DNA from: an uncultured Shimia sp.
GTDB lineage: Bacteria > Pseudomonadota > Alphaproteobacteria > Rhodobacterales > Rhodobacteraceae
Assembly (NCBI RefSeq): GCF_947493595.1
Contig: NZ_CANLRL010000001.1
Coordinates: forward strand, 1,054,001-1,118,000
Direction of reading: 5' to 3'
DNA: 64,000 bases
The position numbers were made by a program, and so were the translations under genes. The notes beneath the pieces are model-generated. The model was given only the letters and a program-made list of their open reading frames with translations. It had not been told where the DNA came from and did no database searches. Shown here piece by piece: positions 1 through 64,000 of the stretch. Within the stretch, counting starts at the first letter, position 1, and every line of letters starts with the position of its first letter.

Positions 1-549
1 CACATCAGTGCCGCGTTTTACCACCAAGGCCCCAATACCTTTTGGTCCGCCAAGTTTATGTGCCGAGATCAGCGCCATCTGTACGCCGGTCCAGTTGAAC
101 GCCACCGGCAACTTTCCAAAAGCCTGGGTCATATCGCTAACCGCAACACCTTCCGGCAAAGCCTGCATCACGCCGGTCTCAGAATTTGCCAATTGCACGC
201 AGCTGTTAGCCGGGTCGTCAATGGTCACTGAACCTTGCGCATCCACGTGCAAGTCATTCTGCGTCCACGCGTTGACCGCATCATGTTCGACATTCGCGGC
301 ACGCAATTTGCGCCCGGACAAAGCAAGCGCGGCAGATTCCGTGGCACTGCTGGTAAAGATCACATCTGCGCCATCGGCCCCGAAAGCGGTCGCGATATCG
401 CCACGCGCGCGCTCTAGGATTGCCTTTGCCTTCCGCCCCTCCGAATGCACGGAGGAAGGATTGCCATAGACATCCATCGCCGCAATCATTGCTTCACGGG
501 CCTCAGCCCGCAGCAAGGTTGTTGCATTATGATCCAAATAGGCGCGCAT
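1..549 (-). CDS. Cysteine desulfurase (NifS/IscS family), N-terminal part, cut by window edge
   Basis: The enzyme would be a PLP-dependent cysteine desulfurase, removing sulfur from cysteine for Fe-S cluster assembly. The 183 visible codons start at ATG 549 and run off the left edge in frame. Visible family marks are the N-terminal YLDHNATT segment, ANSETG (the usual NNETG region), DMTQAFGK (cofactor-contacting D-x-x-Q) and SAHKLGGPKG, where the lysine should form the Schiff base with PLP. The start codon overlaps the iscR stop by one base (TGATG), so the two are translationally coupled. In Rhodobacterales iscR and such a desulfurase normally head a long suf operon, which would lie to the left of this window. 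Only the C-terminal half, with the mobile catalytic cysteine loop, is missing from view. Confidence 0.93.
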   Translation of the reverse strand, partial: MRAYLDHNATTLLRAEAREAMIAAMDVYGNPSSVHSEGRKAKAILERARGDIATAFGADGADVIFTSSATESAALALSGRKLRAANVEHDAVNAWTQNDLHVDAQGSVTIDDPANSCVQLANSETGVMQALPEGVAVSDMTQAFGKLPVAFNWTGVQMALISAHKLGGPKGIGALVVKRGTDV

Positions 550-1025
550 CAGGCCTTTTCATCCGCCACTTCGTCCACAACAGAAAACAAGGTAGGTACA
601 GCCGGGCATGGCGCCAAGTCGTTCTCCACAATATCGGACAAACGGGTCTGGTGCAGGAACACATAGACGTGTGCCGACAACCCTTCCCAAAGGCGGTTGG
701 CCATGGATTGGGCACGCGACCCGCTGGAACCACCGCTGGCCCCTGCCCCTGTGTGCAGCGCCGACACGGTTTCATCTACCGCTGCCAGAACATCAGCCAC
801 CCGAATCTCGGATTTTGGGCGGGCCAACCGGTAACCACCACCCGGCCCACGCACCGATACAACTAGTTCTGCACGCCGCAGCTTTACGAACAGCTGCTCC
901 AAATAAGGCAGCGAAATGCTCTGCCGCTTGGAGATTTCACTCAAACTCACAAGATCTTCTGGCGGCTGGAGCGCAATATCTGCCAAAGCAACCACGGCGT
1001 AGCGGCCTTTTGTCGACAGTTTCAT
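549..1025 (-). CDS. iscR: Rrf2-family Fe-S regulator IscR, one-cysteine type
   Basis: A 158-residue Rrf2-family transcriptional regulator that should control Fe-S assembly genes and start the isc-suf operon. The winged helix-turn-helix occupies about residues 1-65, with the recognition helix near 38-50 and Glu43 present as in other IscR proteins. Classical IscR proteins carry three clustered cysteines near residues 92-104. Here that segment is glycine/serine-rich with no cysteine, and the only cysteine in the protein is Cys140. This matches, from memory, the unusual IscR described for Rhodobacter sphaeroides, so Fe-S ligation by other residues is expected (inference). The stop overlaps the start of the downstream desulfurase. 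A perfect palindrome at 1111-1125 lies upstream. Confidence 0.93.
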   Translation of the reverse strand: MKLSTKGRYAVVALADIALQPPEDLVSLSEISKRQSISLPYLEQLFVKLRRAELVVSVRGPGGGYRLARPKSEIRVADVLAAVDETVSALHTGAGASGGSSGSRAQSMANRLWEGLSAHVYVFLHQTRLSDIVENDLAPCPAVPTLFSVVDEVADEKA

Positions 1026-1110
1026 AGAGCACCCCCTCGAATTGATTGACCTCAGCCGCCCATGTGCTTAAGTCGCTAGAACCCGAACGGCATTCTGGCC
1101 GTTCAACTAT

Positions 1111-1125
1111 TTAGAAGCGTTCTAA
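1111..1125. promoter_or_regulatory. Candidate IscR/iron-responsive operator palindrome
   Basis: TTAGAAGCGTTCTAA is a perfect 6-3-6 inverted repeat between the divergent iscR and hydrolase genes, 86 bases before the iscR start and 62 before the hydrolase start. Its form fits the palindromic iron-responsive motif (Iron-Rhodo-box) predicted at IscR-controlled genes in Rhodobacterales. The assignment rests on form and position, not on a motif score. Confidence 0.6.
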
Positions 1126-1186
1126 GGTGGCAGAGCAAATTCGTCAAGAATTCGTTCATACCTTTTAAGGGAGAAAAGCGACAAAT

Positions 1187-1843
1187 ATGCCTGAGGTGAT
1201 TTTTCCGGGACCAGAAGGCCGCCTCGAAGGCCGCTACCACCCACAAAAAGAAAAAGACGCGCCCATCGCGATTGTCTTGCATCCCCACCCGCAGTTTGGC
1301 GGCACAATGAACAACAAGGTTGTCTACAACCTGCACTATGCCTTCTACAACATGGGCTTCACTGTGCTTCGGTTCAATTTCCGCGGTGTTGGTCGGTCAC
1401 AGGGTGAGTATGATCAAGGTGTTGGTGAGCTGTCCGATGCCGCGTCAGCGCTGGACTATCTACAGTCGATGAACACCAACTCCAAGCACTGCTGGGTGGC
1501 TGGGTTCTCGTTCGGCGCGTGGATTGGCATGCAACTGCTGATGCGTCGGCCAGAGATCACCGGCTTTATCTCGATTGCCCCACCCGCCAACATGTATGAC
1601 TTCTCCTTCCTGGCGCCTTGCCCGAGTTCTGGCCTGATCCTGAACGGCACCGCCGATCGTGTCGCCCCACCGGCGGAAACCCACTCGCTTGTCAACAAAC
1701 TGCATGAGCAAAAGGGCATCACCATCACCCACACGGAAATTGATGGCGCAGGTCACTTCTTTGAGACCGACGAATACATGGATCAGATGACAGGCAATGT
1801 CACCGATTATGTGAAACGTCGCCTGACAGAGAACAGCCGCTGA
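1187..1843 (+). CDS. Alpha/beta hydrolase, COG2945 type
   Basis: A 218-residue cytoplasmic alpha/beta hydrolase with no signal peptide. The visible catalytic set is the nucleophile elbow GFSFG (Ser108), Asp157 in the NGTADRV segment and His190 in GAGHFF. The HPHPQFGG stretch at 32-39 supplies the oxyanion region typical of this group. The natural substrate is unknown; an esterase-like role is an inference from the fold. It is the first gene of a tight three-gene run: its TGA stop overlaps the next start by one base. It is transcribed away from iscR and shares the intergenic region holding the 1111-1125 palindrome, so iron/Fe-S control is possible. Confidence 0.87.
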   Translation: MPEVIFPGPEGRLEGRYHPQKEKDAPIAIVLHPHPQFGGTMNNKVVYNLHYAFYNMGFTVLRFNFRGVGRSQGEYDQGVGELSDAASALDYLQSMNTNSKHCWVAGFSFGAWIGMQLLMRRPEITGFISIAPPANMYDFSFLAPCPSSGLILNGTADRVAPPAETHSLVNKLHEQKGITITHTEIDGAGHFFETDEYMDQMTGNVTDYVKRRLTENSR

Positions 1844-2088
1844 TGAGCACTTTGGATGCGCTGGCTGCCAAACTTGCCGAAGACACCATCAAAGCCCAAA
1901 AAGAGCTGGGTGATGAGCGTCTCTTTATGGAGGTAAGTGAGGTGCTCGGCGCGTCCTCTCAATCGCTCGAGGAGGCCTTTCTCACAGAGGTCCGAATGCG
2001 CATGTCCGAAGAGAAAGGCCGCGCCTTTCTCATCAACAAAGTGAAGGCTGCGCGCGCGGCAGCTGCCAAGGCGGACTCTGCCGAATGA
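1843..2088 (+). CDS. Conserved small protein of unknown function
   Basis: An 81-residue acidic, largely helical protein that I do not recognise. It is rich in Ala, Glu, Lys and Ser, has no cysteine and shows no signal peptide or membrane segment. The C-terminal third is an alanine/lysine-rich helix. The start ATG overlaps the stop of the upstream hydrolase (TGATG) and its own stop overlaps the start of the HD-domain gene by four bases. It is therefore almost certainly translated as part of this operon. No function can be assigned from sequence. Confidence 0.72.
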   Translation: MSTLDALAAKLAEDTIKAQKELGDERLFMEVSEVLGASSQSLEEAFLTEVRMRMSEEKGRAFLINKVKAARAAAAKADSAE

Positions 2089-2666
2089 GTGATCGTCTCA
2101 CCGCGCAAATCGCCTTTTTGACCGAAGCCGATAAACTCAAATCCGTCTATCGTGCCACAAACGTACTAGACGGTCACCGCAAAGAAGACAGCGGCAGCCA
2201 CAGCTGGCACATTGCGCTTTACGCGCTCATCCTGTCCGAACATGCCAACACAGACATCAACATTGATCGGGTAATCCGCATGTTGCTGATCCATGATTTG
2301 GTGGAAATTGATGTTGGCGACAGCCCGATCCATGGCGATCACGATATTTCCGCCATGGAAGCCGCCGAAAGTGCCGCAGCAGATCGCATCTTTGGCCTTT
2401 TACCAACGGATCAAGCCACAGAACTGCGCGCGCTTTGGGACGAATTTGAAGCAGCAGAAAGCGATGATGCCGTTTTTGCAAAGAGCATCGATCGGGTGCA
2501 GCCGGTGATCGGCAACCTAGAAACCAATGGCGGCACCTGGCCAGAATACAACGTCACGCGCAAACAGCTCGAAGATCGCGTTGGCTGGAAGGTTGCAAAA
2601 GGCGCGCCCGCAATCTGGGACCACCTCAAAGCCCGTATTGCCAAATGGTTTTCCGAAAACGTCTAA
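2085..2666 (+). CDS. HD-domain phosphohydrolase, YfbR-like
   Basis: A 193-residue HD-superfamily protein resembling YfbR-type 5'-deoxynucleotidases. Metal ligands expected for the fold are present: His42 (HSWHI), the doublet His70-Asp71 in IHDLVEID, and a later Asp in KSIDRVQP near 137. The HDLVEIDVGD stretch is the most family-specific part. It probably hydrolyses a nucleotide or small phosphate ester in the cytoplasm; the exact substrate is not readable. It is the last gene of the hydrolase operon, overlapping the preceding gene by four bases. It faces the phospholipase-like gene with only one base between their stop codons. Confidence 0.85.
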   Translation: MSDRLTAQIAFLTEADKLKSVYRATNVLDGHRKEDSGSHSWHIALYALILSEHANTDINIDRVIRMLLIHDLVEIDVGDSPIHGDHDISAMEAAESAAADRIFGLLPTDQATELRALWDEFEAAESDDAVFAKSIDRVQPVIGNLETNGGTWPEYNVTRKQLEDRVGWKVAKGAPAIWDHLKARIAKWFSENV

Positions 2667-2667
2667 T

Positions 2668-3231
2668 TCAGAAACACTGAGGCCAGCCGTAGCCCCAACG
2701 CCATGGCAAACCTGAACACGGCAATCCGCCAACCCGCACAGCATCAAACATCCGATCCGCGACAAAATTGATCGCGGCCGTGACATCCTCCGGCGTGGCA
2801 TCATACTGCTTCGCAAGTTCGTCCGCCTGACCGTCCGCCACACCCCGCACACATTGCCGTAACGCCTTGTCAGCTTTTAAGCGCGCTTGAAACCCGGCTT
2901 GCGCCTCAGGGTTTTCGCCACCCAAGTGATAGGCCCGATCATGGGTCACACAACACCCATGCCAGGGCGCCTCATGTGCAAACACTCGGGCAAACCACGG
3001 AAATGTGCGCGCCATCGCCCCCCAGGCCGCTGACATGCCGCCCGAACAGCCGTCGGTGGTAAAAGGTGCCAACGCCGTCGACTCCGCTTCGCGCAAAGCC
3101 TGTAAACGGCTGTGCCGCCAGATTTCCACCTTAGCAGATAAACCCGCATCAGAGGTTGAGCTTTGCCCTATAACCGGTTCACTTAAAACAACTAAGGTCA
3201 CACAGACCTGGGCGAATCTACTAGATCTCAT
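2668..3231 (-). CDS. Secreted phospholipase A2-like protein
   Basis: A 187-residue protein with a hydrophobic N-terminal export segment (about residues 7-22). The core carries DGCSGG near 60-65 and CCVTHDRAY at 93-101, which is the phospholipase A2 CCxxHD signature with His97-Asp98 as the catalytic pair. Additional cysteines in the C-terminal part could form disulfides after export. I chose ATG 3231 because the longer frame adds residues inside the upstream gene, and because this start gives a clean signal peptide. It overlaps the end of the GDPD gene by 11 bases, implying co-translation. Inferred role: deacylation of phospholipids in the periplasm or outside, supplying the GDPD partner. Confidence 0.75.
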   Translation of the reverse strand: MRSSRFAQVCVTLVVLSEPVIGQSSTSDAGLSAKVEIWRHSRLQALREAESTALAPFTTDGCSGGMSAAWGAMARTFPWFARVFAHEAPWHGCCVTHDRAYHLGGENPEAQAGFQARLKADKALRQCVRGVADGQADELAKQYDATPEDVTAAINFVADRMFDAVRVGGLPCSGLPWRWGYGWPQCF

Positions 3232-5032
3232 CACCACCTCGATGCGGCACATCCAAACCAATGCGCCCCGCCAACCCTAGCACCAGGCGCTCAACACCGC
3301 TCAAAGTTTTACGGTCCGCCAACACTTGCCGCGCAAGCACAGGCTCGTCCGTGATCAAGCCATCAACGCCATACGACAACATGCCCGACATCGACAGCGC
3401 ATCGTTCACGGTCCACACGTAAACTTCTTTGCCAACATCCTGCGAGCCACGCACCAACTGTCGCGACATGGTGGCGCTATTCACCGCCAGGAAATCCACG
3501 TCCAGATCCCACATATTTCCGAGGGAAGCCGAGGCCAGAAGCCCTACATTCCATTCGGGTCGTAGCTTACGCATCTTAGCCACTGCATCCGCCTTCAGTG
3601 ACATGATCTTCACCTGTCTGGCCATGTCCGTGGCTTCCACAATGTCGATCACCCGCTGTTCCAAGTCCTCGTCATGGCCGTAGTATTTCAACTCGATCAC
3701 CACCCCGGATTTGTCTTTTGTGGCCAACAACACCTCTTCTAGTGTTGCTGTGCGCTCTGCCGCAAACGCCGGATCAAACCAACTGCCAATGTCGATTTGT
3801 TCCAGATCCGCCAAAGTCGCATCCCAAATTTTCTTAGAGTTGCCCGCGACTTTCATAAAGTCGCTGTCATGCACCACAACCACCGCGCCATCGGCGGTTT
3901 CTTGAACGTCAATCTCGACCCAGTCCGCCTGATCTTCCACGGCACGTGTCACCGCCGCCATGGTGTTTTCTGGGGCCGCCCCCGAAGCGCCACGATGCGC
4001 AATCACCGCTACTGGTCGGTCTTGATCCACCTTCAGCACTTCCGCGACACCAAACCCACCCAGCGCGGTCACCAGCGCTGCTACCGCAACAACACCGCTC
4101 AGCACCCCTTTAGGAACTTCGCGCTTCTCACCGGCCTCCGGCCAAGCTGCAAACCCCATAAACGCCACCGCCAAGGCTCCCGTCGTCAAGGATGTCAGCA
4201 CAAGGTTCAACGCGGCCCATAAGCCAACAGATAGCAAAAGAAACGCAGCCAGCCCCTTGAGGCCAAAAGGCACAAAATACAGCCCAAATTGAATGATCGC
4301 ACCCACCACAAACAGCACTGCACCGCCGATGACAGCGCCCAATGCGCCCCAAATTGCCAAACGCAGGAGAAACGTCATACGACGCCCCGCCATACGCACT
4401 TGGCTCTCTCGCAGTGCCGCCCCTGCCCTTTGGCCATCAAACACGACCAGCGGCAAGGCCAGCACCCAGCCCAAGGTGCGCCACAGCACCAGCCCGACCA
4501 TAAACACAAGCATGACCGCGCACACCACCACGGTCTTTACAAATTCCGGCGGATGAAAGCTCAGATAATAGTTGATGTCGTACGCCGTCATCCAACGGGA
4601 AAAAGCCATGCCACACACCGCAAGAAACGGCAGGCACATTACCAACAGCCGCAAACAAAATTGCACCGCCAACCCGAGTACCGCAGGCGCCCTCGGCAGA
4701 ACCATCGCCACACCGTCCAGCAGTCCATGCGACTTGCCTTGCCTGTCCCGCAACGCCACAGCCATCATGAAAGACACATCCAGGGTCAGCAGCACCAACG
4801 CCATCCCGGCAATCAACAAACCCGCCACAAATCCAACAGGCGACAACAAGAACAACGCGATATCAAAATCTGCCAACGCGGGTTTACCAGAAAACGTCAG
4901 CGCCAGATGCACCGTGGCCGCCATCAGCGGCGCAAAAGCTGAAGCCAGCAAGATATTGAACACCAGATGCGATTGAATAATCGGCCAGCGCAAACGCCAG
5001 GCCACCTCAAAACACCGCACCACTTCTGCCAT
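3221..5032 (-). CDS. Membrane-anchored glycerophosphodiester phosphodiesterase
   Basis: About 603 residues. The first half (to about 330) is a multi-pass membrane domain of the kind fused to some GDPD enzymes. The C-terminal half is the GDPD catalytic domain, with IAHRGASGAAPENT, WVEIDVQ and VVHDSDF carrying the general-base histidines and metal-binding acidic residues. It should hydrolyse glycerophosphodiesters to glycerol-3-phosphate and an alcohol at the membrane. ATG 5032 was chosen because the membrane domain starts just after it; a GTG a few codons upstream (preceded by GGAG) is an alternative. The gene overlaps a phospholipase A2-like gene downstream, suggesting a two-step phospholipid breakdown unit. 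Confidence 0.87.
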   Translation of the reverse strand: MAEVVRCFEVAWRLRWPIIQSHLVFNILLASAFAPLMAATVHLALTFSGKPALADFDIALFLLSPVGFVAGLLIAGMALVLLTLDVSFMMAVALRDRQGKSHGLLDGVAMVLPRAPAVLGLAVQFCLRLLVMCLPFLAVCGMAFSRWMTAYDINYYLSFHPPEFVKTVVVCAVMLVFMVGLVLWRTLGWVLALPLVVFDGQRAGAALRESQVRMAGRRMTFLLRLAIWGALGAVIGGAVLFVVGAIIQFGLYFVPFGLKGLAAFLLLSVGLWAALNLVLTSLTTGALAVAFMGFAAWPEAGEKREVPKGVLSGVVAVAALVTALGGFGVAEVLKVDQDRPVAVIAHRGASGAAPENTMAAVTRAVEDQADWVEIDVQETADGAVVVVHDSDFMKVAGNSKKIWDATLADLEQIDIGSWFDPAFAAERTATLEEVLLATKDKSGVVIELKYYGHDEDLEQRVIDIVEATDMARQVKIMSLKADAVAKMRKLRPEWNVGLLASASLGNMWDLDVDFLAVNSATMSRQLVRGSQDVGKEVYVWTVNDALSMSGMLSYGVDGLITDEPVLARQVLADRKTLSGVERLVLGLAGRIGLDVPHRGGDEI

Positions 5033-5263
5033 CGCCTGCTTCACAGCCACACTCCAACACCCGTTTAACGTGACCCTAGCCGGATCACACGCAGGGGTCG
5101 AGAACCCGCGACACTTTGTCAAAAACAATTGTCATGCTACGTTTCGCGCAACAATAATTCGCGCCCAAACCAAACTGTATACAATCGCATACAAAGCCTT
5201 TCCAATGTGCACGAAATCGCTTAGGACAGGCGCCAAATACGACTCGGTTCACAGGAGACCCCC

Positions 5264-6478
5264 ATGACCAAGATCAAAGTGGAAAATCCCATCGTCGAGA
5301 TGGATGGCGATGAAATGACACGCATCATTTGGCAGTTCATCAAAGACAAACTGATGCTGCCATACTTGGACCTTGACCTTCTGTACTACGATCTGGGCAT
5401 CGAAGAGCGGGACCGGACCGAGGACCAGATCACCATCGACGCCGCCGAAAAAACCAAAGAGGTCGGTGTTGCAATCAAATGTGCCACCATCACCCCGGAC
5501 GAGCAACGTGTTGAGGAGTTTGGCCTCAAAAAAATGTGGCGCTCGCCCAATGGCACCATCCGCAACATCCTTGGTGGTGTGGTCTTCCGTCAGCCAATCA
5601 TCTGTCGCAACGTTCCGCGGCTTGTGCCGGGCTGGACCTCTCCAATTGTCGTGGGCCGTCATGCCTTTGGTGACCAGTATAAAGCCACCGATTTCACATT
5701 CCCGGGCGCAGGCAAGCTGACCATGAAGTTTGTCGGCGAAGACGGCACCGTGATTGAGAAAGAGGTCTATGACGCCCCGTCCGCTGGGGTCTATCAGGCG
5801 ATGTACAACCTCGACAGCTCGATCATTGATTTTGCCCGCGCCTCGCTGAACTACGGCCTGAACCTCGGCTGGCCGGTATACCTATCCACCAAAAACACCA
5901 TCCTGAAAGCCTACGACGGCCGCTTCAAAGACCTGTTTCAAAAGGTCTATGAAGAAGAGTTCGAAGAGAAATTCAAAGCCGCTGGAATCTGGTACGAGCA
6001 CCGTTTGATTGACGACATGGTCGCCTGCGCCATGAAGTGGAACGGTAAATTTGTCTGGGCCTGCAAGAACTACGACGGTGACGTACAATCCGACACCGTA
6101 GCACAAGGCTTTGGCTCGCTAGGCCTGATGACATCACAGCTGATGACGCCAGATGGAAAGATTGTAGAAGCCGAGGCTGCCCACGGCACCGTGACACGCC
6201 ACTACCGCCAGCACCAGAAAGGCGAAGCCACCTCAACCAACTCGATCGCCTCGATCTACGCTTGGACCGGTGGCCTGAAGCACCGCGCAAAACTGGACAA
6301 CAACATTGCCCTACGCGCCTTTGCCGAAACCCTGGAGCGCGTGATCATTGAGACCGTAGAAAGTGGCTTTATGACCAAAGACCTCGCATTGCTGGTTGGG
6401 CCCGATCAGGGTTGGATGACCACAATGGGCTTCCTCGAAAAAATCGACGAAAACCTCAACAAAGCACTCGCAGGCTAA
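5264..6478 (+). CDS. icd: NADP-dependent isocitrate dehydrogenase
   Basis: A 404-residue isocitrate dehydrogenase of the homodimeric eukaryote-like type (full length for that family). It oxidatively decarboxylates isocitrate to 2-oxoglutarate with NADP in the TCA cycle. Marks include [16 protein letters not shown] at the N-terminus, the substrate-binding SPNGTIRN segment, a Tyr/Lys catalytic region, the metal site in HRLIDDMVA, and GTVTRHYR plus NSIASIYAW near the C-terminus. An AGGAGA ribosome site precedes the ATG by about seven bases. It stands alone, with 230 bases upstream and a hairpin at 6497-6520 behind it. Confidence 0.97.
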
Positions 6479-6496
6479 TCTCTGAGACAAAATGCC

Positions 6497-6520
6497 CTAA
6501 GGCGCACCACTGCGCCTTAG
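6497..6520 (+). terminator. Hairpin after icd
   Basis: CTAAGGCGCA, a CCAC loop and TGCGCCTTAG form a perfect 10-bp stem directly after icd. The following run of T is short (CCCTTT), so termination strength is uncertain. Confidence 0.6.
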
Positions 6521-6616
6521 GATGCCCTTTACCCACGACCGGTAGACCCTAGCTGCATAGCGGCCTTGCGCCGCACCCCCTAGACAGCCGCGCTGCGCTG
6601 CGGCAAATCCGGTGCC

Positions 6617-7237
6617 ATGGTAAGCTTTATTGAATCCCCAAGTCCTGAAAAACACAGCCCTTTTGATGATTTCCAGGGGCTGATTGTCGGCACCCTTCTG
6701 GTGGCCCTTTCGGTGCAGTTTTTACAGGCGGTTGATCTGTTCACAGGGCAGATTGCCGGCCTGTCATTGGTCGCAGCCAAGGCGACAGGCCTCACGTTTG
6801 GCGCACTCTTCTTTGTCCTGAACTTGCCATTCTATGTCATCGCTTACCTGCGCATGGGCTGGTTCTTCACGCTAAAGACCTTTGCAGCCGTGGGCCTTCT
6901 GACGCTTTGGACCTTCTTGCTCCCGCAAGTTTTCGAAATTGCCACGGTGCACCCACTTGTAGGCGCTGTACTCGCGGGTGTGACTGCTGGCGCAGGTCTG
7001 ATCGTCCTCTTCCGCCATGGCGCCACTTTGGGCGGCGTTGGCATTGTGGCCGTGTGGCTGCAAGACGCCAAAGGCATCAAGGCCGGTTGGGTCCAACTTG
7101 GCTTCGACGTTTTTGTCTTTGGTTTGGCGGTGTCGTTTTTTGACCTCAACGCGGTGATCTTCTCGCTGATCGGCGCAGCCGTTACCAATATCATGATCGC
7201 AACAAATCACCGTCGCGATCGTTACATCGCGCGCTAA
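6617..7237 (+). CDS. YitT-family membrane protein
   Basis: A 206-residue integral membrane protein resembling the YitT/DUF161 group. About five to six hydrophobic helices can be seen: roughly residues 20-40, 52-78, 84-102, 112-132, 140-165 and 175-192. Its job in the cell is unknown in this family; some relatives are annotated as transporters without direct proof. It ends 16 bases before an SMR transporter gene on the same strand, so the two probably share a transcript. The start is ATG 6617. No soluble C-terminal YitT domain (DUF2179) is attached, which is usual for the proteobacterial short form. Confidence 0.78.
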   Translation: MVSFIESPSPEKHSPFDDFQGLIVGTLLVALSVQFLQAVDLFTGQIAGLSLVAAKATGLTFGALFFVLNLPFYVIAYLRMGWFFTLKTFAAVGLLTLWTFLLPQVFEIATVHPLVGAVLAGVTAGAGLIVLFRHGATLGGVGIVAVWLQDAKGIKAGWVQLGFDVFVFGLAVSFFDLNAVIFSLIGAAVTNIMIATNHRRDRYIAR

Positions 7238-7253
7238 CCCCCAAGGGACGCGC

Positions 7254-7589
7254 ATGCCCAAAGCCTATCTTATCCTTCTGGTCGCCGTTGTGTTTGAAAC
7301 CATCGGCACCGCTGCTCTGCAAGCCAGCCAACAATTTACCAAACCAATCCCCTCAATCATTGTGGTGATCGGTTATGGCCTCGCCTTCTACATGATGGCC
7401 CAAACCCTGCGCTACTTACCGGTCGGCATCACCTACGCCGTCTGGTCTGGCCTTGGCATCATCTCCATTTCCATCATCGCCTATTTTGCGTTTGGCCAGA
7501 AACTCGATTTGGCGGCAATTTTGGGAATGGGGCTGATTGTTGCCGGAATTCTTGTTATAAACCTGTTTTCTAAGACTGCCGTTCACTAA
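7254..7589 (+). CDS. SMR-family small multidrug/cation efflux protein
   Basis: A 111-residue, four-helix small multidrug resistance protein of the EmrE/QacE type, acting as a dimeric proton-coupled antiporter in the inner membrane. The essential membrane-embedded glutamate is present (Glu15 in VVFETIG), as are the YAVWSGLG signature (Tyr61, Trp64) and the GLI repeat of helix 4. The length is the family norm. The substrate may be quaternary ammonium compounds or guanidinium; sequence alone does not decide between these. It lies just downstream of the YitT-type gene. Confidence 0.92.
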   Translation: MPKAYLILLVAVVFETIGTAALQASQQFTKPIPSIIVVIGYGLAFYMMAQTLRYLPVGITYAVWSGLGIISISIIAYFAFGQKLDLAAILGMGLIVAGILVINLFSKTAVH

Positions 7590-7659
7590 CTGACATTAAA
7601 GGGGTGGCCTTTTGGGGAAACCCACGTTAGGGCGAGCGCGAACAGGAAAGGCTGCCCTT

Positions 7660-9480
7660 ATGGATCTTCGCAATATCGCCATCATCGCCCACGTTGACCA
7701 CGGCAAAACCACTTTGGTGGATGAGCTGCTGAAACAGTCGGGTGCATTCCGGGAAAACCAGGAAGTGGCCGAGCGCGCCATGGACAGCGACGCGCTGGAG
7801 CGTGAGCGCGGCATCACGATCTTTGCCAAGCCAACCAGCGTTGAGTGGAAAGGCACCCGTATCAACATCGTGGACACCCCGGGCCACGCCGACTTTGGTG
7901 GCGAAGTGGAGCGTATCCTGTCGATGGTTGACGGTGTGGTTCTCTTGGTGGACGCGGCCGAAGGCCCGATGCCACAGACCAAATTTGTGACCTCCAAAGC
8001 GTTGGCTTTGGGTCTGCGCCCAATTGTGGTTCTGAACAAAGTTGACAAGCCGGATGCCGAACCTGACCGCGCCTTGGACGAGTGTTTTGACCTCTTTGCA
8101 TCCCTGGATGCCAACGACGACCAACTCGAATTTCCACACATGTATGCCTCTGGCCGCAATGGCTGGGCAGACGCAGAGCTCGACGGTCCTCGCCAAGATC
8201 TGCACGCGTTGTTCAACCTGATTGTGAACCACGTGCCTGAGCCAAAGCAGGTTCACAAACAAGACGACGACTTCCGCATGCTGGCAACCACTTTGGGTTC
8301 CGACCCATTTGTTGGTCGTATCCTGACCGGTCGTGTTGAGTCGGGCACCCTGAAAGTGGGTGCAACTGTTCAGGCTTTGACCCGCATCGGCCAAAAAATC
8401 GAACAGTTCCGAGTGACAAAAATCCAGGCTTTCCGTGGCCTCGCGCAGCAAGACATCGAAGAAGCACAAGCCGGTGACATCGTGTCCATTGCAGGCATGA
8501 CCAAAGCCACCGTGGCTGACACCATCTGCGCGCTCGCCGTCGAAGAGCCTCTGGAAGCACAACCAATCGATCCGCCAACCATCACCGTGACCTTCGGCAT
8601 CAACGACAGCCCGCTTGCTGGTCGTGACGGTAAAAAGGTTCAATCCCGCGTCATTCGTGACCGTTTGATGAAAGAGGCAGAGTCCAACGTAGCGATCAAA
8701 ATCGCGGACACGCCGGGCGGCGAAGCCTTTGAGGTTTCCGGTCGTGGCGAACTGCAAATGGGCGTTCTGATCGAGAACATGCGCCGCGAAGGCTTTGAGC
8801 TGTCGATCTCCCGTCCGCAAGTGATCATGCGCGAAGAAAACGGCCAAAAAGTTGAGCCAATCGAAGAAGCCACCATTGACGTGGATGACGAATACTCTGG
8901 CGCCGTGATTGAAAAGCTGACAGGTTCCCGCAAAGGCGAACTGGTTGAAATGCGCCCTGCTGGCGCAGGAAAGACCCGCATCATCGCGCACGTGCCCTCC
9001 CGTGGCCTGATTGGGTATCACGGTGAGTTCCTGACCGACACCCGCGGCACCGGCGTTCTGAACCGCGTGTTCCACGGCTGGGCTCCCTACAAAGGCGCTA
9101 TCGCTGGCCGTCGTGCTGGCGTACTGATCTCCATGGAAAATGGCTCCTCCGTGGCCTTTGCCCTGTGGAACCTTGAAGACCGCGGCAAAATGATGATTGG
9201 CGCACAGGCCGATGTCTACACTGGCATGATCATTGGCGAACACAGCCGTGAGAACGACCTCGAAGTGAACCCGCTGAAAGGTAAAAAACTCACCAACGTA
9301 CGGGCCTCCGGCACCGACGAAGCAGTTCGCCTGACCACACCAATGACCTTGTCTCTGGAAGAAGCCATTGCCTACATCAACGACGATGAGCTTGTTGAGG
9401 TGACACCAAACAACGTGCGCCTGCGTAAACGCTACCTCGACCCGCATGAGCGCAAACGCATGGCCAAGCAGATTGGCTAA
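7660..9480 (+). CDS. typA: Ribosome-associated GTPase TypA/BipA
   Basis: A 606-residue translational GTPase of the LepA/EF-G superfamily that binds 70S ribosomes and helps late ribosome assembly and stress growth. G1 is AHVDHGKTT at residues 10-18, with G3 DTPGHADFG and G4 NKVDKPD following. The C-terminal TypA-specific domain includes the GLIGYHGEF and GTGVLNR segments. I place the start at ATG 7660 ([15 protein letters not shown]), not the in-frame TTG 48 bases upstream, since family members begin here. A strong intrinsic terminator follows at 9492. Confidence 0.97.
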
Positions 9481-9491
9481 GGTAAAACAAA

Positions 9492-9518
9492 ACGCCGGGG
9501 TTCTGCCCCGGCGTTTTT
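9492..9518 (+). terminator. Rho-independent terminator of typA
   Basis: ACGCCGGGG, loop TTCTG and CCCCGGCGT make a perfect 9-bp GC-rich stem, followed by five T. It lies 11 bases after the typA stop. Confidence 0.9.
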
Positions 9519-9595
9519 CTTTGACATTCCCCTTGAGTGAATAGCGAAACTGTTTGAAGTTTGGGCAATACCATTAGGAAACTGCTCCCAATCTC

Positions 9596-10654
9596 ATGTT
9601 CACACGTGTTCTCTCTCTTCTCTCTGCCTGTTTTTTCCTAGCTTTTGGCGCCCCCCTTTGCGCACAGACCGGCGGCTTTAACTTCTCTGGCACCGCCTCT
9701 CTCAACAAACGCACCGACCCGCAACAAATTGGCGTTGGCATCACCATCGACCAGATCACGTTTGTCGATCAGCAATCTGAGAACTTTGGCGTGGTCGGCA
9801 CCCTGTTTCTTAGGGCCGACTATCCGGAATTTGCCTTTGACGCTGCCGCACATGGCGGTGACGTGAAAACCTTCAGCAACGCCGCCTTCCGCAGCCTTTT
9901 GGACGAGGCAGGATCCCAGCCGCCTTATTTTATCTTGCGTAACCAGCAAGGCCGCCGCTTTTCCCAGCAAGTCTCTGTACTTCTTAGCGACACCGGAGTG
10001 GCGACCTACGCTGAGCGTTTCACCGCCACACTTCAGGCACCACACTTCAACTTCAAGCGATATCCTTTTGATACACAAGAGTTTTACGTGGAAGTCTCAT
10101 CAATGTTACCGCTCAACTATGTCGAATTCTATCCTTTGGAAGAGCAAAGCGGCATGGGAGATCTGTTGGGCGAAGAGGAGTGGATTCTCTCGGATGCCTC
10201 GCTGGAACGCCGCTCTGTCGAAGGTATCGGCGGTGCGGACACAACTATGGTCGCTCTGCGATTTGAGGGCAAACGCCACGTGCAATACTATGTGTTGCGC
10301 ATCCTGCTGCCGCTGCTGATCATCCTCTTTGTCAGCTGGGCCACGTTTTTCCTCGAAGAATACCGTCGCCGCATCGACATGGCCTCCGCCAACCTCCTGG
10401 TGTTTGTCGCCTTCAACTTCGCGATCTCCACCATGCTGCCCAAACTTGGCTATCTCACCTTCATGGACTCGCTGCTGGTCGGCATGTTCCTGATTACCGG
10501 CTCCATCGTGCTTGTAAACATCGCGCTGCGCCGCCTAAAAACATCAGGCCGCGAAGATCTTGCCCGAAAGATCGACAGCTATCTCGTGATCTGGATCTTT
10601 CCCATCCTGCACGCGATCTTCCTGTTTTGGGCGGTCAAGTTCTTCCTAGTGTGA
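9596..10654 (+). CDS. Prokaryotic pentameric ligand-gated ion channel
   Basis: A 352-residue protein with a signal peptide (about 1-23), a beta-sandwich extracellular domain and four C-terminal helices, matching the Cys-loop receptor superfamily in its bacterial form (GLIC/ELIC-like). The loop signature is YPFDTQ at 156-161. The loop cysteines of animal receptors are absent, as is normal in bacteria. TM1 is about 230-253 and carries the conserved proline (LLPL), TM2 (pore) about 260-282, TM3 about 289-311 and TM4 about 329-352. The ligand (proton, amine or other) cannot be read from sequence. The gene stands alone behind the typA terminator. The TM3-TM4 loop is very short, as in bacterial members. 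Confidence 0.86.
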   Translation: MFTRVLSLLSACFFLAFGAPLCAQTGGFNFSGTASLNKRTDPQQIGVGITIDQITFVDQQSENFGVVGTLFLRADYPEFAFDAAAHGGDVKTFSNAAFRSLLDEAGSQPPYFILRNQQGRRFSQQVSVLLSDTGVATYAERFTATLQAPHFNFKRYPFDTQEFYVEVSSMLPLNYVEFYPLEEQSGMGDLLGEEEWILSDASLERRSVEGIGGADTTMVALRFEGKRHVQYYVLRILLPLLIILFVSWATFFLEEYRRRIDMASANLLVFVAFNFAISTMLPKLGYLTFMDSLLVGMFLITGSIVLVNIALRRLKTSGREDLARKIDSYLVIWIFPILHAIFLFWAVKFFLV

Positions 10655-10658
10655 CAGG

Positions 10659-11441
10659 TCAACTGAGGGGCCGGAACGGCTCAATCTCGTAACTTCCGTC
10701 TTTATGGAACCGGCAGAACGATCCGGCAGGGATTTCTTCCCAGCCCTCTTCCGCTTCCACCAACGGCTCACTCACCACCGCACGGCCACTGCGACTGTCA
10801 CTGGCGCGATGATACACCGTGGGCGCCCGGTCATCTGACGCATAGCGAACCGCATAAAGCGTCTCGCCATCGCTGAACGCTGCGGCCAGTCTCATATACG
10901 GTGTTGTGCCCCGTTCCCGGCTCATGCGCTCAAGAATGCCAACTGCAATCTGAAGCGATTCCTTAGGATGTTCATCCATGCCTTCCATAAGACCCAACAA
11001 AAACAAGACTTCGCTGTCCGTCGCGCCCTTACGCTCAGGATACAACTCGTCTGGGATCAACATGTCCGCGCGCCGCCGAAAGGTCTCAAACCCACCAACT
11101 TGGCCGTTGTGCATGAAAGACCAGCGCCCCACCGCAAACGGATGGCAATTGTTGCGACTGGTGGCCGTTCCGGTTGAGGCCCGCACATGCGCCAAAAACA
11201 AACCGGATTCCACCTGCGCCGTAATGGATTTCAGGTTTGGATCCGACCAAGCTGGCAAAATGTCTCGATACAGTCCCGGCTCCGGCCGGTTGCCATACCA
11301 CGCCAACCCAACGCCATCCCCGTTGGTCTGCGTCTTACATTCAGTCGCTTGCATGCTTTGCTGGATCAACGAGTGATCTGGCCGTGTTACAACATCCTCA
11401 AGGAAACATGGTTCCCCAACATAAGCGGCCCAACGACACAT
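10659..11441 (-). CDS. Class II glutamine amidotransferase (EgtC/YafJ-like)
   Basis: A 260-residue N-terminal-nucleophile amidotransferase. Cys2 (MCRWAAYVG) becomes the N-terminal nucleophile after Met removal. HNGQVGGFE and the RASTGTATSRNNCHPF region are the glutamine-binding parts of the class II fold. Relatives act in gamma-glutamyl hydrolysis (EgtC in ergothioneine synthesis) or are uncharacterised (YafJ). No ergothioneine genes are adjacent, so the substrate is open. The start at ATG 11441 is forced by the catalytic Cys2 and by an AGGAG site about ten bases upstream; the open frame extends another 58 codons that do not belong. Confidence 0.9.
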   Translation of the reverse strand: MCRWAAYVGEPCFLEDVVTRPDHSLIQQSMQATECKTQTNGDGVGLAWYGNRPEPGLYRDILPAWSDPNLKSITAQVESGLFLAHVRASTGTATSRNNCHPFAVGRWSFMHNGQVGGFETFRRRADMLIPDELYPERKGATDSEVLFLLGLMEGMDEHPKESLQIAVGILERMSRERGTTPYMRLAAAFSDGETLYAVRYASDDRAPTVYHRASDSRSGRAVVSEPLVEAEEGWEEIPAGSFCRFHKDGSYEIEPFRPLS

Positions 11442-11693
11442 ATGAGTTTTCTCCTGGCTCCCATATCCTGACCAAAAGAAACAGGATACGTGTTTAAGTG
11501 CACATATATGCGATGCAATCCGAGGATAAAAGCGTGATTTTCCTACCCGAATTGGAATTTTTACCCAATCACCCGAAACCTCGAAGGACATCCTCCCTTT
11601 CACGTCATGTGGCAAGGTCCGTACAACTAAAAAGAGCGACCTAATTCACCTATCCGACCAGGCAGGCCCTGTCCCAGCGGTTTTTTTGTCAGG

Positions 11694-12323
11694 TTAGCCC
11701 AAAAGAAGACTGCAAGTCCGGGCCCTGACCGAAATGACGGCAATCCCGGTGTTGGTTTCAGGCAAAATCTGGATGGCCTTAATATCAGCTCCCGACTCTG
11801 TTACATCAAAACCAACGCGCGACATGCCAACAAAACGTTCGTATTCTCGCTCTCCAAGAATGCTGCCGTCTTTGTCGATCAACTGGAAAGTGACAGAAAT
11901 CCCTTTTTGTGTTTCCCGCAAAGGCTCCTCTGCCCAGAATTCCACGCCGACTTGACACGCTGGCTCCCTGAGCCACACCGAAAGAGGATGTGGCGTTAAA
12001 TCGTGGTCTCTCCAATCTGTGGAGGGAAGCCGTGCTGTTAATCCTGGTCTTGTTGAAACTGTAGCGTTAATCGCCAGCAAACCACCGGGCTTTCTTATGA
12101 CGGCAAGGTCTCCGTCAACGCGCACCAACTCCGTACCAATGGCAATCCCAGCACCAAAAGCGGGCGCATCATAGATTTGCCCCCTGAGCCAAATTCCATC
12201 TACCGGTAAATTTTGCGTTGTTGGCCCCGCAATCTTATCTATCGGAATGTCCTGGACCACATCAGCTAGGGCTACAGACGATGTCCATAGCCCAAAGAAT
12301 GACGCCCAAATGAGCTTATTCAC
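11694..12323 (-). CDS. Secreted protein of unknown function
   Basis: A 209-residue protein that I do not recognise. It begins with a clear signal peptide (about 1-20, ending SSVALA), so it is periplasmic or secreted. The mature part looks beta-rich. There is a cysteine in the middle (EPACQVG) and another near the C-terminus (RARTCSLLLG), which could form a disulfide. The start is GTG 12323, overlapping the end of the DUF1330 gene by eight bases, so they are probably co-translated. The roughly 250 bases on its downstream side, up to 11442, contain no gene that I can support. Confidence 0.65.
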   Translation of the reverse strand: MNKLIWASFFGLWTSSVALADVVQDIPIDKIAGPTTQNLPVDGIWLRGQIYDAPAFGAGIAIGTELVRVDGDLAVIRKPGGLLAINATVSTRPGLTARLPSTDWRDHDLTPHPLSVWLREPACQVGVEFWAEEPLRETQKGISVTFQLIDKDGSILGEREYERFVGMSRVGFDVTESGADIKAIQILPETNTGIAVISVRARTCSLLLG

Positions 12324-12603
12324 TGGTCTCCACCACCATCAATTCACGCTCACTTGCTCCGCGTGCGTGGTTCAGCGCCTCCTGATATTCAGAACTGTGA
12401 TAACAAGCCACCGCTGTGTCCACATCCGGGAAGCGCGCCACTACGTTGCGTGGCCGCTCCTTGCCTTCCAGCTGCACAAATTTCCCCCCACGTGCGATAA
12501 ACTCGCCGCCGTGTTTGGCAATCGCGGGGCCAGCCAGCTCAGCGTATTTTCCGTAAGCGTCCGCGTCAGTCACGGTCACATGTGCAATCCAAAGTGCGCC
12601 CAT
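12316..12603 (-). CDS. DUF1330 domain protein
   Basis: A 95-residue protein of the DUF1330 dimeric ferredoxin-like fold (alpha/beta barrel superfamily). It has the typical opening (ALWIAHVTVTDADAYGKYAELAGPAIAKHGGEF), shown here only as a family cue, and RPRNVVARFPDVDTAVACYHS in the middle. Biochemical function is unknown for the family. ATG 12603 was chosen because GGAGA lies a few bases upstream and because the family begins here; eleven further codons upstream are open but unlikely. It overlaps the secreted-protein gene downstream. Confidence 0.86.
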   Translation of the reverse strand: MGALWIAHVTVTDADAYGKYAELAGPAIAKHGGEFIARGGKFVQLEGKERPRNVVARFPDVDTAVACYHSSEYQEALNHARGASERELMVVETSE

Positions 12604-12681
12604 TTGGCTCTCCAATCCATTTGTCCTGCCCGCCACTCTACGTGAATTGCCGGACAGGCCAAGAAGATTTTGACCAAATGG

Positions 12682-15354
12682 TCAGCCCGCGATCACCGCT
12701 TCAGCTGCGGCAAACGCCTCGTCTGCCTTGGATGCATCTTTGGCACCACCTTGAGCCATGTCAGGCCGGCCTCCGCCACCCTTGCCGCCCATTGGGCCAA
12801 CCGCCGCGCGGACCAGGTCCACGGCGCTCAGCTCGCCTTTCAGATCATCGGTCACACCGGCTGCCACAGCAACCTTACCGCCGGTATCCGCCACCAACAG
12901 AACCGCACCACTTTCCAAGCGGGCTTTGTGCTCATCGATCAATGGCGGCAGGTCTTTGCCAGACACACCAGAGAGCACCTGCGCAAAGAACTTCACACCG
13001 TTGATCTCTTTCGCCTCTGGACCAGCCCCCTGCCCGGCTCCGCCAGACATCGCCAACTCACGCCGCAACGTCGCCACTTCATTCTGCAGTGCTTTACGCT
13101 CATCCAAAAGCGCTTTTACACGGTCCAGAATGTCTGCAGGCTGCGCCTTCAATGTCCCGGCCACTTCGGCAACACGTTTGGCTTCGCGTGCGAGGTGTTC
13201 AAATGCCACCTCACCAGTCAACGCTTCGATCCGTCGCACACCAGCCGAGGATGCGCTGTCTGACAACAGCACAAACACACCGATGTCACCGGTCTGCTTA
13301 ACATGCGTACCACCGCAGAGTTCAATGGAATAAGTGTCGCCGTTGTGACCCTTGCCGGTATTGGCACGCCCCATGGAAACAACGCGCACTTCGTCGCCGT
13401 ATTTCTCACCAAACAACGCCTGTGCACCAATCTCACGCGCATCATCCGGCGTCATCACGCGGGTTTCCACCGGTGTGTTCTGACGGATGTACGCATTCAC
13501 ATCCAAACCAACCTGAGTGAGCTCCTCAGGGCTCAGCGCTTTGTTGTGGCTGAAATCAAACCGCAGGCGATCATCTGCATTGAGCGAGCCGCGCTGTGCT
13601 ACGTGATCCCCTAACGCCTCGCGCAGGGCTTCATGCAGCAAGTGTGTTGCAGAGTGGTTGGCACGGATCGAAGTACGGCGTCCATGGTCAACAATCATCG
13701 CAACCGGATCACCTTTGGAAATTTTGCCACGCGCCATTTTTGCCAAATGTGCCACCAGCTTACCGTCGGCAAACTTCTGCACCTCGGTCACATGCGCCAG
13801 CTCATCGCGGCTTTCCAATCGTTCAACCAAACCATGGTCCGCAACTTGACCACCGCTCTCAGCGTAGAAAGGCGTTTGGTTCATCACTAGCCAGCCTTCT
13901 TCACCTTCCGCCAAGGTGTCGACAAGCACGCCATCTTTCATGATCGCTTGCACCTGACCTTCAGCAGTCTCGGTGTCATAACCAAGGAATTCCGACGCGC
14001 CACCTTCGTCCGCGACATCAAACCAAACAGCGTTTTCTGCTGTATCTCCAGACCCTTTGTGGGCAGCGCGCGCCTTGGCTTTCTGTTCTGCCATGGCTGC
14101 GTCAAACCCATCGGTGTCCACCTCACGGCCTTTTTCACGCAGTGCATCCTGTGTCAGATCCAGCGGGAACCCATAGGTGTCATACAGTTTGAAAGCCGCG
14201 GCGCCATCCAGCGGTGCGCCCTCTGCCAAACCATCGAGCTCATCGTCCAACAACTTCAGACCTCGGTCCAAAGTCTGCTTAAACTTGGTCTCTTCCTGCT
14301 TCAGCGTTTCTTCGATCAACGCCTGTGCCTGTCCCAGCTCAGGGTACGCTTGCCCCATTTGCTGCACCAGAGACGGCACCAATTGATGCATAACAGGATC
14401 CTTAGCCCCCAACAGATGCGCGTGGCGCATGGCACGGCGCATGATCCGACGCAATACATATCCACGCCCATCATTGGATGGCATCACGCCATCGGCCATC
14501 AGGAACGACGTGGAGCGCAAGTGATCAGCAATCACCCGGTGATGCACATTCTGGTCCCCATAGGGATCGGTCGAGGTCACATGAGCCGAGGATTCAATCA
14601 GCGCCTTGAACAGATCGGTGTCGTAGTTGTCATGGCTGCCCTGCAACAAAGCGCCAATGCGCTCCAACCCCATGCCGGTGTCGATCGACTGCATGTCCAA
14701 TGCTTTCATCGAGCCGTCTTCAAACTGCTCATTCTGCATGAAAACAACGTTCCAAATCTCAATGAAACGGTCGCCATCTTCTTCAGGCGAGCCGGGAGGG
14801 CCACCCCAAATGTGTTCGCCGTGATCGTAGAAAATCTCGGTGCACGGACCACAGGGACCGGTTGGCCCCATCTGCCAGAAGTTATCTGACGTCGCGATGC
14901 GGATGATCCGATCTTCCGGAACACCAATTTTCTTCCAGATATCATAGGCTTCATCGTCGGTGTGGTAGACCGTCACATAAAGCCGCTTAGGATCTATCCC
15001 AAACTCTTTGGTAATCAAGTTCCACGCAAACGGAATGGCCTCTTCTTTGAAGTAGTTACCAAAGGAGAAGTTGCCGAGCATTTCAAAGAACGTATGGTGG
15101 CGCGCCGTATAGCCCACGTTGTCCAAGTCATTGTGCTTACCGCCAGCACGCACACATTTTTGCGACGTGGTTGCACGCTGATAGTCGCGTTTCTCAACGC
15201 CGGTGAATAGGTTTTTGAACTGCACCATGCCGGAGTTCACAAACATCAGAGTTGGATCATTGCGGGGAACCAGCGGGCTGGACTCCACAATCTCATGGCC
15301 TTGTTTGGCAAAGTAATTCAGAAAAGTCGACCGGATGTCGTTTAGGCTGGCCAT
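12682..15354 (-). CDS. alaS: Alanyl-tRNA synthetase
   Basis: An 890-residue, full-length class II alanyl-tRNA synthetase charging tRNA-Ala. The N-terminal catalytic core has the class II motifs ([32 protein letters not shown]). The central editing domain carries the zinc-binding HSATHLLH and CGGTH motifs that hydrolyse mischarged Ser/Gly-tRNA. The C-terminal C-Ala/DHHA1 domain ends with the [14 protein letters not shown] glycine-rich motif. ATG 15354 (MASLNDIR) is the family start. A longer frame to 15423 is open but rejected. It is on the same strand as the MOSC gene and recA, separated from them by about 130 bases. Confidence 0.97.
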
Positions 15355-15485
15355 GGGCAGATCTCTTAACGTGGGTTTCGGTATCGAAGCGGGTGTATAA
15401 CCCCCACGCCCGCCTGTCCACATGACAATAGGCTTAACCTAGTGTGTCAAAGGCAAAATGCCTCCTCTTACCAACCCTCAAAAGG

Positions 15486-16031
15486 TCAAGCCTTGTGCAA
15501 GACATCACCCGAGCCGATCAACCCATCCCGTTCCACACTGCACAAAATCCCGCGCAACCTTTGCGCTCGATGTTCTGGGGCACGTATCCAATCATACGCA
15601 TCGGACCCATAGCGCGCCTTCCACTTCACACAGGCATCGTTGAAAACATCGGAAACACGCAACATTGCAGAGCCAACCGCCACCAACTGACCGCTTGGTA
15701 AGTTCGCTTCCGAGGTATCAATGTCGGCTGCAAAAGTGTCTCCGGGGTGCAAAACCTCCGCATCTGTCGACCACACCAGGTCCAACACACGCTTTGGAAT
15801 GATACACACTTGAATGCCCGGATGGGGGGCACCGTCTTCAGTGCGCAACCAGGGCTGTGTCTTCCACCGTTCCCCCGGAATGCCATGTGCTTTGGTCAGC
15901 GGGATCTCATCCACAAATCGCCGCTCATTTCGTCCAGGCCGTAAACACAAATGCGAAATGGCCGCCCCGTCTTTGGGAGCGGCCATGACATGCGGCAAAG
16001 CCCGCATCAATTCTTCAGAAGACGGGGTCAA
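15486..16031 (-). CDS. MOSC-domain protein
   Basis: A 181-residue MOSC (molybdenum cofactor sulfurase C-terminal) domain protein. The [11 protein letters not shown] segment with a conserved cysteine and the closing [17 protein letters not shown] pattern are typical. MOSC proteins are thought to handle sulfur or bind molybdenum cofactor; the partner is not evident here. The frame opens with TTG at 16031, overlapping the recA stop (TTGA). Internal ATG codons at 16007 and 15986 are alternatives, but the conserved N-terminal region ([19 protein letters not shown]) favours the longer form. Co-transcription with recA is therefore likely, so SOS control of this gene is a reasonable inference. Confidence 0.8.
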
Positions 16032-17101
16032 TCTTCCAACAGCTCTTCATCACCCGGTGGCATGTCAAAGTCCAAACCATGGGCAGCCCGGATTTTATCT
16101 TCGATCTCCAGCGCCATTCGATTGTTCTCTTTCAAGAACGTCGTGGCATTTGCACGCCCTTGACCAATCCGCTCATCGCCGTAGCTGAACCAACTGCCGG
16201 ATTTCTCAACAACTCCAGCCTTCACGCCCAAATCAAGCAATTCGCCCATCTTCGAGATGCCTTCGCCATACATGATGTCAAACTCAACTTGCTTGAAAGG
16301 CGGCGCAACTTTGTTTTTCACAACTTTTACACGGGTCGCGTTGCCCACAATTTCGTCGCGATCCTTCACCGCACCAATGCGGCGAATGTCCAGGCGCACG
16401 GAGCTGTAGAATTTCAGCGCATTACCACCGGTTGTGGTTTCTGGTGAGCCAAACATCACGCCAATCTTCATCCGGATCTGGTTGATAAAAATCACCATGC
16501 AGTTGGAGCGCGCAATCGAGCCGGTCAGCTTACGCATCGCTTGACTCATCAGGCGGGCCTGCACGCCCACGTTGCTGTCGCCCATGTCGCCTTCGAGTTC
16601 GGATTTTGGCGTCAACGCCGCAACCGAATCGACCACAACCATGTTCACCGCCCCGGAGCGCACCAGCGTGTCGGTGATTTCCAACGCCTGTTCGCCAGTG
16701 TCCGGCTGTGAGATCAGCAACTCGTCAAGGTTCACACCAAGTTTCTTGGCATACTGCGGGTCGAGCGCGTGTTCCGCATCGACGAAGGCACACACGCCAC
16801 CCTTTTTCTGTTCTTCTGCGATGCAATGCAGAGTCAGCGTGGTTTTACCCGAGCTCTCCGGGCCGTAGATTTCAATGATCCGCCCTTTGGGCAGGCCACC
16901 AATCCCCAGCGCGATGTCCAAACTCAATGAGCCGGTCGAGGTCGCTTCGATTTCCTGCGCAGGATTGTCTGCGCCCAGTTTCATAATAGAGCCCTTGCCA
17001 AACTGACGCTCAATCTGCGCCAGCGCGCTGTCCAGCGCCTTTTGTTTGTCGGGGGATGAGGATTTCTTGGAGGTCATTGTCAAAAGATCTGCCGTTGCCA
17101 T
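16028..17101 (-). CDS. recA: Recombinase RecA
   Basis: A 357-residue RecA recombinase: ATP-dependent strand exchange and the co-protease that triggers LexA cleavage. The Walker A motif GPESSGKTT is at 80-88, with [16 protein letters not shown] and the DNA-binding loops ([21 protein letters not shown]) following. The C-terminal tail is acidic ([10 protein letters not shown]), as usual. ATG 17101 is the longest plausible start; an internal ATG at codon 9 is the alternative. The upstream region contains a perfect GTTC-N7-GTTC box at 17153-17167, the LexA site of alphaproteobacteria. A MOSC gene overlaps the stop. Confidence 0.98.
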
Positions 17102-17152
17102 TTGCTTGGTTCCTTATTCCACACCCGCACGCGGGCGGCAATCACTGCCTGT

Positions 17153-17167
17153 GTTCACCTCTTGTTC
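17153..17167 (-). promoter_or_regulatory. LexA SOS box of recA
   Basis: GTTC, seven bases (ACCTCTT) and GTTC form the direct-repeat LexA operator known from Rhodobacter and other alphaproteobacteria. On the recA sense strand it reads GAAC-N7-GAAC. It lies 52 bases upstream of the recA start. Confidence 0.85.
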
Positions 17168-17296
17168 CTGATTCTTATGAGATCAAAAGGAGAACAAATC
17201 AAGAGAAAAGAATAGGAACATTTTCCGTCCCCTTTGGTTAAGAACTGGTTTACAAGGTGAGGGAAACTTGTCACTAAATCACTCAAGGCCGCGCAA

Positions 17297-17896
17297 ATGA
17301 TTGTTTTCTGGAAACAAAAACTTGTGTTCCTGTCTGTTCCCAAGACCGGCACAACAGCCATTGAAGAGGCTTTGGCACCCTCAGCAGACATGGTGATTTC
17401 CAATCCACCGGAACTCAAACACGCGCCGGTGTATCGCTACAACCGCTTTTTCCGGCCGATGTTTGAACGTGCTTGCAAAACCGATGACCTTGAGTTGCTG
17501 GCCGTCATGCGTGAACCTGTGAGCTGGCTTGCCAGTTGGTATCGTTACCGCCGCCGAGACTTCATGCGCGGCCATTCAAACTCCACCCATGATGTAAGCT
17601 TTGAAGAGTTTGTGCAGGAGTATATGAAGGGTGACAAGAAAGCGGCTTACGCCAATGTCGGCAGCCAGGCGAAATTTCTTGAACCACGTCCCAATGGGGT
17701 CAAGGTCGACCACCTATTCCGCTACGAGGATCAGCCGCGCTTACTGTCCTTTCTTGAAGACCGCCTTGCGCAAAAAATCCACCTGGAACGTCGAAACAGT
17801 TCTCCCGAAATTCCGTTGGACCTACCAGAAGCAACCATGCAGAAGCTGCGCAAAAAATGCGCGGCAGAGTTCGAGCTTTACGAAAGCCTGACCTAG
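17297..17896 (+). CDS. Sulfotransferase-like protein
   Basis: A 199-residue protein with the P-loop-like 5'-phosphosulfate binding motif VPKTGTTAIE at 14-23 and a second PAPS-contact segment AVMREPVSWLASWYR near 75-89 (the R-x-P-x-x-x-x-x-S form). Both fit the sulfotransferase superfamily, so transfer of sulfate from PAPS to a sugar, lipid or protein is expected; the acceptor is unknown. It is soluble, with no signal peptide. It is divergent from recA. Its stop overlaps the cckA stop by four bases on the opposite strand. Confidence 0.82.
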   Translation: MIVFWKQKLVFLSVPKTGTTAIEEALAPSADMVISNPPELKHAPVYRYNRFFRPMFERACKTDDLELLAVMREPVSWLASWYRYRRRDFMRGHSNSTHDVSFEEFVQEYMKGDKKAAYANVGSQAKFLEPRPNGVKVDHLFRYEDQPRLLSFLEDRLAQKIHLERRNSSPEIPLDLPEATMQKLRKKCAAEFELYESLT

Positions 17897-20202
17897 GCGC
17901 TGGAAATCCTGGCATGGACAGCTTCGGTTAGGTCGCTGAGTGAAAAAGGCTTGGGAAGAAAGCTGGAGTTTTCAATTCGCGCCTGATCATCGGAGAAACT
18001 GTCCTCGGCATAGCCGGATACAAAAATGACCGGCACGTTAGGATAATTTTCACGGGCCAGACGCACCCAGCTTGGCCCGTCCATCCCTGGCATAATCACA
18101 TCGCTGACAAATACGTCTATTTGGGGATGATCCGCATCCAACACGTCAAGCGCCTCTTCTCCTGAAGCCGCCTCAAGCACAGTGAACCCGCGCATCTTTA
18201 GCGCCCGGGTCGCAAAAGACCGCACGGGCGCCTCATCTTCCACCAGCAGCACAACGCCGCTATGCTGCACTTCCGGTAAGTCCGGACGCTTTCCAAGCTC
18301 CGGCGCCGCAACTTGTTCGGCAGCAGCACCATGTGCTGGGAACATCAGCGTAAAAGTGGTGCCGACCCCTTCGCTACTGTCCACAAAGATGTAGCCGCCT
18401 GTTTGTTTCACGATACCGTAGGCAGTACTCAAACCAAGACCAGTGCCTTCGCCAGTTTTCTTGGTGGTGAAAAACGGCTCAAAGACCTTTTGCAGCTTGT
18501 CTTGCGCGATGCCGATGCCTTGATCCGCTACGGTCACGGACACATAGTTGCCAACTGGAACAATCACGCGATCCCGCTCCAGCGGTGCATCCAGCTCAAC
18601 ACTTTCAGTGGTCACACGAATTTCACCACCGTCAGGCATGGCATCCCGCGCATTCACCACCAGGTTCATAAGCACCTGTTCCAATTGCCGTTTATCGGCG
18701 CGGATGGCCGGCAACACCGGATCATTGTTCAACGTCAATGCAACACGTTCTCCCACCAACCGGTTCAAAAGGTGGGTCAAATCCGCCAAAGTATTGCGCA
18801 GGTCCAGCACCTCGGGACGCAGGTTTTGCTTACGGGAAAACGCCAGCAACTGCCCAACCAACGCGGCGGCCCGGTTGGCGTTTTGGTTGATCTGAATGAG
18901 GTCCGCATAATCCGCATCACCTTGATCATGACGCAGTAGCAACAGGTCGCAATGCCCTGAAATCGCAGTCAAAAGGTTGTTGAAATCATGCGCCACGCCA
19001 CCTGCCAATTGGCCAATTGCCTGCATCTTTTGGCTTTGCACGAACTGGGCTTCCAACGACTTGAGTTCGGTTGCATCGCTCAAAACCGCAATCAAGGAGG
19101 TCTCGCCACCTTCCACCACACGGTTCAAACTGACCTGCACAATCACTTCCTTGTCGTCGCGCTTTAAACGCAAAAACTCGGATTGATTGACCGCCTTACC
19201 CTGAGCGGCCTCCATCAGCCAGTCCACAATCGACCGCCCCAACCCTTCCATCAAATCACCAATAAAGGACTTGGACGATATCTCCATATTCACCAGCGAA
19301 CGGGCTGCACGGTTAGCCAGAAGCACATCACCCGCAGGGTTAACCTTCAAAAGCGCAACCGGCAGTTCATCAAACTGTACCGCCCCGTCCCGCATCACAG
19401 GCACTTCGGTGGGCAGCAGATAGATTTCGCGACGCCCGGCCGTGGCCTCAAATTCGGCCACCAAACACTGCTGTTCCCCGTTTGATGTGTGCACAACTGT
19501 AGCACTGCGCAGATCCTGGACATCTGGGCCAAACACGTCCGCGATGGTTTTTTTGCGCTCTCCCAATAAATGTCGCGCTGCCGGATTCATAAACAGGACA
19601 GTACCGGAGCGCCCAACGGTTAGCATCGGCAACCGCGGCGCGCCGCCGGAATGTTGTGCGTCCGCGACCGGGCTGGTTCGCTGGATGCTCCACAACAGCA
19701 CACCAAATTCCAGCGCCTTGACCGTGAGTCGCATCATGGTTTCGCGAAGTGATAGTTCTTCCTCACATCGGCCATCAGAAAGGCAGCTGGCAATCATGTC
19801 ACGCACTTTTCCTTCGGCGTCCAACATTTGATCCGACAGAGCGTCGACCATTGTGTCGCGCGCGCCCATACCGGTCTCCATCGCAGCCTGATTGGCGTAG
19901 ATGATTTGACCTTCGGGGTTGGAAACAAATGTCAAATCGGAGGCATCTTCAAACATCCGCCGCAAAAGCGATACAGCCCGCATTTGCGCCGCCTTGCGGC
20001 GCAAGGACACCATCAAGCTCACCGCTGCGCCTAAACCAAGAAGACCGCTGGCAAAAACCATCGCAGCCCGCATCGGACCAGCCTGCAAAAGAACAGCCGT
20101 CACCACCATGACCAACGCGGCCAAGGCCAGGATTCCGGCATGATGAGGAGTGTCACCCAAATGGCGGGGAGCAGGCCCTTTGGCCTCTGTCGAATTGGAC
20201 AC
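17893..20202 (-). CDS. cckA: Hybrid sensor kinase CckA
   Basis: A 769-residue hybrid histidine kinase that feeds the CckA-ChpT-CtrA phosphorelay; in the Roseobacter group this controls motility, gene transfer agents and cell-cycle features. Two N-terminal membrane helices (about 23-40 and 46-66) are followed by PAS-like regions (about 75-170 and 190-260, then 275-380). The HisKA domain has the phospho-accepting His405 in GGVAHDFNNLLTAISGH. An HATPase domain and a C-terminal receiver follow, with Asp701 (FVSDVIMPG) and Lys751. The split GVAHDFNNLL motif is the CckA hallmark. The region upstream (20223-20271) holds a dyad with a CtrA-like site. Confidence 0.93.
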   Translation of the reverse strand: MSNSTEAKGPAPRHLGDTPHHAGILALAALVMVVTAVLLQAGPMRAAMVFASGLLGLGAAVSLMVSLRRKAAQMRAVSLLRRMFEDASDLTFVSNPEGQIIYANQAAMETGMGARDTMVDALSDQMLDAEGKVRDMIASCLSDGRCEEELSLRETMMRLTVKALEFGVLLWSIQRTSPVADAQHSGGAPRLPMLTVGRSGTVLFMNPAARHLLGERKKTIADVFGPDVQDLRSATVVHTSNGEQQCLVAEFEATAGRREIYLLPTEVPVMRDGAVQFDELPVALLKVNPAGDVLLANRAARSLVNMEISSKSFIGDLMEGLGRSIVDWLMEAAQGKAVNQSEFLRLKRDDKEVIVQVSLNRVVEGGETSLIAVLSDATELKSLEAQFVQSQKMQAIGQLAGGVAHDFNNLLTAISGHCDLLLLRHDQGDADYADLIQINQNANRAAALVGQLLAFSRKQNLRPEVLDLRNTLADLTHLLNRLVGERVALTLNNDPVLPAIRADKRQLEQVLMNLVVNARDAMPDGGEIRVTTESVELDAPLERDRVIVPVGNYVSVTVADQGIGIAQDKLQKVFEPFFTTKKTGEGTGLGLSTAYGIVKQTGGYIFVDSSEGVGTTFTLMFPAHGAAAEQVAAPELGKRPDLPEVQHSGVVLLVEDEAPVRSFATRALKMRGFTVLEAASGEEALDVLDADHPQIDVFVSDVIMPGMDGPSWVRLARENYPNVPVIFVSGYAEDSFSDDQARIENSSFLPKPFSLSDLTEAVHARISSA

Positions 20203-20222
20203 GTCTGCACCTATTCTTTTAC

Positions 20223-20271
20223 GTCTTCGTTAATATGCATCAAATTATCTTAAACACGCATTAACGAAGAC
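20223..20271. promoter_or_regulatory. Dyad with CtrA-like TTAA-N7-TTAAC site upstream of cckA
   Basis: GTCTTCGTTAAT at 20223-20234 is repeated inverted and perfectly as ATTAACGAAGAC at 20260-20271. Inside, TTAA (20250-20253), seven bases and TTAAC (20261-20265) form the CtrA consensus. The element sits between the RsmB-like gene and cckA, about 20-70 bases before the cckA start. It could be an operator or a structured terminator of the upstream gene. Confidence 0.6.
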
Positions 20272-20292
20272 AGAAGAAAAAGCGTAAGTCCG

Positions 20293-21441
20293 CTATTTTT
20301 TTCGCAAAATTGCCCCGAAGAACCCGTCGCCCCCCTCCGAAAGCAGGAACTGCCGGTCCCAGCTGCGCTCCCAGGACGGATTGTTCTGCAAAAACCGGTC
20401 GATTTGCTCGGTATTTTCCGCATCCAGAACCGAACACGTGGCATAGACAAGCACGCCGTCCGGCGCCACATACGTCTTCGCTTGCTCCAAAATTTCCGAT
20501 TGTGTCATTTCCAACTGTGCCAAATCCGCAGGCGTAAACCGCCACTTTGCATCCGGCGCGCGCCGCCAAGTGCCACTTCCAGAACACGGCACATCACACA
20601 ACACAATGTCATAAGGTGCGCACGCCTGTGGCTCTTCTACAATCTGCACATTCACCCCGGCGCGCTTCGCCCGAGCCGGGAGATCTGCCATCCGCTGCGG
20701 CAACGCATCATGCGCAAAATAGTACGCATCCGCACGGCCGGCCATTGCCAGGGTCTTGCCGCCACCCCCTGCGCAATAGTCCAACACTTTCATGCTGTTA
20801 TCAATCGTAAGTGCCGCAACCAATGCCTGACTGGAGGCATCCTGAAGTTCGACCAGGCCAGTGAGGTAAGCCGCGTTGTTTTTAACGCGCCGTGCGCCTT
20901 CGGTCACTTCCAAAGCCGTGTCCACCAAATCCATCGGGCGGACCATAATGCCGTCCTGCGCCAACAGCTTCTGCGCCGCCGCCACTGTGGCTTTTCCAAG
21001 GTTGACCCGCAGGATAACTGGCGCTCTGCCTCGGAGCGCGTTGTGAGTTGCCTCAAATGCCGCGCCCAGGCTGGCCCGCATTGGTTCATGCAGCCACTCT
21101 GGCAAATCCAACGGCCCCGACCCGGCAGGTGTTATGTCATCCTGATCGGTCAGTGGGGTTGGACCGTATCCATTGCCGCTGAACAAATCATCTAAGTCCG
21201 CGCCATCCTGACGCAGGATGCCGATCATCAAGCCGCGTCCATGCAGGCCACCACCAACAAACGCCGCAGACTCCCTGCAACGCAAGGCATCAAACACATG
21301 ATCGCGCACTGCGGCACGGTCCTTGGAGCCTGCAAATCGGCTGCGACGGGCCCATCCTGTCAGCGCTTTTTCAGCTGGGGCACCGTCTAGGATCTGATCC
21401 AGAATTTCAATTGCGGCTTGTACACGCGCTGCTGGCGTCAT
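20293..21441 (-). CDS. RsmB/NOP-type RNA cytosine-C5 methyltransferase
   Basis: A 382-residue SAM-dependent RNA m5C methyltransferase of the RsmB/NOL1/NOP2 family, probably acting on 16S rRNA or tRNA. The SAM-binding motif is VLDYCAGGGGKTLAMA. The catalytic segments are DVPCSGSGTWRR (motif IV, with the PCSGSG cysteine) and YATCSV (motif VI, with the nucleophile cysteine). The N-terminal region resembles the NusB-like RNA-binding part of RsmB, though shortened. It precedes cckA by about 90 bases on the same strand. Confidence 0.88.
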   Translation of the reverse strand: MTPAARVQAAIEILDQILDGAPAEKALTGWARRSRFAGSKDRAAVRDHVFDALRCRESAAFVGGGLHGRGLMIGILRQDGADLDDLFSGNGYGPTPLTDQDDITPAGSGPLDLPEWLHEPMRASLGAAFEATHNALRGRAPVILRVNLGKATVAAAQKLLAQDGIMVRPMDLVDTALEVTEGARRVKNNAAYLTGLVELQDASSQALVAALTIDNSMKVLDYCAGGGGKTLAMAGRADAYYFAHDALPQRMADLPARAKRAGVNVQIVEEPQACAPYDIVLCDVPCSGSGTWRRAPDAKWRFTPADLAQLEMTQSEILEQAKTYVAPDGVLVYATCSVLDAENTEQIDRFLQNNPSWERSWDRQFLLSEGGDGFFGAILRKK

Positions 21442-21720
21442 ATGCTTGTCCTATTCCTTACGCGGTAGTGCGTGAACCGTTGACCACATCAAGTTCAACC
21501 GTTCCTGCTCTACATCAGGCCTCTCCCATATCGCAAGCAGACAGGTGCTGCCTAAAAAACAGGCACCCATCAACGTAGGCAAGAAATACTCCCATCAACA
21601 TTCCTTCCTAGATTGCAAAATACGCTATCGCCCTACAAATAAGGCCTCTCATAAGTCTTCATTAAGCCTGGCATCTGTACCTCGAGCGGTAACCAGCCAA
21701 CAACTTCGAGAGTTGAAGCC

Positions 21721-23628
21721 ATGCCAGCTATTCTAACCAGACTGTCCACACGGATCAGTGCCATTGCCGTTGTGGCCTTGGCTCTTGCCATTGTTCTCAC
21801 CCTTTTGCTGCAAAACCACATGCGCAATACTGTGGAAACCATGTACAACACCAAACTCCTTGAGCTCACCGAAACCGCAACCAGCTTGCTATCTAAGCTG
21901 GACCAAGGTGTACAGGAGGGGAAATACAGCCCTGAAGAGGCCCACGCCTTGGGTCGGGAACAGCTCGAGGCACTGTCTTATGGTGACAATGGCTACATGT
22001 TTGCCTTCGACACCGACTACATCATGACCGCGCACCCGCACCGCCCCCAGTGGATCGGCCACAACCAAGCCGGCCTGGAAGATCCCAACGGTGTCAAAAT
22101 CTTTCAGGAAATGCGAAAGGTTGCCATGGAGAATGGCAGCGGTACTCTGATCTATCACTTCCAGAAACCAGACAGCGATCTGCAAGAAGCCAAAATTGGT
22201 TTTGCCATTCACTTTGAGCCTTGGAACTGGATTGTAGGCACGGGCGCTTACCTGTCCGATATCGAGGCAGAGATGGCCAAAATCCGCAACAAGGCTTTGA
22301 CGATCCTGGGCGGCATTCTTGTTGTTCTGTCACTGGTGGCGTACTTCATCACCCGCAGCGTGACCGGTCCAATGGGCACCCTGCGCGGACGCATGGCCGA
22401 CCTCGCCGAGGGCGACACAGAGGCGGATATTCCCTTCACGCAAACTCAGAACGAATTGGGCGACATGGCGCGCACTCTGGATGTGTTCCGCGCAGCTCTA
22501 CTGCGTCAACGTGAACTGGAAGCCAGTCAGAAAGAAGCCGCCGCCGTTCAATCCGAAGTGGTGGAAACGCTGTCTGATCACCTTTCTGACCTTTCCGGTG
22601 GCGATCTGACGTCAAACATCACCGCTGTGTTCCCTGAGGAATATGAAAAACTACGCGAGGATTTCAACGCCTCCATCACCAACCTCAGCCGTACGGTGAC
22701 CGACGTGGTTGAGTCCTCCCAGTCCATTCACAACGGCGCCACCGAAATCAGCCAGGCGTCTGATGATCTGTCCAAACGCACGGAGAGCCAGGCGGCAACC
22801 TTGGAAGAAACAGCAGCAGCGCTGGATGACCTGACACGTTCGGTTAAAGCGGCAGCAGACGGCGCACGCGACGTTGAAGGCACCATGCAGACCGCCAAGA
22901 CTGAAGCTGAAGAAAGTGGCGAAGTGGTGCGCAATGCCGTCTCCGCCATGACCGAGATCGAGCAGAGCTCGACCCACATTTCTCAGATTATCTCGGTGAT
23001 CGACGACATCGCCTTCCAGACCAATCTGCTTGCGCTGAACGCAGGCGTGGAAGCCGCCCGTGCTGGCGACGCTGGCCGTGGCTTTGCGGTTGTGGCTTCT
23101 GAGGTCCGTAAACTGGCGCATAGCTCGTCCGAAGCGGCCAACGAGATTAAGGCACTCATCGACAAATCGTCCGAACAGGTGGATCGCGGTGTGAACCTTG
23201 TCGGTCAAACCGGCGATGCGCTGAGCTTGATCGTAGAACGTGTCGTACACATCTCCGGCATGGTTTCCGCCATTGCTGATGGCGCCACTGAGCAATCCCA
23301 AAGCTTGGCAGAGATCAATGCTGGCGTGATGCAGCTGGATCAGGTGACACAGAAAAACGCCGCCATGGTCGAAGAATCAACGGCGGCCACACATTTGCTG
23401 AAATCGGACGCCGTTGGCCTGGCCAATATGGTTGGCCATTTCAAACTGGGCAATAAAACCAAAGCCAACAAACAACAGGCACCAGCCGAAGTGACCGCGA
23501 CCGATTGGCAAGAAGATAAGAAAGCTGACACGCAAAAACCAAAGGCAAAACCAGCAGCGCCGCAACCAGCGGCCCCAAGCTTCAGCTCAAACGGCAACGC
23601 CGCTGAAGAAACATGGACTGACTTCTAA
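21721..23628 (+). CDS. Methyl-accepting chemotaxis protein with sCache_2-type sensor
   Basis: A 635-residue transmembrane chemoreceptor. TM1 is about residues 10-30. The periplasmic part (about 31-185) has the single-Cache_2 pattern, with [29 protein letters not shown] and the closing [15 protein letters not shown] segment split across the domain. TM2 is about 192-215, followed by HAMP (about 215-270) and the long coiled-coil signalling domain, with the hairpin tip [20 protein letters not shown] (only cited as motif). The last residues, TWTDF, resemble the xWxxF pentapeptide that tethers CheR/CheB for adaptation. The Pro/Lys/Ala-rich linker before it is a flexible tether. Ligand unknown; small carboxylates are common for this sensor type. 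Confidence 0.93.
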
Positions 23629-23649
23629 ACCGACCCAAAAGCCAAATAG

Positions 23650-23686
23650 AAAGGGCTGAACCTGCAAAGGTTCAGCCCTTTCTCAT
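23650..23686. terminator. Bidirectional terminator between chemoreceptor and guaB
   Basis: AAAGGGCTGAACCT, loop GCAA and AGGTTCAGCCCTTT form a perfect 14-bp stem. It serves the plus-strand chemoreceptor gene and the minus-strand guaB, which converge here. Confidence 0.9.
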
Positions 23687-23715
23687 TTTTGAAACCAACC
23701 TTGCGCCAAGGGCTA

Positions 23716-25233
<1,518 letters not shown>

Positions 25234-25437
25234 CTAATCGCCGCCATTTGCTGCTTCTAACACCTTCCCGAGCCAAATACTTTGGTCACATCTGCCCTAC
25301 GCCCATTTTCTGACCCAACGGTCAACTTTTAGCCACCTCGGTGACGCCCATAGACCACCCCATGCCGCTCCTTGCCTTTTTCGGCAAATTTCGGCAGCTA
25401 TGCTGCCAGCCAAGCGAACAGACTTAAGGCCTTCTCG

Positions 25438-27477
25438 ATGAGCAGCGACCCATTAGTGATCTTCACCCCTTCCGGCAAACGCGGCCACTTTCCTGTCGGC
25501 ACGCCGGTTTTGACTGCTGCCCGCCAGTTGGGTGTTGATCTGGACAGTGTGTGCGGCGGCCGTGGCGTCTGCTCCAAATGCCAGATCACCCCGTCTTATG
25601 GCGAGTTTCCCAAACACGGCGTGACCGTTTCTGAAGATGCATTGTCCGACTGGAACGCGGTAGAGCAACGCTACGACGACAAACGCGGCCTGACCAAAGG
25701 CCGCCGCCTTGGTTGTCAGGCCACCGTGCAAGGAGACATTGTGATCGACGTGCCACCAGAGAGCCAGGTGCACAAACAGGTGGTGCGCAAACGGGCCGAG
25801 GTGCGCGACATCACGCTGAACCCCACCGTGCATCTCACCTACGTCGAAGTCGAAGAACCCGACATGCACAAGCCGTCCGGCGACCTTGAGCGCCTACTGA
25901 CTGCGCTAAAGGCCGCAACTGGCCATGCAGAAATCTCGGTAGACACCCACCTTCTACGTCCGCTGCAACCAATCCTGCGCAAAGGAAATTGGACTGTCAC
26001 CGCCGCTATTCATCAAGACCACACCGGCGCCCTGCCCCGTCTGATCGCCCTCTGGCCAGGCTATTTTGAGGACCCAGTCTACGGCCTCGCCGTCGATCTC
26101 GGCTCCACCACCATCGCGGGCCACCTCTGTGATCTGACCAGCGGCGAAGTGGTTGCTTCTTCCGGCCTGATGAACCCGCAAATCCGATTTGGCGAAGACC
26201 TGATGAGCCGCGTCAGCTACGCGATGATGAACAAAGGCGGCGATCTGGAAATGACCGAAGCGGTACGCAACGGTCTCAACCAACTGGTCACGGACATTGC
26301 CAAAGACGCCGACATCGCGCCGACGCAAATCCTCGACGCAGTGTTTGTGATGAACCCGGTGATGCACCACTTGTTCCTTGGCATAGACCCGTTTGAGCTG
26401 GGTCAGGCTCCTTTTGCCATTGCCACCTCAGACGCGCTCTCCCTGCCCGCCTCTGAACTCGGCCTCACCATAGCCCCCGGCACCCGCGCCTATCTTCTGC
26501 CCTGCATCGCCGGTCACGTGGGCGCAGACGCCGCGGGGGTGGCACTCTCCGAAGCTCCCGACAAATCCGAAGACCTCGCGCTGGTGGTCGACGTGGGCAC
26601 CAACGCCGAAATCCTGCTGGGCGACAAAAATGGCGTGCTCGCCTGCTCTTCCCCTACCGGCCCCGCCTTTGAAGGCGCACAGATCAGCGCAGGCCAACGC
26701 GCCGCCCCCGGTGCCATTGAGCGAGTGGAAATCGATCCCGCCACCAAAGAGCCGCGCTTCCGCGTGATCGGCTGTGAGCTGTGGTCGGATGACGACGATT
26801 TCTCTACGGCCATCGCTGCAACCGGCATCACCGGCATCTGCGGCTCCGGCATCATCGAAGTCATTGCAGAGATGCGCCTCGCGGGCATCGTCGATGCCTC
26901 TGGCCTGATTGGATCTGCTGAACAAACCGGTACATCCCGCTGCTTTGCGGACGGGCGTACCAACTCCTACACGCTGTGGGAAGGTGACGCCGACCAAAAA
27001 CCCATCACCGTCACCAATGCCGACATCCGCGCCATCCAGATGGCCAAAGCCGCGCTCTACTCCGGCGCGCGTCTGCTGATGGACAAACGTGGCGTGGATC
27101 AAGTCGACCGTGTCGTGCTCGCAGGCGCCTTTGGCGCGCATATCTCTGCCAAACATGCCATGGTTTTGGGTATGATCCCCGACTGCCCGCTCGACAAAGT
27201 CACCTCTGCTGGCAACGCCGCAGGCACTGGCGCCCGCATCGCGCTTTTGAACAAAGACGCCCGCAGCGAAATCGAAACCCTCGTGCGCAAGATTGAGAAA
27301 ATCGAAACCGCCGTGGAACCGCGCTTCCAGGAGCATTTTGTGAATGCTTCTGCTCTACCCAATTCTGCCGACCCGTTCCCGATCCTGCGTGGCGTGGTTG
27401 ATTTGCCTGAAGTAAGCTTCAACACAGGTGGTGGAGATGCCGCAAGTGGTGGTCGCCGACGCCGGCGCCGAAGCTAA
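25438..27477 (+). CDS. RamA-like corrinoid activation protein (2Fe-2S ferredoxin plus ASKHA, DUF4445)
   Basis: A 679-residue protein: an N-terminal 2Fe-2S ferredoxin domain with ligands Cys39, Cys45, Cys48 and Cys93, a linker, then an ASKHA ATPase-like fold (YGLAVDLGSTTIAGHL, DVGTNAEILLG, GSGIIE). Family members reductively reactivate oxidised cobalamin on corrinoid proteins using ATP. Several Roseobacter genomes lack the MetH reactivation domain, and genetic evidence (recalled, not looked up) links a DUF4445 protein to methionine synthase reactivation. No methyltransferase is adjacent here, which fits a general role. It ends with a basic tail GGRRRRRRS. ATG 25438 is the family start. Confidence 0.88.
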   Translation: MSSDPLVIFTPSGKRGHFPVGTPVLTAARQLGVDLDSVCGGRGVCSKCQITPSYGEFPKHGVTVSEDALSDWNAVEQRYDDKRGLTKGRRLGCQATVQGDIVIDVPPESQVHKQVVRKRAEVRDITLNPTVHLTYVEVEEPDMHKPSGDLERLLTALKAATGHAEISVDTHLLRPLQPILRKGNWTVTAAIHQDHTGALPRLIALWPGYFEDPVYGLAVDLGSTTIAGHLCDLTSGEVVASSGLMNPQIRFGEDLMSRVSYAMMNKGGDLEMTEAVRNGLNQLVTDIAKDADIAPTQILDAVFVMNPVMHHLFLGIDPFELGQAPFAIATSDALSLPASELGLTIAPGTRAYLLPCIAGHVGADAAGVALSEAPDKSEDLALVVDVGTNAEILLGDKNGVLACSSPTGPAFEGAQISAGQRAAPGAIERVEIDPATKEPRFRVIGCELWSDDDDFSTAIAATGITGICGSGIIEVIAEMRLAGIVDASGLIGSAEQTGTSRCFADGRTNSYTLWEGDADQKPITVTNADIRAIQMAKAALYSGARLLMDKRGVDQVDRVVLAGAFGAHISAKHAMVLGMIPDCPLDKVTSAGNAAGTGARIALLNKDARSEIETLVRKIEKIETAVEPRFQEHFVNASALPNSADPFPILRGVVDLPEVSFNTGGGDAASGGRRRRRRS

Positions 27478-27527
27478 GCAAATCCCGCTTGACCCTCCCG
27501 CAGCGCTGTCCTACCAACAGGCGTGCT

Positions 27528-27601
27528 GCGGGTATGGTGAAAAGGTATCACACGAGCTTCCCAAGCTCTTGTTACGGGTTCGATTCCCGTTACCCGCTCC
27601 A
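27528..27601 (+). tRNA. tRNA-Gly, anticodon CCC
   Basis: A 74-nt cloverleaf with acceptor GCGGGTA/TACCCGC, D stem GTGA/TCAC, anticodon loop TTCCCAA (anticodon CCC at 27560-27562, reading GGG), T stem ACGGG/CCCGT with loop TTCGATT, and a genome-encoded CCA end. The discriminator is T. Confidence 0.95.
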
Positions 27602-27634
27602 TAAAATCAATTACTTAACCGCGACACCTAACGC

Positions 27635-27663
27635 AAAACGCCGCGTTCCATTGAAACGCGGCG
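27635..27663 (-). terminator. Terminator after pgi
   Basis: CGCCGCGTT, loop CCATTGA and AACGCGGCG form a 9-bp stem 26 bases beyond the pgi stop. On the minus strand it is followed by TTTT. Confidence 0.75.
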
Positions 27664-27688
27664 CTGTCAGCATTTCTGTCAAATGCAC

Positions 27689-29290
27689 CTAATCGCGCAT
27701 GCTCAGAATATGATCCAGCAAAGCCACGGTGGACGCGCTTGACCCGTCCGGTGCTCCTTTGCCTTCCATCGCAGGCACCAGACCATTGGCCAGCTCTTTG
27801 CCAAGCTCCACACCCCATTGGTCGTAAGAGTTGATGCCGTAGATCACCCCTTCGACAAACACACGATGCTCATACATCGCTACAATCTGGCCCAGAACAT
27901 ACGGCGTTAGGCGCGGATAAACCAAGGTGGTCGACGGACGATTGCCTTCAAACACACGGTGTTTGGCCAACTGATCCAGTTTAGCGCCGGATACTCCCTT
28001 TTCTTCTAGCTGCGCCCGTGCTTCCGCCTCTGTCCGGCCCTTTAGCAAGGCTTCCGACTGCGCCAGACAATTGGCCACCAAAGCCCGATGATGTTCGCCC
28101 AAGGCTGGCTCATGCCCCTCAGCCCCCACCATGAACTCACACGGGACAACTTGCTGCCCTTGGTGGATCAACTGATAAAATGCGTGCTGCCCATTGGTGC
28201 CAGGCTCGCCCCACACCACCGGCCCCGCCACACGATCCAAACGCGCGCCATCCAACGCCACGCCTTTGCCGTTGCTCTCCATTTCAAGCTGCTGCAAATA
28301 CGCAGGCAACCGCGCCAGCCGTTGCTCATAAGGCAGCACGGCGCGCGTGGCATGACCACAGACCTGTTGGTTCCAAATCCCCACCAATGCCAAAAGCACC
28401 GGCAAGTTTTCCTCAAACGGCGCATCACAGAAGTGATGGTCCATCGCCTGAGCCCCTTCAAGGAAGCTCTCAAACGCCTTTGGCCCAATGGCCAACATCA
28501 GCGAAAAGCCAATGGGTCCCCAGACCGAGTAGCGTCCACCAACCCAATCCTCAAAACCAAACACCCGCTCCGCCGGAATACCAAACAACGCACAGCGATC
28601 CACGGCCGAAGAAATCGCTACAAACCGCTCCAGCGCATCTGGGCCACCGGCCCAATCCATCACCGTGCGCGCATTCATCAAGGTTTCTTGCGTGGTAAAA
28701 GTCTTGGAGGCGACAATCACCAACGTGCTTTCCGGATCAAGTCCCGCAAGCGTATCGGTCGCGTCCGCGCCATCGACGTTGGAGATAAAGTGGCACTTTG
28801 GCCCATCCCCATAGGGTTCTAGCGCCATGACCGCCATCAGTGGTCCAAGGTCAGAGCCACCAATACCGATATTCACCACATCCGTAATACGCTTGCCGTT
28901 GCCCGGGAAACTTCCGTCACGTATGGCGCTGGCCAGCTTAGCCATCCGCACACGTGTTTCTCGCACCTCTGGCAGCACATCCTGCCCATCTACGAACAGA
29001 GGATCATCTCCGAGATTGCGCAAAGCGGTGTGCAATACCGCGCGATCTTCGGTGACGTTGATCCTCTCACCCGCAAACATCGCGGTCCGTTTGGCCGCCA
29101 CACCCGCAGCCTCCGCCAGACGGATGAGAGCCGCCTTGGCCGCGCCGTCAATCGAGGTCTTGCTGTAGTCAAACAATAGCCCGTCCGTCTTCAGGCAAAA
29201 CGCCTGCGCCCGGCCTTCATCTGCGTCAAACAGCGCCGAAATCTGACGCGATGCCGCGCTCGCGCGCAGCCCGTCCAATTCAGTCCACAT
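27689..29290 (-). CDS. pgi: Glucose-6-phosphate isomerase
   Basis: A 533-residue phosphoglucose isomerase (G6P to F6P). Family marks are the GIGGSDLGP segment, the SKTFTTQETL phosphate-binding motif, VGGRYSVWGPIGF, and the C-terminal signature NSYDQWGVELGK with the catalytic lysine. ATG 29290 is preceded by GGAGTG; a TTG two codons earlier is less likely. It is the third gene of a zwf-pgl-pgi operon: the pgl stop lies just before it. In Roseobacters, with Entner-Doudoroff as the main route, Pgi mostly cycles F6P back to G6P (inference). A terminator follows at 27635. Confidence 0.97.
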   Translation of the reverse strand: MWTELDGLRASAASRQISALFDADEGRAQAFCLKTDGLLFDYSKTSIDGAAKAALIRLAEAAGVAAKRTAMFAGERINVTEDRAVLHTALRNLGDDPLFVDGQDVLPEVRETRVRMAKLASAIRDGSFPGNGKRITDVVNIGIGGSDLGPLMAVMALEPYGDGPKCHFISNVDGADATDTLAGLDPESTLVIVASKTFTTQETLMNARTVMDWAGGPDALERFVAISSAVDRCALFGIPAERVFGFEDWVGGRYSVWGPIGFSLMLAIGPKAFESFLEGAQAMDHHFCDAPFEENLPVLLALVGIWNQQVCGHATRAVLPYEQRLARLPAYLQQLEMESNGKGVALDGARLDRVAGPVVWGEPGTNGQHAFYQLIHQGQQVVPCEFMVGAEGHEPALGEHHRALVANCLAQSEALLKGRTEAEARAQLEEKGVSGAKLDQLAKHRVFEGNRPSTTLVYPRLTPYVLGQIVAMYEHRVFVEGVIYGINSYDQWGVELGKELANGLVPAMEGKGAPDGSSASTVALLDHILSMRD

Positions 29291-29296
29291 ACCCAA

Positions 29297-29968
29297 TCAC
29301 TCCGTCCAATGCACTTCTGCGCCGCTGGAAATAGATTTGATCGGCGCTTCTTCTTTTGACAGTTTCTGCGCGGCCTGCAAAGCGTCACGTTTGTCCGCAC
29401 CTTTGATCAGAATATGCTTGCGCACCGCCGCATCCAACACCCGCGCAGACAGCGTGATCCGCACATCCGGCAAATCCTCGCGTCGGATGGGCACCAACAC
29501 CGGCGCATCAGAAGCCAAGGCAGCGTTCAGCCCGTCCGCACCAGGGAACAGCGACGCCGTATGCATATCCGCGCCCATACCCAACAAAGCCACATCCACC
29601 GGCAGCGCGCCTAAAATCGTGGTTTCCAATTCGGCCAGCACCTTTTCGGGTGCATCCGCGGGCGCATAGAGCGGCAAGTACCGCGCCGCCATGGCCCGAT
29701 TGGTCAACAAACGTGATTTCACAAGCGCCGAATTGGACCGCTCGTGATCCTCCGGCACCCAGCGCTCGTCCGTCAGGATCACATCCACGCGGTCCCAATC
29801 CAAATCCACCGCGCTCAACGCATCAAAAATCGGCCCCGGTGTGGTCCCGCCAGGCACAGCCAAAACCACGCGGTCCTTATTGTGCAGCGCCTCCGCCAGA
29901 TCATCCGCCAGCACGCTGGCGACATCCATCGCCATCATCTCCGCATCGGGGTAGGTGTTGAAGTTCAT
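29297..29968 (-). CDS. pgl: 6-phosphogluconolactonase
   Basis: A 223-residue 6-phosphogluconolactonase of the glucosamine-6-phosphate isomerase fold (DevB type). It hydrolyses 6-phosphogluconolactone made by Zwf. Marks include AVPGGTTPGPIFDAL (phosphate loop), DERWVPEDHERSN, and LLGMGADMHTASLFPG, the family active-site signature. ATG 29968 overlaps the zwf stop (ATGA), which shows translational coupling, and the gene ends just before pgi. Confidence 0.96.
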   Translation of the reverse strand: MNFNTYPDAEMMAMDVASVLADDLAEALHNKDRVVLAVPGGTTPGPIFDALSAVDLDWDRVDVILTDERWVPEDHERSNSALVKSRLLTNRAMAARYLPLYAPADAPEKVLAELETTILGALPVDVALLGMGADMHTASLFPGADGLNAALASDAPVLVPIRREDLPDVRITLSARVLDAAVRKHILIKGADKRDALQAAQKLSKEEAPIKSISSGAEVHWTE

Positions 29969-31419
29969 TTGCCCAATCCTCTCCAATTTCGCCCGTCCCG
30001 GCGCATCATCAAAGCCGCATCATCCGGCCCAAAGGAAAACGCATCATAAGGCTTTGGCACATCGCCCCGCGCTTCCCAGCCGCGAATGATCGGGTCGGTC
30101 CAGGCCCAGGCCGCCTCCACCTCATCATCGCGCATAAACAGTGTTTGGTTGCCACGGATCACATCCATGATCAGCCGCTCATAAGCATCCGCCGCACTTT
30201 GCCCTTTTGGCCCCAAAGCTTCGGCGAAGCTCATGTCCAAAGGCACATCCACAAGCCGCATCCCTCCTGGACCCGGCTCCTTGATTGTCACTTTTAATGT
30301 AATGCCTTCATTGGGTTGCAACTGAATATTCAACTCATTTCGATGCCGTCCAGCCTCATCCCCAAAAATCGAATGTGGTGTGTCTTTGAACATCACGGTG
30401 ATTTCACTGTCACGTTCCGACAACCGCTTGCCGGTGCGCAGATAAAACGGCGTCCCTGCCCACCTCCAGTTGTTCACTTGACATTTTAAGGCCACAAAAC
30501 TCTCGGTTTTGGAGCGCGGATTGTCCACATCTTCACGATAGCTATCCGCCCCATCCGCAGCGGTATACTGTCCACGCACAATATGGTGCGGCGCAACCGT
30601 ATCCAGCGCCCGGATCACCTTCAGCTTCTCATCGCGCACCGCATCTGGCTCAAACTGAGACGGCGGCTCCATCGCAATCAGACACAGCAACTGCATCAAA
30701 TGGTTCTGCACCATATCGCGCATCGCACCGGAGCGCTCATAATACTCGCCACGACCAGCCACACCCACGCTCTCCGCAACGGTGATCTGAATGTGGTCGA
30801 TGTATTGCGCGTTCCACAGCGGCTCAAACAGCATATTACCAAAGCGCACCGCCATCAGGTTCTGCACGGTCTCTTTGCCAAGATAGTGGTCAATCCGGTA
30901 AATCTGGCTCTCGTCAAAATACTGCGCCAACTCCTGGTTCAGCTTCTGCGCCGTCTCAAGATCATGGCCAAACGGCTTTTCCACCACAATGCGGGTGTCC
31001 GCTTCGGTCAACCCGTGGCGCTTCAACCCCTTGGCCAAATCCGAATAGACTCGAGGCCCAACCGAAAAATAGAAAGCCCGGACGGACCCTTCGTTGAGCA
31101 AAGCGGCCAATTCGGCCCAGCCACCCTCCCCACGGGCATCCACAGCAACATAATGCAAATGATCACAGAACCCTGAAACTGCCGCAGCGTCCTGAGCAGC
31201 TTCTCCGGCGAACTCACGCAGCGCCTCAGCAACAGAAACACGGTATTCCGCTTCTGTCAGAGCACTTCGGGCCGCGCCAATCACTTGACTGCCTTCGGGC
31301 ATCTGCCCGGAGCAATACCGCTTAAACAATGCAGGCAAAATCTTGCGCCGCGCCAAGTCCCCGGTCCCACCAAAGACCACAAGATCAAATGTTTCCACGG
31401 GAATGATGCGAGAAACCAT
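29965..31419 (-). CDS. zwf: Glucose-6-phosphate 1-dehydrogenase
   Basis: A 484-residue enzyme oxidising G6P to 6-phosphogluconolactone, the entry to the Entner-Doudoroff and oxidative pentose phosphate routes. The N-terminal Rossmann motif is VVFGGTGDLARRK, and the active site is RIDHYLGKE with the catalytic histidine. EKPFGHD and the C-terminal substrate residues complete the family picture. The length is normal. It is the first gene of zwf-pgl-pgi, with a 14-bp perfect palindrome of LacI-family type 44 bases upstream (31463-31476). Confidence 0.97.
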   Translation of the reverse strand: MVSRIIPVETFDLVVFGGTGDLARRKILPALFKRYCSGQMPEGSQVIGAARSALTEAEYRVSVAEALREFAGEAAQDAAAVSGFCDHLHYVAVDARGEGGWAELAALLNEGSVRAFYFSVGPRVYSDLAKGLKRHGLTEADTRIVVEKPFGHDLETAQKLNQELAQYFDESQIYRIDHYLGKETVQNLMAVRFGNMLFEPLWNAQYIDHIQITVAESVGVAGRGEYYERSGAMRDMVQNHLMQLLCLIAMEPPSQFEPDAVRDEKLKVIRALDTVAPHHIVRGQYTAADGADSYREDVDNPRSKTESFVALKCQVNNWRWAGTPFYLRTGKRLSERDSEITVMFKDTPHSIFGDEAGRHRNELNIQLQPNEGITLKVTIKEPGPGGMRLVDVPLDMSFAEALGPKGQSAADAYERLIMDVIRGNQTLFMRDDEVEAAWAWTDPIIRGWEARGDVPKPYDAFSFGPDDAALMMRRDGRNWRGLGK

Positions 31420-31462
31420 GGGGCTTCTTTCCTTCTTGGCTGTCCGGATTTCACCGGAAAAT

Positions 31463-31476
31463 CGTTAGCGCTAACG
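31463..31476. promoter_or_regulatory. LacI-family-type operator upstream of zwf
   Basis: CGTTAGCGCTAACG is a perfect 14-bp palindrome with the central CG of LacI-family operators (GTTAGCGCTAAC core). It lies 44 bases before the zwf start. The regulator gene is not in the window. A sugar-responsive repressor of the AglR/GntR kind would fit. Confidence 0.7.
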
Positions 31477-31601
31477 CCGTCATAACACCGTCACTCTAAC
31501 ACCGCAACCAAACATCACAACTGTGTCAAATACCGTGTCGCCGCTTTACTTGCCATTATGTGTTTGACTAGTACCGACAGACCACAAGACATGGCAGGCA
31601 C

Positions 31602-32543
31602 ATGAAAGATCACGCAAATATTGGGAAGTTCAACGATCCCTACGTTACCGCCAAAGGCGACACCCGCGCCCATGTGGCCCTCACCGATCCACAAACGCTC
31701 TGGTTCAACACCGGTACACTCTGCAACATCGAATGTGAAAACTGCTACATCCTGTCCTCGCCCACCAATGACGCACTGGTTTATCTGACGGCTGACGAAG
31801 TCTCCGACTACCTCGACCAGTTGGACGTCCGCGAATGGAAAGTGCGCGAAATTGCATTTACCGGCGGCGAACCCTTTATGAACCCGGAAATGAATGACAT
31901 GGCCCGCCGCGCGCTTGAGCGCGGCTATGACGTTCTGATCCTCACCAACGCCATGCAACCGATGCAGCGCAAACGCGTCCGCGCGGGCCTCCTGCAACTG
32001 GAACAGGATTTCCCGGGAAAACTGACGCTCCGTATTTCCGTAGATCACTGGTCCGCTGAAATGCACGACAAAGAGCGCGGCAAAGGCACGTTTGAGCGCA
32101 CCCTGGATGGCATGCGCTGGCTGCGCGACAACAACATTCAAATGGCCGTCGCAGGTCGCACAATGTGGGATGAGACCGACACGACATCCCGCGCCGGATA
32201 CGCTGAGCTGTACGCCAAGGAAAACTTTAAGATCGACGCCGCAAACCCCGGAAAAACCGTGCTTTTTCCGGAAATGGACGAGCAAATTGAGGTGCCGGAA
32301 ATCACCACAGACTGCTGGGGTATTTTGAACAAATCTCCCAACGAGGTGATGTGCGCCAGCTCTCGCATGGTGGTGAAACACAAAGGCGCCAAATCCCCAT
32401 CCGTGATCGCCTGCACACTCCTGCCCTACGATCCACAGTTTGACCTCGGCACCACTTTGGAAGAGGCCGAAAAGCCGGTGCAACTGAACCACCCACACTG
32501 CGCCAAATTCTGCGTCTTGGGCGGCGCATCCTGCTCGGCGTAA
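31602..32543 (+). CDS. Radical SAM protein with C-terminal cysteine cluster, function unknown
   Basis: A 313-residue radical SAM enzyme. The 4Fe-4S site is Cys41-x3-Cys45-x2-Cys48-Tyr, and GGEPF at 88-92 binds the SAM amino group. Beyond the partial barrel are further cysteines (TDCWGIL, EVMCASS, IACTLLP and the terminal cluster Cys300, Cys304, Cys311), suggesting at least one auxiliary Fe-S cluster as in twitch/SPASM proteins. No peptide precursor or obvious partner gene is adjacent. It faces a YSC84 gene downstream and zwf upstream, each on the other strand. The reaction cannot be inferred beyond SAM-radical chemistry. Confidence 0.85.
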   Translation: MKDHANIGKFNDPYVTAKGDTRAHVALTDPQTLWFNTGTLCNIECENCYILSSPTNDALVYLTADEVSDYLDQLDVREWKVREIAFTGGEPFMNPEMNDMARRALERGYDVLILTNAMQPMQRKRVRAGLLQLEQDFPGKLTLRISVDHWSAEMHDKERGKGTFERTLDGMRWLRDNNIQMAVAGRTMWDETDTTSRAGYAELYAKENFKIDAANPGKTVLFPEMDEQIEVPEITTDCWGILNKSPNEVMCASSRMVVKHKGAKSPSVIACTLLPYDPQFDLGTTLEEAEKPVQLNHPHCAKFCVLGGASCSA

Positions 32544-32550
32544 CCGCGCC

Positions 32551-33285
32551 TCAGTTCAATTCTGGAGAGCGCCAATATCTGGTGCCCTCCAAACTGCCAT
32601 TCACCCGCCAGCGCTCCTTATCGAGGATAAAAACAGACTGGCCCTGCGTGAACCGCACCTCATCTGCGCTTTTGTCATCCCCAACCTGCGCGCCACCGCC
32701 CGCGGTTGCGTCATAGCCATTCATCACAAACCGCTGGAAATCTGTCTGTGTTTCGAACAAGATCACAAACTGCGTGGCAAATCCGCCAATGCCCAAACTC
32801 GCACCCAGACCTCCGGTGCCCATATTCATATAGGTGCGCGCACCGGTGTCCTTTGCCACCGCCACTCCGCGACCGTAGCCGGTGGTCACTGGAAAGATGG
32901 TCACCTTGCGACTGTCAAACGCGGCATAGCCCGCACTTTTTTGGTAAAACGCATCCGCTTGCGGGTTCTGTGCTAGCAGCACTGCCATTATATCGCCGGA
33001 CATGGCGTCCAATCGCGCTCGCGTTGCCTCTGGTGTTTCCTCATTGGACAGCAATTCATCTGTAGAGGAAATCGCTTCTCCAACACCATTCACGCCTTTC
33101 TCAACGGTATTGCCCACCGCAGTGGCGCCCTTTCCAATGGCTTCGCCCGTGGCCTCGACACCCTGACCAATTGCTTCACCAGTATTCTCAGCACCCTTTT
33201 TAATCTTGTCCCAAAGCCCCTGCGCTACAGCAGGACCGGCTGACCCCGCGACCAAAGCGCCCACCACAAATGCCTTCAAGTTCAC
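32551..33285 (-). CDS. Exported YSC84-domain lipid-binding protein with 11-residue repeats
   Basis: A 244-residue protein with a signal peptide (about 1-21, ending AVA-Q). Residues 35-72 form consecutive 11-residue amphipathic repeats (TGEAIGQGVEA, TGEAIGKGATA, VGNTVEKGVNG, VGEAIS...). The C-terminal half is the YSC84/BON-like lipid-binding domain (SAGYAAFDSRKVTIFPVTTG split across it, TGGLGASLGIGG and FVILFETQTDF). Bacterial members are exported proteins of unclear role; phosphoinositide binding is known for the eukaryotic domain. GTG 33285 was chosen because AAGGAGG lies ten bases upstream; an ATG 51 bases further up lacks this. Confidence 0.82.
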   Translation of the reverse strand: MNLKAFVVGALVAGSAGPAVAQGLWDKIKKGAENTGEAIGQGVEATGEAIGKGATAVGNTVEKGVNGVGEAISSTDELLSNEETPEATRARLDAMSGDIMAVLLAQNPQADAFYQKSAGYAAFDSRKVTIFPVTTGYGRGVAVAKDTGARTYMNMGTGGLGASLGIGGFATQFVILFETQTDFQRFVMNGYDATAGGGAQVGDDKSADEVRFTQGQSVFILDKERWRVNGSLEGTRYWRSPELN

Positions 33286-33466
33286 CCGCAATTTTGCCTC
33301 CTTGAACACGCTATTTTTCTGATTGAAGTAAACCACAGATCAGCACCACTCGGCAGCGCTTTCCTGCTCATGGGCAAACCTTCGCCACTCAGGCCGCGTT
33401 TTCCCATCCAAATCAGCACTTTACCCAATCTTCAACGCGAATTACCCCACATTGCTCACACCACCA

Positions 33467-33496
33467 TTGCACCCTATATGATGCCTCTGATATAAG
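33467..33496 (+). promoter_or_regulatory. Candidate gyrA promoter
   Basis: TTGCAC (33467-33472), 18 bases and TATAAG (33491-33496) resemble a housekeeping sigma-70 promoter. It lies about 45 bases before the gyrA start. Confidence 0.45.
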
Positions 33497-33541
33497 CGTT
33501 TCAACAACATATGGACCGCCAATCAGAAGCGAGACTGGGAC

Positions 33542-36277
33542 TTGAGCGATACGCCGGAAACCCCTGAAAATGAAGAAAAATCCACGCACGAGCGTATGAT
33601 CCACGACGGTCCTTCTGTGACCATCGAAGAGGAAATGCGCGCCAGCTATCTCGACTACGCCATGAGCGTGATCGTCAGCCGTGCCATCCCGGACCTGCGT
33701 GACGGCCTGAAACCGGTGCACCGTCGCATTCTTTATGCGATGCATGAGACCGGCAACAGCCACGAAAAGTCTTACCGCAAATCGGCCCGTCCGGTTGGCG
33801 ATGTGATGGGTAAATACCACCCGCACGGCGACTCCGCGATCTATGACGCTTTGGTTCGTATGGCGCAGGACTTTTCTATGTCTCTGCCTTTGCTGGACGG
33901 TCAGGGTAACTTTGGTTCCATGGACGGCGACAACCCGGCGGCCATGCGTTACACCGAAGTTCGCATGGACAAACCCGCCGCAGCCTTGCTGGCGGATATC
34001 GACAAAGAAACCGTTGATTTTCAGGACAACTACGACGGCAAGGACCAGGAACCAACCGTTCTCCCCGCACGTTTTCCTAACATGCTTGTCAACGGTGCGG
34101 GCGGTATTGCTGTGGGTATGGCAACCAACATTCCGCCACACAATCTAGGCGAGGTCATCGACGCCACTTTGGCCCTGATCGAAGATCCCGATCTCACCTC
34201 TGAACAGCTGATCGACTACGTGCCCGGCCCCGATTTCCCAACCGGTGGCATCATGCTGGGTCGGTCCGGTGCACGCAAAGCCTATCTCGAAGGCCGTGGC
34301 AGTGTTGTGATCCGCTCCAAGACCCGTGTCGAAGAGATCCGAAAAGACCGCTATGCCATTGTTATTGATGAGATTCCCTATCAGGTGAACAAGGCCGCGA
34401 TGATCGAAAAGATCGCCGAAGCCGCACGTGACAAGCGCATCGAAGGCATCGCCCACGTTCAGGATGAATCTGACCGGGACGGCGTGCGCGTTGTGGTGGA
34501 ACTCAAACGTGACGCCACTGCCGAAGTGGTGTTGAACCAACTGTTCCGCTTCACGCCGATGCAAACCTATTTTGGCTGCAACATGCTGGCCCTGAACGGT
34601 GGTCGTCCGGAGCAGCTCACCCTGCGTCGCTTCCTGACCTCCTTCATCGACTTCCGCGAGGAAGTGGTGGCCCGCCGCACGGCCTATTTGCTACGCAAAG
34701 CGCGTGAGCGCAGCCACATTTTGTGTGGCTTGGCGGTCGCTGTGACCAACGTGGACGAAGTGGTTGCCACCATCCGCGCCTCTGCAGACGCTGCTGAAGC
34801 CCGCGAAAAGCTGATGACCCGCCGCTGGCCTGCCGGCAGCATTGCCGATTACATCAAACTGATCGACGATCCGACCCACACCATGAATGAGGACGGAACC
34901 TATAACCTGTCCGAAACACAGGCCCGTGCGATCCTCGAATTGCGCCTGCAGCGCCTGACACAGATTGGTGTGAAAGAGGTCACAGACGAACTTGAAGAAC
35001 TGGCCCGTAAGATTAAGGAATACCTGGAGATTTTGGGGTCACGTGAACGCATTATGGGCATCATTGGCGACGAGTTGCGTGAAGTGCGTGAGAACTTCGC
35101 GGTGGACCGTCGCACCGAGATTGTCGACTGGTCCGGTGACATGGACGACGAAGACCTGATCGAGCGTGAGGACATGGTGGTGACCGTGACGTCCGGTGGC
35201 TACATCAAACGCACACCACTGGCCGACTTCCGCGCCCAAAAACGCGGCGGCAAGGGTATCTCGGGTATGCAAACCAAAGAAGAGGATGTGGTCACCACCC
35301 TCTTTGTGGCCAACACCCACACGCAGCTCTTGTTCTTCACCACCGATGGCATGGCCTACAAGCTGAAGACCTGGCGCTTGCCGCTGGGTGGTCGCACCGC
35401 CAAAGGCAAAGCGATTGTCAACATTCTTCCGATTCCGACAGGCGTGTCGATTGCAGCCATCATGCCCGTGGACCGCCCCGAAGACGAATGGGACGATCTG
35501 CAAATCATGTTTGCCACCTCCGCGGGTTCTGTGCGTCGCAACCGCTTGTCAGACTTCACCAATGTGAAGTCCAACGGCAAGATCGCGATGAAGTTTGAGG
35601 ACGACAACGCTGATACAAAGCTGATCAACGCCCGGATCTGTACTGAAGAAGACGATGTGATGCTGGTGACCAACTCCGGTCGTGCGATCCGCTTCCCCAC
35701 CACCGAAGTGCGTGTATTCAACTCGCGCTCCTCTGTAGGTGTGCGTGGCATTCGCCTCAACGGCGACGACGAAGTGGTCTCCATGTCAGTGATCCGCCAC
35801 TTCCGCGCCGAAAGCGAAGAGCGTGCTGCTTATCTCAAAATGCGCCGCGCCGTGGCCGGTTTGTCTGATGACGGTGGCGACGAAGAAGAAGCGCCAGCAG
35901 GCGAGCTCAGCCAAGAGCGTTATGCAGAAATGTCTGCTGCCGAGAACCTGATCCTCACCATTACATCCGGTGGCGCAGGCAAGCTCAGCTCCAGCCACGA
36001 CTACCCCGTCCGTGGCCGTGGCGGCCAAGGTGTGGCAGCGATGGACAAAGCCATGCGTGGCGGCGCCTTGGTGGCCTCCTTCCCGGTGGAATTGGGCGAC
36101 CAGATCATGTTGGCCACCTCTAAAGGCCAATCGATCCGCGTACCTGTGGATGGCATCTCCTTCCGCTCCCGCTCCGCTGGCGGCGTGAAAGTGTTCAACA
36201 CTGGTAAGGGCGAAGAGGTGGTCTCTGTGGCCTGGATCGCCGAGCAGGATGAAGATGAGGCCGGCACCGAGGAGTAA
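33542..36277 (+). CDS. gyrA: DNA gyrase subunit A
   Basis: A 911-residue gyrase A subunit: DNA cleavage and wrapping for negative supercoiling with GyrB. The catalytic tyrosine is Tyr137 (AAMRYTE). The quinolone-resistance region reads [12 protein letters not shown] with Ser98 and Asp102, the sensitive wild-type residues (E. coli Ser83/Asp87). The C-terminal beta-pinwheel carries the GyrA box QKRGGKG. The start is TTG 33542; the first in-frame ATG is codon 19, and the acidic N-terminal stretch before it is normal for alphaproteobacterial GyrA. A terminator follows at 36305. Confidence 0.97.
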
Positions 36278-36304
36278 TCTTCTCTCGCGTTCCTCCAAAA
36301 GAGT

Positions 36305-36338
36305 CGGTCTCGCGCAATTGCGTGGGGCCGCTTCTGTT
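36305..36338 (+). terminator. Terminator after gyrA
   Basis: CGGTCTCGCGC, loop AATT and GCGTGGGGCCG form an 11-bp stem with a few G-U pairs, followed by CTTCTGTTT. Confidence 0.6.
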
Positions 36339-36414
36339 TGACGCCAAATTTTTTGTTGCCAGGCAATTCTTTGTGTGACCTTCTTCGACCAACGAAACTC
36401 ACAACGGCGTCCAA

Positions 36415-37986
36415 ATGACCAAGCTTTTTTCCGGCCCCGCTCTCGTCTTCGGCACCGCGCTTTGCCTCACCTGCTCCGGTGCTTTTGCTGCCACACTTAC
36501 GCTGAACACAAGAGAGCTACAGTCCGACATCGACGCCGAATTTGGCGGCGCCATTCACGCCCAGACGCTCACAGGGAAATACGCCAATTGCACGGTGCTG
36601 TATGAAGGTCCTGTCCAGCGAGGAGATCTGCAAAAGTTCCATGCCTTGTACCGCTATGACGGCGAATACTTCAGCAACAGCCTCCCTGGTGGTGCGACGC
36701 TCTGCCTCAACAGCCCCGGCGGCAACCTATATGAGTCCCTCGTCATCGTAGATTTCCTGCGCGAGGTTTTTGCCGACCTGCAGACTTATGTCGCAGACGG
36801 CGACCTCTGTGCCTCGGCTTGCTCCAACTTGTTTTTGTCGGGCGCACATACGTTTGAGGGAGAAAGCTACGAAACCATCGCAATGCGGGCCATTTCGCCT
36901 ACTGCGCGCCTTGGCGTACACGCCCCTCGGATTGTTTTGCCAAACGACGGCGAAACCTATGATGCTGAAGAAGTCGCAGCCGTATATGACGAAGCCATCC
37001 GGGACTCATCCCACCTATTTGCCTTTTCGCAAAAGGTTGATGACGCAAACACCCCCTACCTGACCCCTTACCTATATGCGCGTAGCATCGAAACCCCTCC
37101 ACATGACATGTATTATGTCGACACGGTCGGCGATGCCATCTTTGCAAATGTTGCGGTCATGGGAATCAGCTTTGACGTCGACCTGCGCGCCGGCCTGATC
37201 GATACCATATGTGACAATGTCTTCCTCATGGACGACGGCGCCTTCAGCTGGGCTTTTGCACCGACTTGGAAGCCTCACCCCTTGGCCTCTATTGCGGACC
37301 TCTACAACGAATTCGCTCAAATTCTCGCGCTTGAGGCCCACGAGAACCAGTCGGAAGACAGCCCGGTCTACACGTCCTCGCTCGACATGGAGCAACGAAA
37401 CGGCGTTATCTACGGTTTCCGACGCGGTTATCGCACCTTAGGCCCCTATGGCGCGGAAGATTGTGTGGTGCGCCTGCCCACCTCTATTCCAATTGGGGAA
37501 ACCGCCAATTTTGGCAGTGCTCAATCGGTATGGGACGCACGCGGTTCCGAGCCAATCGAGGTCCGCATAGGGTATCAACACCCACGTGGCGACTTTTCAG
37601 ATCCAGAAGAGGCCTACCTTTCCTCCCCCTACGCCTATTGGAGTGCCTTAAGTCAAGACGAAGAGAACCAACTGCACACATACCCGGCGCTTATGTTGTT
37701 TGCTTTGGGTCGCCCGCTCAGTGATTTGCCGCGGATCTCTGACAGGATTGAGGAGCCTGCAGAGACGGCATTGACCGACGAAGCGGAGTCTGACCCTTTA
37801 ACGTGCGATGATCTCTGGTACATGCGCAATCGGATTTTCCATGAAAACGGCTACTGCTTTGGGTCAGACCGGGGCATATCCACCTTTGGAAACGACGGCT
37901 GTTTCACCAAGTCGCCGAGCCTGTCGGAAGTCGACACAACCATCCTTAACGCCATTAAAGTGACCGAAAAAGAACTTGGCTGTTAA
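36415..37986 (+). CDS. Secreted ClpP-fold (COG3904-like) protein with C-terminal YARHG-like domain
   Basis: A 523-residue exported protein with signal peptide about 1-25. Residues 95-172 resemble the ClpP/crotonase fold of periplasmic COG3904 proteins: LNSPGGN at 98-104, CASACSNLFLSG from 132 (Ser134 as likely nucleophile) and GVHAP with His169. A further region of unknown fold follows. The last 60 residues (DDLWYMRNRIFHENGYCF onward, with RGISTFGNDGCF) look like a YARHG domain, usually found in extracellular or cell-wall proteins. Proteolytic activity is an inference; no clear third catalytic residue is visible. A small secreted-protein gene follows after about 130 bases. Confidence 0.72.
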   Translation: MTKLFSGPALVFGTALCLTCSGAFAATLTLNTRELQSDIDAEFGGAIHAQTLTGKYANCTVLYEGPVQRGDLQKFHALYRYDGEYFSNSLPGGATLCLNSPGGNLYESLVIVDFLREVFADLQTYVADGDLCASACSNLFLSGAHTFEGESYETIAMRAISPTARLGVHAPRIVLPNDGETYDAEEVAAVYDEAIRDSSHLFAFSQKVDDANTPYLTPYLYARSIETPPHDMYYVDTVGDAIFANVAVMGISFDVDLRAGLIDTICDNVFLMDDGAFSWAFAPTWKPHPLASIADLYNEFAQILALEAHENQSEDSPVYTSSLDMEQRNGVIYGFRRGYRTLGPYGAEDCVVRLPTSIPIGETANFGSAQSVWDARGSEPIEVRIGYQHPRGDFSDPEEAYLSSPYAYWSALSQDEENQLHTYPALMLFALGRPLSDLPRISDRIEEPAETALTDEAESDPLTCDDLWYMRNRIFHENGYCFGSDRGISTFGNDGCFTKSPSLSEVDTTILNAIKVTEKELGC

Positions 37987-38120
37987 ATAGAGCATATCCG
38001 TAGTCCGAGGAGACTTATTGCCTCCTCGGAACCGCGCACTTGATCAAAGACAAACACGTCACCGGCCCTTTCAGCTATTCCAATCCACATCTTGGAATTG
38101 CACAAAATCCGGAGACTGTG

Positions 38121-38483
38121 ATGAAAACACCCGCCATCCTCTTTACGCTAATTCTTGGCTCCGCGCCCCATTTTGCTCTGGCTGGAGCAACACAATTGAA
38201 CGCGGAATCCGCCCACGCCGCACTGAGTGGCATACATTACACCTGCGATCTCGGTGAAATGAAATTTGACATGATTTTCAATGATGTGCCAACGGATGCT
38301 AAAGCATTTCCTTACGAATTTCGAGCAGGAGAACGGGCTTCGCAAGACGCATACGTCTTGACCGACACCGGAGACATCCACCTGCAGAGCGCAGAGGCCG
38401 TGCGCTATCTGACGCTGGAAAACCGCACGCTGAAAATCGCCAAAACGCCCGATGGTCGCGCGGCCAATTGCGCGCCTAAGTGA
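38121..38483 (+). CDS. Small secreted protein of unknown function
   Basis: A 120-residue protein with signal peptide about 1-22 (FALA-G). The mature part is short, with one cysteine near the start (YTCDLGEMKF) and one at the C-terminus (AANCAPK), which could be bridged. I do not recognise a family. ATG 38121 is preceded by GGAGA; the open frame extends upstream to 38040 but without a ribosome site. It follows the ClpP-fold/YARHG gene on the same strand and may share its transcript. A bidirectional terminator follows at 38522. Confidence 0.65.
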   Translation: MKTPAILFTLILGSAPHFALAGATQLNAESAHAALSGIHYTCDLGEMKFDMIFNDVPTDAKAFPYEFRAGERASQDAYVLTDTGDIHLQSAEAVRYLTLENRTLKIAKTPDGRAANCAPK

Positions 38484-38495
38484 CACGGTGCCCGG

Positions 38496-38517
38496 TTTCT
38501 TCTTGCCATAAATATCC
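38496..38517 (+). repeat. Dispersed intergenic repeat, copy 1 (partial)
   Basis: TTTCTTCTTGCCATAAATATCC resembles the left half of the copy at 42125-42159 (sequence cited here in two parts: TTTCTTCTTG and CCATAAATATCC). It lies just after a stop codon, before a terminator. Confidence 0.45.
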
Positions 38518-38521
38518 AAAC

Positions 38522-38547
38522 AAAAGGGACGCAGAAGCGTCCCTTTT
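38522..38547. terminator. Bidirectional terminator
   Basis: AAAAGGGACGC, loop AGAA and GCGTCCCTTTT form a perfect 11-bp stem with T runs on both strands. It separates the converging small secreted-protein gene and the M32 carboxypeptidase gene. Confidence 0.92.
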
Positions 38548-38568
38548 CTCTTTCAAATCCCGCAAGCG

Positions 38569-40044
38569 CTACAGCTTGTAGATGTCACCAAACTTGGCTT
38601 CCAGATAATCCAGCAATGGGTCGCCGCTTGGGTCCTTGCCGGTCGCATGCACAATCGTGTCCGCCGGTTTGCGTAACCCGCCATGCTGCTGCAGATTTTC
38701 CCGCAACCAACCCGTTGCCGCCGAGGTGTCGCCCTGCGCCAGTTGCGTATCCAGGTTTGGTACTGCTGCCCGCATCGCGTCGTTCAAACATCCTGCGTAA
38801 ACATTGCCCAGAGAATAGGTCGGAAAGTAGCCAAACAACCCGACCGACCAATGAACGTCCTGCAACACGCCATTAGACGGCTTGTCCACCGCATAGCCAA
38901 AGTCAGCCTTGAAGCGGTCATTCCACGCCGCTTCCAGATCGCCGACTGCCAGATCGCCCAGCATCAAGGCCCGCTCCAGATCAAAGCGCAGCATGATGTG
39001 CAGGTTATATTGCACTTCATCAGCCTCAGTCCGGATATAGCCATCGTTCACTCGGTTCACCGTACCATAAAACGCTTCTGCATTGTCGATGCCAAAATCA
39101 CCAAACTCCGCTTTCATCTGCTCAAAAAGCCAACCGGTATAGGCGCGCGAGCGGCCCATCTGGTTCTCATAAATCCGGCTCTGGCTCTCGTGCACACCCA
39201 TCGACACGCCGCGCCCAAGAGGAGTCAAAAGATACGCATCATCAATGCCTTGCTCATAAGCCGCGTGGCCAACTTCGTGGATCGTGGAATAGAAGCAGTT
39301 GAAAGGATCACTTTCGCTGGTGCGCGTGGTGATGCGCACATCTTTACCAGAGCCCGAGCAGAACGGATGCGTGACACAATCAATGCGCCCATGGTCAAAG
39401 TCATAGCCAAAGCTTGCCGCCAGCTTGGCTGTCAGCGCCATCTGCTTATCCGAAGAAAAGTGGCCAGACAGCTTCTGCGGTGCCTCAGCGGCCAAAACGG
39501 CCGCCCGCAATGCCACCAACCGGGGCCGCATCGCGTCAAACATCGCTGCGATTTCTTCAGCGGTCATCTCCGGCTCATAGTCATCCACCATGGCGTCATA
39601 GACATCACCACCAGCGGCCAGCGCCTGCCCTTCCTGCCGCTTTAGGTTCACCACCTCTTCCAGAGTTGGCAAAAACCCGGCCACATCTTCATCCGAGCGC
39701 GCCTGCGCCCAGATACCCTGCGCTTGACTGGTCACCTTGGCAATTTCCGCCGCCAGATCCGCAGGCACCTTGGAGGTCCGCTCAAACGACTTGCGGATAT
39801 GGCGCACCTGCGCCCGGCCGACCTCGTCCAGCTGTGCCTCATCAATCGCGGCAAGCCACTCACCAACCTTGGGATCAATTCTGCGCGCGTGTAGCACACT
39901 TTCCATCGCCGCCATCTCTTCGGCCCGCTGTGGCGCGGCACCAACCGGCATAATCGCCTCTTGGTCCCAGCCCAAACGTCCTGCTACTTCGCCCAACGCC
40001 TGTGTGGTATGGGTAAACCCCATCAACTGCTCATATGCAGACAT
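38569..40044 (-). CDS. Carboxypeptidase Taq, M32 family
   Basis: A 491-residue zinc metallocarboxypeptidase of the M32 family, cytoplasmic, removing C-terminal residues from peptides. The zinc site is HEVGH at 256-260 with Glu286 in the following HESQSR as third ligand. Other family segments are RITTR (about 237-241) and DVHWSVGLFGYFPTYSLGN (the DxxW-GxxGYFPTY motif) near the C-terminus. The length is normal. ATG 40044 was chosen because family members start with this Ser-Ala-Tyr region. It ends at a bidirectional terminator, and ctaA lies 16 bases upstream on the same strand. Confidence 0.95.
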   Translation of the reverse strand: MSAYEQLMGFTHTTQALGEVAGRLGWDQEAIMPVGAAPQRAEEMAAMESVLHARRIDPKVGEWLAAIDEAQLDEVGRAQVRHIRKSFERTSKVPADLAAEIAKVTSQAQGIWAQARSDEDVAGFLPTLEEVVNLKRQEGQALAAGGDVYDAMVDDYEPEMTAEEIAAMFDAMRPRLVALRAAVLAAEAPQKLSGHFSSDKQMALTAKLAASFGYDFDHGRIDCVTHPFCSGSGKDVRITTRTSESDPFNCFYSTIHEVGHAAYEQGIDDAYLLTPLGRGVSMGVHESQSRIYENQMGRSRAYTGWLFEQMKAEFGDFGIDNAEAFYGTVNRVNDGYIRTEADEVQYNLHIMLRFDLERALMLGDLAVGDLEAAWNDRFKADFGYAVDKPSNGVLQDVHWSVGLFGYFPTYSLGNVYAGCLNDAMRAAVPNLDTQLAQGDTSAATGWLRENLQQHGGLRKPADTIVHATGKDPSGDPLLDYLEAKFGDIYKL

Positions 40045-40060
40045 TCTTGTTTTCCTTCTC

Positions 40061-41212
40061 TCAGGATGCGTCACGCACCGAGGTTGCAATCGGATAGTGG
40101 CTCAGGAACCGCGCCCGCAGGATCAGGACCCAGACCACAACAGCAATGGCTTGGTGCGTAATCGCAATATGCACCTGTGCCGCGTAAAGCACTGTGGCGA
40201 TGCCAACCGCAATCTGCACCGCAATTGCAGCGAAGGCAGCATTAAACGCAAACCGCGTGTGCCCATGCGCGGAGCCTTGCCCACGCCGCCACACCGCAAT
40301 GGCAAAAATCAGCAAGAGATAACCCCAGATCCGGTGCGTGAACTGCACAAGCCCTGGATTCTCAAAGAAGTTCCGCCAAAGCGGCTCCATATACAACGCA
40401 TCTGCCGGAAACAGGTTCCCACCCATCATTGGCCAATCGGTAAAGCTGCGGCCCGCATCAATTCCGGCCACCAAAGCGCCCAGCAGAATCTGAACACCTG
40501 TCATGTGCAACAGGCCCGTGGACATGCCAAACAGCTTGGCCTCTTTGCCACGCCGAGCCTGCATCAGGTCGCGCTCGCTGCGCCCAAGCAACAGAATGTA
40601 CCATGTGATGAACCCAAGGATCACAAAAGCCAGCCCCAGATGGGTCGCCAAACGGTAGCTCGCCACCGTGGTCACACCCTCACCAGAGGTCACGCCACTG
40701 GCAACCATCCACCAGCCCACAGCGCCTTGTAACCCGCCAAGCGTGCCAATCAGAAACAGTCGACCAGTCCACCCGGTTGGAATTTGCCGCGCAAGGGCAA
40801 AACCTGCAAAGCCAAGCGCCCAGACAAGACCAATCACGCGGCCAAGCTGGCGGTGTCCCCATTCCCACCAATAGATGTGTTTAAAGTCCGCCAGGGTCAT
40901 CCAGTTGTTGTCGATCGCCCACTGGTCAATCTGCTTGTATTTGTCGAACTCACCCTGCCAATCTGCTTCGCTCATCGGCGGGATCGCTCCAGTCACGGGG
41001 CGCCACTCTGTGATCGACAACCCACTGTCGGTCAGGCGAGTCAGCCCCCCCACGGCAATCATCACAAAGACCAGTGCAAACAAGATCATCAGCCAGATTC
41101 GAATGCCACGCCGCGCGCCTTTGGCGCCGCTGTCGATCACACCCACCGCACTGGGGGCTTCTTTGGGTCCGTCTTCGCTGACCTCTTCAAAAATGCTGCG
41201 CTTCTGGCTCAT
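40061..41212 (-). CDS. ctaA: Heme A synthase (CtaA/COX15)
   Basis: A 383-residue, eight-helix membrane protein converting heme O to heme A for aa3-type cytochrome oxidase. The pattern of conserved histidines is present: FKHIYWWEWGHRQLGR in the first half and VQFTHRIWGY plus HIAITHQA in the second, ligating two hemes. ATG 41212 (MSQKRSIFEE) is the plausible start; 13 more codons upstream are open. It is 16 bases upstream of the M32 carboxypeptidase gene, probably a shared transcript without a functional link. Confidence 0.95.
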   Translation of the reverse strand: MSQKRSIFEEVSEDGPKEAPSAVGVIDSGAKGARRGIRIWLMILFALVFVMIAVGGLTRLTDSGLSITEWRPVTGAIPPMSEADWQGEFDKYKQIDQWAIDNNWMTLADFKHIYWWEWGHRQLGRVIGLVWALGFAGFALARQIPTGWTGRLFLIGTLGGLQGAVGWWMVASGVTSGEGVTTVASYRLATHLGLAFVILGFITWYILLLGRSERDLMQARRGKEAKLFGMSTGLLHMTGVQILLGALVAGIDAGRSFTDWPMMGGNLFPADALYMEPLWRNFFENPGLVQFTHRIWGYLLLIFAIAVWRRGQGSAHGHTRFAFNAAFAAIAVQIAVGIATVLYAAQVHIAITHQAIAVVVWVLILRARFLSHYPIATSVRDAS

Positions 41213-41315
41213 CGCTGTCTCCAAATCTTGGCGCGAGCCTAGTGGGGCCACGCCGAAGCTTCAACCACTCTCAGATACGTTTTGAATGTTTGTTCAGCCG
41301 TACGGCAAATGGCAC

Positions 41316-42062
41316 TTATTGCCCTTTTTCTTTCCACCGTACCATCTGCCGCATCACACCATGCAACATCTGTACATCCGCCCGGGTGAGCCGCATCCGG
41401 CTCCACATATTGCGCAGATTGACCTTCATGTTTTCCGCTTTTTCCTCGGGGAAAAAGAAGTTGGCCTCTTCAAGCCGCTCTTCATAATGCCGCCCCAGCG
41501 CGTCGATATCGGCATTGCTGGCCCAGTCGGTTTTGGCCAAATCCACCCGCTCGTGCACAATATCTGCGCTTTGGCGACGCCACTCATAAGCTGTCAGCAA
41601 CACACATTGCGCCAAATTCAGCGAGGCATACTCTGGATTAACCGGCACATTGATGATCGCATTGGCCCGCGCGATGTCCTCATTCTCAAGCCCGGCCCGC
41701 TCCGGCCCAAACAACACCGCCACTTTCTCCCCACGTGCAATCATCTCAGCGGCTTGCTTCATCGCTGTCTCCGGCGTCACCACCGGTTTGGTCAGCCCGC
41801 GCGCGCGCGCCGTGGTGGCAAACACATAATGACAATCTTCCAGCGCCTGTTCCGTGGTTTCGGTCAATAAGGCGCCATCCAGCACCCGCCCTGCGCCTGA
41901 CGCCATGGCCACCGCGCGCTCATTGGGCCAACCGTCACGCGGGGCAACAACCCGCATCTTGTCCAAACCAAAGTTCAACATCGCCCGCGCGGCACCGCCG
42001 ATGTTTTCCCCCATCTGAGGGCGCACAAGCACAAAAGCGGGCTGCGGTGTGGCACTGGTCAT
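41316..42062 (-). CDS. TrmJ-type tRNA 2'-O-methyltransferase (SPOUT)
   Basis: A 248-residue SPOUT-class RNA methyltransferase, closest in layout to TrmJ, which 2'-O-methylates position 32 of tRNAs. The knotted SAM-binding motifs are visible: VRPQMGENIGGAARAM (motif 1), VLFGPERAGLENEDI (motif 2) and NPEYASLNLAQCVLLTAYE (motif 3). The C-terminal 80 residues form the helical TrmJ extension. It stands alone on the minus strand. The sequence beyond its start holds a dispersed repeat (42125-42159) and a divergent TfoX-N gene. Confidence 0.9.
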   Translation of the reverse strand: MTSATPQPAFVLVRPQMGENIGGAARAMLNFGLDKMRVVAPRDGWPNERAVAMASGAGRVLDGALLTETTEQALEDCHYVFATTARARGLTKPVVTPETAMKQAAEMIARGEKVAVLFGPERAGLENEDIARANAIINVPVNPEYASLNLAQCVLLTAYEWRRQSADIVHERVDLAKTDWASNADIDALGRHYEERLEEANFFFPEEKAENMKVNLRNMWSRMRLTRADVQMLHGVMRQMVRWKEKGQ

Positions 42063-42124
42063 GGCTCTCTCCTAAAAATCCGCTCGCTGATACCTCCGCC
42101 CCCCAAACAAAACAAGCCGCCCCG

Positions 42125-42159
42125 CTTCATTTGGCTATAAATATCCCCGCCGGAGGCAT
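42125..42159. repeat. Dispersed intergenic repeat, copy 2 (most complete)
   Basis: CTTCATTTGGCTATAAATAT followed by CCCCGCCGGAGGCAT. Related fragments occur at 38496-38517, 45895-45921 and, inverted, at 63649-63672. All are outside genes. Confidence 0.55.
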
Positions 42160-42192
42160 AGAATCTCCAAGCACAGCACCGGAGGAAACAAA

Positions 42193-42522
42193 ATGGCTTA
42201 TGACGAAGGACACGCCACGCTGATGCGTGAAGATTTGCAAGACATCGAAGGCATCAGTGAAAAGAAGATGTTTGGCGGCCTGTGTTTCCTACATCACGGC
42301 AATATGGTGTGCGGCGTACACAAGGGCGGCGGCATGGCTCGAGTTGGCAAATCCCGCGAAGCAGAAGCCCTGCAAATAGACGGCGTTGCCCCGCTCTCAT
42401 TCACCGGCCGAAAGATGGGCGGCATGGTGGATCTCTCTGAAGACCTTCTGGGCGATGATGACCTGCGTGCACAAGTGATCGCGCTGGCTTTAACCAACGC
42501 GCAAAGTCTTCCGCCCAAATAG
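42193..42522 (+). CDS. TfoX N-terminal domain protein
   Basis: A 109-residue stand-alone TfoX N-terminal domain. The KKMFGGLCFLHHGNMVCGV stretch is the domain core. Proteins of this length lack the C-terminal TfoX half that mediates competence control in gammaproteobacteria, and in alphaproteobacteria their role is unknown. ATG 42193 follows a strong GGAGG ribosome site by about eight bases. It is followed after 84 bases by the ThiE-like gene on the same strand. Confidence 0.88.
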   Translation: MAYDEGHATLMREDLQDIEGISEKKMFGGLCFLHHGNMVCGVHKGGGMARVGKSREAEALQIDGVAPLSFTGRKMGGMVDLSEDLLGDDDLRAQVIALALTNAQSLPPK

Positions 42523-42606
42523 CCAACTCCTGATAGCCAAGCGGTAAAATCCGCGCTATAGCGACGCGATCCAAAAACTCGCACAAAGACCATCTGGAGC
42601 CCGAGC

Positions 42607-43230
42607 ATGTCCGACACAGAGCTGCCGCAGATCTATCTGATCACCCCGCCGGAAATCGAACTCTCCCGCTTCCCCGATCAACTGGCCTCGGTGCTGGATA
42701 CCGCCGACATCGCCTGTGTGCGCATGGCGCTTGCGACCAAAGATGAAGACCGGCTGTCCCGCGCCGCTGATGCGCTGCGCGAAGTTGCGCACGCCCGCGA
42801 TGTGGCGATTGTGATCGACGAACACGTGCAATTGTCTGAGCGTTTGGGCCTCGACGGCGTGCATCTCACCGACGCCGCGCGCTCCGTGGCCAAAACCCGC
42901 AAGGAATTGGGACAAGACGCTATTGTTGGTGCCTTCTGCGGCGCCTCTTCCCACGAGGGCATGTCCGCTGGCGAAAACGGTGCGGACTATGTGGCCTTTG
43001 GCCCGGTTGGCAGCACCACACTTGGCGATGGAACTCTCGCGGAAAAAGACCTGTTTGAATGGTGGTCCACTATGATCGAGGTGCCCGTTGTGGCCGAAGG
43101 GGCATTGGACACAGACATTATTGCAAAGCTCTCGCCTTTCACTGATTTCTTCGGCATCGGTGAAGAAATCTGGCGCAGCGATGATCCTGCGGCCAAGCTC
43201 AAAGAGCTGCACGGCGCTTTCACCGCGTAA
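42607..43230 (+). CDS. ThiE-like TIM-barrel protein in pseudouridine operon
   Basis: A 207-residue protein of the thiamine-phosphate synthase fold. The barrel cues DGVHLT and GADYVAFGPV are present. However, key ThiE motifs are altered: the usual Q-x-R-x-K strand reads ACVRMALATKDED, the NDR/ND pyrophosphate-binding pair reads VIDEHVQL, and the FPTxTK phosphate loop is replaced by VGSTTLGDG. It is annotated as thiamine phosphate synthase in relatives, but the changed residues make that doubtful. It ends 13 bases before a pseudouridine kinase gene and probably forms an operon with psuK and psuG. ATG 42607 follows GGAG. Confidence 0.75.
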   Translation: MSDTELPQIYLITPPEIELSRFPDQLASVLDTADIACVRMALATKDEDRLSRAADALREVAHARDVAIVIDEHVQLSERLGLDGVHLTDAARSVAKTRKELGQDAIVGAFCGASSHEGMSAGENGADYVAFGPVGSTTLGDGTLAEKDLFEWWSTMIEVPVVAEGALDTDIIAKLSPFTDFFGIGEEIWRSDDPAAKLKELHGAFTA

Positions 43231-43243
43231 GTAAGGGGCCTCC

Positions 43244-44149
43244 ATGACCACACAGGCATCCACACAGCCAGACATCCTCTGCATCGGCTCCGTTCTTTGG
43301 GACATCATCGGCCGCGCGCCAAGCCATATGCGCCAGGGCTCCGACGTGCCGGGCCGCATCTCCCGCCTGCCCGGCGGTGTGGCCTGGAACATCGCCATGA
43401 CATTGGCGCGCTTTGGCCTGCGCCCCGCCGCTCTCTCGGCCATTGGTCAGGATGTGGAAGGTGACGAATTGATGACCGCCTGCACTGAGATGGGCGCGAT
43501 CATGGATTACGTCTATCGGTCCGCTGATCTGCCCACCGACACCTATATGGCGGTTGAAGGCAAGAACGGTCTGATCGCCGCCATCGCAGATGCCCACAGC
43601 TTGGAAGCGGCGGGTGACAAAATCCTCAGCCCGCTTGAGGATGGGACATTGGGTAACGAAACCAGCCCCTACACTGGTTTGATTGCGCTTGATGGCAACC
43701 TGACACAGCGTCTGCTGGATCAAATCGCCCGCAGCCCCCTCTTTTCCTCGGCTGACCTGCGCGTTGCTCCGGCCTCTCCGGGCAAAGCCGAACGTCTGAT
43801 GCCCTTCCTGATGCACTCTCGCGCCGTGCTCTATGTCAACCTCGAGGAAGCAGGCTATCTCTGCAAAACCGAATTCACATCGTCAAAAGAGGCTGCCGCA
43901 GCCCTATTGGAACGCGGCGCCGCCCGTGCCCTGGTAACCGATGGCGGCAATGACGCCTCTGACGGCACCGCTGACGGCGTGATCACCCAACAACCACCTG
44001 CCGTCCTGGTGACCCGTGTCACCGGCGCCGGTGACACTTTTATGGCCGCGCACATCGTGGCTGAATCGCAAAACTGCTCCCGTGAAGAGGCGCTCGACCG
44101 CGCTTTGACGGCAGCCGCAAAATATGTTTCCGGAGAACACGCCACATGA
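43244..44149 (+). CDS. psuK: PfkB-family kinase, probable pseudouridine kinase
   Basis: A 301-residue ribokinase/PfkB-family sugar kinase. The N-terminal family block is GRISRLPGGVAWNIAMTLARFG. The C-terminal signature is RVTGAGDTFMAAH, containing the anion hole and the catalytic aspartate. Substrate assignment as pseudouridine comes from context: it overlaps psuG by four bases (ATGA), the standard kinase/glycosidase pair for pseudouridine breakdown. It would make pseudouridine-5'-phosphate in the cytoplasm. Confidence 0.86.
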   Translation: MTTQASTQPDILCIGSVLWDIIGRAPSHMRQGSDVPGRISRLPGGVAWNIAMTLARFGLRPAALSAIGQDVEGDELMTACTEMGAIMDYVYRSADLPTDTYMAVEGKNGLIAAIADAHSLEAAGDKILSPLEDGTLGNETSPYTGLIALDGNLTQRLLDQIARSPLFSSADLRVAPASPGKAERLMPFLMHSRAVLYVNLEEAGYLCKTEFTSSKEAAAALLERGAARALVTDGGNDASDGTADGVITQQPPAVLVTRVTGAGDTFMAAHIVAESQNCSREEALDRALTAAAKYVSGEHAT

Positions 44150-45063
44150 GCCTCATTTCCCTTGACCTGGTCCTTTCCCCCGAAGTGGAAGACGCCAAGA
44201 AAAACGGCACGCCGATTGTGGCGCTGGAAAGCACCATCATCACCCACGGCATGCCATATCCGCAAAACCTTGAGGTCGCGAAGCAGGTCGAAGCCGACAT
44301 TCGTGCAAAGGGCGCCGTGCCAGCAACCATGGCTGTGCTGAACGGCACATTGCATGCCGGCCTGACCGAAGCGCAGCTGGAAGAGCTCGCCCAGGCCAAA
44401 AACGTCGCCAAAGTCTCCCGCGCAGACATGCCTGTGATCATGGCACAGGGCCGCACCGGCGCCACCACCGTGGCCGCCACCATGATCGCGGCCCATCTGG
44501 CGGGCATCGACGTCTTTGCCACCGGCGGCATTGGCGGCGTGCACAAAGGCGCGGAAGACAGTTTTGACATCTCCGCCGACCTCACCGAACTGGCCCACAC
44601 CCCGGTCACCGTTGTGGCGGCAGGTGCCAAAGCCATTCTCGACGTGCCCAAAACCCTGGAAGTGCTCGAAACCAACGGCGTGCCGGTCATCACCTATGGC
44701 CAAGACAGTTTCCCAGCCTTCTGGTCCGCCACGTCAGATCTCACCACTCCTCTGCGCATGGACTGTGCCGCAGACATCGCCGCGGCCCATAAAACCCGCG
44801 GCGCGATGGCCTTACCGGGCGGTCAGTTGGTTGCCAATCCAATCCCGACCGCTGACGAAATTCCGGCGTCGGAACTGGCTCCGGTGATTGCCCAAGCCAC
44901 GCAAGAGGCCGAGGACCAAGGCGTTTCAGGCAAAGACGTCACGCCTTTCCTTTTGGCACGCATCTTTGAGCTCACAGACGGAAAATCTCTGGTCGCCAAC
45001 ATCGCGCTGGTGCGCAACAACGCGCGACTGGCCGCAGACATCGCCGCCGCACTCAAGGCTTAA
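44146..45063 (+). CDS. psuG: Pseudouridine-5'-phosphate glycosidase
   Basis: A 305-residue PsuG that cleaves the C-C glycosidic bond of pseudouridine-5'-phosphate to uracil and ribose-5-phosphate. Family segments are VALESTIITHGMPYPQN, GRTGATTVAATM, ATGGIGGVHKGAEDSFDISADL (cited in part) and the metal/lysine region. The length is normal. It overlaps the upstream kinase by four bases and is the last gene of the unit. The 141 bases after it contain an imperfect GGCTG/CAGCC hairpin but no clear T run. Confidence 0.95.
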   Translation: MSLISLDLVLSPEVEDAKKNGTPIVALESTIITHGMPYPQNLEVAKQVEADIRAKGAVPATMAVLNGTLHAGLTEAQLEELAQAKNVAKVSRADMPVIMAQGRTGATTVAATMIAAHLAGIDVFATGGIGGVHKGAEDSFDISADLTELAHTPVTVVAAGAKAILDVPKTLEVLETNGVPVITYGQDSFPAFWSATSDLTTPLRMDCAADIAAAHKTRGAMALPGGQLVANPIPTADEIPASELAPVIAQATQEAEDQGVSGKDVTPFLLARIFELTDGKSLVANIALVRNNARLAADIAAALKA

Positions 45064-45204
45064 GCCTCAATCTTGCGAAAATAACAGGCTGCCACGGCGT
45101 TGTGACACGTCGTGACAGCCGCAAAATGTGGCCCCCAAACAATCGTCATTGCAGCGCCACACACAAATGCCTAACTAAATATCAGGCTGACCCTAGGACC
45201 CCTC

Positions 45205-45888
45205 ATGACGACACCTTTTGACGAAAACGACCCACCGCATAAATCCGGCTTCTTTGCCCGCCTGCGGTCCAGCTTTCTGACAGGCATTGTTGTCATTTTG
45301 CCCATCGCGATGACCATTTGGCTGGTCTGGACCTTTGTCGGCTGGGTGGACGGTTTTGTCCTGCCGTTGATCCCCTCCACAATCCAGCCGGAAAAATACA
45401 TCGGCATCAACCTGCGCGGCGTTGGTATGATCATCTTCCTGATCTTCACCATCCTTGTGGGCTGGATTGCCAAAGGCCTGATGGGGCGCTCCTTGCTGCG
45501 CTTTGCAGAAAATCTTGTGTCCCGCATGCCGGTGGTCCGTTCGATCTACTCCGGTGTAAAACAAATCGCGGAAACCGTTTTTGCCCAAACCGAGCGCAGC
45601 TTCGAAAAAGCCTGCCTGATCGAATACCCGCGCCGTGGCATCTGGGCGATTGGATTCATCTCCACCACCGCCAAAGGCGAAGTTGCCGGCTCCGCTCCGA
45701 CCACCAGTCCGCTTGTCGGGGTGTTTGTGCCAACAACGCCCAACCCAACCTCCGGCTTTCTGCTATTTTTCCCAACCGACGACATCATCGAGTTGGAAAT
45801 GTCTGTTGAAGACGCCGCCAAATTGGTGATTTCCGCAGGTCTGGTTTACCCAAACCCCAAAGACCCATCCCAGCCACCGGAAGAGTGA
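45205..45888 (+). CDS. DUF502 membrane protein
   Basis: A 227-residue membrane protein of the DUF502 family. It has two N-terminal membrane helices (about residues 22-45 and 72-95) and a C-terminal soluble domain with the conserved PVVRSIYSGVKQI segment and GVFVPTTPNPTSGFLLFFP, the family hallmark. Function is unknown; homologues occur in plants (COV/LCV-like) and many bacteria. It stands alone between psuG and a converging patatin gene. Confidence 0.9.
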   Translation: MTTPFDENDPPHKSGFFARLRSSFLTGIVVILPIAMTIWLVWTFVGWVDGFVLPLIPSTIQPEKYIGINLRGVGMIIFLIFTILVGWIAKGLMGRSLLRFAENLVSRMPVVRSIYSGVKQIAETVFAQTERSFEKACLIEYPRRGIWAIGFISTTAKGEVAGSAPTTSPLVGVFVPTTPNPTSGFLLFFPTDDIIELEMSVEDAAKLVISAGLVYPNPKDPSQPPEE

Positions 45889-45894
45889 CGCTCG

Positions 45895-45956
45895 CTTCAT
45901 TTGACCCAAAATGTCCCGGGGTGGTCCCATCGCTGATGGGACAGGGGCAGCGCCCC
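45895..45956. repeat. Degenerate dispersed repeat followed by two hairpins
   Basis: Positions 45895-45921 match the copy at 42125 imperfectly (CTTCATTTG then AAA-TCCC). Then GTCCCATC-GCT-GATGGGAC (45924-45942) and GGGGC-AGC-GCCCC (45944-45956) form two adjacent stems. This lies between converging genes and may end transcription on both sides. Confidence 0.55.
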
Positions 45957-46011
45957 TCTAACCGGAGCGCAGCGCCTAAAACCGTGCGTCCCGCAAGGCA
46001 GGCTCCGGCAG

Positions 46012-47037
46012 CTACCCATACATCTCCGCCAAATCCACGGTACCACGCGCGTTCAAATCGGCCTTATGCGCGCTAAGAAAACTCTTGGCCGCCGTCTGCC
46101 CCGCTTCTTTCAAATGAAGCAGAACCGAGGTCACAGGCCAGCTCTTGGTGGCGACCGACAAGCGGTTCATCAGCGCGTCATCCGCAATCATATGCACCTT
46201 CACCTCCCGCTTTTCTTCACGACTCAACGCACCTTGCGCAATCAGCTTTTGCACAAATGCAACGGCGCGCAGTTCACTCAACAGCGATGCATTAAAACTG
46301 ATCTCATTGATCCGGTTGCTGATCTGCTGCGGTGTCACCGGCAAAGTCTCCCGCTGCAACGGGTTGATATTCACAATCACCACATCTTCTGGCAGGTCCT
46401 GTCGGTACAGCGGCCATAATGATGGATTTCCGGTGTAACCACCATCCCAATACGCTTCGGTCTTGCCGGTGGTCTGATCAAACACATTCACCGCCTTAAA
46501 CATGGTTGGCAGACAGGCAGACGCCAACAGCGCATCGGTGCTGATCTCGCGCCCTTCAAACACCCGCGCTTTGCCGGACCGCACGTTTGTGGCACAGACA
46601 AACAGCTTCGGCCCGTCCTCGGCGCAGACTTGATCAAAGCTGAACTGATCGACAATGTCGCGCAGCGGATGCTCGTAAAGCGGCCCCATGGCGTAAGGCG
46701 AGGTCAACCGCTGCATCATATCCGCCGCCATAAACGGCCAGCTGTATTCCATCGCTCGGCTGACCAGCCCAGGCGGCACCGCCGCAAACCAGGCGTCCAT
46801 ACCCGGCACCTGCGCCGCGCCCATCTGCTGCCAGAACCAGTCGAGATTGGCCCGCGCGCCCTCACGCCCGCCTTGCAACAAACCGGCCTTCAATGCCGCG
46901 CCATTCATCGCGCAAGCCGAGGTGCCGGTGATCCCGGCAATCTCGATATCTTCGTCCTGCAACAGAACGTCCAAAACGCCCCAGGTGAAAGCCCCATGCG
47001 CGCCGCCACCCTGCAATGCCAGATTGATACGCTTCAT
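46012..47037 (-). CDS. Patatin-like phospholipase
   Basis: A 341-residue patatin-family hydrolase. The oxyanion glycines are GGGAHG (10-15), the nucleophile is Ser40 in GTSAC, and the dyad aspartate is Asp198 in WDGG. The usual G-x-S-x-G elbow here ends in cysteine rather than glycine (Cys42), an unusual substitution. It is cytoplasmic, with no signal peptide. In Rhodobacterales such a patatin often lies next to 3-hydroxybutyrate dehydrogenase, as here with bdhA 14 bases upstream, so a role in polyhydroxybutyrate granule or lipid turnover is inferred. Confidence 0.88.
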   Translation of the reverse strand: MKRINLALQGGGAHGAFTWGVLDVLLQDEDIEIAGITGTSACAMNGAALKAGLLQGGREGARANLDWFWQQMGAAQVPGMDAWFAAVPPGLVSRAMEYSWPFMAADMMQRLTSPYAMGPLYEHPLRDIVDQFSFDQVCAEDGPKLFVCATNVRSGKARVFEGREISTDALLASACLPTMFKAVNVFDQTTGKTEAYWDGGYTGNPSLWPLYRQDLPEDVVIVNINPLQRETLPVTPQQISNRINEISFNASLLSELRAVAFVQKLIAQGALSREEKREVKVHMIADDALMNRLSVATKSWPVTSVLLHLKEAGQTAAKSFLSAHKADLNARGTVDLAEMYG

Positions 47038-47051
47038 GAGGCCGCTTCCCT

Positions 47052-47825
47052 TTACAATGCGGTCCAGCCGCCATCCACGCTGATGGTGGTGCCGGTGATC
47101 TGCGCCGCCGCATCAGACGCCAAAAAGCACACCGTGCCGCCCAGGTGCTCTACCGTTGCAAACTCGCGGCTAGGTTGACGCTCCAGCATCACCTTCTTGA
47201 TCACCTCGTCGCGACCCATGTTGTATTTCTCCATGGTGTCCGGGATCTGCGCCTCCACCAGCGGCGTCAGCACATAGCCCGGGCAAATCGCATTACAGGT
47301 GATCGGCTCTTCCGCCGTTTCCAACGCAACAGTCTTGGTCATGCCCACCACACCATGCTTGGCCGCAACATACGCCGACTTAAACGGCGACGCTGTCAAA
47401 CCATGCGCACTGGCAATGTTGATCACCCGGCCCCAGCCGCGTTTGCGCATATGTGGCAGCGCAGCCGCTGTGGTGTGAAACGCAGAGTTCATATTTATCG
47501 CAATGATGGCGTCCCACTTCTCTACAGGGAACTCATCAATCGGCGCCACGTGTTGAATGCCAGCGTTGTTCACCAGCACATCACAGCCACCTGCATCCTC
47601 GATCAGCTGGCGACATTGGTCCCCCTTGGACATATCCGCCGCGATGTATCGTGCTTTTACGCCGAACTCCGCCGCAATCTCGGCCGCCAGCGCATGATCT
47701 TCGTCTCGGTTGGTAAAAGAATTCAGCACAACATCCGCTCCAGCCCGCGCCAATTCCCGCGCCACGCCCAGACCGATTCCCGAATTGCTGCCCGTCACAA
47801 TTGCCGTCTTGCCCTGCATTGTCAT
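47052..47825 (-). CDS. bdhA: 3-hydroxybutyrate dehydrogenase
   Basis: A 257-residue short-chain dehydrogenase interconverting 3-hydroxybutyrate and acetoacetate with NAD in polyhydroxybutyrate use. TGSNSGIGLG is the cofactor motif. The catalytic set is Ser in NIASAHG and Y-x3-K in SAYVAAKHG. The closing VDGGWTAL is the BdhA C-terminus. ATG 47825 is preceded by AGGA at eight bases; another ATG two codons later is possible. The longer open frame to 48065 crosses a terminator and is rejected. It overlaps nothing but lies 14 bases upstream of the patatin gene. Confidence 0.93.
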   Translation of the reverse strand: MTMQGKTAIVTGSNSGIGLGVARELARAGADVVLNSFTNRDEDHALAAEIAAEFGVKARYIAADMSKGDQCRQLIEDAGGCDVLVNNAGIQHVAPIDEFPVEKWDAIIAINMNSAFHTTAAALPHMRKRGWGRVINIASAHGLTASPFKSAYVAAKHGVVGMTKTVALETAEEPITCNAICPGYVLTPLVEAQIPDTMEKYNMGRDEVIKKVMLERQPSREFATVEHLGGTVCFLASDAAAQITGTTISVDGGWTAL

Positions 47826-47930
47826 CTGTCTTGTCCTCTCATCTCGGTTGCGCGCAGCATACCATGCTGCACTCGCAAAATAAGGGAAATCCGCTCTTAC
47901 CGTAATCTTACGTAAGCCTGCCAAAAGGCC

Positions 47931-47958
47931 AAAAAAAACGCCCGCGCGAAGCGGGCGT
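47931..47958 (-). terminator. Intrinsic terminator on the minus strand, not behind any coding gene
   Basis: An 8-bp GC stem (ACGCCCGC/GCGGGCGT, loop GCGAA on the plus strand reading) with an eight-base T tract on the minus strand. It lies upstream of bdhA, so it ends a transcript starting to the right. Confidence 0.88.
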
Positions 47959-48006
47959 AAAGTTATTGAGGCAGGTTTCATACAGGCAAGAAACCTATCG
48001 AGCAGT
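47931..48006 (-). ncRNA. Candidate small RNA with own promoter and terminator
   Basis: On the minus strand, -35 TTGGAG (48041-48036), 17 bases and -10 TATAAA (48018-48013) would start a transcript near 48006. It would contain hairpin AGGTTTC-N10-GAAACCT (47996-47973), then an intrinsic terminator ACGCCCGC-GCGAA-GCGGGCGT (47958-47938) with eight T ending at 47931. No reading frame of credible coding type fits. The transcript would be about 76 nt. Its targets are not readable. Confidence 0.55.
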
Positions 48007-48119
48007 GATCCCTTTATAAGCGTTAGTGCGCCGGTCTCCAAGCTAAAAGTTTGATAAGCCACCAATACCCCGCTACTTTTTGGGTAAGCAAAAAACGAAC
48101 CAACAGGATTGTTCAGGCA

Positions 48120-49937
48120 ATGACACCAATACGTTTCCCCAAAGTCACCAGTGCCGCCACGGCGCTGGCGCTAACACTGGCCGGCACGCAAACCTTCGCA
48201 GAGCCCCAGCATGGCATCGCTATGTATGGTGATCCCGCTCTGCCACATGATTTTGTGTCACTGCCCTACGCCAACCCCGATGCCCCCAAAGGAGGACGCG
48301 TTGTCACTGGCAACGGTGGCAGTTTTGATTCTCTTAACCCTTTTGTCCGGAAAGGCACCGTGCCGTGGCAACTCAGGTTTTTCGGGTATGAGTCCCTCAT
48401 GGGGCGCAACTGGGATGAACCATTCGCCCTATACGGGCTTCTAGCCGAATCGATTGAGACGCCAGAGGACCGTTCCTGGGTGGAATTCACCCTGCGTAAA
48501 GAAGCCCGATTCTCTGATGGCAGCCCGGTGACCGTCGAAGACGTGATCTGGTCTTATGAAACCCTCGGCACAGTTGGCCATCCCCGCTACCGCGGATTTT
48601 GGGGCAAAGTGGGCAGCATCGAAGCCACGGGCGAGCGATCCGTGCGCATCACTTTCAACACCGAAGACCGCGAGTTGGCCCTGATCGCCGGCCTGCGCCC
48701 CATCCTGCAAAAGGCGCAGTTTGACGGCAAATCCTTTGAAGACATCACCCTTCAAGACGTCCCGCTTGGAACCGCGCCCTATGTGGTCTCCGACTTTGAA
48801 GCAGGCCGCTTTGTCACCCTATCGCGCGACGAAGACTACTGGGGCAAGGACCTACCGTTTCGCAAAGGCACCCACAACTTTGACGAGATCAAAATTGACT
48901 TCTTTGGCGATGGCGATGTCATGTTTGAGGCCTTCAAAGCAGGAGAGATCTCCTTCACCCGCGAATTCAACGCTGAGAAATGGGCTGCTAACTATGATTT
49001 CCCGCTCGCTCAATCCGGCGACATTGTGAAATCGGAAATCCCTCACCAAAAACCTTCCGGCATCACAGGGTTGGTGATGAACACCCGCAAGGCGCCACTG
49101 GATGACATCCGCGTGCGCGACGCGCTGATGCATGTCTTCAACTTCGAATTCATCAACGACACGATGACCGGCTCCCGCCAACCGCGCATCACGTCTTTCT
49201 TCTCCGGCTCCCTTTTGGGCATGGACGAAGGCCCGGCCCAAGGGCGCGTGGCGGAATTCCTGCAACCCTTTGCCGACCAGCTGCCCCCGGAAGCGCTGGC
49301 AGGCTATTCCTTGCCAAAATCTGACGGCTCCATCCGCAACCGCGCCAACCTGCGCAAAGCCATGGCCCTGATGGAGGACGCGGGTTACTCCGTGGTGGAC
49401 GGCAAGTTGCAGAACGCTGACGGCGATGTGCTCACACTGGAAATCCTGCTCAAGCAGGGCGATTCCGAAAACAAAGCCATCGTCGACATCTACTCAAAAG
49501 CCCTCGAAGGTCTTGGTGTGGAATTGACCGTAACCCAGGTGGACGGCCCGCAATACACCGAACGTACTGCCGCCTTTGACTTCGACATCACCAACTACCG
49601 CCGCGCCCTGTCGCTCTCTCCTGGCAACGAGCAGAATCTCTACTGGGGGTCCGCTGCGGCCGATCAAACCGGCTCGCGCAATTTGATGGGTGTAAAATCT
49701 CCCGCCATCGACGCCATGATCAACGAGATGCTGACCTCCACATCGCAAGACGACTTTGTCGCCGCGACCAAGGCGCTCGACCGCGTGCTGACCTCTGGCC
49801 GTTACGTGATTCCAGTGTGGAAATATGCCGTGGGTCGCATCGCCCACCAGAAAGAGATGCACTACTCCAAAGACAACCTACCAATCTACGGCGACGGGGT
49901 TGAATGGCTGCCAAGTGTCTGGTGGCATCAAGACTAA
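48120..49937 (+). CDS. Family 5 extracellular solute-binding protein (oligopeptide, YejA-like)
   Basis: A 605-residue periplasmic substrate-binding protein of ABC peptide transporters, with signal peptide about 1-27 (QTFA-E). The HGIAMYGDPALPHDFVSLPYANPDAPKGG opening and the WVEFTLRKEARFSDGSPVTVEDVIWS segment (cited as family features) are typical of the YejA/microcin C-type subgroup. No permease or ATPase gene is adjacent, so it is solitary here and must borrow a transporter or have another role. ATG 48120 was chosen because it places the signal peptide at the N-terminus; 23 more codons upstream are open. Confidence 0.92.
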   Translation: MTPIRFPKVTSAATALALTLAGTQTFAEPQHGIAMYGDPALPHDFVSLPYANPDAPKGGRVVTGNGGSFDSLNPFVRKGTVPWQLRFFGYESLMGRNWDEPFALYGLLAESIETPEDRSWVEFTLRKEARFSDGSPVTVEDVIWSYETLGTVGHPRYRGFWGKVGSIEATGERSVRITFNTEDRELALIAGLRPILQKAQFDGKSFEDITLQDVPLGTAPYVVSDFEAGRFVTLSRDEDYWGKDLPFRKGTHNFDEIKIDFFGDGDVMFEAFKAGEISFTREFNAEKWAANYDFPLAQSGDIVKSEIPHQKPSGITGLVMNTRKAPLDDIRVRDALMHVFNFEFINDTMTGSRQPRITSFFSGSLLGMDEGPAQGRVAEFLQPFADQLPPEALAGYSLPKSDGSIRNRANLRKAMALMEDAGYSVVDGKLQNADGDVLTLEILLKQGDSENKAIVDIYSKALEGLGVELTVTQVDGPQYTERTAAFDFDITNYRRALSLSPGNEQNLYWGSAAADQTGSRNLMGVKSPAIDAMINEMLTSTSQDDFVAATKALDRVLTSGRYVIPVWKYAVGRIAHQKEMHYSKDNLPIYGDGVEWLPSVWWHQD

Positions 49938-49944
49938 ACGCAAC

Positions 49945-49968
49945 ACAGGGCGCCTTCGGGCGCCCTGT
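49945..49968 (+). terminator. Hairpin terminator after the solute-binding gene
   Basis: ACAGGGCGCC, loop TTCG and GGCGCCCTGT form a perfect 10-bp stem eight bases after the stop. The T run is short (TTCGTT). Confidence 0.75.
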
Positions 49969-50038
49969 TCGTTAACAGGTCCATTTCCGGGAATTTGCAC
50001 CTCCGCAAAACAGTCGCGATACAGACGCTATACCGACG

Positions 50039-51385
50039 TCAGTTTCGCCGCTCGATTCGAAGCTTAATGCCGTCCCGCGACCGCACTGTCAGATGGGCAA
50101 TTGGCACTGGTGCATCACCCTCCGGCGTGATCCGGAAATGCTTCAAGATCATCGACAACATCAGCACCCCCTCCACCATGGCAAAGCCAGCGCCGGTGCA
50201 AACACGACTGCCTGCTGAAAACGGAACATAGGCCTCTCGCATGCACTGTTTGCCGTTGTCCGTTTGCCACCGTGTTGGGTCAAATCCGTCCGGATTGTCC
50301 CACAACCGTTCCTGACGATGCAAATGCCATGGGGAGATAACCACCTGAGATCCTTCGGCAATTTCGCGATCTCGAAAGTGTTCTGGACAGGTTGTCTCTC
50401 GCACCATCATAGGCACCGGCGGATACAGGCGCAGCGCCTCACGGAACACATCGCGACTGATCTTCATTTTGCTGACCGAGCCAAATTCCTCTTTCAAATC
50501 TGCTGCTTCCTCGGCGATTTTCTCCTGCCACTCCGGAAACAACGCACAGAGGTACAACGTCCAGGCCAAGGCCGACGCGCTGGTTTCATGCCCAGCCAGG
50601 AAAAAGATCGCCACCTGGTCAACCATCTCATTGGTATCAAACGTTTTTCCATCGACTGGATCTACCGTTGTCATGATCTTAGTGGCCAAGTCGTCCGGCG
50701 CAGTTCCCGACTCAATCGCCACCATCCGCTCCTCGGTAAGCTGCGTGATCAATCCGCGAATACTGGCTGCCGTTCGCTTGGTGTCTTTCCGAAAAAACCT
50801 TGGAAACCAACGCGGTAACGGCAAAAACGCTCCCAAGTTCACGATGGGCGCACTGCGCTGGTAGGTACGGAATTCGTCAAACACCTTGCCCGCAACCTCA
50901 TGCTCAATCGGGATCGAGAACAAGGTACGGAAGATCACATCCGCCGCCGCGTGACTGGTTTCCTCTTCAATCTCAACAACTTGTCCAACATGCGCATTCA
51001 GGCGCGCCACCGCGGATTCGCTTGCGGCCCACATCGCCGGAAACGTATCGCGCAGCCGCCCGCCCTCAAAAGCCGGATCAATAATCCGCCGCTGTCGCTT
51101 CCAAGTTTCCCCATTGGTCAAGAACACCGATTCCCCCAAAAGCGGTTTTAGACCTTCACTAACCCTTTGAGATTTTGGGAAATCATCCGGCCGTTCCTTC
51201 AAAACAGTTTTTATTAACGAAGGCTGGTTGATCATATAGGAGCGAAAGAACGGCGTGCGAAACTCCGCCATCCAAGCGCGGTACAGTTTCGCAGGTTGGG
51301 CCGACAAAAGGTCTTTGCGAAAGAGCTTCACATACTGCCGCAGCGTGACTTTTTCTGGCCGCGGCGTTGGTTTTGGAGGAATCAT
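50039..51385 (-). CDS. Cytochrome P450
   Basis: A 448-residue soluble cytochrome P450 with all landmarks: oxygen-activating AGHETS at 264-269, ExxR pair Glu316/Arg319 in EALRLYPP, and the heme loop FSAGSRVCTG with ligand Cys396. The overall pattern resembles bacterial relatives of fatty-acid or alkane hydroxylating P450s, but the substrate is not fixed by sequence. Electron-transfer partners are not adjacent. The start overlaps the end of the membrane hydrolase gene by four bases (ATGA), so the two proteins are made together. Confidence 0.95.
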   Translation of the reverse strand: MIPPKPTPRPEKVTLRQYVKLFRKDLLSAQPAKLYRAWMAEFRTPFFRSYMINQPSLIKTVLKERPDDFPKSQRVSEGLKPLLGESVFLTNGETWKRQRRIIDPAFEGGRLRDTFPAMWAASESAVARLNAHVGQVVEIEEETSHAAADVIFRTLFSIPIEHEVAGKVFDEFRTYQRSAPIVNLGAFLPLPRWFPRFFRKDTKRTAASIRGLITQLTEERMVAIESGTAPDDLATKIMTTVDPVDGKTFDTNEMVDQVAIFFLAGHETSASALAWTLYLCALFPEWQEKIAEEAADLKEEFGSVSKMKISRDVFREALRLYPPVPMMVRETTCPEHFRDREIAEGSQVVISPWHLHRQERLWDNPDGFDPTRWQTDNGKQCMREAYVPFSAGSRVCTGAGFAMVEGVLMLSMILKHFRITPEGDAPVPIAHLTVRSRDGIKLRIERRN

Positions 51386-52599
51386 GAAGCCACCGAGGTA
51401 AACTTATTGACTGGCTTCTCTATGCGGGAGCCAGACGCTTTGCGCTCCTCATACCGCTCCGCCAGTGTTTTTGGTCCTGCCGTAATGCGGAAATAATCAT
51501 AGTCTCCGGGCCGGTCAAATGCGCAAAGATATTGAAAATGCAGCCGAAAAAACCGCCACCGCAACTCCGCCCACCGCGCCTCAGACAGCGTTTGCGTGAA
51601 GGCAGCGGAAAACACCAAAGGCCACCGCTTGCCCTCTTCCGGCGCAACGCCTGACACAGACACCGGATCACACAGCGCAAAGGCACAGCCATCCCCTGGC
51701 GCCGTCACATCCACCCAGGTCAACTCTTCTCGCTGGCACAGAAACGCCAAATCCGCCCGCAACCGATCCGCCTTGGGCAGGAAACTCACCATCGGCACAA
51801 CCTGCCCCAACGACAGAAAACCAAGAGCCGGACCAGCACTCGGCACGCGTCCATCCCGGATCAAATCCGCCAACACTGACACCGCCAAATGCGCACCGCT
51901 GGAATGACCGACCACCAGAACTTCGTCACACTCTGACAGCAATGCATCGGCGATGCGATCTGCAAACTCGCCCATCCGCGCTTCCAATTCAGGCGAATTG
52001 GCGCCTTTGGTGGAAGCCGAATATGCGTAATCATGCATCAGGTAATAGGCAAAGAACTTACCGTCATGCTTTTGAAACCATTGTAGAATTGGCAAAACCA
52101 CTATCAGACCAAACACCGCCGTCCACTCTGGCAGCAGAATCGCCAGCACTTTGCCAATGCCCCAGGCTACCATCAGGGCCAGAAGCAACTGAACCAGCAA
52201 AAACACCACCGGATAAAGCGCCGCAATCACAGGCCCTTTGCGCAGCTGCATCAACCGCCACAATGCGCCAGAGCTAATATAGGTCCAGGCCGTCTTTAGA
52301 AGCTGCCCGTAGGTCGACACAATGCCCTGCTCCATGCTTTCGCGCACGATGTCGGACCATACCAACACCTCGACGTCGCAGTGTGCCTCAAGTCCCTCGA
52401 TTTGGCCGGTCACGCGCCATCCATAGGGCCCGCCCTTGGACGTTTGGGGCGACAGAGCAATGTCATAGTCGGAAATCGCGGCCTGCGCCGCGCCTTCCTT
52501 GCGGTACAGCTCCCGATAGCGCCGTGGGTGAATCGGATCATAGCCAGGGATATAGAATACCCGGCGCGTCTTTACCTGCCTGTGCTGGGGCTCTGCCAT
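51382..52599 (-). CDS. Membrane-anchored alpha/beta hydrolase-like protein, P450 partner
   Basis: A 405-residue protein with a cytoplasmic N-terminal part (VFYIPGYDPIHPRRYRELY), two adjacent membrane helices at about 125-175, and a C-terminal region with VVGHSSGAH, a G-x-S-x-G nucleophile elbow of the alpha/beta hydrolase fold. A general esterase or lipase role is inferred. I do not recognise a named family. AAAGGAG just upstream decides ATG 52599 over a start eight codons earlier. It is the first gene of a two-gene unit and overlaps the P450 gene by four bases, so substrates of the two are probably related. Confidence 0.75.
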   Translation of the reverse strand: MAEPQHRQVKTRRVFYIPGYDPIHPRRYRELYRKEGAAQAAISDYDIALSPQTSKGGPYGWRVTGQIEGLEAHCDVEVLVWSDIVRESMEQGIVSTYGQLLKTAWTYISSGALWRLMQLRKGPVIAALYPVVFLLVQLLLALMVAWGIGKVLAILLPEWTAVFGLIVVLPILQWFQKHDGKFFAYYLMHDYAYSASTKGANSPELEARMGEFADRIADALLSECDEVLVVGHSSGAHLAVSVLADLIRDGRVPSAGPALGFLSLGQVVPMVSFLPKADRLRADLAFLCQREELTWVDVTAPGDGCAFALCDPVSVSGVAPEEGKRWPLVFSAAFTQTLSEARWAELRWRFFRLHFQYLCAFDRPGDYDYFRITAGPKTLAERYEERKASGSRIEKPVNKFTSVAS

Positions 52600-52654
52600 C
52601 GCCTGCCTCTCCTTTGCAGACAACTGTAACCGCTCACTTTGGCAAAATTAAGCC

Positions 52655-53407
52655 TTATCCGAGGGTTGCAAGCACAGGAAAGGTTTCCAGCAGCCAATAA
52701 GAGAAGGTCGAGAACGCCCCTGTCACCAGCATCACACCGACAAGCAATAGCAATCCGCCCATAACCTTCTCGATGGTGCCCATGTGGCGTTTGAGCTTGT
52801 TCATGACTCCCATGGCGCGATTAAGGAAAATCGCAGCCAACAAAAACGGAATGCCTAAACCCGCCGCGTACACCCCCAACAGAACGGTGCCACGCGCAAT
52901 GGAAGCCTCACCGGCAGCAAGCGACAGAATCGCGCCCAGCTGTGGCCCAATGCAAGGTGTCCAGCCAAAAGCAAACGCAAGCCCCAACACATAAGCGCCA
53001 AAGGCCGATCCACCTGTCTCCCCTGTCTCAATCCGGGCTTCACGATCCAGAAACGGAATACGGAACACGTTGAGAAAATGTAGACCAAAGATGATCACCA
53101 CACCGCCAGCAATTTTACTGAAAAGGTCCTGATTTTGTAGGAAAAACGCCCCAAACACTGATGCCGTGAATCCGAGAAAAAGAAACACCGTCGATAGGCC
53201 CATCACAAAAAACAGGGCCGCGACAATCGCCTTGCGCCGCGCCTCTTGCTCAGTCGTGAGTTCCGACATGCTGACCCCGCTCATATAGGCCAGATAGGGT
53301 GGCACAATCGGCAGCACACAGGGGCTGAGAAACGAGATCATACCCGCCGCCAGCGCCACAAACATCGCGGGCAGAAGTCCCGCGTCGATGATATCTATTC
53401 CAAACAT
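52655..53407 (-). CDS. ccdA: Cytochrome c biogenesis protein CcdA
   Basis: A 250-residue, six-helix CcdA/DsbD-family membrane protein that passes reducing power from cytoplasmic thioredoxin to the periplasm for cytochrome c maturation. The reactive cysteines are Cys30 in SFLSPCVLP (helix 1) and the Cys in GWTPCIGP (helix 4). The length is typical for the stand-alone form. It is divergent from the TusA-like gene with about 90 bases between, and faces away from the membrane hydrolase gene. Confidence 0.94.
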   Translation of the reverse strand: MFGIDIIDAGLLPAMFVALAAGMISFLSPCVLPIVPPYLAYMSGVSMSELTTEQEARRKAIVAALFFVMGLSTVFLFLGFTASVFGAFFLQNQDLFSKIAGGVVIIFGLHFLNVFRIPFLDREARIETGETGGSAFGAYVLGLAFAFGWTPCIGPQLGAILSLAAGEASIARGTVLLGVYAAGLGIPFLLAAIFLNRAMGVMNKLKRHMGTIEKVMGGLLLLVGVMLVTGAFSTFSYWLLETFPVLATLG

Positions 53408-53500
53408 GCCCCACCCTTAGACCAACTCCCAAAGAAGGTCACGGGTACAGGTGGTCACATCCCTGTGGACACAATGTTACATCCCACTTATGTCCAACCT

Positions 53501-53722
53501 ATGGATTTGGAAATTGATGCAATTGGCCTCTTGTGCCCCCTGCCCGTTTTGCGCTTGCGCAAGCGTATGGAACCCTTGGAAACCGGTGCAAAGGTGCGCC
53601 TGCTGGCTGATGACCCCGCGGCCATCGTCGACGTGCCGCACTTTTGTAACGAAACTGGTCATACCTTTGTCAGCATGGCAGAATCCGACGGCCATCTGGA
53701 ATTCATCGTACAAAAGGGCTGA
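53501..53722 (+). CDS. TusA-family sulfurtransferase-like protein
   Basis: A 73-residue single-domain TusA/SirA-like protein. The CPLPVLR motif places the sulfur-carrying Cys12 at the tip of helix 1, as in tRNA 2-thiolation and sulfur-relay proteins. ATG 53501 gives the compact family length; an ATG nine codons earlier is the alternative, and the much longer upstream frame runs through ccdA and is a shadow. Which sulfur relay it serves cannot be told. It is divergent from ccdA, and a tRNA-Ser gene lies downstream on the other strand. Confidence 0.87.
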   Translation: MDLEIDAIGLLCPLPVLRLRKRMEPLETGAKVRLLADDPAAIVDVPHFCNETGHTFVSMAESDGHLEFIVQKG

Positions 53723-53801
53723 CTTCGGTCGGCCGAGACATCTTATCAATACCGCGCACTTAAGCCGTTGATCAGGAATACTGTTTTCCGATGAGTGTTT
53801 G

Positions 53802-53891
53802 TGGCGGAGAGACAGGGATTCGAACCCTGGAGACGGTTTCCCGCCTACACACTTTCCAGGCGTGCGCCTTCGACCACTCGGCCACCTCTCC
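53802..53891 (-). tRNA. tRNA-Ser, anticodon GGA
   Basis: A 90-nt class II tRNA with acceptor GGAGAGG/TCTCTCC, G discriminator and encoded CCA, long variable arm, T stem CAGGG/CCCTG with TTCGAAT, and anticodon loop CTGGAAA (anticodon GGA, positions 53857-53855), reading UCC/UCU. Confidence 0.95.
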
Positions 53892-53996
53892 GCATCAGAG
53901 CGTTGGTCAGCTGACCGTCTCTCTGTGGAGCGGTGTTTAGCTTCATCTGTTGGGGGGATGCAAGAGGCAATTTGCGGTATTTTTGCTTTTCCCAAC

Positions 53997-54022
53997 AAAA
54001 AAGAGCCGCGCAATTGCGCGGC
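53997..54022 (-). terminator. Terminator after class II DAHP synthase
   Basis: GCCGCGCAATTGCGCGGC (54005-54022) is a perfect palindrome forming a 7-bp stem with AATT loop. It is followed on the minus strand by CTC and six T. Confidence 0.85.
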
Positions 54023-54048
54023 CCCTATTTGCTTGCGTTTGAAGCGGT

Positions 54049-55416
54049 TTAGACCGCTGCAGCCGCTTTCGCTTGATCCCGATCAGACAGCTCCTCTGCC
54101 ACCAAGAATGCAAGCTCCAGAGACTGGCTCGCATTCAAACGTGGATCACAGGCTGTGTGATAGCGCGCCGACAGATCTTCTTCGGTCACCGCGCGAACGC
54201 CGCCGGTGCACTCAGTGACATCCTGACCGGTCATCTCAAAGTGTACGCCCCCCGGAATAGTGCCTTCCGCTTTGTGCACCCCAAAGAATTCACGCACCTC
54301 GCGCAAAACACTGTCAAACGGGCGGGTCTTGTAACCAGTGGCAGACTTGATGGTGTTGCCGTGCATTGGATCACAGGTCCAAAGTACATTGGCCCCTTCT
54401 TCCTGAACTGCTTTGATCAGACGCGGCAAGTGATCACCAACGCTGCCAGCACCAAAGCGAGCAATCAGGGTAAGACGGCCCGCTTCGTTTTCAGGATTCA
54501 GTTTTTCCATCAAGACCTTGAGGTCATCCGCAGTGGTGGTCGGACCACACTTCAGACCAATTGGGTTCTGAACTCCACGGGCGAACTCAACATGGGCGCC
54601 GTCAGGTTGACGGGTGCGGTCGCCAATCCAGATCATGTGACCGGAGCCTGCGAGCCACTTACCGGAAGTCGAATCCAGACGTGTCAGCGCCTCTTCATAT
54701 TCCAGAAGCAACGATTCATGACTGGTGTAGAAGTCAACGGTTTGCAGCGAATGCAACCGCTCAGATGTCACCCCCGCCGCCTTCATGAAGTCCAAAGTGT
54801 CGCTGATACGGTTGGCCATATCGCGGTACTTGGTGGCCTTCTCGCCTTCGGTGAAGCCAAGCGTCCAAGAATGCACCTGGTGCACATCAGCATAGCCGCC
54901 AGTGGAAAAAGCACGCAGCAGGTTCAAAGTCGCCGCAGCTTGAGTATAGGCCTGCAACATCTTGTTTGGGTTGGGAATTCGCGCGTCTGATGTAAATGCC
55001 AGCTCGTTAATGATGTCACCGCGGTAGCTTGGCAGTTCCACACCATCTACAGATTCTGTGGGGGCAGAACGCGGCTTTGCAAATTGGCCAGCCATACGGC
55101 CAACTTTCACAACAGGTACTTTGGCGCCATAGGTCAGAACCATCGCCATCTGCAGCATAACTTTGAACGTGTCGCGAATGCCATCTGCGCTGAACTGTTC
55201 AAAGCTCTCTGCACAATCTCCACCTTGCAACAAAAAGGCCTCGCCGCGAGAAGCGGCACCAAGCTGAGCTTTGAGGCGGCGCGCTTCGCCGGCAAAGACC
55301 AATGGCGGATAACTTGCAAGCTTGGCTTCCACAGCCTTCAGCTCGGCATCATCCAGATAATCAGGCATCTGAACCCGGGGCTTATTGCGCCAGTCAGATT
55401 TTTGCCAGTCAGCCAT
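54049..55416 (-). CDS. Class II 3-deoxy-7-phosphoheptulonate synthase
   Basis: A 455-residue class II (plant-like) DAHP synthase, joining PEP and erythrose-4-phosphate at the head of the shikimate pathway. Family segments are [54 protein letters not shown] and [15 protein letters not shown], which together carry the metal and substrate ligands. ATG 55416 ([20 protein letters not shown]) is the family start; 21 upstream codons are open but unlikely. It stands alone, with the terminator at 53997-54022. Confidence 0.96.
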
Positions 55417-55578
55417 TGTCTTTACTCCAATTAGACAAGTTAATGAGGCCTTATACAAAAGCTCTTGTCCCGGCGCCATAGATGAAATATCGGGCCTTGA
55501 CGCGTTTGGTGAATGTTTCGTTTAATCGGTCAACTCGCCGCAATTCAATGTGCGCACTCCCTCTTAGAAAAGGAAACG

Positions 55579-56580
55579 ATGTCAATGACTTCGGCACTCG
55601 CTTCTGGTGAAATCGACGCAAAATCTCGTCGCTTTGTTTTTGTGCTTTTGGACAAGTTTACCTTGCTGTCCTTTGCCTCCGCTATTGATTGTCTGCGCTT
55701 GGCCAATCGGCAAATAGGCGGCGAACACTACTCTTGGATTTTGGTTGGCGAAGGTGGCGACACGGTAAGCTGTTCCACGAACACAACTTTTAAGCTCGAC
55801 GACGACCTGACGGATCTCCGCAGGGACGACACAATTGTATTGTGCGGCGGCACCAACATTCAGCAAGCCACAACCAAAAAACTGCTCAACTGGCTTCGTC
55901 GCGAAGCGCGCAAGGGGCCGCCAGTCATAGGTTTGTGTACAGCCTCGTTTTGCATGGCCAAGGCTGGATTATTGGACGGAAAACGCGCCACGATCCATTG
56001 GGAGAATCAGGACAGCTTTGCCGAGGAGTTTGATGAAGTAGAGTTGTCAAAATCAGTCTTCACCATCGACACTAACCGCATGACCACTGCGGGTGGTACG
56101 TCTTCGATAGATCTCTTCTTGAAACTGATCGCGCAAGATTTGGGCGAAGACGTTGCCAATTGGGTTGCGGACCAACAAATCTACAGCTCCATCCGGACCG
56201 ACCAAGACACGCAACGTCTGTCTGTTCCAACCCGCATTGGCGTGCGCCATCCAAAACTGTCGATGGTCATCCAAATGATGGAAGCCAACATCGAAGAACC
56301 CATCAGCCCCTCGTTGCTTGCCAAAGAAGTCGGTATGTCGACCCGCCAATTGGAGCGGCTGTTTCGTCGTTATTTGAACCGCTCACCCAAGCGTTACTAT
56401 ATGGAACTACGCCTACAAAAGGCACGTAACCTGTTGATGCAAACAGATATGAGCGTGATCAATGTGGCTTTGGCCTGCGGTTTTGCCTCCCCCAGCCACT
56501 TCTCAAAATGTTATCGCGCACACTACGAAACCACGCCGTACCGTGAGCGGGGAAGTCAGAGCTCACGCCTGTCAATCTAG
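55579..56580 (+). CDS. GlxA-family AraC-type regulator
   Basis: A 333-residue transcriptional activator: an N-terminal DJ-1/PfpI-like (GATase1) domain about residues 15-190, with VLCGGTNIQ and IGLCTASFCMAKAGLLDG at the pseudo-active site, and a C-terminal AraC HTH pair about 225-325 (LAKEVGMSTRQLERLFRRYL, GFASPSHFSKCYR). The layout matches regulators of glycine betaine and carnitine breakdown (GbdR/CdhR type), so control of osmolyte or quaternary amine use is plausible, but no target genes are adjacent. AAAAGGA precedes ATG 55579. It is divergent from the DAHP synthase gene. Confidence 0.88.
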   Translation: MSMTSALASGEIDAKSRRFVFVLLDKFTLLSFASAIDCLRLANRQIGGEHYSWILVGEGGDTVSCSTNTTFKLDDDLTDLRRDDTIVLCGGTNIQQATTKKLLNWLRREARKGPPVIGLCTASFCMAKAGLLDGKRATIHWENQDSFAEEFDEVELSKSVFTIDTNRMTTAGGTSSIDLFLKLIAQDLGEDVANWVADQQIYSSIRTDQDTQRLSVPTRIGVRHPKLSMVIQMMEANIEEPISPSLLAKEVGMSTRQLERLFRRYLNRSPKRYYMELRLQKARNLLMQTDMSVINVALACGFASPSHFSKCYRAHYETTPYRERGSQSSRLSI

Positions 56581-56581
56581 C

Positions 56582-57001
56582 TTAGAAACGGGAAATGAAC
56601 TTGGAAAACGTGGTGCTATGCTCTACGTGGATCACCTGTTGTTGGGCGCCTTGTGTGTGCATCACCATATAGAGGTACAGGTAGTCGCCGCTCTCGGTCC
56701 AATAGGCCAACATCTCTTGGCGAAACCCGCTTTTTAGAGTTGCGGACTGCACCGTAGCTGACCCAATAAACGGATCAGGAAAAGCCTCGCTCAATGCCGC
56801 ATTGTATTCCGCTTTTTCTGCGTCGCTCAGAACTACGTCGGGCTGGATCATGTCGATCGCTTCACCAATTTCCTTATTCATGACCAATTCATTGAACAAG
56901 GCCAGCGCCTGATTGAATTGGGTCCGCAGATTGGTCTGCGCCTCTACCGACGCAGACGCCGCCAAAACAAAGGCGGCGGAAAGAAGACTATTTTTGATCA
57001 T
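56582..57001 (-). CDS. Small secreted protein of unknown function
   Basis: A 139-residue exported protein with signal peptide about 1-21 (SVEA-Q). The mature part has an alpha-helical start (LRTQFNQALALFNELVMNKEIGEAIDMI) and a beta-rich C-terminal half. There are no cysteines in the mature region and no recognised domain. Its stop comes one base after the stop of the converging regulator gene. It lies 42 bases upstream of the PQQ-type dehydrogenase gene on the same strand, so they may be co-transcribed in the order dehydrogenase then this gene. Confidence 0.65.
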   Translation of the reverse strand: MIKNSLLSAAFVLAASASVEAQTNLRTQFNQALALFNELVMNKEIGEAIDMIQPDVVLSDAEKAEYNAALSEAFPDPFIGSATVQSATLKSGFRQEMLAYWTESGDYLYLYMVMHTQGAQQQVIHVEHSTTFSKFISRF

Positions 57002-57043
57002 CGTGAATCCACAGGAAATTGAAACGATTTGCGTCGTTTCAAC

Positions 57044-58153
57044 CTACCTAGCCGGTGTCATTCGGTAAAGCGTTCCTTTGTCTTCAGATAGAAACCAAAT
57101 ACCACCGCCAGGCCCCTCGCGAATATCTCGAACTCGTTTTGTACTTGGGCCTTTGAGCTGCTCGACTTCTCTTGGTGCTGCGCCAGAAAGTCGGCTAATG
57201 TAGTCAAACTTCAAGCTACCAGTAAAGAAATCGCCTTTCCATTTTGGCCAAAGCTTGCCCGAATAGATCATCAATCCAGAGGGCGCGATTGACGGATCCC
57301 AATAATATTCCGGTTGCCGCATGCCTGATTTGGCGGTGCCCTCCCCAATCTTGAACCCTGAATAATGTGTTCCGTAAGATATCACCGGCCAGCCATAGTT
57401 TGCTCCCTTTTGGATCAGATTGAGCTCATCCCCGCCCTTTGCCCCATGTTCCACCGCCCAAAGTTTCCCAGTCAGATCCAGTGCCAAACCTTGAGGATTG
57501 CGGTGCCCGTAGCTCCAAATTTCCTTTTGCGTACCGTCAGTTGCATAAAATGGATTGCTGGCAGGAATCGCCCCATCTGGCGAAAATCGGACAACCGATC
57601 CCTCATGTCTTTCAAGGGACTGCGCCGCAGGACGGTCCCCGCGCTCGCCAATCGTGACATAGAGCATTCCGTCACTGGCTTGCACAATCCGGCTGCCGAA
57701 ATGTCGTCCTCCCGAACTCCCAACAGCCATCTCAAAAATTTTCCTTTGGTCAGAAAGACGCTTGCCGTCCTCTGATAGCCGCGCGCGCATCACAGCCGTA
57801 CCCGCACCGCCTTTTTGCTTGATGACATAAGACAGAAATACGGTTCGTGATCTCTCAAAGTCATTGGCCACGATCACGTCAAGTAAGCCGCCCTGACCCT
57901 GAACGTGAATCGGTGGGAGGCCTTTGACCGTGGACCTCATACCGCTAGCGGTAACATGTAAAAGCTTACCGCGTTTTTCTGTGATCAATATTTCGCCACG
58001 GGGTAGAAAGGCAAAGGCCCAAGGCTCCTTTAAGCGTTCAACAACCGCAGAAATGTGAAACTTGCCTTGGGATGTTTCAAGCTCCGAAGACACAGCAACC
58101 GTCGCGAAAGATACAAGTAAAAACAAAGAAATAGATCGAATTCCGCAGCGCAT
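57044..58153 (-). CDS. PQQ-dependent aldose sugar dehydrogenase-like protein (Asd/YliI type)
   Basis: A 369-residue exported six-bladed beta-propeller of the soluble glucose/sorbosone dehydrogenase family. Signal peptide about 1-22. Family segments are WAFAFLPRGEILITEKRG, the catalytic His region (GRHFGSRI), YGHRNPQGLALD and EHGAKGGDELNLI. PQQ is the expected cofactor, with calcium, oxidising aldoses in the periplasm. ATG 58153 with GGAAGGG upstream gives the signal peptide; the frame is open for 15 more codons. It is divergent from the Liv operon, and an inverted repeat at 58193-58213 lies between them. Confidence 0.88.
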   Translation of the reverse strand: MRCGIRSISLFLLVSFATVAVSSELETSQGKFHISAVVERLKEPWAFAFLPRGEILITEKRGKLLHVTASGMRSTVKGLPPIHVQGQGGLLDVIVANDFERSRTVFLSYVIKQKGGAGTAVMRARLSEDGKRLSDQRKIFEMAVGSSGGRHFGSRIVQASDGMLYVTIGERGDRPAAQSLERHEGSVVRFSPDGAIPASNPFYATDGTQKEIWSYGHRNPQGLALDLTGKLWAVEHGAKGGDELNLIQKGANYGWPVISYGTHYSGFKIGEGTAKSGMRQPEYYWDPSIAPSGLMIYSGKLWPKWKGDFFTGSLKFDYISRLSGAAPREVEQLKGPSTKRVRDIREGPGGGIWFLSEDKGTLYRMTPAR

Positions 58154-58192
58154 AATGTCCCTTCCAATTATTGAGAATAATCCTGTTCTCAT

Positions 58193-58213
58193 ATTCACAC
58201 ATTCGATGTGAAT
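58193..58213. promoter_or_regulatory. Inverted repeat between divergent promoters
   Basis: ATTCACA, seven bases and TGTGAAT form a perfect 7-bp dyad between the PQQ-type dehydrogenase and the Liv operon. This could be an operator for either side; the regulator is unknown. Confidence 0.4.
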
Positions 58214-58312
58214 GAGATGATCAAAAATCAGTCATCGACCTCTTTTCTTTTGAAATCTCCCCGCATAGGCTCAGCCTCGGAACAACAAAAAAACCAATAG
58301 GGAGTTTCCAAA

Positions 58313-59500
58313 ATGAAAAAGCTGCTCTTGGCATCCGCCGCTGGCGCATTGCTGGCTGGCGCCGCATCCGCAGAAGAAATCAAGCTGGGTGTGATCCTCG
58401 GCTTTACCGGTCCAATTGAATCTTTGACACCATCCATGGCTGACGGTGCAGAACTGGCGATGAAAGAAGTCTCCGACAGCGGCAAACTGCTTGGCGGCTC
58501 CACGGTTGCTTCGGTCCGCGCGGACTCCACATGTGTTGACGCCGCAGCTGCATCCGCAGCAGCAGAGCGTTTGATCACGTCGGAAGGCGTGAAAGGCATC
58601 ATGGGCGCTGACTGCTCCGGTGTGACCGGCGCCATCCTGAACAACGTCGCCGTTGCAAACGGTGTTGTTATGGTGTCCCCATCCGCGACCTCTCCTGGCC
58701 TGAGCCACACCAACAACGAAGACAACGGCCTGTTCTTCCGCACCGCACCGTCTGACGCCCGCCAGGGTGTTGTGATGACCGAAGTGCTGATGGAAGAAGG
58801 CATCAAAGAAGTTGCAGTGACCTACACCAACAACGACTACGGCAAAGGTCTGGCAGACAGCTTCCAAGCGGCGTTTGAAGCGGCCGGAGGCTCTGTTACC
58901 ATCAACGCAGCACACGAAGATGGCAAAGCGGACTATTCTGCTGAAGTTGGCGCGCTGGCGTCTGCTGGTGGCGATCGTCTAGTTGTAGCAGGATACGTTG
59001 ATCAAGGCGGATCCGGCATCGTGCGCGCGGCAATCGACTCTGGTGCGTTTGACACTTTCCACTTCCCAGATGGCATGATCTCCGACAAGTTGCAGGAGAA
59101 CTTCGGTGACGAAATCGAAGGTTCCACTGGCCAGCACCCAGGCACCGATAGCCCTGGTGCTGCGAAATTTAGCGAATTGGTCGGTGGAGCGTTTGACGCA
59201 ACTTCCCCATTCACACCGGAAAGCTATGATGCGGCTGCTCTAATCTTGCTGGCGATGCAAGCAGCTGGATCCAGCGATCCCGCGGCCTACAAAGAGAAAA
59301 TCATGGACGTGGCCAACGCACCCGGTGAGCAAATCTTCCCTGGCGAGTTGGGCAAAGCGCTTGATATCCTCGCTGGTGGTGGTGAAATCGACTACGTTGG
59401 TGCGACAGCAGTTGAGCTGATCGGTTCGGGTGAGTCGGCAGGCAACTACCGCCAAATCGTTATCGACGGTGGCAAGATCGCCACGGCTAAGTACCGCTAA
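58313..59500 (+). CDS. Branched-chain amino acid-type ABC substrate-binding protein
   Basis: A 395-residue periplasmic binding protein (type I fold, Leu/Ile/Val family), signal peptide about 1-20 (ASA-E). IKLGVILGFTGPIESLTPSMADGAELA is its opening, cited as a family cue, and VTYTNNDYGKG is the second-lobe entry. Similar proteins bind branched-chain amino acids, urea, amides or aromatic acids, so the ligand is not certain. AGGGAG precedes ATG 58313. It is first of five genes, and a terminator (59523-59549) after it probably makes the binding protein more abundant than the transporter. Confidence 0.93.
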   Translation: MKKLLLASAAGALLAGAASAEEIKLGVILGFTGPIESLTPSMADGAELAMKEVSDSGKLLGGSTVASVRADSTCVDAAAASAAAERLITSEGVKGIMGADCSGVTGAILNNVAVANGVVMVSPSATSPGLSHTNNEDNGLFFRTAPSDARQGVVMTEVLMEEGIKEVAVTYTNNDYGKGLADSFQAAFEAAGGSVTINAAHEDGKADYSAEVGALASAGGDRLVVAGYVDQGGSGIVRAAIDSGAFDTFHFPDGMISDKLQENFGDEIEGSTGQHPGTDSPGAAKFSELVGGAFDATSPFTPESYDAAALILLAMQAAGSSDPAAYKEKIMDVANAPGEQIFPGELGKALDILAGGGEIDYVGATAVELIGSGESAGNYRQIVIDGGKIATAKYR

Positions 59501-59522
59501 TCACTTGTTGATTTGAGACCCA

Positions 59523-59551
59523 AAACAGCCCGGCTTGTCCGGGCTGTTTTT
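59523..59551 (+). terminator. Attenuating terminator within the Liv operon
   Basis: AAACAGCCCGG, loop CTTGT and CCGGGCTGTTT form a perfect 11-bp stem with T run. It stands 22 bases after the binding-protein gene and before livG. Confidence 0.85.
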
Positions 59552-59594
59552 CAATATATAAGGCGCGGCACGAACTGCGCATGGGGGAAATGCT

Positions 59595-60377
59595 ATGATC
59601 GTCGTAGAAGACGTTCACAAACATTTTGGGGGGTTTCGCGCCGTCGATGGGGCGAACCTGAAAATCGAACCGGGGTCAATCACCGGACTTATCGGACCAA
59701 ATGGGGCCGGAAAAACCACTCTTTTCAATGTGATCGCCGGAGTTTTACAACCAACCTCCGGACGGGTGACCATGGATGGTGAAGACATCACTGGCCTGCC
59801 GCCACATGAGCTCTTTCACAAGGGCCTGTTGCGAACGTTTCAGATCGCACATGAGTTCAGCTCGATGAGCTGTCGTGAGAACCTGATGATGGTGCCTGGC
59901 GCACAGTCCGGTGAGACGCTTTGGAACACGTGGTTTGGTCGCAAACGGATTGCTGATGAGGAACGTGCACTGCGGGCGAAAGCAGACGAAGTGCTTGAAT
60001 TCCTTACGGTTGAACACCTTGCGGATCACAAGGCTGGTCAAATTTCCGGTGGTCAGAAAAAGCTTCTGGAACTGGGGCGCACCATGATGGTGGATGCCAA
60101 AATCGTGTTCCTTGATGAAGTTGGCGCTGGCGTAAACCGCACTCTGCTCAACACCATTGGTGATGCGATTATCCGTCTGAACAAAGAGCGAAATTACACG
60201 TTTGTGGTGATCGAGCATGACATGGATTTCATTGGGCGCCTGTGTGATCCGGTGATCTGTATGGCCGAAGGCAAAGTGCTCGCAGAAGGCACTTTGGATG
60301 AGATCAAAGCCAACGAACAGGTGATCGAGGCCTACCTCGGCACCGGGCTCAAAAACAAGGAACAGCTGAACGCATAA
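59595..60377 (+). CDS. livG: ABC transporter ATPase LivG
   Basis: A 260-residue ABC ATPase. Walker A is GPNGAGKTT, the signature is ISGGQKK, and Walker B is IVFLDEVGAGV, where the usual DEP is DEV and is followed by G-A-G-V-N. The catalytic glutamate is retained and a D-loop-like turn follows, so ATP hydrolysis should work; the missing proline is noted as unusual. With LivF it drives uptake through LivHM. An A/G-rich ribosome site (GGGGGAAATGCT) precedes ATG 59595. The gap to livF is 94 bases. Confidence 0.95.
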   Translation: MIVVEDVHKHFGGFRAVDGANLKIEPGSITGLIGPNGAGKTTLFNVIAGVLQPTSGRVTMDGEDITGLPPHELFHKGLLRTFQIAHEFSSMSCRENLMMVPGAQSGETLWNTWFGRKRIADEERALRAKADEVLEFLTVEHLADHKAGQISGGQKKLLELGRTMMVDAKIVFLDEVGAGVNRTLLNTIGDAIIRLNKERNYTFVVIEHDMDFIGRLCDPVICMAEGKVLAEGTLDEIKANEQVIEAYLGTGLKNKEQLNA

Positions 60378-60471
60378 GGGCCAAAACGGCACGTCGGTAT
60401 TGCGTCTGTATCGCGACTGTATCGCGGAGGTGCAAAAATCGATCCCAAAATGCGATTTCAGCGGGGAGTGA

Positions 60472-61302
60472 ATGATGACGGGAAACCCGTATCAGGACGA
60501 TCGCGGCAACAAAGACGCCACGATAGCCAACCCCAAAGGCGGAAGCGAAATGACGCCCGCCGTGGGGACCGGCAAAGAAATGAACACAACAGACGCCTTT
60601 CTGGTCGGCGACAGCATGACCGGTGGCTACGGCAAAGATGGGCCGGACATTTTGCATGACTGTACCATTGCGGTGAATCCGGGTGAGATTGCCGTGATTG
60701 TTGGCCCAAACGGGGCTGGCAAATCGACAGGCATGAAAGCGGTGTTTGGTATGTTGAACCTGCGCCAAGGCTCGGTGCGGCTGGATGGCGAGGACATCAC
60801 AAGCCTCTCGCCGCAAGCTCGAGTTGCCAAGGGCATGGGGTTTGTGCCGCAGGTGAACAACATTTTCACCTCGATGACGGTGGAAGAAAACCTCGAGATG
60901 GGCGCGTTCATCCGCAAAGATGACTTTCTCGACACCATGGAGCAGGTCTATGGCCTCTTTCCAATCCTGAAAGACAAACGCAACCAACCTGCGGGCGAAC
61001 TGTCTGGCGGTCAGCGTCAACAGGTGGCCGTGGGCCGCGCGTTGATGACGCAGCCAAAGGTGCTGATGCTCGATGAACCAACTGCAGGTGTGTCGCCCAT
61101 CGTGATGGACGAGCTGTTTGACCGGATCATCGAAGTGAGCCGCACGGGCATCCCGATCCTGATGGTCGAGCAAAACGCCCGTCAGGCTTTGGAGATCGCC
61201 GACAAAGGCTATGTGCTGGTGCAAGGCCGCAACGCCTTTACCGGCACTGGCAAAGACCTGCTCGCGGATGAAGAAGTCCGCAAATCGTTCTTGGGGGGCT
61301 GA
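60472..61302 (+). CDS. livF: ABC transporter ATPase LivF
   Basis: A 276-residue ABC ATPase, partner of LivG. Walker A GPNGAGKST, signature LSGGQRQQ and Walker B LMLDEPTAG are all standard. The first 36 residues (polar, glycine/lysine-rich) precede the usual LivF start and look like a disordered extension; an ATG at codon 37 would give the classical length, but ATG 60472 has the better ribosome site (GGGGAG). It is followed after five bases by livH. Confidence 0.93.
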   Translation: MMTGNPYQDDRGNKDATIANPKGGSEMTPAVGTGKEMNTTDAFLVGDSMTGGYGKDGPDILHDCTIAVNPGEIAVIVGPNGAGKSTGMKAVFGMLNLRQGSVRLDGEDITSLSPQARVAKGMGFVPQVNNIFTSMTVEENLEMGAFIRKDDFLDTMEQVYGLFPILKDKRNQPAGELSGGQRQQVAVGRALMTQPKVLMLDEPTAGVSPIVMDELFDRIIEVSRTGIPILMVEQNARQALEIADKGYVLVQGRNAFTGTGKDLLADEEVRKSFLGG

Positions 61303-61307
61303 GGCAC

Positions 61308-62318
61308 ATGGACTTTCTCAACGCCCTTGTGGCGCTTTCTAACTTCGTCATCATCCCCGCGATTGCCTATGGCAGCCAGCTTGCGCTTGGCGCTCTGGGG
61401 GTTACCCTGATCTACGGCATCCTGCGGTTTAGCAACTTTGCCCATGGCGACACCATGGCGTTTGGCGCGATGCTTGCCGTGTTAATCACATGGCTGTTGC
61501 AGTCGATGGGCGTCAGCTTTGGCCCGTTGCCAACAGCACTGCTTGCCCTGCCCTTTGCGATATTGGGCACGATGGCATTGGTCTTGTTCACGGATCGGGT
61601 GGTCTATCGCTTCTACCGCGAACAAAAAGCCAAACCGGTGATCCTGGTGATCGTGTCGATGGGCGTGATGTTCATCATGAACGGTCTGGTGCGCTTTATC
61701 ATTGGACCAAACGATCAACGCTTTGCCGATGGCGAGCGGTTCATCATCTCGGTGCGCGAGTTCAAAGCAATGACCGGCCTTAAAGAAGGTCTGGCAATCA
61801 AAACGACACAAGGGATCACCGTTGTGGTGGCTGTGATCTGTGTGGCGTTGCTGTTCTGGTTCCTGAATCGCACCCGCACGGGTAAGTCGATGCGCGCCTA
61901 TTCGGACAACGAAGATTTGGCGTTGCTGTCGGGCATCAACCCGGAACGGGTGGTGATGTACACATGGCTGATCGTGGCCGCTTTGGCGACCACCGCCGGT
62001 GTGCTTTACGGCCTCGATAAATCGTTCAAACCCTTTGTCTACTTCCAACTTCTGCTGCCTATTTTTGCCTCGGCGATTGTTGGCGGTCTTGGCAGCCCGT
62101 TGGGTGCCATTGCCGGTGGATTTGTGATCGCGTTTTCCGAGGTCACCATCACCTACGCTTGGAAGAAAGTGCTGAAATACATGCTGCCAGAGAGTCTGGA
62201 ACCGTCCAGCCTCGTGCAGCTTTTGAGCACAGACTACAAATTTGCCGTCAGCTTTGTGATCCTGATTGTGGTCCTGCTGTTTAAGCCAACCGGCCTGTTT
62301 AAGGGGAAATCGGTATGA
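61308..62318 (+). CDS. livH: Branched-chain amino acid ABC permease LivH
   Basis: A 336-residue inner-membrane permease of the LivH family. About eight hydrophobic helices can be recognised. GALGVTLIYGILRFSNFAHG and the FVYFQLLLPIFASAIVGGLGSPLGAIAGG EAA-like loop are family marks, cited in part. It pairs with LivM to form the channel. The stop overlaps the livM start by four bases (ATGA). The start is ATG 61308, five bases after livF. Confidence 0.95.
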   Translation: MDFLNALVALSNFVIIPAIAYGSQLALGALGVTLIYGILRFSNFAHGDTMAFGAMLAVLITWLLQSMGVSFGPLPTALLALPFAILGTMALVLFTDRVVYRFYREQKAKPVILVIVSMGVMFIMNGLVRFIIGPNDQRFADGERFIISVREFKAMTGLKEGLAIKTTQGITVVVAVICVALLFWFLNRTRTGKSMRAYSDNEDLALLSGINPERVVMYTWLIVAALATTAGVLYGLDKSFKPFVYFQLLLPIFASAIVGGLGSPLGAIAGGFVIAFSEVTITYAWKKVLKYMLPESLEPSSLVQLLSTDYKFAVSFVILIVVLLFKPTGLFKGKSV

Positions 62319-63619
62319 GCGATACAACAAGAACTGCCGCTCTCTTTGGGTTGGTCTTTGCGATGATTGCACTGACTGGCACTATGCAGAGCTGGAACGT
62401 CGCCTTGCTTATTCTAAACATGGGTTTGATCTCCGCCATCATGGCATTGGGGGTGAACCTGCAGTGGGGCTTTGCCGGGCTGTTTAACGTTGGTGTCATG
62501 GGCTTTGTGGCCCTTGGTGGTCTGGCTGTCGTGCTGACCTCTGCGGCCCCGGTTGAAGGCGCATGGAGCGCTGGCGGCTGGCGGATCGTGATTGCCTTGC
62601 TGGCCGGTGCTGGAACTATTGTTGGCACCGTGATGGTGCGCCAGCGTATGGCTGCCGGTCGTGCCCGCAACATCGCGACCATTGCCATTTTGGTTGTGGG
62701 TTTCTTCCTGTATCGCGGCATTTTCGATCCAGGTGTGGCCGCTGTGGAAGCGATCAATCCGGCGCTGCAAGGCAACCTAGGAGGCCTGAATCTGCCTGTT
62801 CTTCTGGCTTGGCCCATGGGGGGTTTGCTGGCAGCGGGTGTGGCTTGGTTGATTGGCAAGACCGCGCTTGGTCTGCGCTCCGACTACCTTGCCATTGCGA
62901 CACTGGGTATTGCCGAGATCATCATCGCGGTGATGAAAAACGAAGACTGGCTGGCCCGTGGGGTGAAGAACGTCGTGGGTCTGGAACGTCCAGTGCCTTA
63001 CGAAATCGATTTGCAAAACACTTCCAGCTTTGTGAACCGCGCAGAGGGGCTTGGGCTTGACCCGGCGACCGCAAGTTCGCTGTTTGTGAAGCTCAACTAC
63101 TCAGTCCTGTTTGCCATTGTCTTGGTGATCATCTTTGTCATGGCGCAATTGGCTCTGAAGAGCCCGTGGGGCCGGATGATGCGTGCCATTCGCGACAATG
63201 AAGTTGCAGCAGAAGCCATGGGCAAAGATGTGACCAACCGTCACTTGCAAATCTTTGTGCTTGGGTCTGCGGTCTGCGGCATTGCGGGTGCGATGATGAC
63301 CACCTTGGACGGGCAGTTGACGCCAGGAACCTACCAACCCCTGCGCTACACCTTCCTGATCTGGGTGATGGTCATTGTGGGAGGCTCCGGAAACAACCTT
63401 GGCGCTGTTCTAGGTGGTTTCCTGATCTGGTTCCTTTGGGTCCAGGTGGAGCCAATGGGACTCTGGCTGATGGAAGTCATCACCGCAGGCATGCCAGAAG
63501 GAAGCGGGTTGAAGAAACACCTTATCGACAGCGCCGCGCATATGCGACTGTTGACCATGGGGGTGATCTTGCTCCTGGTGCTGAGGTTCAGCCCACGCGG
63601 ATTGATCCCGGAGAAGTAA
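62315..63619 (+). CDS. livM: Branched-chain amino acid ABC permease LivM
   Basis: A 434-residue inner-membrane permease, the second channel subunit. Ten or so hydrophobic helices are visible. NLQWGFAGLFNVGVMGF near the N-terminus and GSAVCGIAGAMMTTLDG plus VGGSGNNLGAVLGG near the C-terminus are family cues. It overlaps livH and ends the operon; a strong terminator follows at 63624. A central loop (about 220-255) is longer than in short LivM proteins. Confidence 0.95.
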   Translation: MSDTTRTAALFGLVFAMIALTGTMQSWNVALLILNMGLISAIMALGVNLQWGFAGLFNVGVMGFVALGGLAVVLTSAAPVEGAWSAGGWRIVIALLAGAGTIVGTVMVRQRMAAGRARNIATIAILVVGFFLYRGIFDPGVAAVEAINPALQGNLGGLNLPVLLAWPMGGLLAAGVAWLIGKTALGLRSDYLAIATLGIAEIIIAVMKNEDWLARGVKNVVGLERPVPYEIDLQNTSSFVNRAEGLGLDPATASSLFVKLNYSVLFAIVLVIIFVMAQLALKSPWGRMMRAIRDNEVAAEAMGKDVTNRHLQIFVLGSAVCGIAGAMMTTLDGQLTPGTYQPLRYTFLIWVMVIVGGSGNNLGAVLGGFLIWFLWVQVEPMGLWLMEVITAGMPEGSGLKKHLIDSAAHMRLLTMGVILLLVLRFSPRGLIPEK

Positions 63620-63623
63620 AAAG

Positions 63624-63649
63624 AAAGGCGCCCCAGTGGGGCGCCTTTT
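63624..63649 (+). terminator. Terminator of the Liv operon
   Basis: AAAGGCGCCCC, loop AGT and GGGGCGCCTTT form a perfect 11-bp stem with a T run. It lies a few bases after the livM stop. Confidence 0.9.
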
Positions 63650-63672
63650 GCCTTCGGCGAGGATATTTTGGG
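63649..63672 (-). repeat. Dispersed intergenic repeat, copy 4 (inverted, partial)
   Basis: TGCCTTCGGCGAGGATATTT (then TGGG) is the reverse-strand relative of the copy at 42125-42159 (GCCGGAGGC/ATATCC part). It lies between two genes. Confidence 0.45.
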
Positions 63673-63688
63673 GCGCTGAATAGTCGGA

Positions 63689-64000
63689 TCACCGCCCCTT
63701 GAACAGTCCCCCCAACACGCCACGTACGATACGTCGGCCGGTTGTGCCCGATAGTTCTTTCATCACCATTTTGGTCATTGCCTCACCAAAGGTGTCATCG
63801 GCACGCACCCTGAGTGTTCTGGCCGAGGACCTGCGCACGCGGGAGCCGGAATAGCGGCGTGCAGCGGTGAATTCACGCTCCATAGGCGCCATGTCTTCTT
63901 CGCGTGCTTCCAGCTTTTCCGCCTCTTGCGCCGCGGCCTTTGCGCGATTGGTGAGAATTTCGTAGGCAGATCGGCGGTCCACTGGCGTGGTGTATTTGTT
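63689..64000 (-). CDS. HerA-like helicase (DUF853), C-terminal 103 residues, cut by window edge
   Basis: The frame is open to base 64000, so this is the end of a longer gene entering from the right. The visible end has VDRRSAYEILTNRAKAAAQEAEK, then a charged stretch and TTGRRIVRGVLGGLFKGR, which match the C-terminus of DUF853/HerA-like ATPases (YjgR type). The ATPase core is outside the window. The function of these proteins is poorly known; relation to DNA-translocating ATPases is by family only. It converges on livM. Confidence 0.82.
   Translation of the reverse strand, partial: NKYTTPVDRRSAYEILTNRAKAAAQEAEKLEAREEDMAPMEREFTAARRYSGSRVRRSSARTLRVRADDTFGEAMTKMVMKELSGTTGRRIVRGVLGGLFKGR

Follow-up and report, generated by a model that had tools for sequence, protein, structure and literature searches.

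In R. sphaeroides, the mraZ leader at the head of the dcw operon is itself a small RNA, UpsM (RSs0682). The report on UpsM describes a 206-nt RNA that undergoes cleavage under stress, with a known 130-nt 3' fragment. By the same account it ranks first in abundance among R. sphaeroides sRNAs, contributing about 60% of those bound to Hfq, and its 5' region, R1, is hardly conserved (PMC5089854). UpsM is bound by another small RNA, StsR (RSs0827). According to the paper on StsR, this 72-nt sRNA is under RpoHI/RpoHII control, makes available an RNase E site that is otherwise double-stranded within UpsM, and targets the rpoE mRNA from 10 nt after the GTG, at about -18 (PMC8307010). We analyzed a small RNA locus within a 64,000-nt stretch of DNA from an uncultured Shimia sp. 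(the window). Like StsR, the RNA is short, has its own promoter and is complementary to the UpsM/dcw leader. It also has an AGGTTTC motif in common with UpsM, which likewise occurs in Rhodobacteraceae, and UpsM is its predicted partner rather than a relative.

A preliminary description of this region had proposed a stand-alone small RNA gene on the minus strand, lying upstream of bdhA and divergent from a peptide-binding gene, with a -10/-35 pair at 17-base spacing, an AGGTTTC...GAAACCT hairpin, a terminator and a transcript of about 76 nt. Each of these elements is present (Table 1), the neighbors are as described, and the predicted transcript has the proposed length. Like trans-encoded sRNAs of the Hfq type, the locus has the make-up of a stand-alone transcription unit with a Rho-independent terminator, and BLAST finds the full-length gene in single copy in its own genome. 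The block 5' of the -35 element could be an UP element or a regulator site in common with the divergent transporter gene. On the far side of bdhA, the minus-strand gene at 46012-47037, whose protein begins MKRINLALQGGGAHGAF, looks patatin-like by eye and lies 3' of bdhA in several relatives; it had no NCBIfam match.

Table 1. Features of the small RNA locus and of a second conserved RNA (window coordinates unless a genome and contig are named).
Feature	Coordinates	Strand	Remarks
Small RNA	47931..48006	(-)	76 nt, from predicted start (~48006) to end of T-run (47931); length 74-78 nt in 90/90 loci
41-nt core	47966..48006	(-)	identical in 111/125 loci read
Hairpin 1 (AGGTTTC...GAAACCT)	47973..47996	(-)	invariant in 24 sequences tested
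Terminator stem-loop, intrinsic	47938..47958	(-)	4/8 pairs changed on both sides, 24 genera; none broken
Terminator T-run, eight T	47931..47938	(-)	from sequence; terminator GC-rich
-10 element TATAAA	48013..48018	(-)	17-base spacer to -35
-35 element TTGGAG	48036..48041	(-)	CTTGG in 80/90 loci
Upstream block TCAAACTTTTAG	48043..48054	(-)	5' of -35; TCAAACTTTT in 75/90 loci
Stretch complementary to UpsM site A	47972..47988	(-)	loop and 3' arm of hairpin 1; sequence complementarity
Stretch complementary to UpsM site B (CGAGCAG)	47999..48005	(-)	RNA 5' end; sequence complementarity
Downstream neighbor, 3-hydroxybutyrate dehydrogenase (bdhA)	47052..47825	(-)	TIGR01963 368 bits, cut-off 307; tblastn 73/90 loci
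Divergent neighbor, ABC substrate-binding protein	48120..49937	(+)	peptide/nickel-type, best models below cut-offs; tblastn 88/90 loci
Second RNA (core TTCACTGTCCCTCGTTCCG)	G051:C4:858053-858139		G051 copy in L259, ~18053-18139
Second RNA, locus L292 of own genome (core TTCACTGTCCCTCGTTCCG)	G000:C1:575500-576000		

Taken by itself, the single sequence would be modest to weak evidence for a gene. A promoter scan with a consensus returned no sites between positions 47000 and 49000 of the window, the same interval held four terminator-like sites against 2.4 expected, and the fold of the whole RNA stretch gave a z score of only -1.46. Conservation settles what the single sequence leaves weak, and for this reason we regard the gene as real. 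A BLAST search of 198 genomes from the family, one for each genus and with the source genome among them, detected the RNA in 193, with E values of 2.8e-14 or better. The stretch matched 194 of these genomes, and the match in G166 was only 20 nt long and resembled the UpsM site, hence the count of 193; a second search covered 40 weak or negative genomes. The five genomes in which BLAST did not find the RNA (G033, G133, G147, G155 and G166) are 71-92% complete. In a second draw of high-quality genomes from the order, all 195 carried the RNA, and all 195 belong to this family.

We read 125 loci from the 193 genomes, comprising 90 better-scoring loci among the matches listed and 35 weaker ones. 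All 90 better-scoring loci and 21 of the 35 weaker ones agree exactly over the first 41 nt of the RNA, and the core is also identical in Cereibacter johrii, Luteovulum azotoformans and Cereibacter ovatus. TTG and TA(T/C) boxes stand at near-constant spacing in 90/90 loci. The promoter boxes, the core and the T-run thus occur together in every one of these 90 loci, each from a different genus, as expected for the stand-alone RNA that had been proposed. The preliminary description had also called for a covariance search with the two hairpins. In 24 aligned copies, the terminator stem covaries, with changes on both sides at four of eight pairs and none broken; hairpin 1 is invariant in 24 sequences and therefore permits no covariation test. 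A covariance model run under stricter filters against 385 genomes of the class matched 31, in output that names mostly genomes with a match. Five matches exceeded 100 bits, and all five are from family members. The remaining 26, outside the family and at 34.4 bits or less, were judged as a group by score and are taken as chance terminator matches. From these results together, the locus is best read as a stand-alone small RNA, about 76 nt long. Identity over 41 nt in 111 of the 125 genera read amounts to extreme conservation among trans-acting sRNAs, and identifies the RNA as a core regulator without an Rfam entry.

Known RNA families were rejected as an identity for the locus. An Rfam 15 search of the window found only two tRNAs, and no family reached its gathering score for the RNA. 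The alphaproteobacterial sRNA mmgR/suhB (RF00519), which also combines a small hairpin with a terminator, gave a weak match of 24.4 bits, far below its gathering score of 41, and unrelated terminator-bearing families scored nearly alike. mmgR/suhB is linked to polyhydroxybutyrate granules, and the present locus likewise adjoins a PHB-related gene. A search of the accessible literature with pieces of the core sequence returned no match. In a study of Paracoccus denitrificans, two RNAs of similar size, "intergenic 60" (80 nt) and "intergenic 134" (84 nt), are described as expressed and conserved in many Rhodobacteraceae (PMC5107571); we compared them with the RNA by description only. Either of these, or one of the trans-sRNAs listed in a report on R. 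pomeroyi (PMC4809877), may be the same RNA, already published without a name. The word "new" in the preliminary description thus holds for the lack of an Rfam family, although published RNA-seq lists may already include the RNA. What appears novel beyond that description, as judged from sequence comparison, is the extreme family-wide conservation and the complementarity to the UpsM/dcw leader.

This complementarity appears as the second-best BLAST match to the RNA in its own genome, a 20-nt antisense stretch (95%, E = 0.106, contig C10) that lies about 200 nt upstream of mraZ (mraZ at G000:C10:80896) and is not significant alone. A perfect complement to the core of at least 12 nt is present in 30 of 38 mraZ leaders, with L179 and L184, which are cut by contig ends, scored as misses. 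The longest perfect complement in 333 unrelated control windows was 11 nt. Two sites can be recognized. Of 47 leaders (the 38 minus L179, L184 and the near-duplicate L104, plus 12 more), 39 contain site A, at about nt 53-73 of UpsM, with at least 13 of its 17 letters; 4 of 940 mononucleotide-shuffled leaders reached this level. Among these 39 leaders, which were chosen for having site A, its columns are 74-100% conserved, compared to 33-69% in the 20 columns upstream. Site B (CGAGCAG, UpsM nt 108-114), some 35 nt beyond site A, occurs in 28/38 leaders, and in 24/38 together with a complement of at least 12 nt. Because site B belongs to a more widely conserved leader stretch, its conservation has another sufficient cause.

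Three genomes (G059, G008 and G029) carry the RNA and have no recognizable site A in the leader; five further leaders of the 47 fall below 13/17 and hold gapped or shorter versions. The most divergent RNA is that of G029; here both partners of one pair have changed, with AATGCTCG at the RNA 5' end and CGAGCATA in the leader. The changed pair barely improves the total energy (-32.2 vs -31.3), and the leader match lies at -241, compared to -129 to -202 as a rule elsewhere. Plain duplex energies separated leaders from controls poorly, since most leaders ranged from -38 to -51 and the best control reached -40.1. When corrected for accessibility, the energy of the RNA with UpsM nt 53-73 was -15.8, and 1 of 25 shuffles was as good. 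When UpsM was modeled for G051, a genome resembling R. sphaeroides 2.4.1, most of site A was single-stranded and the only exception was a short hairpin. We infer from these comparisons that the RNA pairs with UpsM. Site A lies within R1, yet it occurs repeatedly across the family, with a match in a second RNA.

We therefore propose that the locus encodes a trans-acting sRNA of about 76 nt, with its own promoter and terminator, that base-pairs with the mraZ/dcw leader (UpsM) and alters its stability or read-through; we would give this proposal an even chance of being right. Transcription would start at this promoter and stop at this terminator. Its nt 19-35, which form the loop and 3' arm of the hairpin, would pair with site A, and the free 5' end (nt 1-8) would anchor at site B. 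Because the AGGTTTC of the RNA 5' arm is also present in site A, the pairing would proceed by hairpin invasion. As the most likely result, UpsM and the dcw leader would change in stability or be read through to a different extent, and division-gene output would be tied to the condition that switches on the RNA promoter. Transcription in this organism, Hfq binding, the RNA-UpsM duplex and an effect on dcw are predictions, which extend the observed anatomy, conservation and recurrent complementarity. The promoter could be read by housekeeping or heat-shock-type sigma factors. TTG and TAT are reported as the boxes recognized by RpoHI/RpoHII (PMC10673084), and the TTGG and TATAA of the RNA fit such a promoter; a sigma-70 promoter fits them equally.

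Release of the 130-nt UpsM fragment in R. sphaeroides requires a cut in the strand immediately 3' of site A. Around the point where this fragment must start, nt 72-83 pair with nt 4-15 in the UpsM fold. When sites A and B were blocked in the R. sphaeroides-like leader, the mean unpaired probability of nt 74-79 stayed at 0.17. The cut strand is not opened, and therefore the pairing is not predicted to trigger cleavage. This outcome fits a model with the same pairing and the roles reversed, in which UpsM, plentiful in growing cells, is a sponge that ties up the RNA. The real targets would then be mRNAs, and the RNA would be freed for them in stationary phase, once UpsM has been degraded by RNase E through the action of StsR. 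The roughly 60% share of UpsM among Hfq-bound sRNA in R. sphaeroides and its cleavage under stress (PMC5089854) would suit a sponge. Sites A and B together cover the 5' end, loop and 3' arm of the RNA, and the near-invariant 41-nt core suggests many partners. The pairing alone gives no direction, however, and we view the sponge as a strong alternative that is nonetheless well short of an even chance.

We also considered whether the RNA is the ortholog of StsR itself, which seems unlikely. The predicted length of 72-76 nt, the intrinsic terminator, the TTG and TAT boxes and the match to UpsM all agree with the description of StsR, whose reported length is 72 nt (PMC8307010), but the boxes would suit a sigma-70 promoter as well. 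We set this identity aside because another locus, at 858 kb in G051, fits the rpoE target better. With accessibility taken into account and C. johrii rpoE as a stand-in (the parts of G051 searched gave only a 24% match), the RNA of the 858-kb locus pairs at +4 to +27 with -13.2, and 2 of 25 shuffles were as good, whereas the best value for the present RNA was -5.1, with 25/25 shuffles as good. Pairing from 10 nt after the GTG was thus not found for the present RNA with this stand-in. Plain duplex energies were uninformative for its pairing with rpoE, being driven by GC content. The 858-kb RNA also pairs with UpsM nt 9-25 (-15.4, 0/25 shuffles as good), and in relatives it has a CTTT...CCTATCT promoter. 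Conversely, it is predicted at about 87 nt rather than 72, and its -10 element in G051, CCCATGTTA, differs from the one typical of its relatives.

Genome position may point the same way. The present RNA lies at 1,444 kb in G051, between the same two neighbors as in the window. Repeats of what we take to be the CcsR motif (presumably the former RSs0680) and UpsM (RSs0682) are 3 kb apart in this genome, at 692-695 kb. From this spacing, RSs numbers seem to be positional, which would place RSs0827 at about 842 kb. The 858-kb RNA is roughly 16 kb from this expected position, and the present RNA is at 1444 kb. A gene count that tested the numbering gave 124 genes against 145 expected, using a crude gene finder, and a literature search for RSs numbers near 1400 found no match. 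A ChrR family search of G051 also had no match, an absence that we assume to be unexpected for R. sphaeroides 2.4.1. Blocking UpsM nt 9-25 removes the nt 72-83 stem, much of which re-pairs, and the unpaired probability of nt 74-79 rises only from 0.17 to 0.22. The published statement on the RNase E site therefore hardly separates the two loci in this model. On balance, and with StsR compared by description, the 858-kb RNA is probably StsR and the present RNA a separate UpsM partner, mainly because of the rpoE fit and the position. StsR is probably a different gene: the 858-kb RNA is predicted to pair with UpsM nt 9-25 and rpoE, the present RNA with sites A and B and not with rpoE. Of 36 leaders, three (those of C. 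johrii, L. azotoformans and G051) show an 11-nt match of the 858-kb locus at the 5' end of UpsM, unlike site A, which is found across the family.

The second RNA, the probable StsR, is itself widespread: DNA similar to it was found in 73 of 80 genomes tested, at E values of 0.1 or better and with many matches weak. It had no Rfam match at gathering score. A complement of 9-11 nt to its core occurs in 14 of 36 mraZ leaders. Eight of these 14 complements lie in the mraZ ribosome-binding zone and not in UpsM (L101, L171, L182, L187, L192, L194, L197 and L198), at -18 to -25 from the mraZ HMM start. Separately, the minus strand of G051:C4 carries 14 CCTCCTCCC motifs, arrayed as seven pairs, at 3 kb from UpsM (L256, ~691717-692430). 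The array resembles what we take to be the motif of the CcsR sRNAs, which have four published units.

It is also conceivable that the trans-acting sRNA is real but acts on other mRNAs only, its match to UpsM being incidental. The core is conserved beyond the demands of the two sites, and nt 9-18 and 36-41 belong to neither. Yet the complement recurs at a similar place in the leader in most genera sampled, and above controls, which makes coincidence improbable. Least credible is that the RNA is a cis-acting leader or attenuator of bdhA, or a coding 5' extension of it: the RNA does precede bdhA and share its strand, and the bdhA frame of the window stays open through it, but tblastn did not find bdhA beside the RNA in 17/90 loci (some fetched stretches being short), conservation is of nucleotides rather than codons, with indels in the 3' part of the RNA, and the distance, where bdhA was found, varies from 156 to 1312 nt, which argues against both versions. 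The distances spread over all three frames (70 of 73 used, with L009, L032 and L070 excluded), and the coding extension was rejected.

The RNA is thus a candidate partner of UpsM beyond StsR. A broader proposal, which we hold tentatively and at slightly less than even confidence, is that it forms part of an ancient RNA-RNA circuit of the Rhodobacteraceae, in which a near-invariant sRNA faces a UpsM leader, both having retained the two complementary sites in the majority of the genera sampled. In Cereibacter, contact between StsR and the 5' end of UpsM would then have been added later. The lasting role of UpsM would be to bind the RNA, as its target or as its sponge, and thereby to link division-gene expression to the other targets of the RNA. 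Such a circuit would matter for understanding the tuning of division genes in a large family of bacteria.
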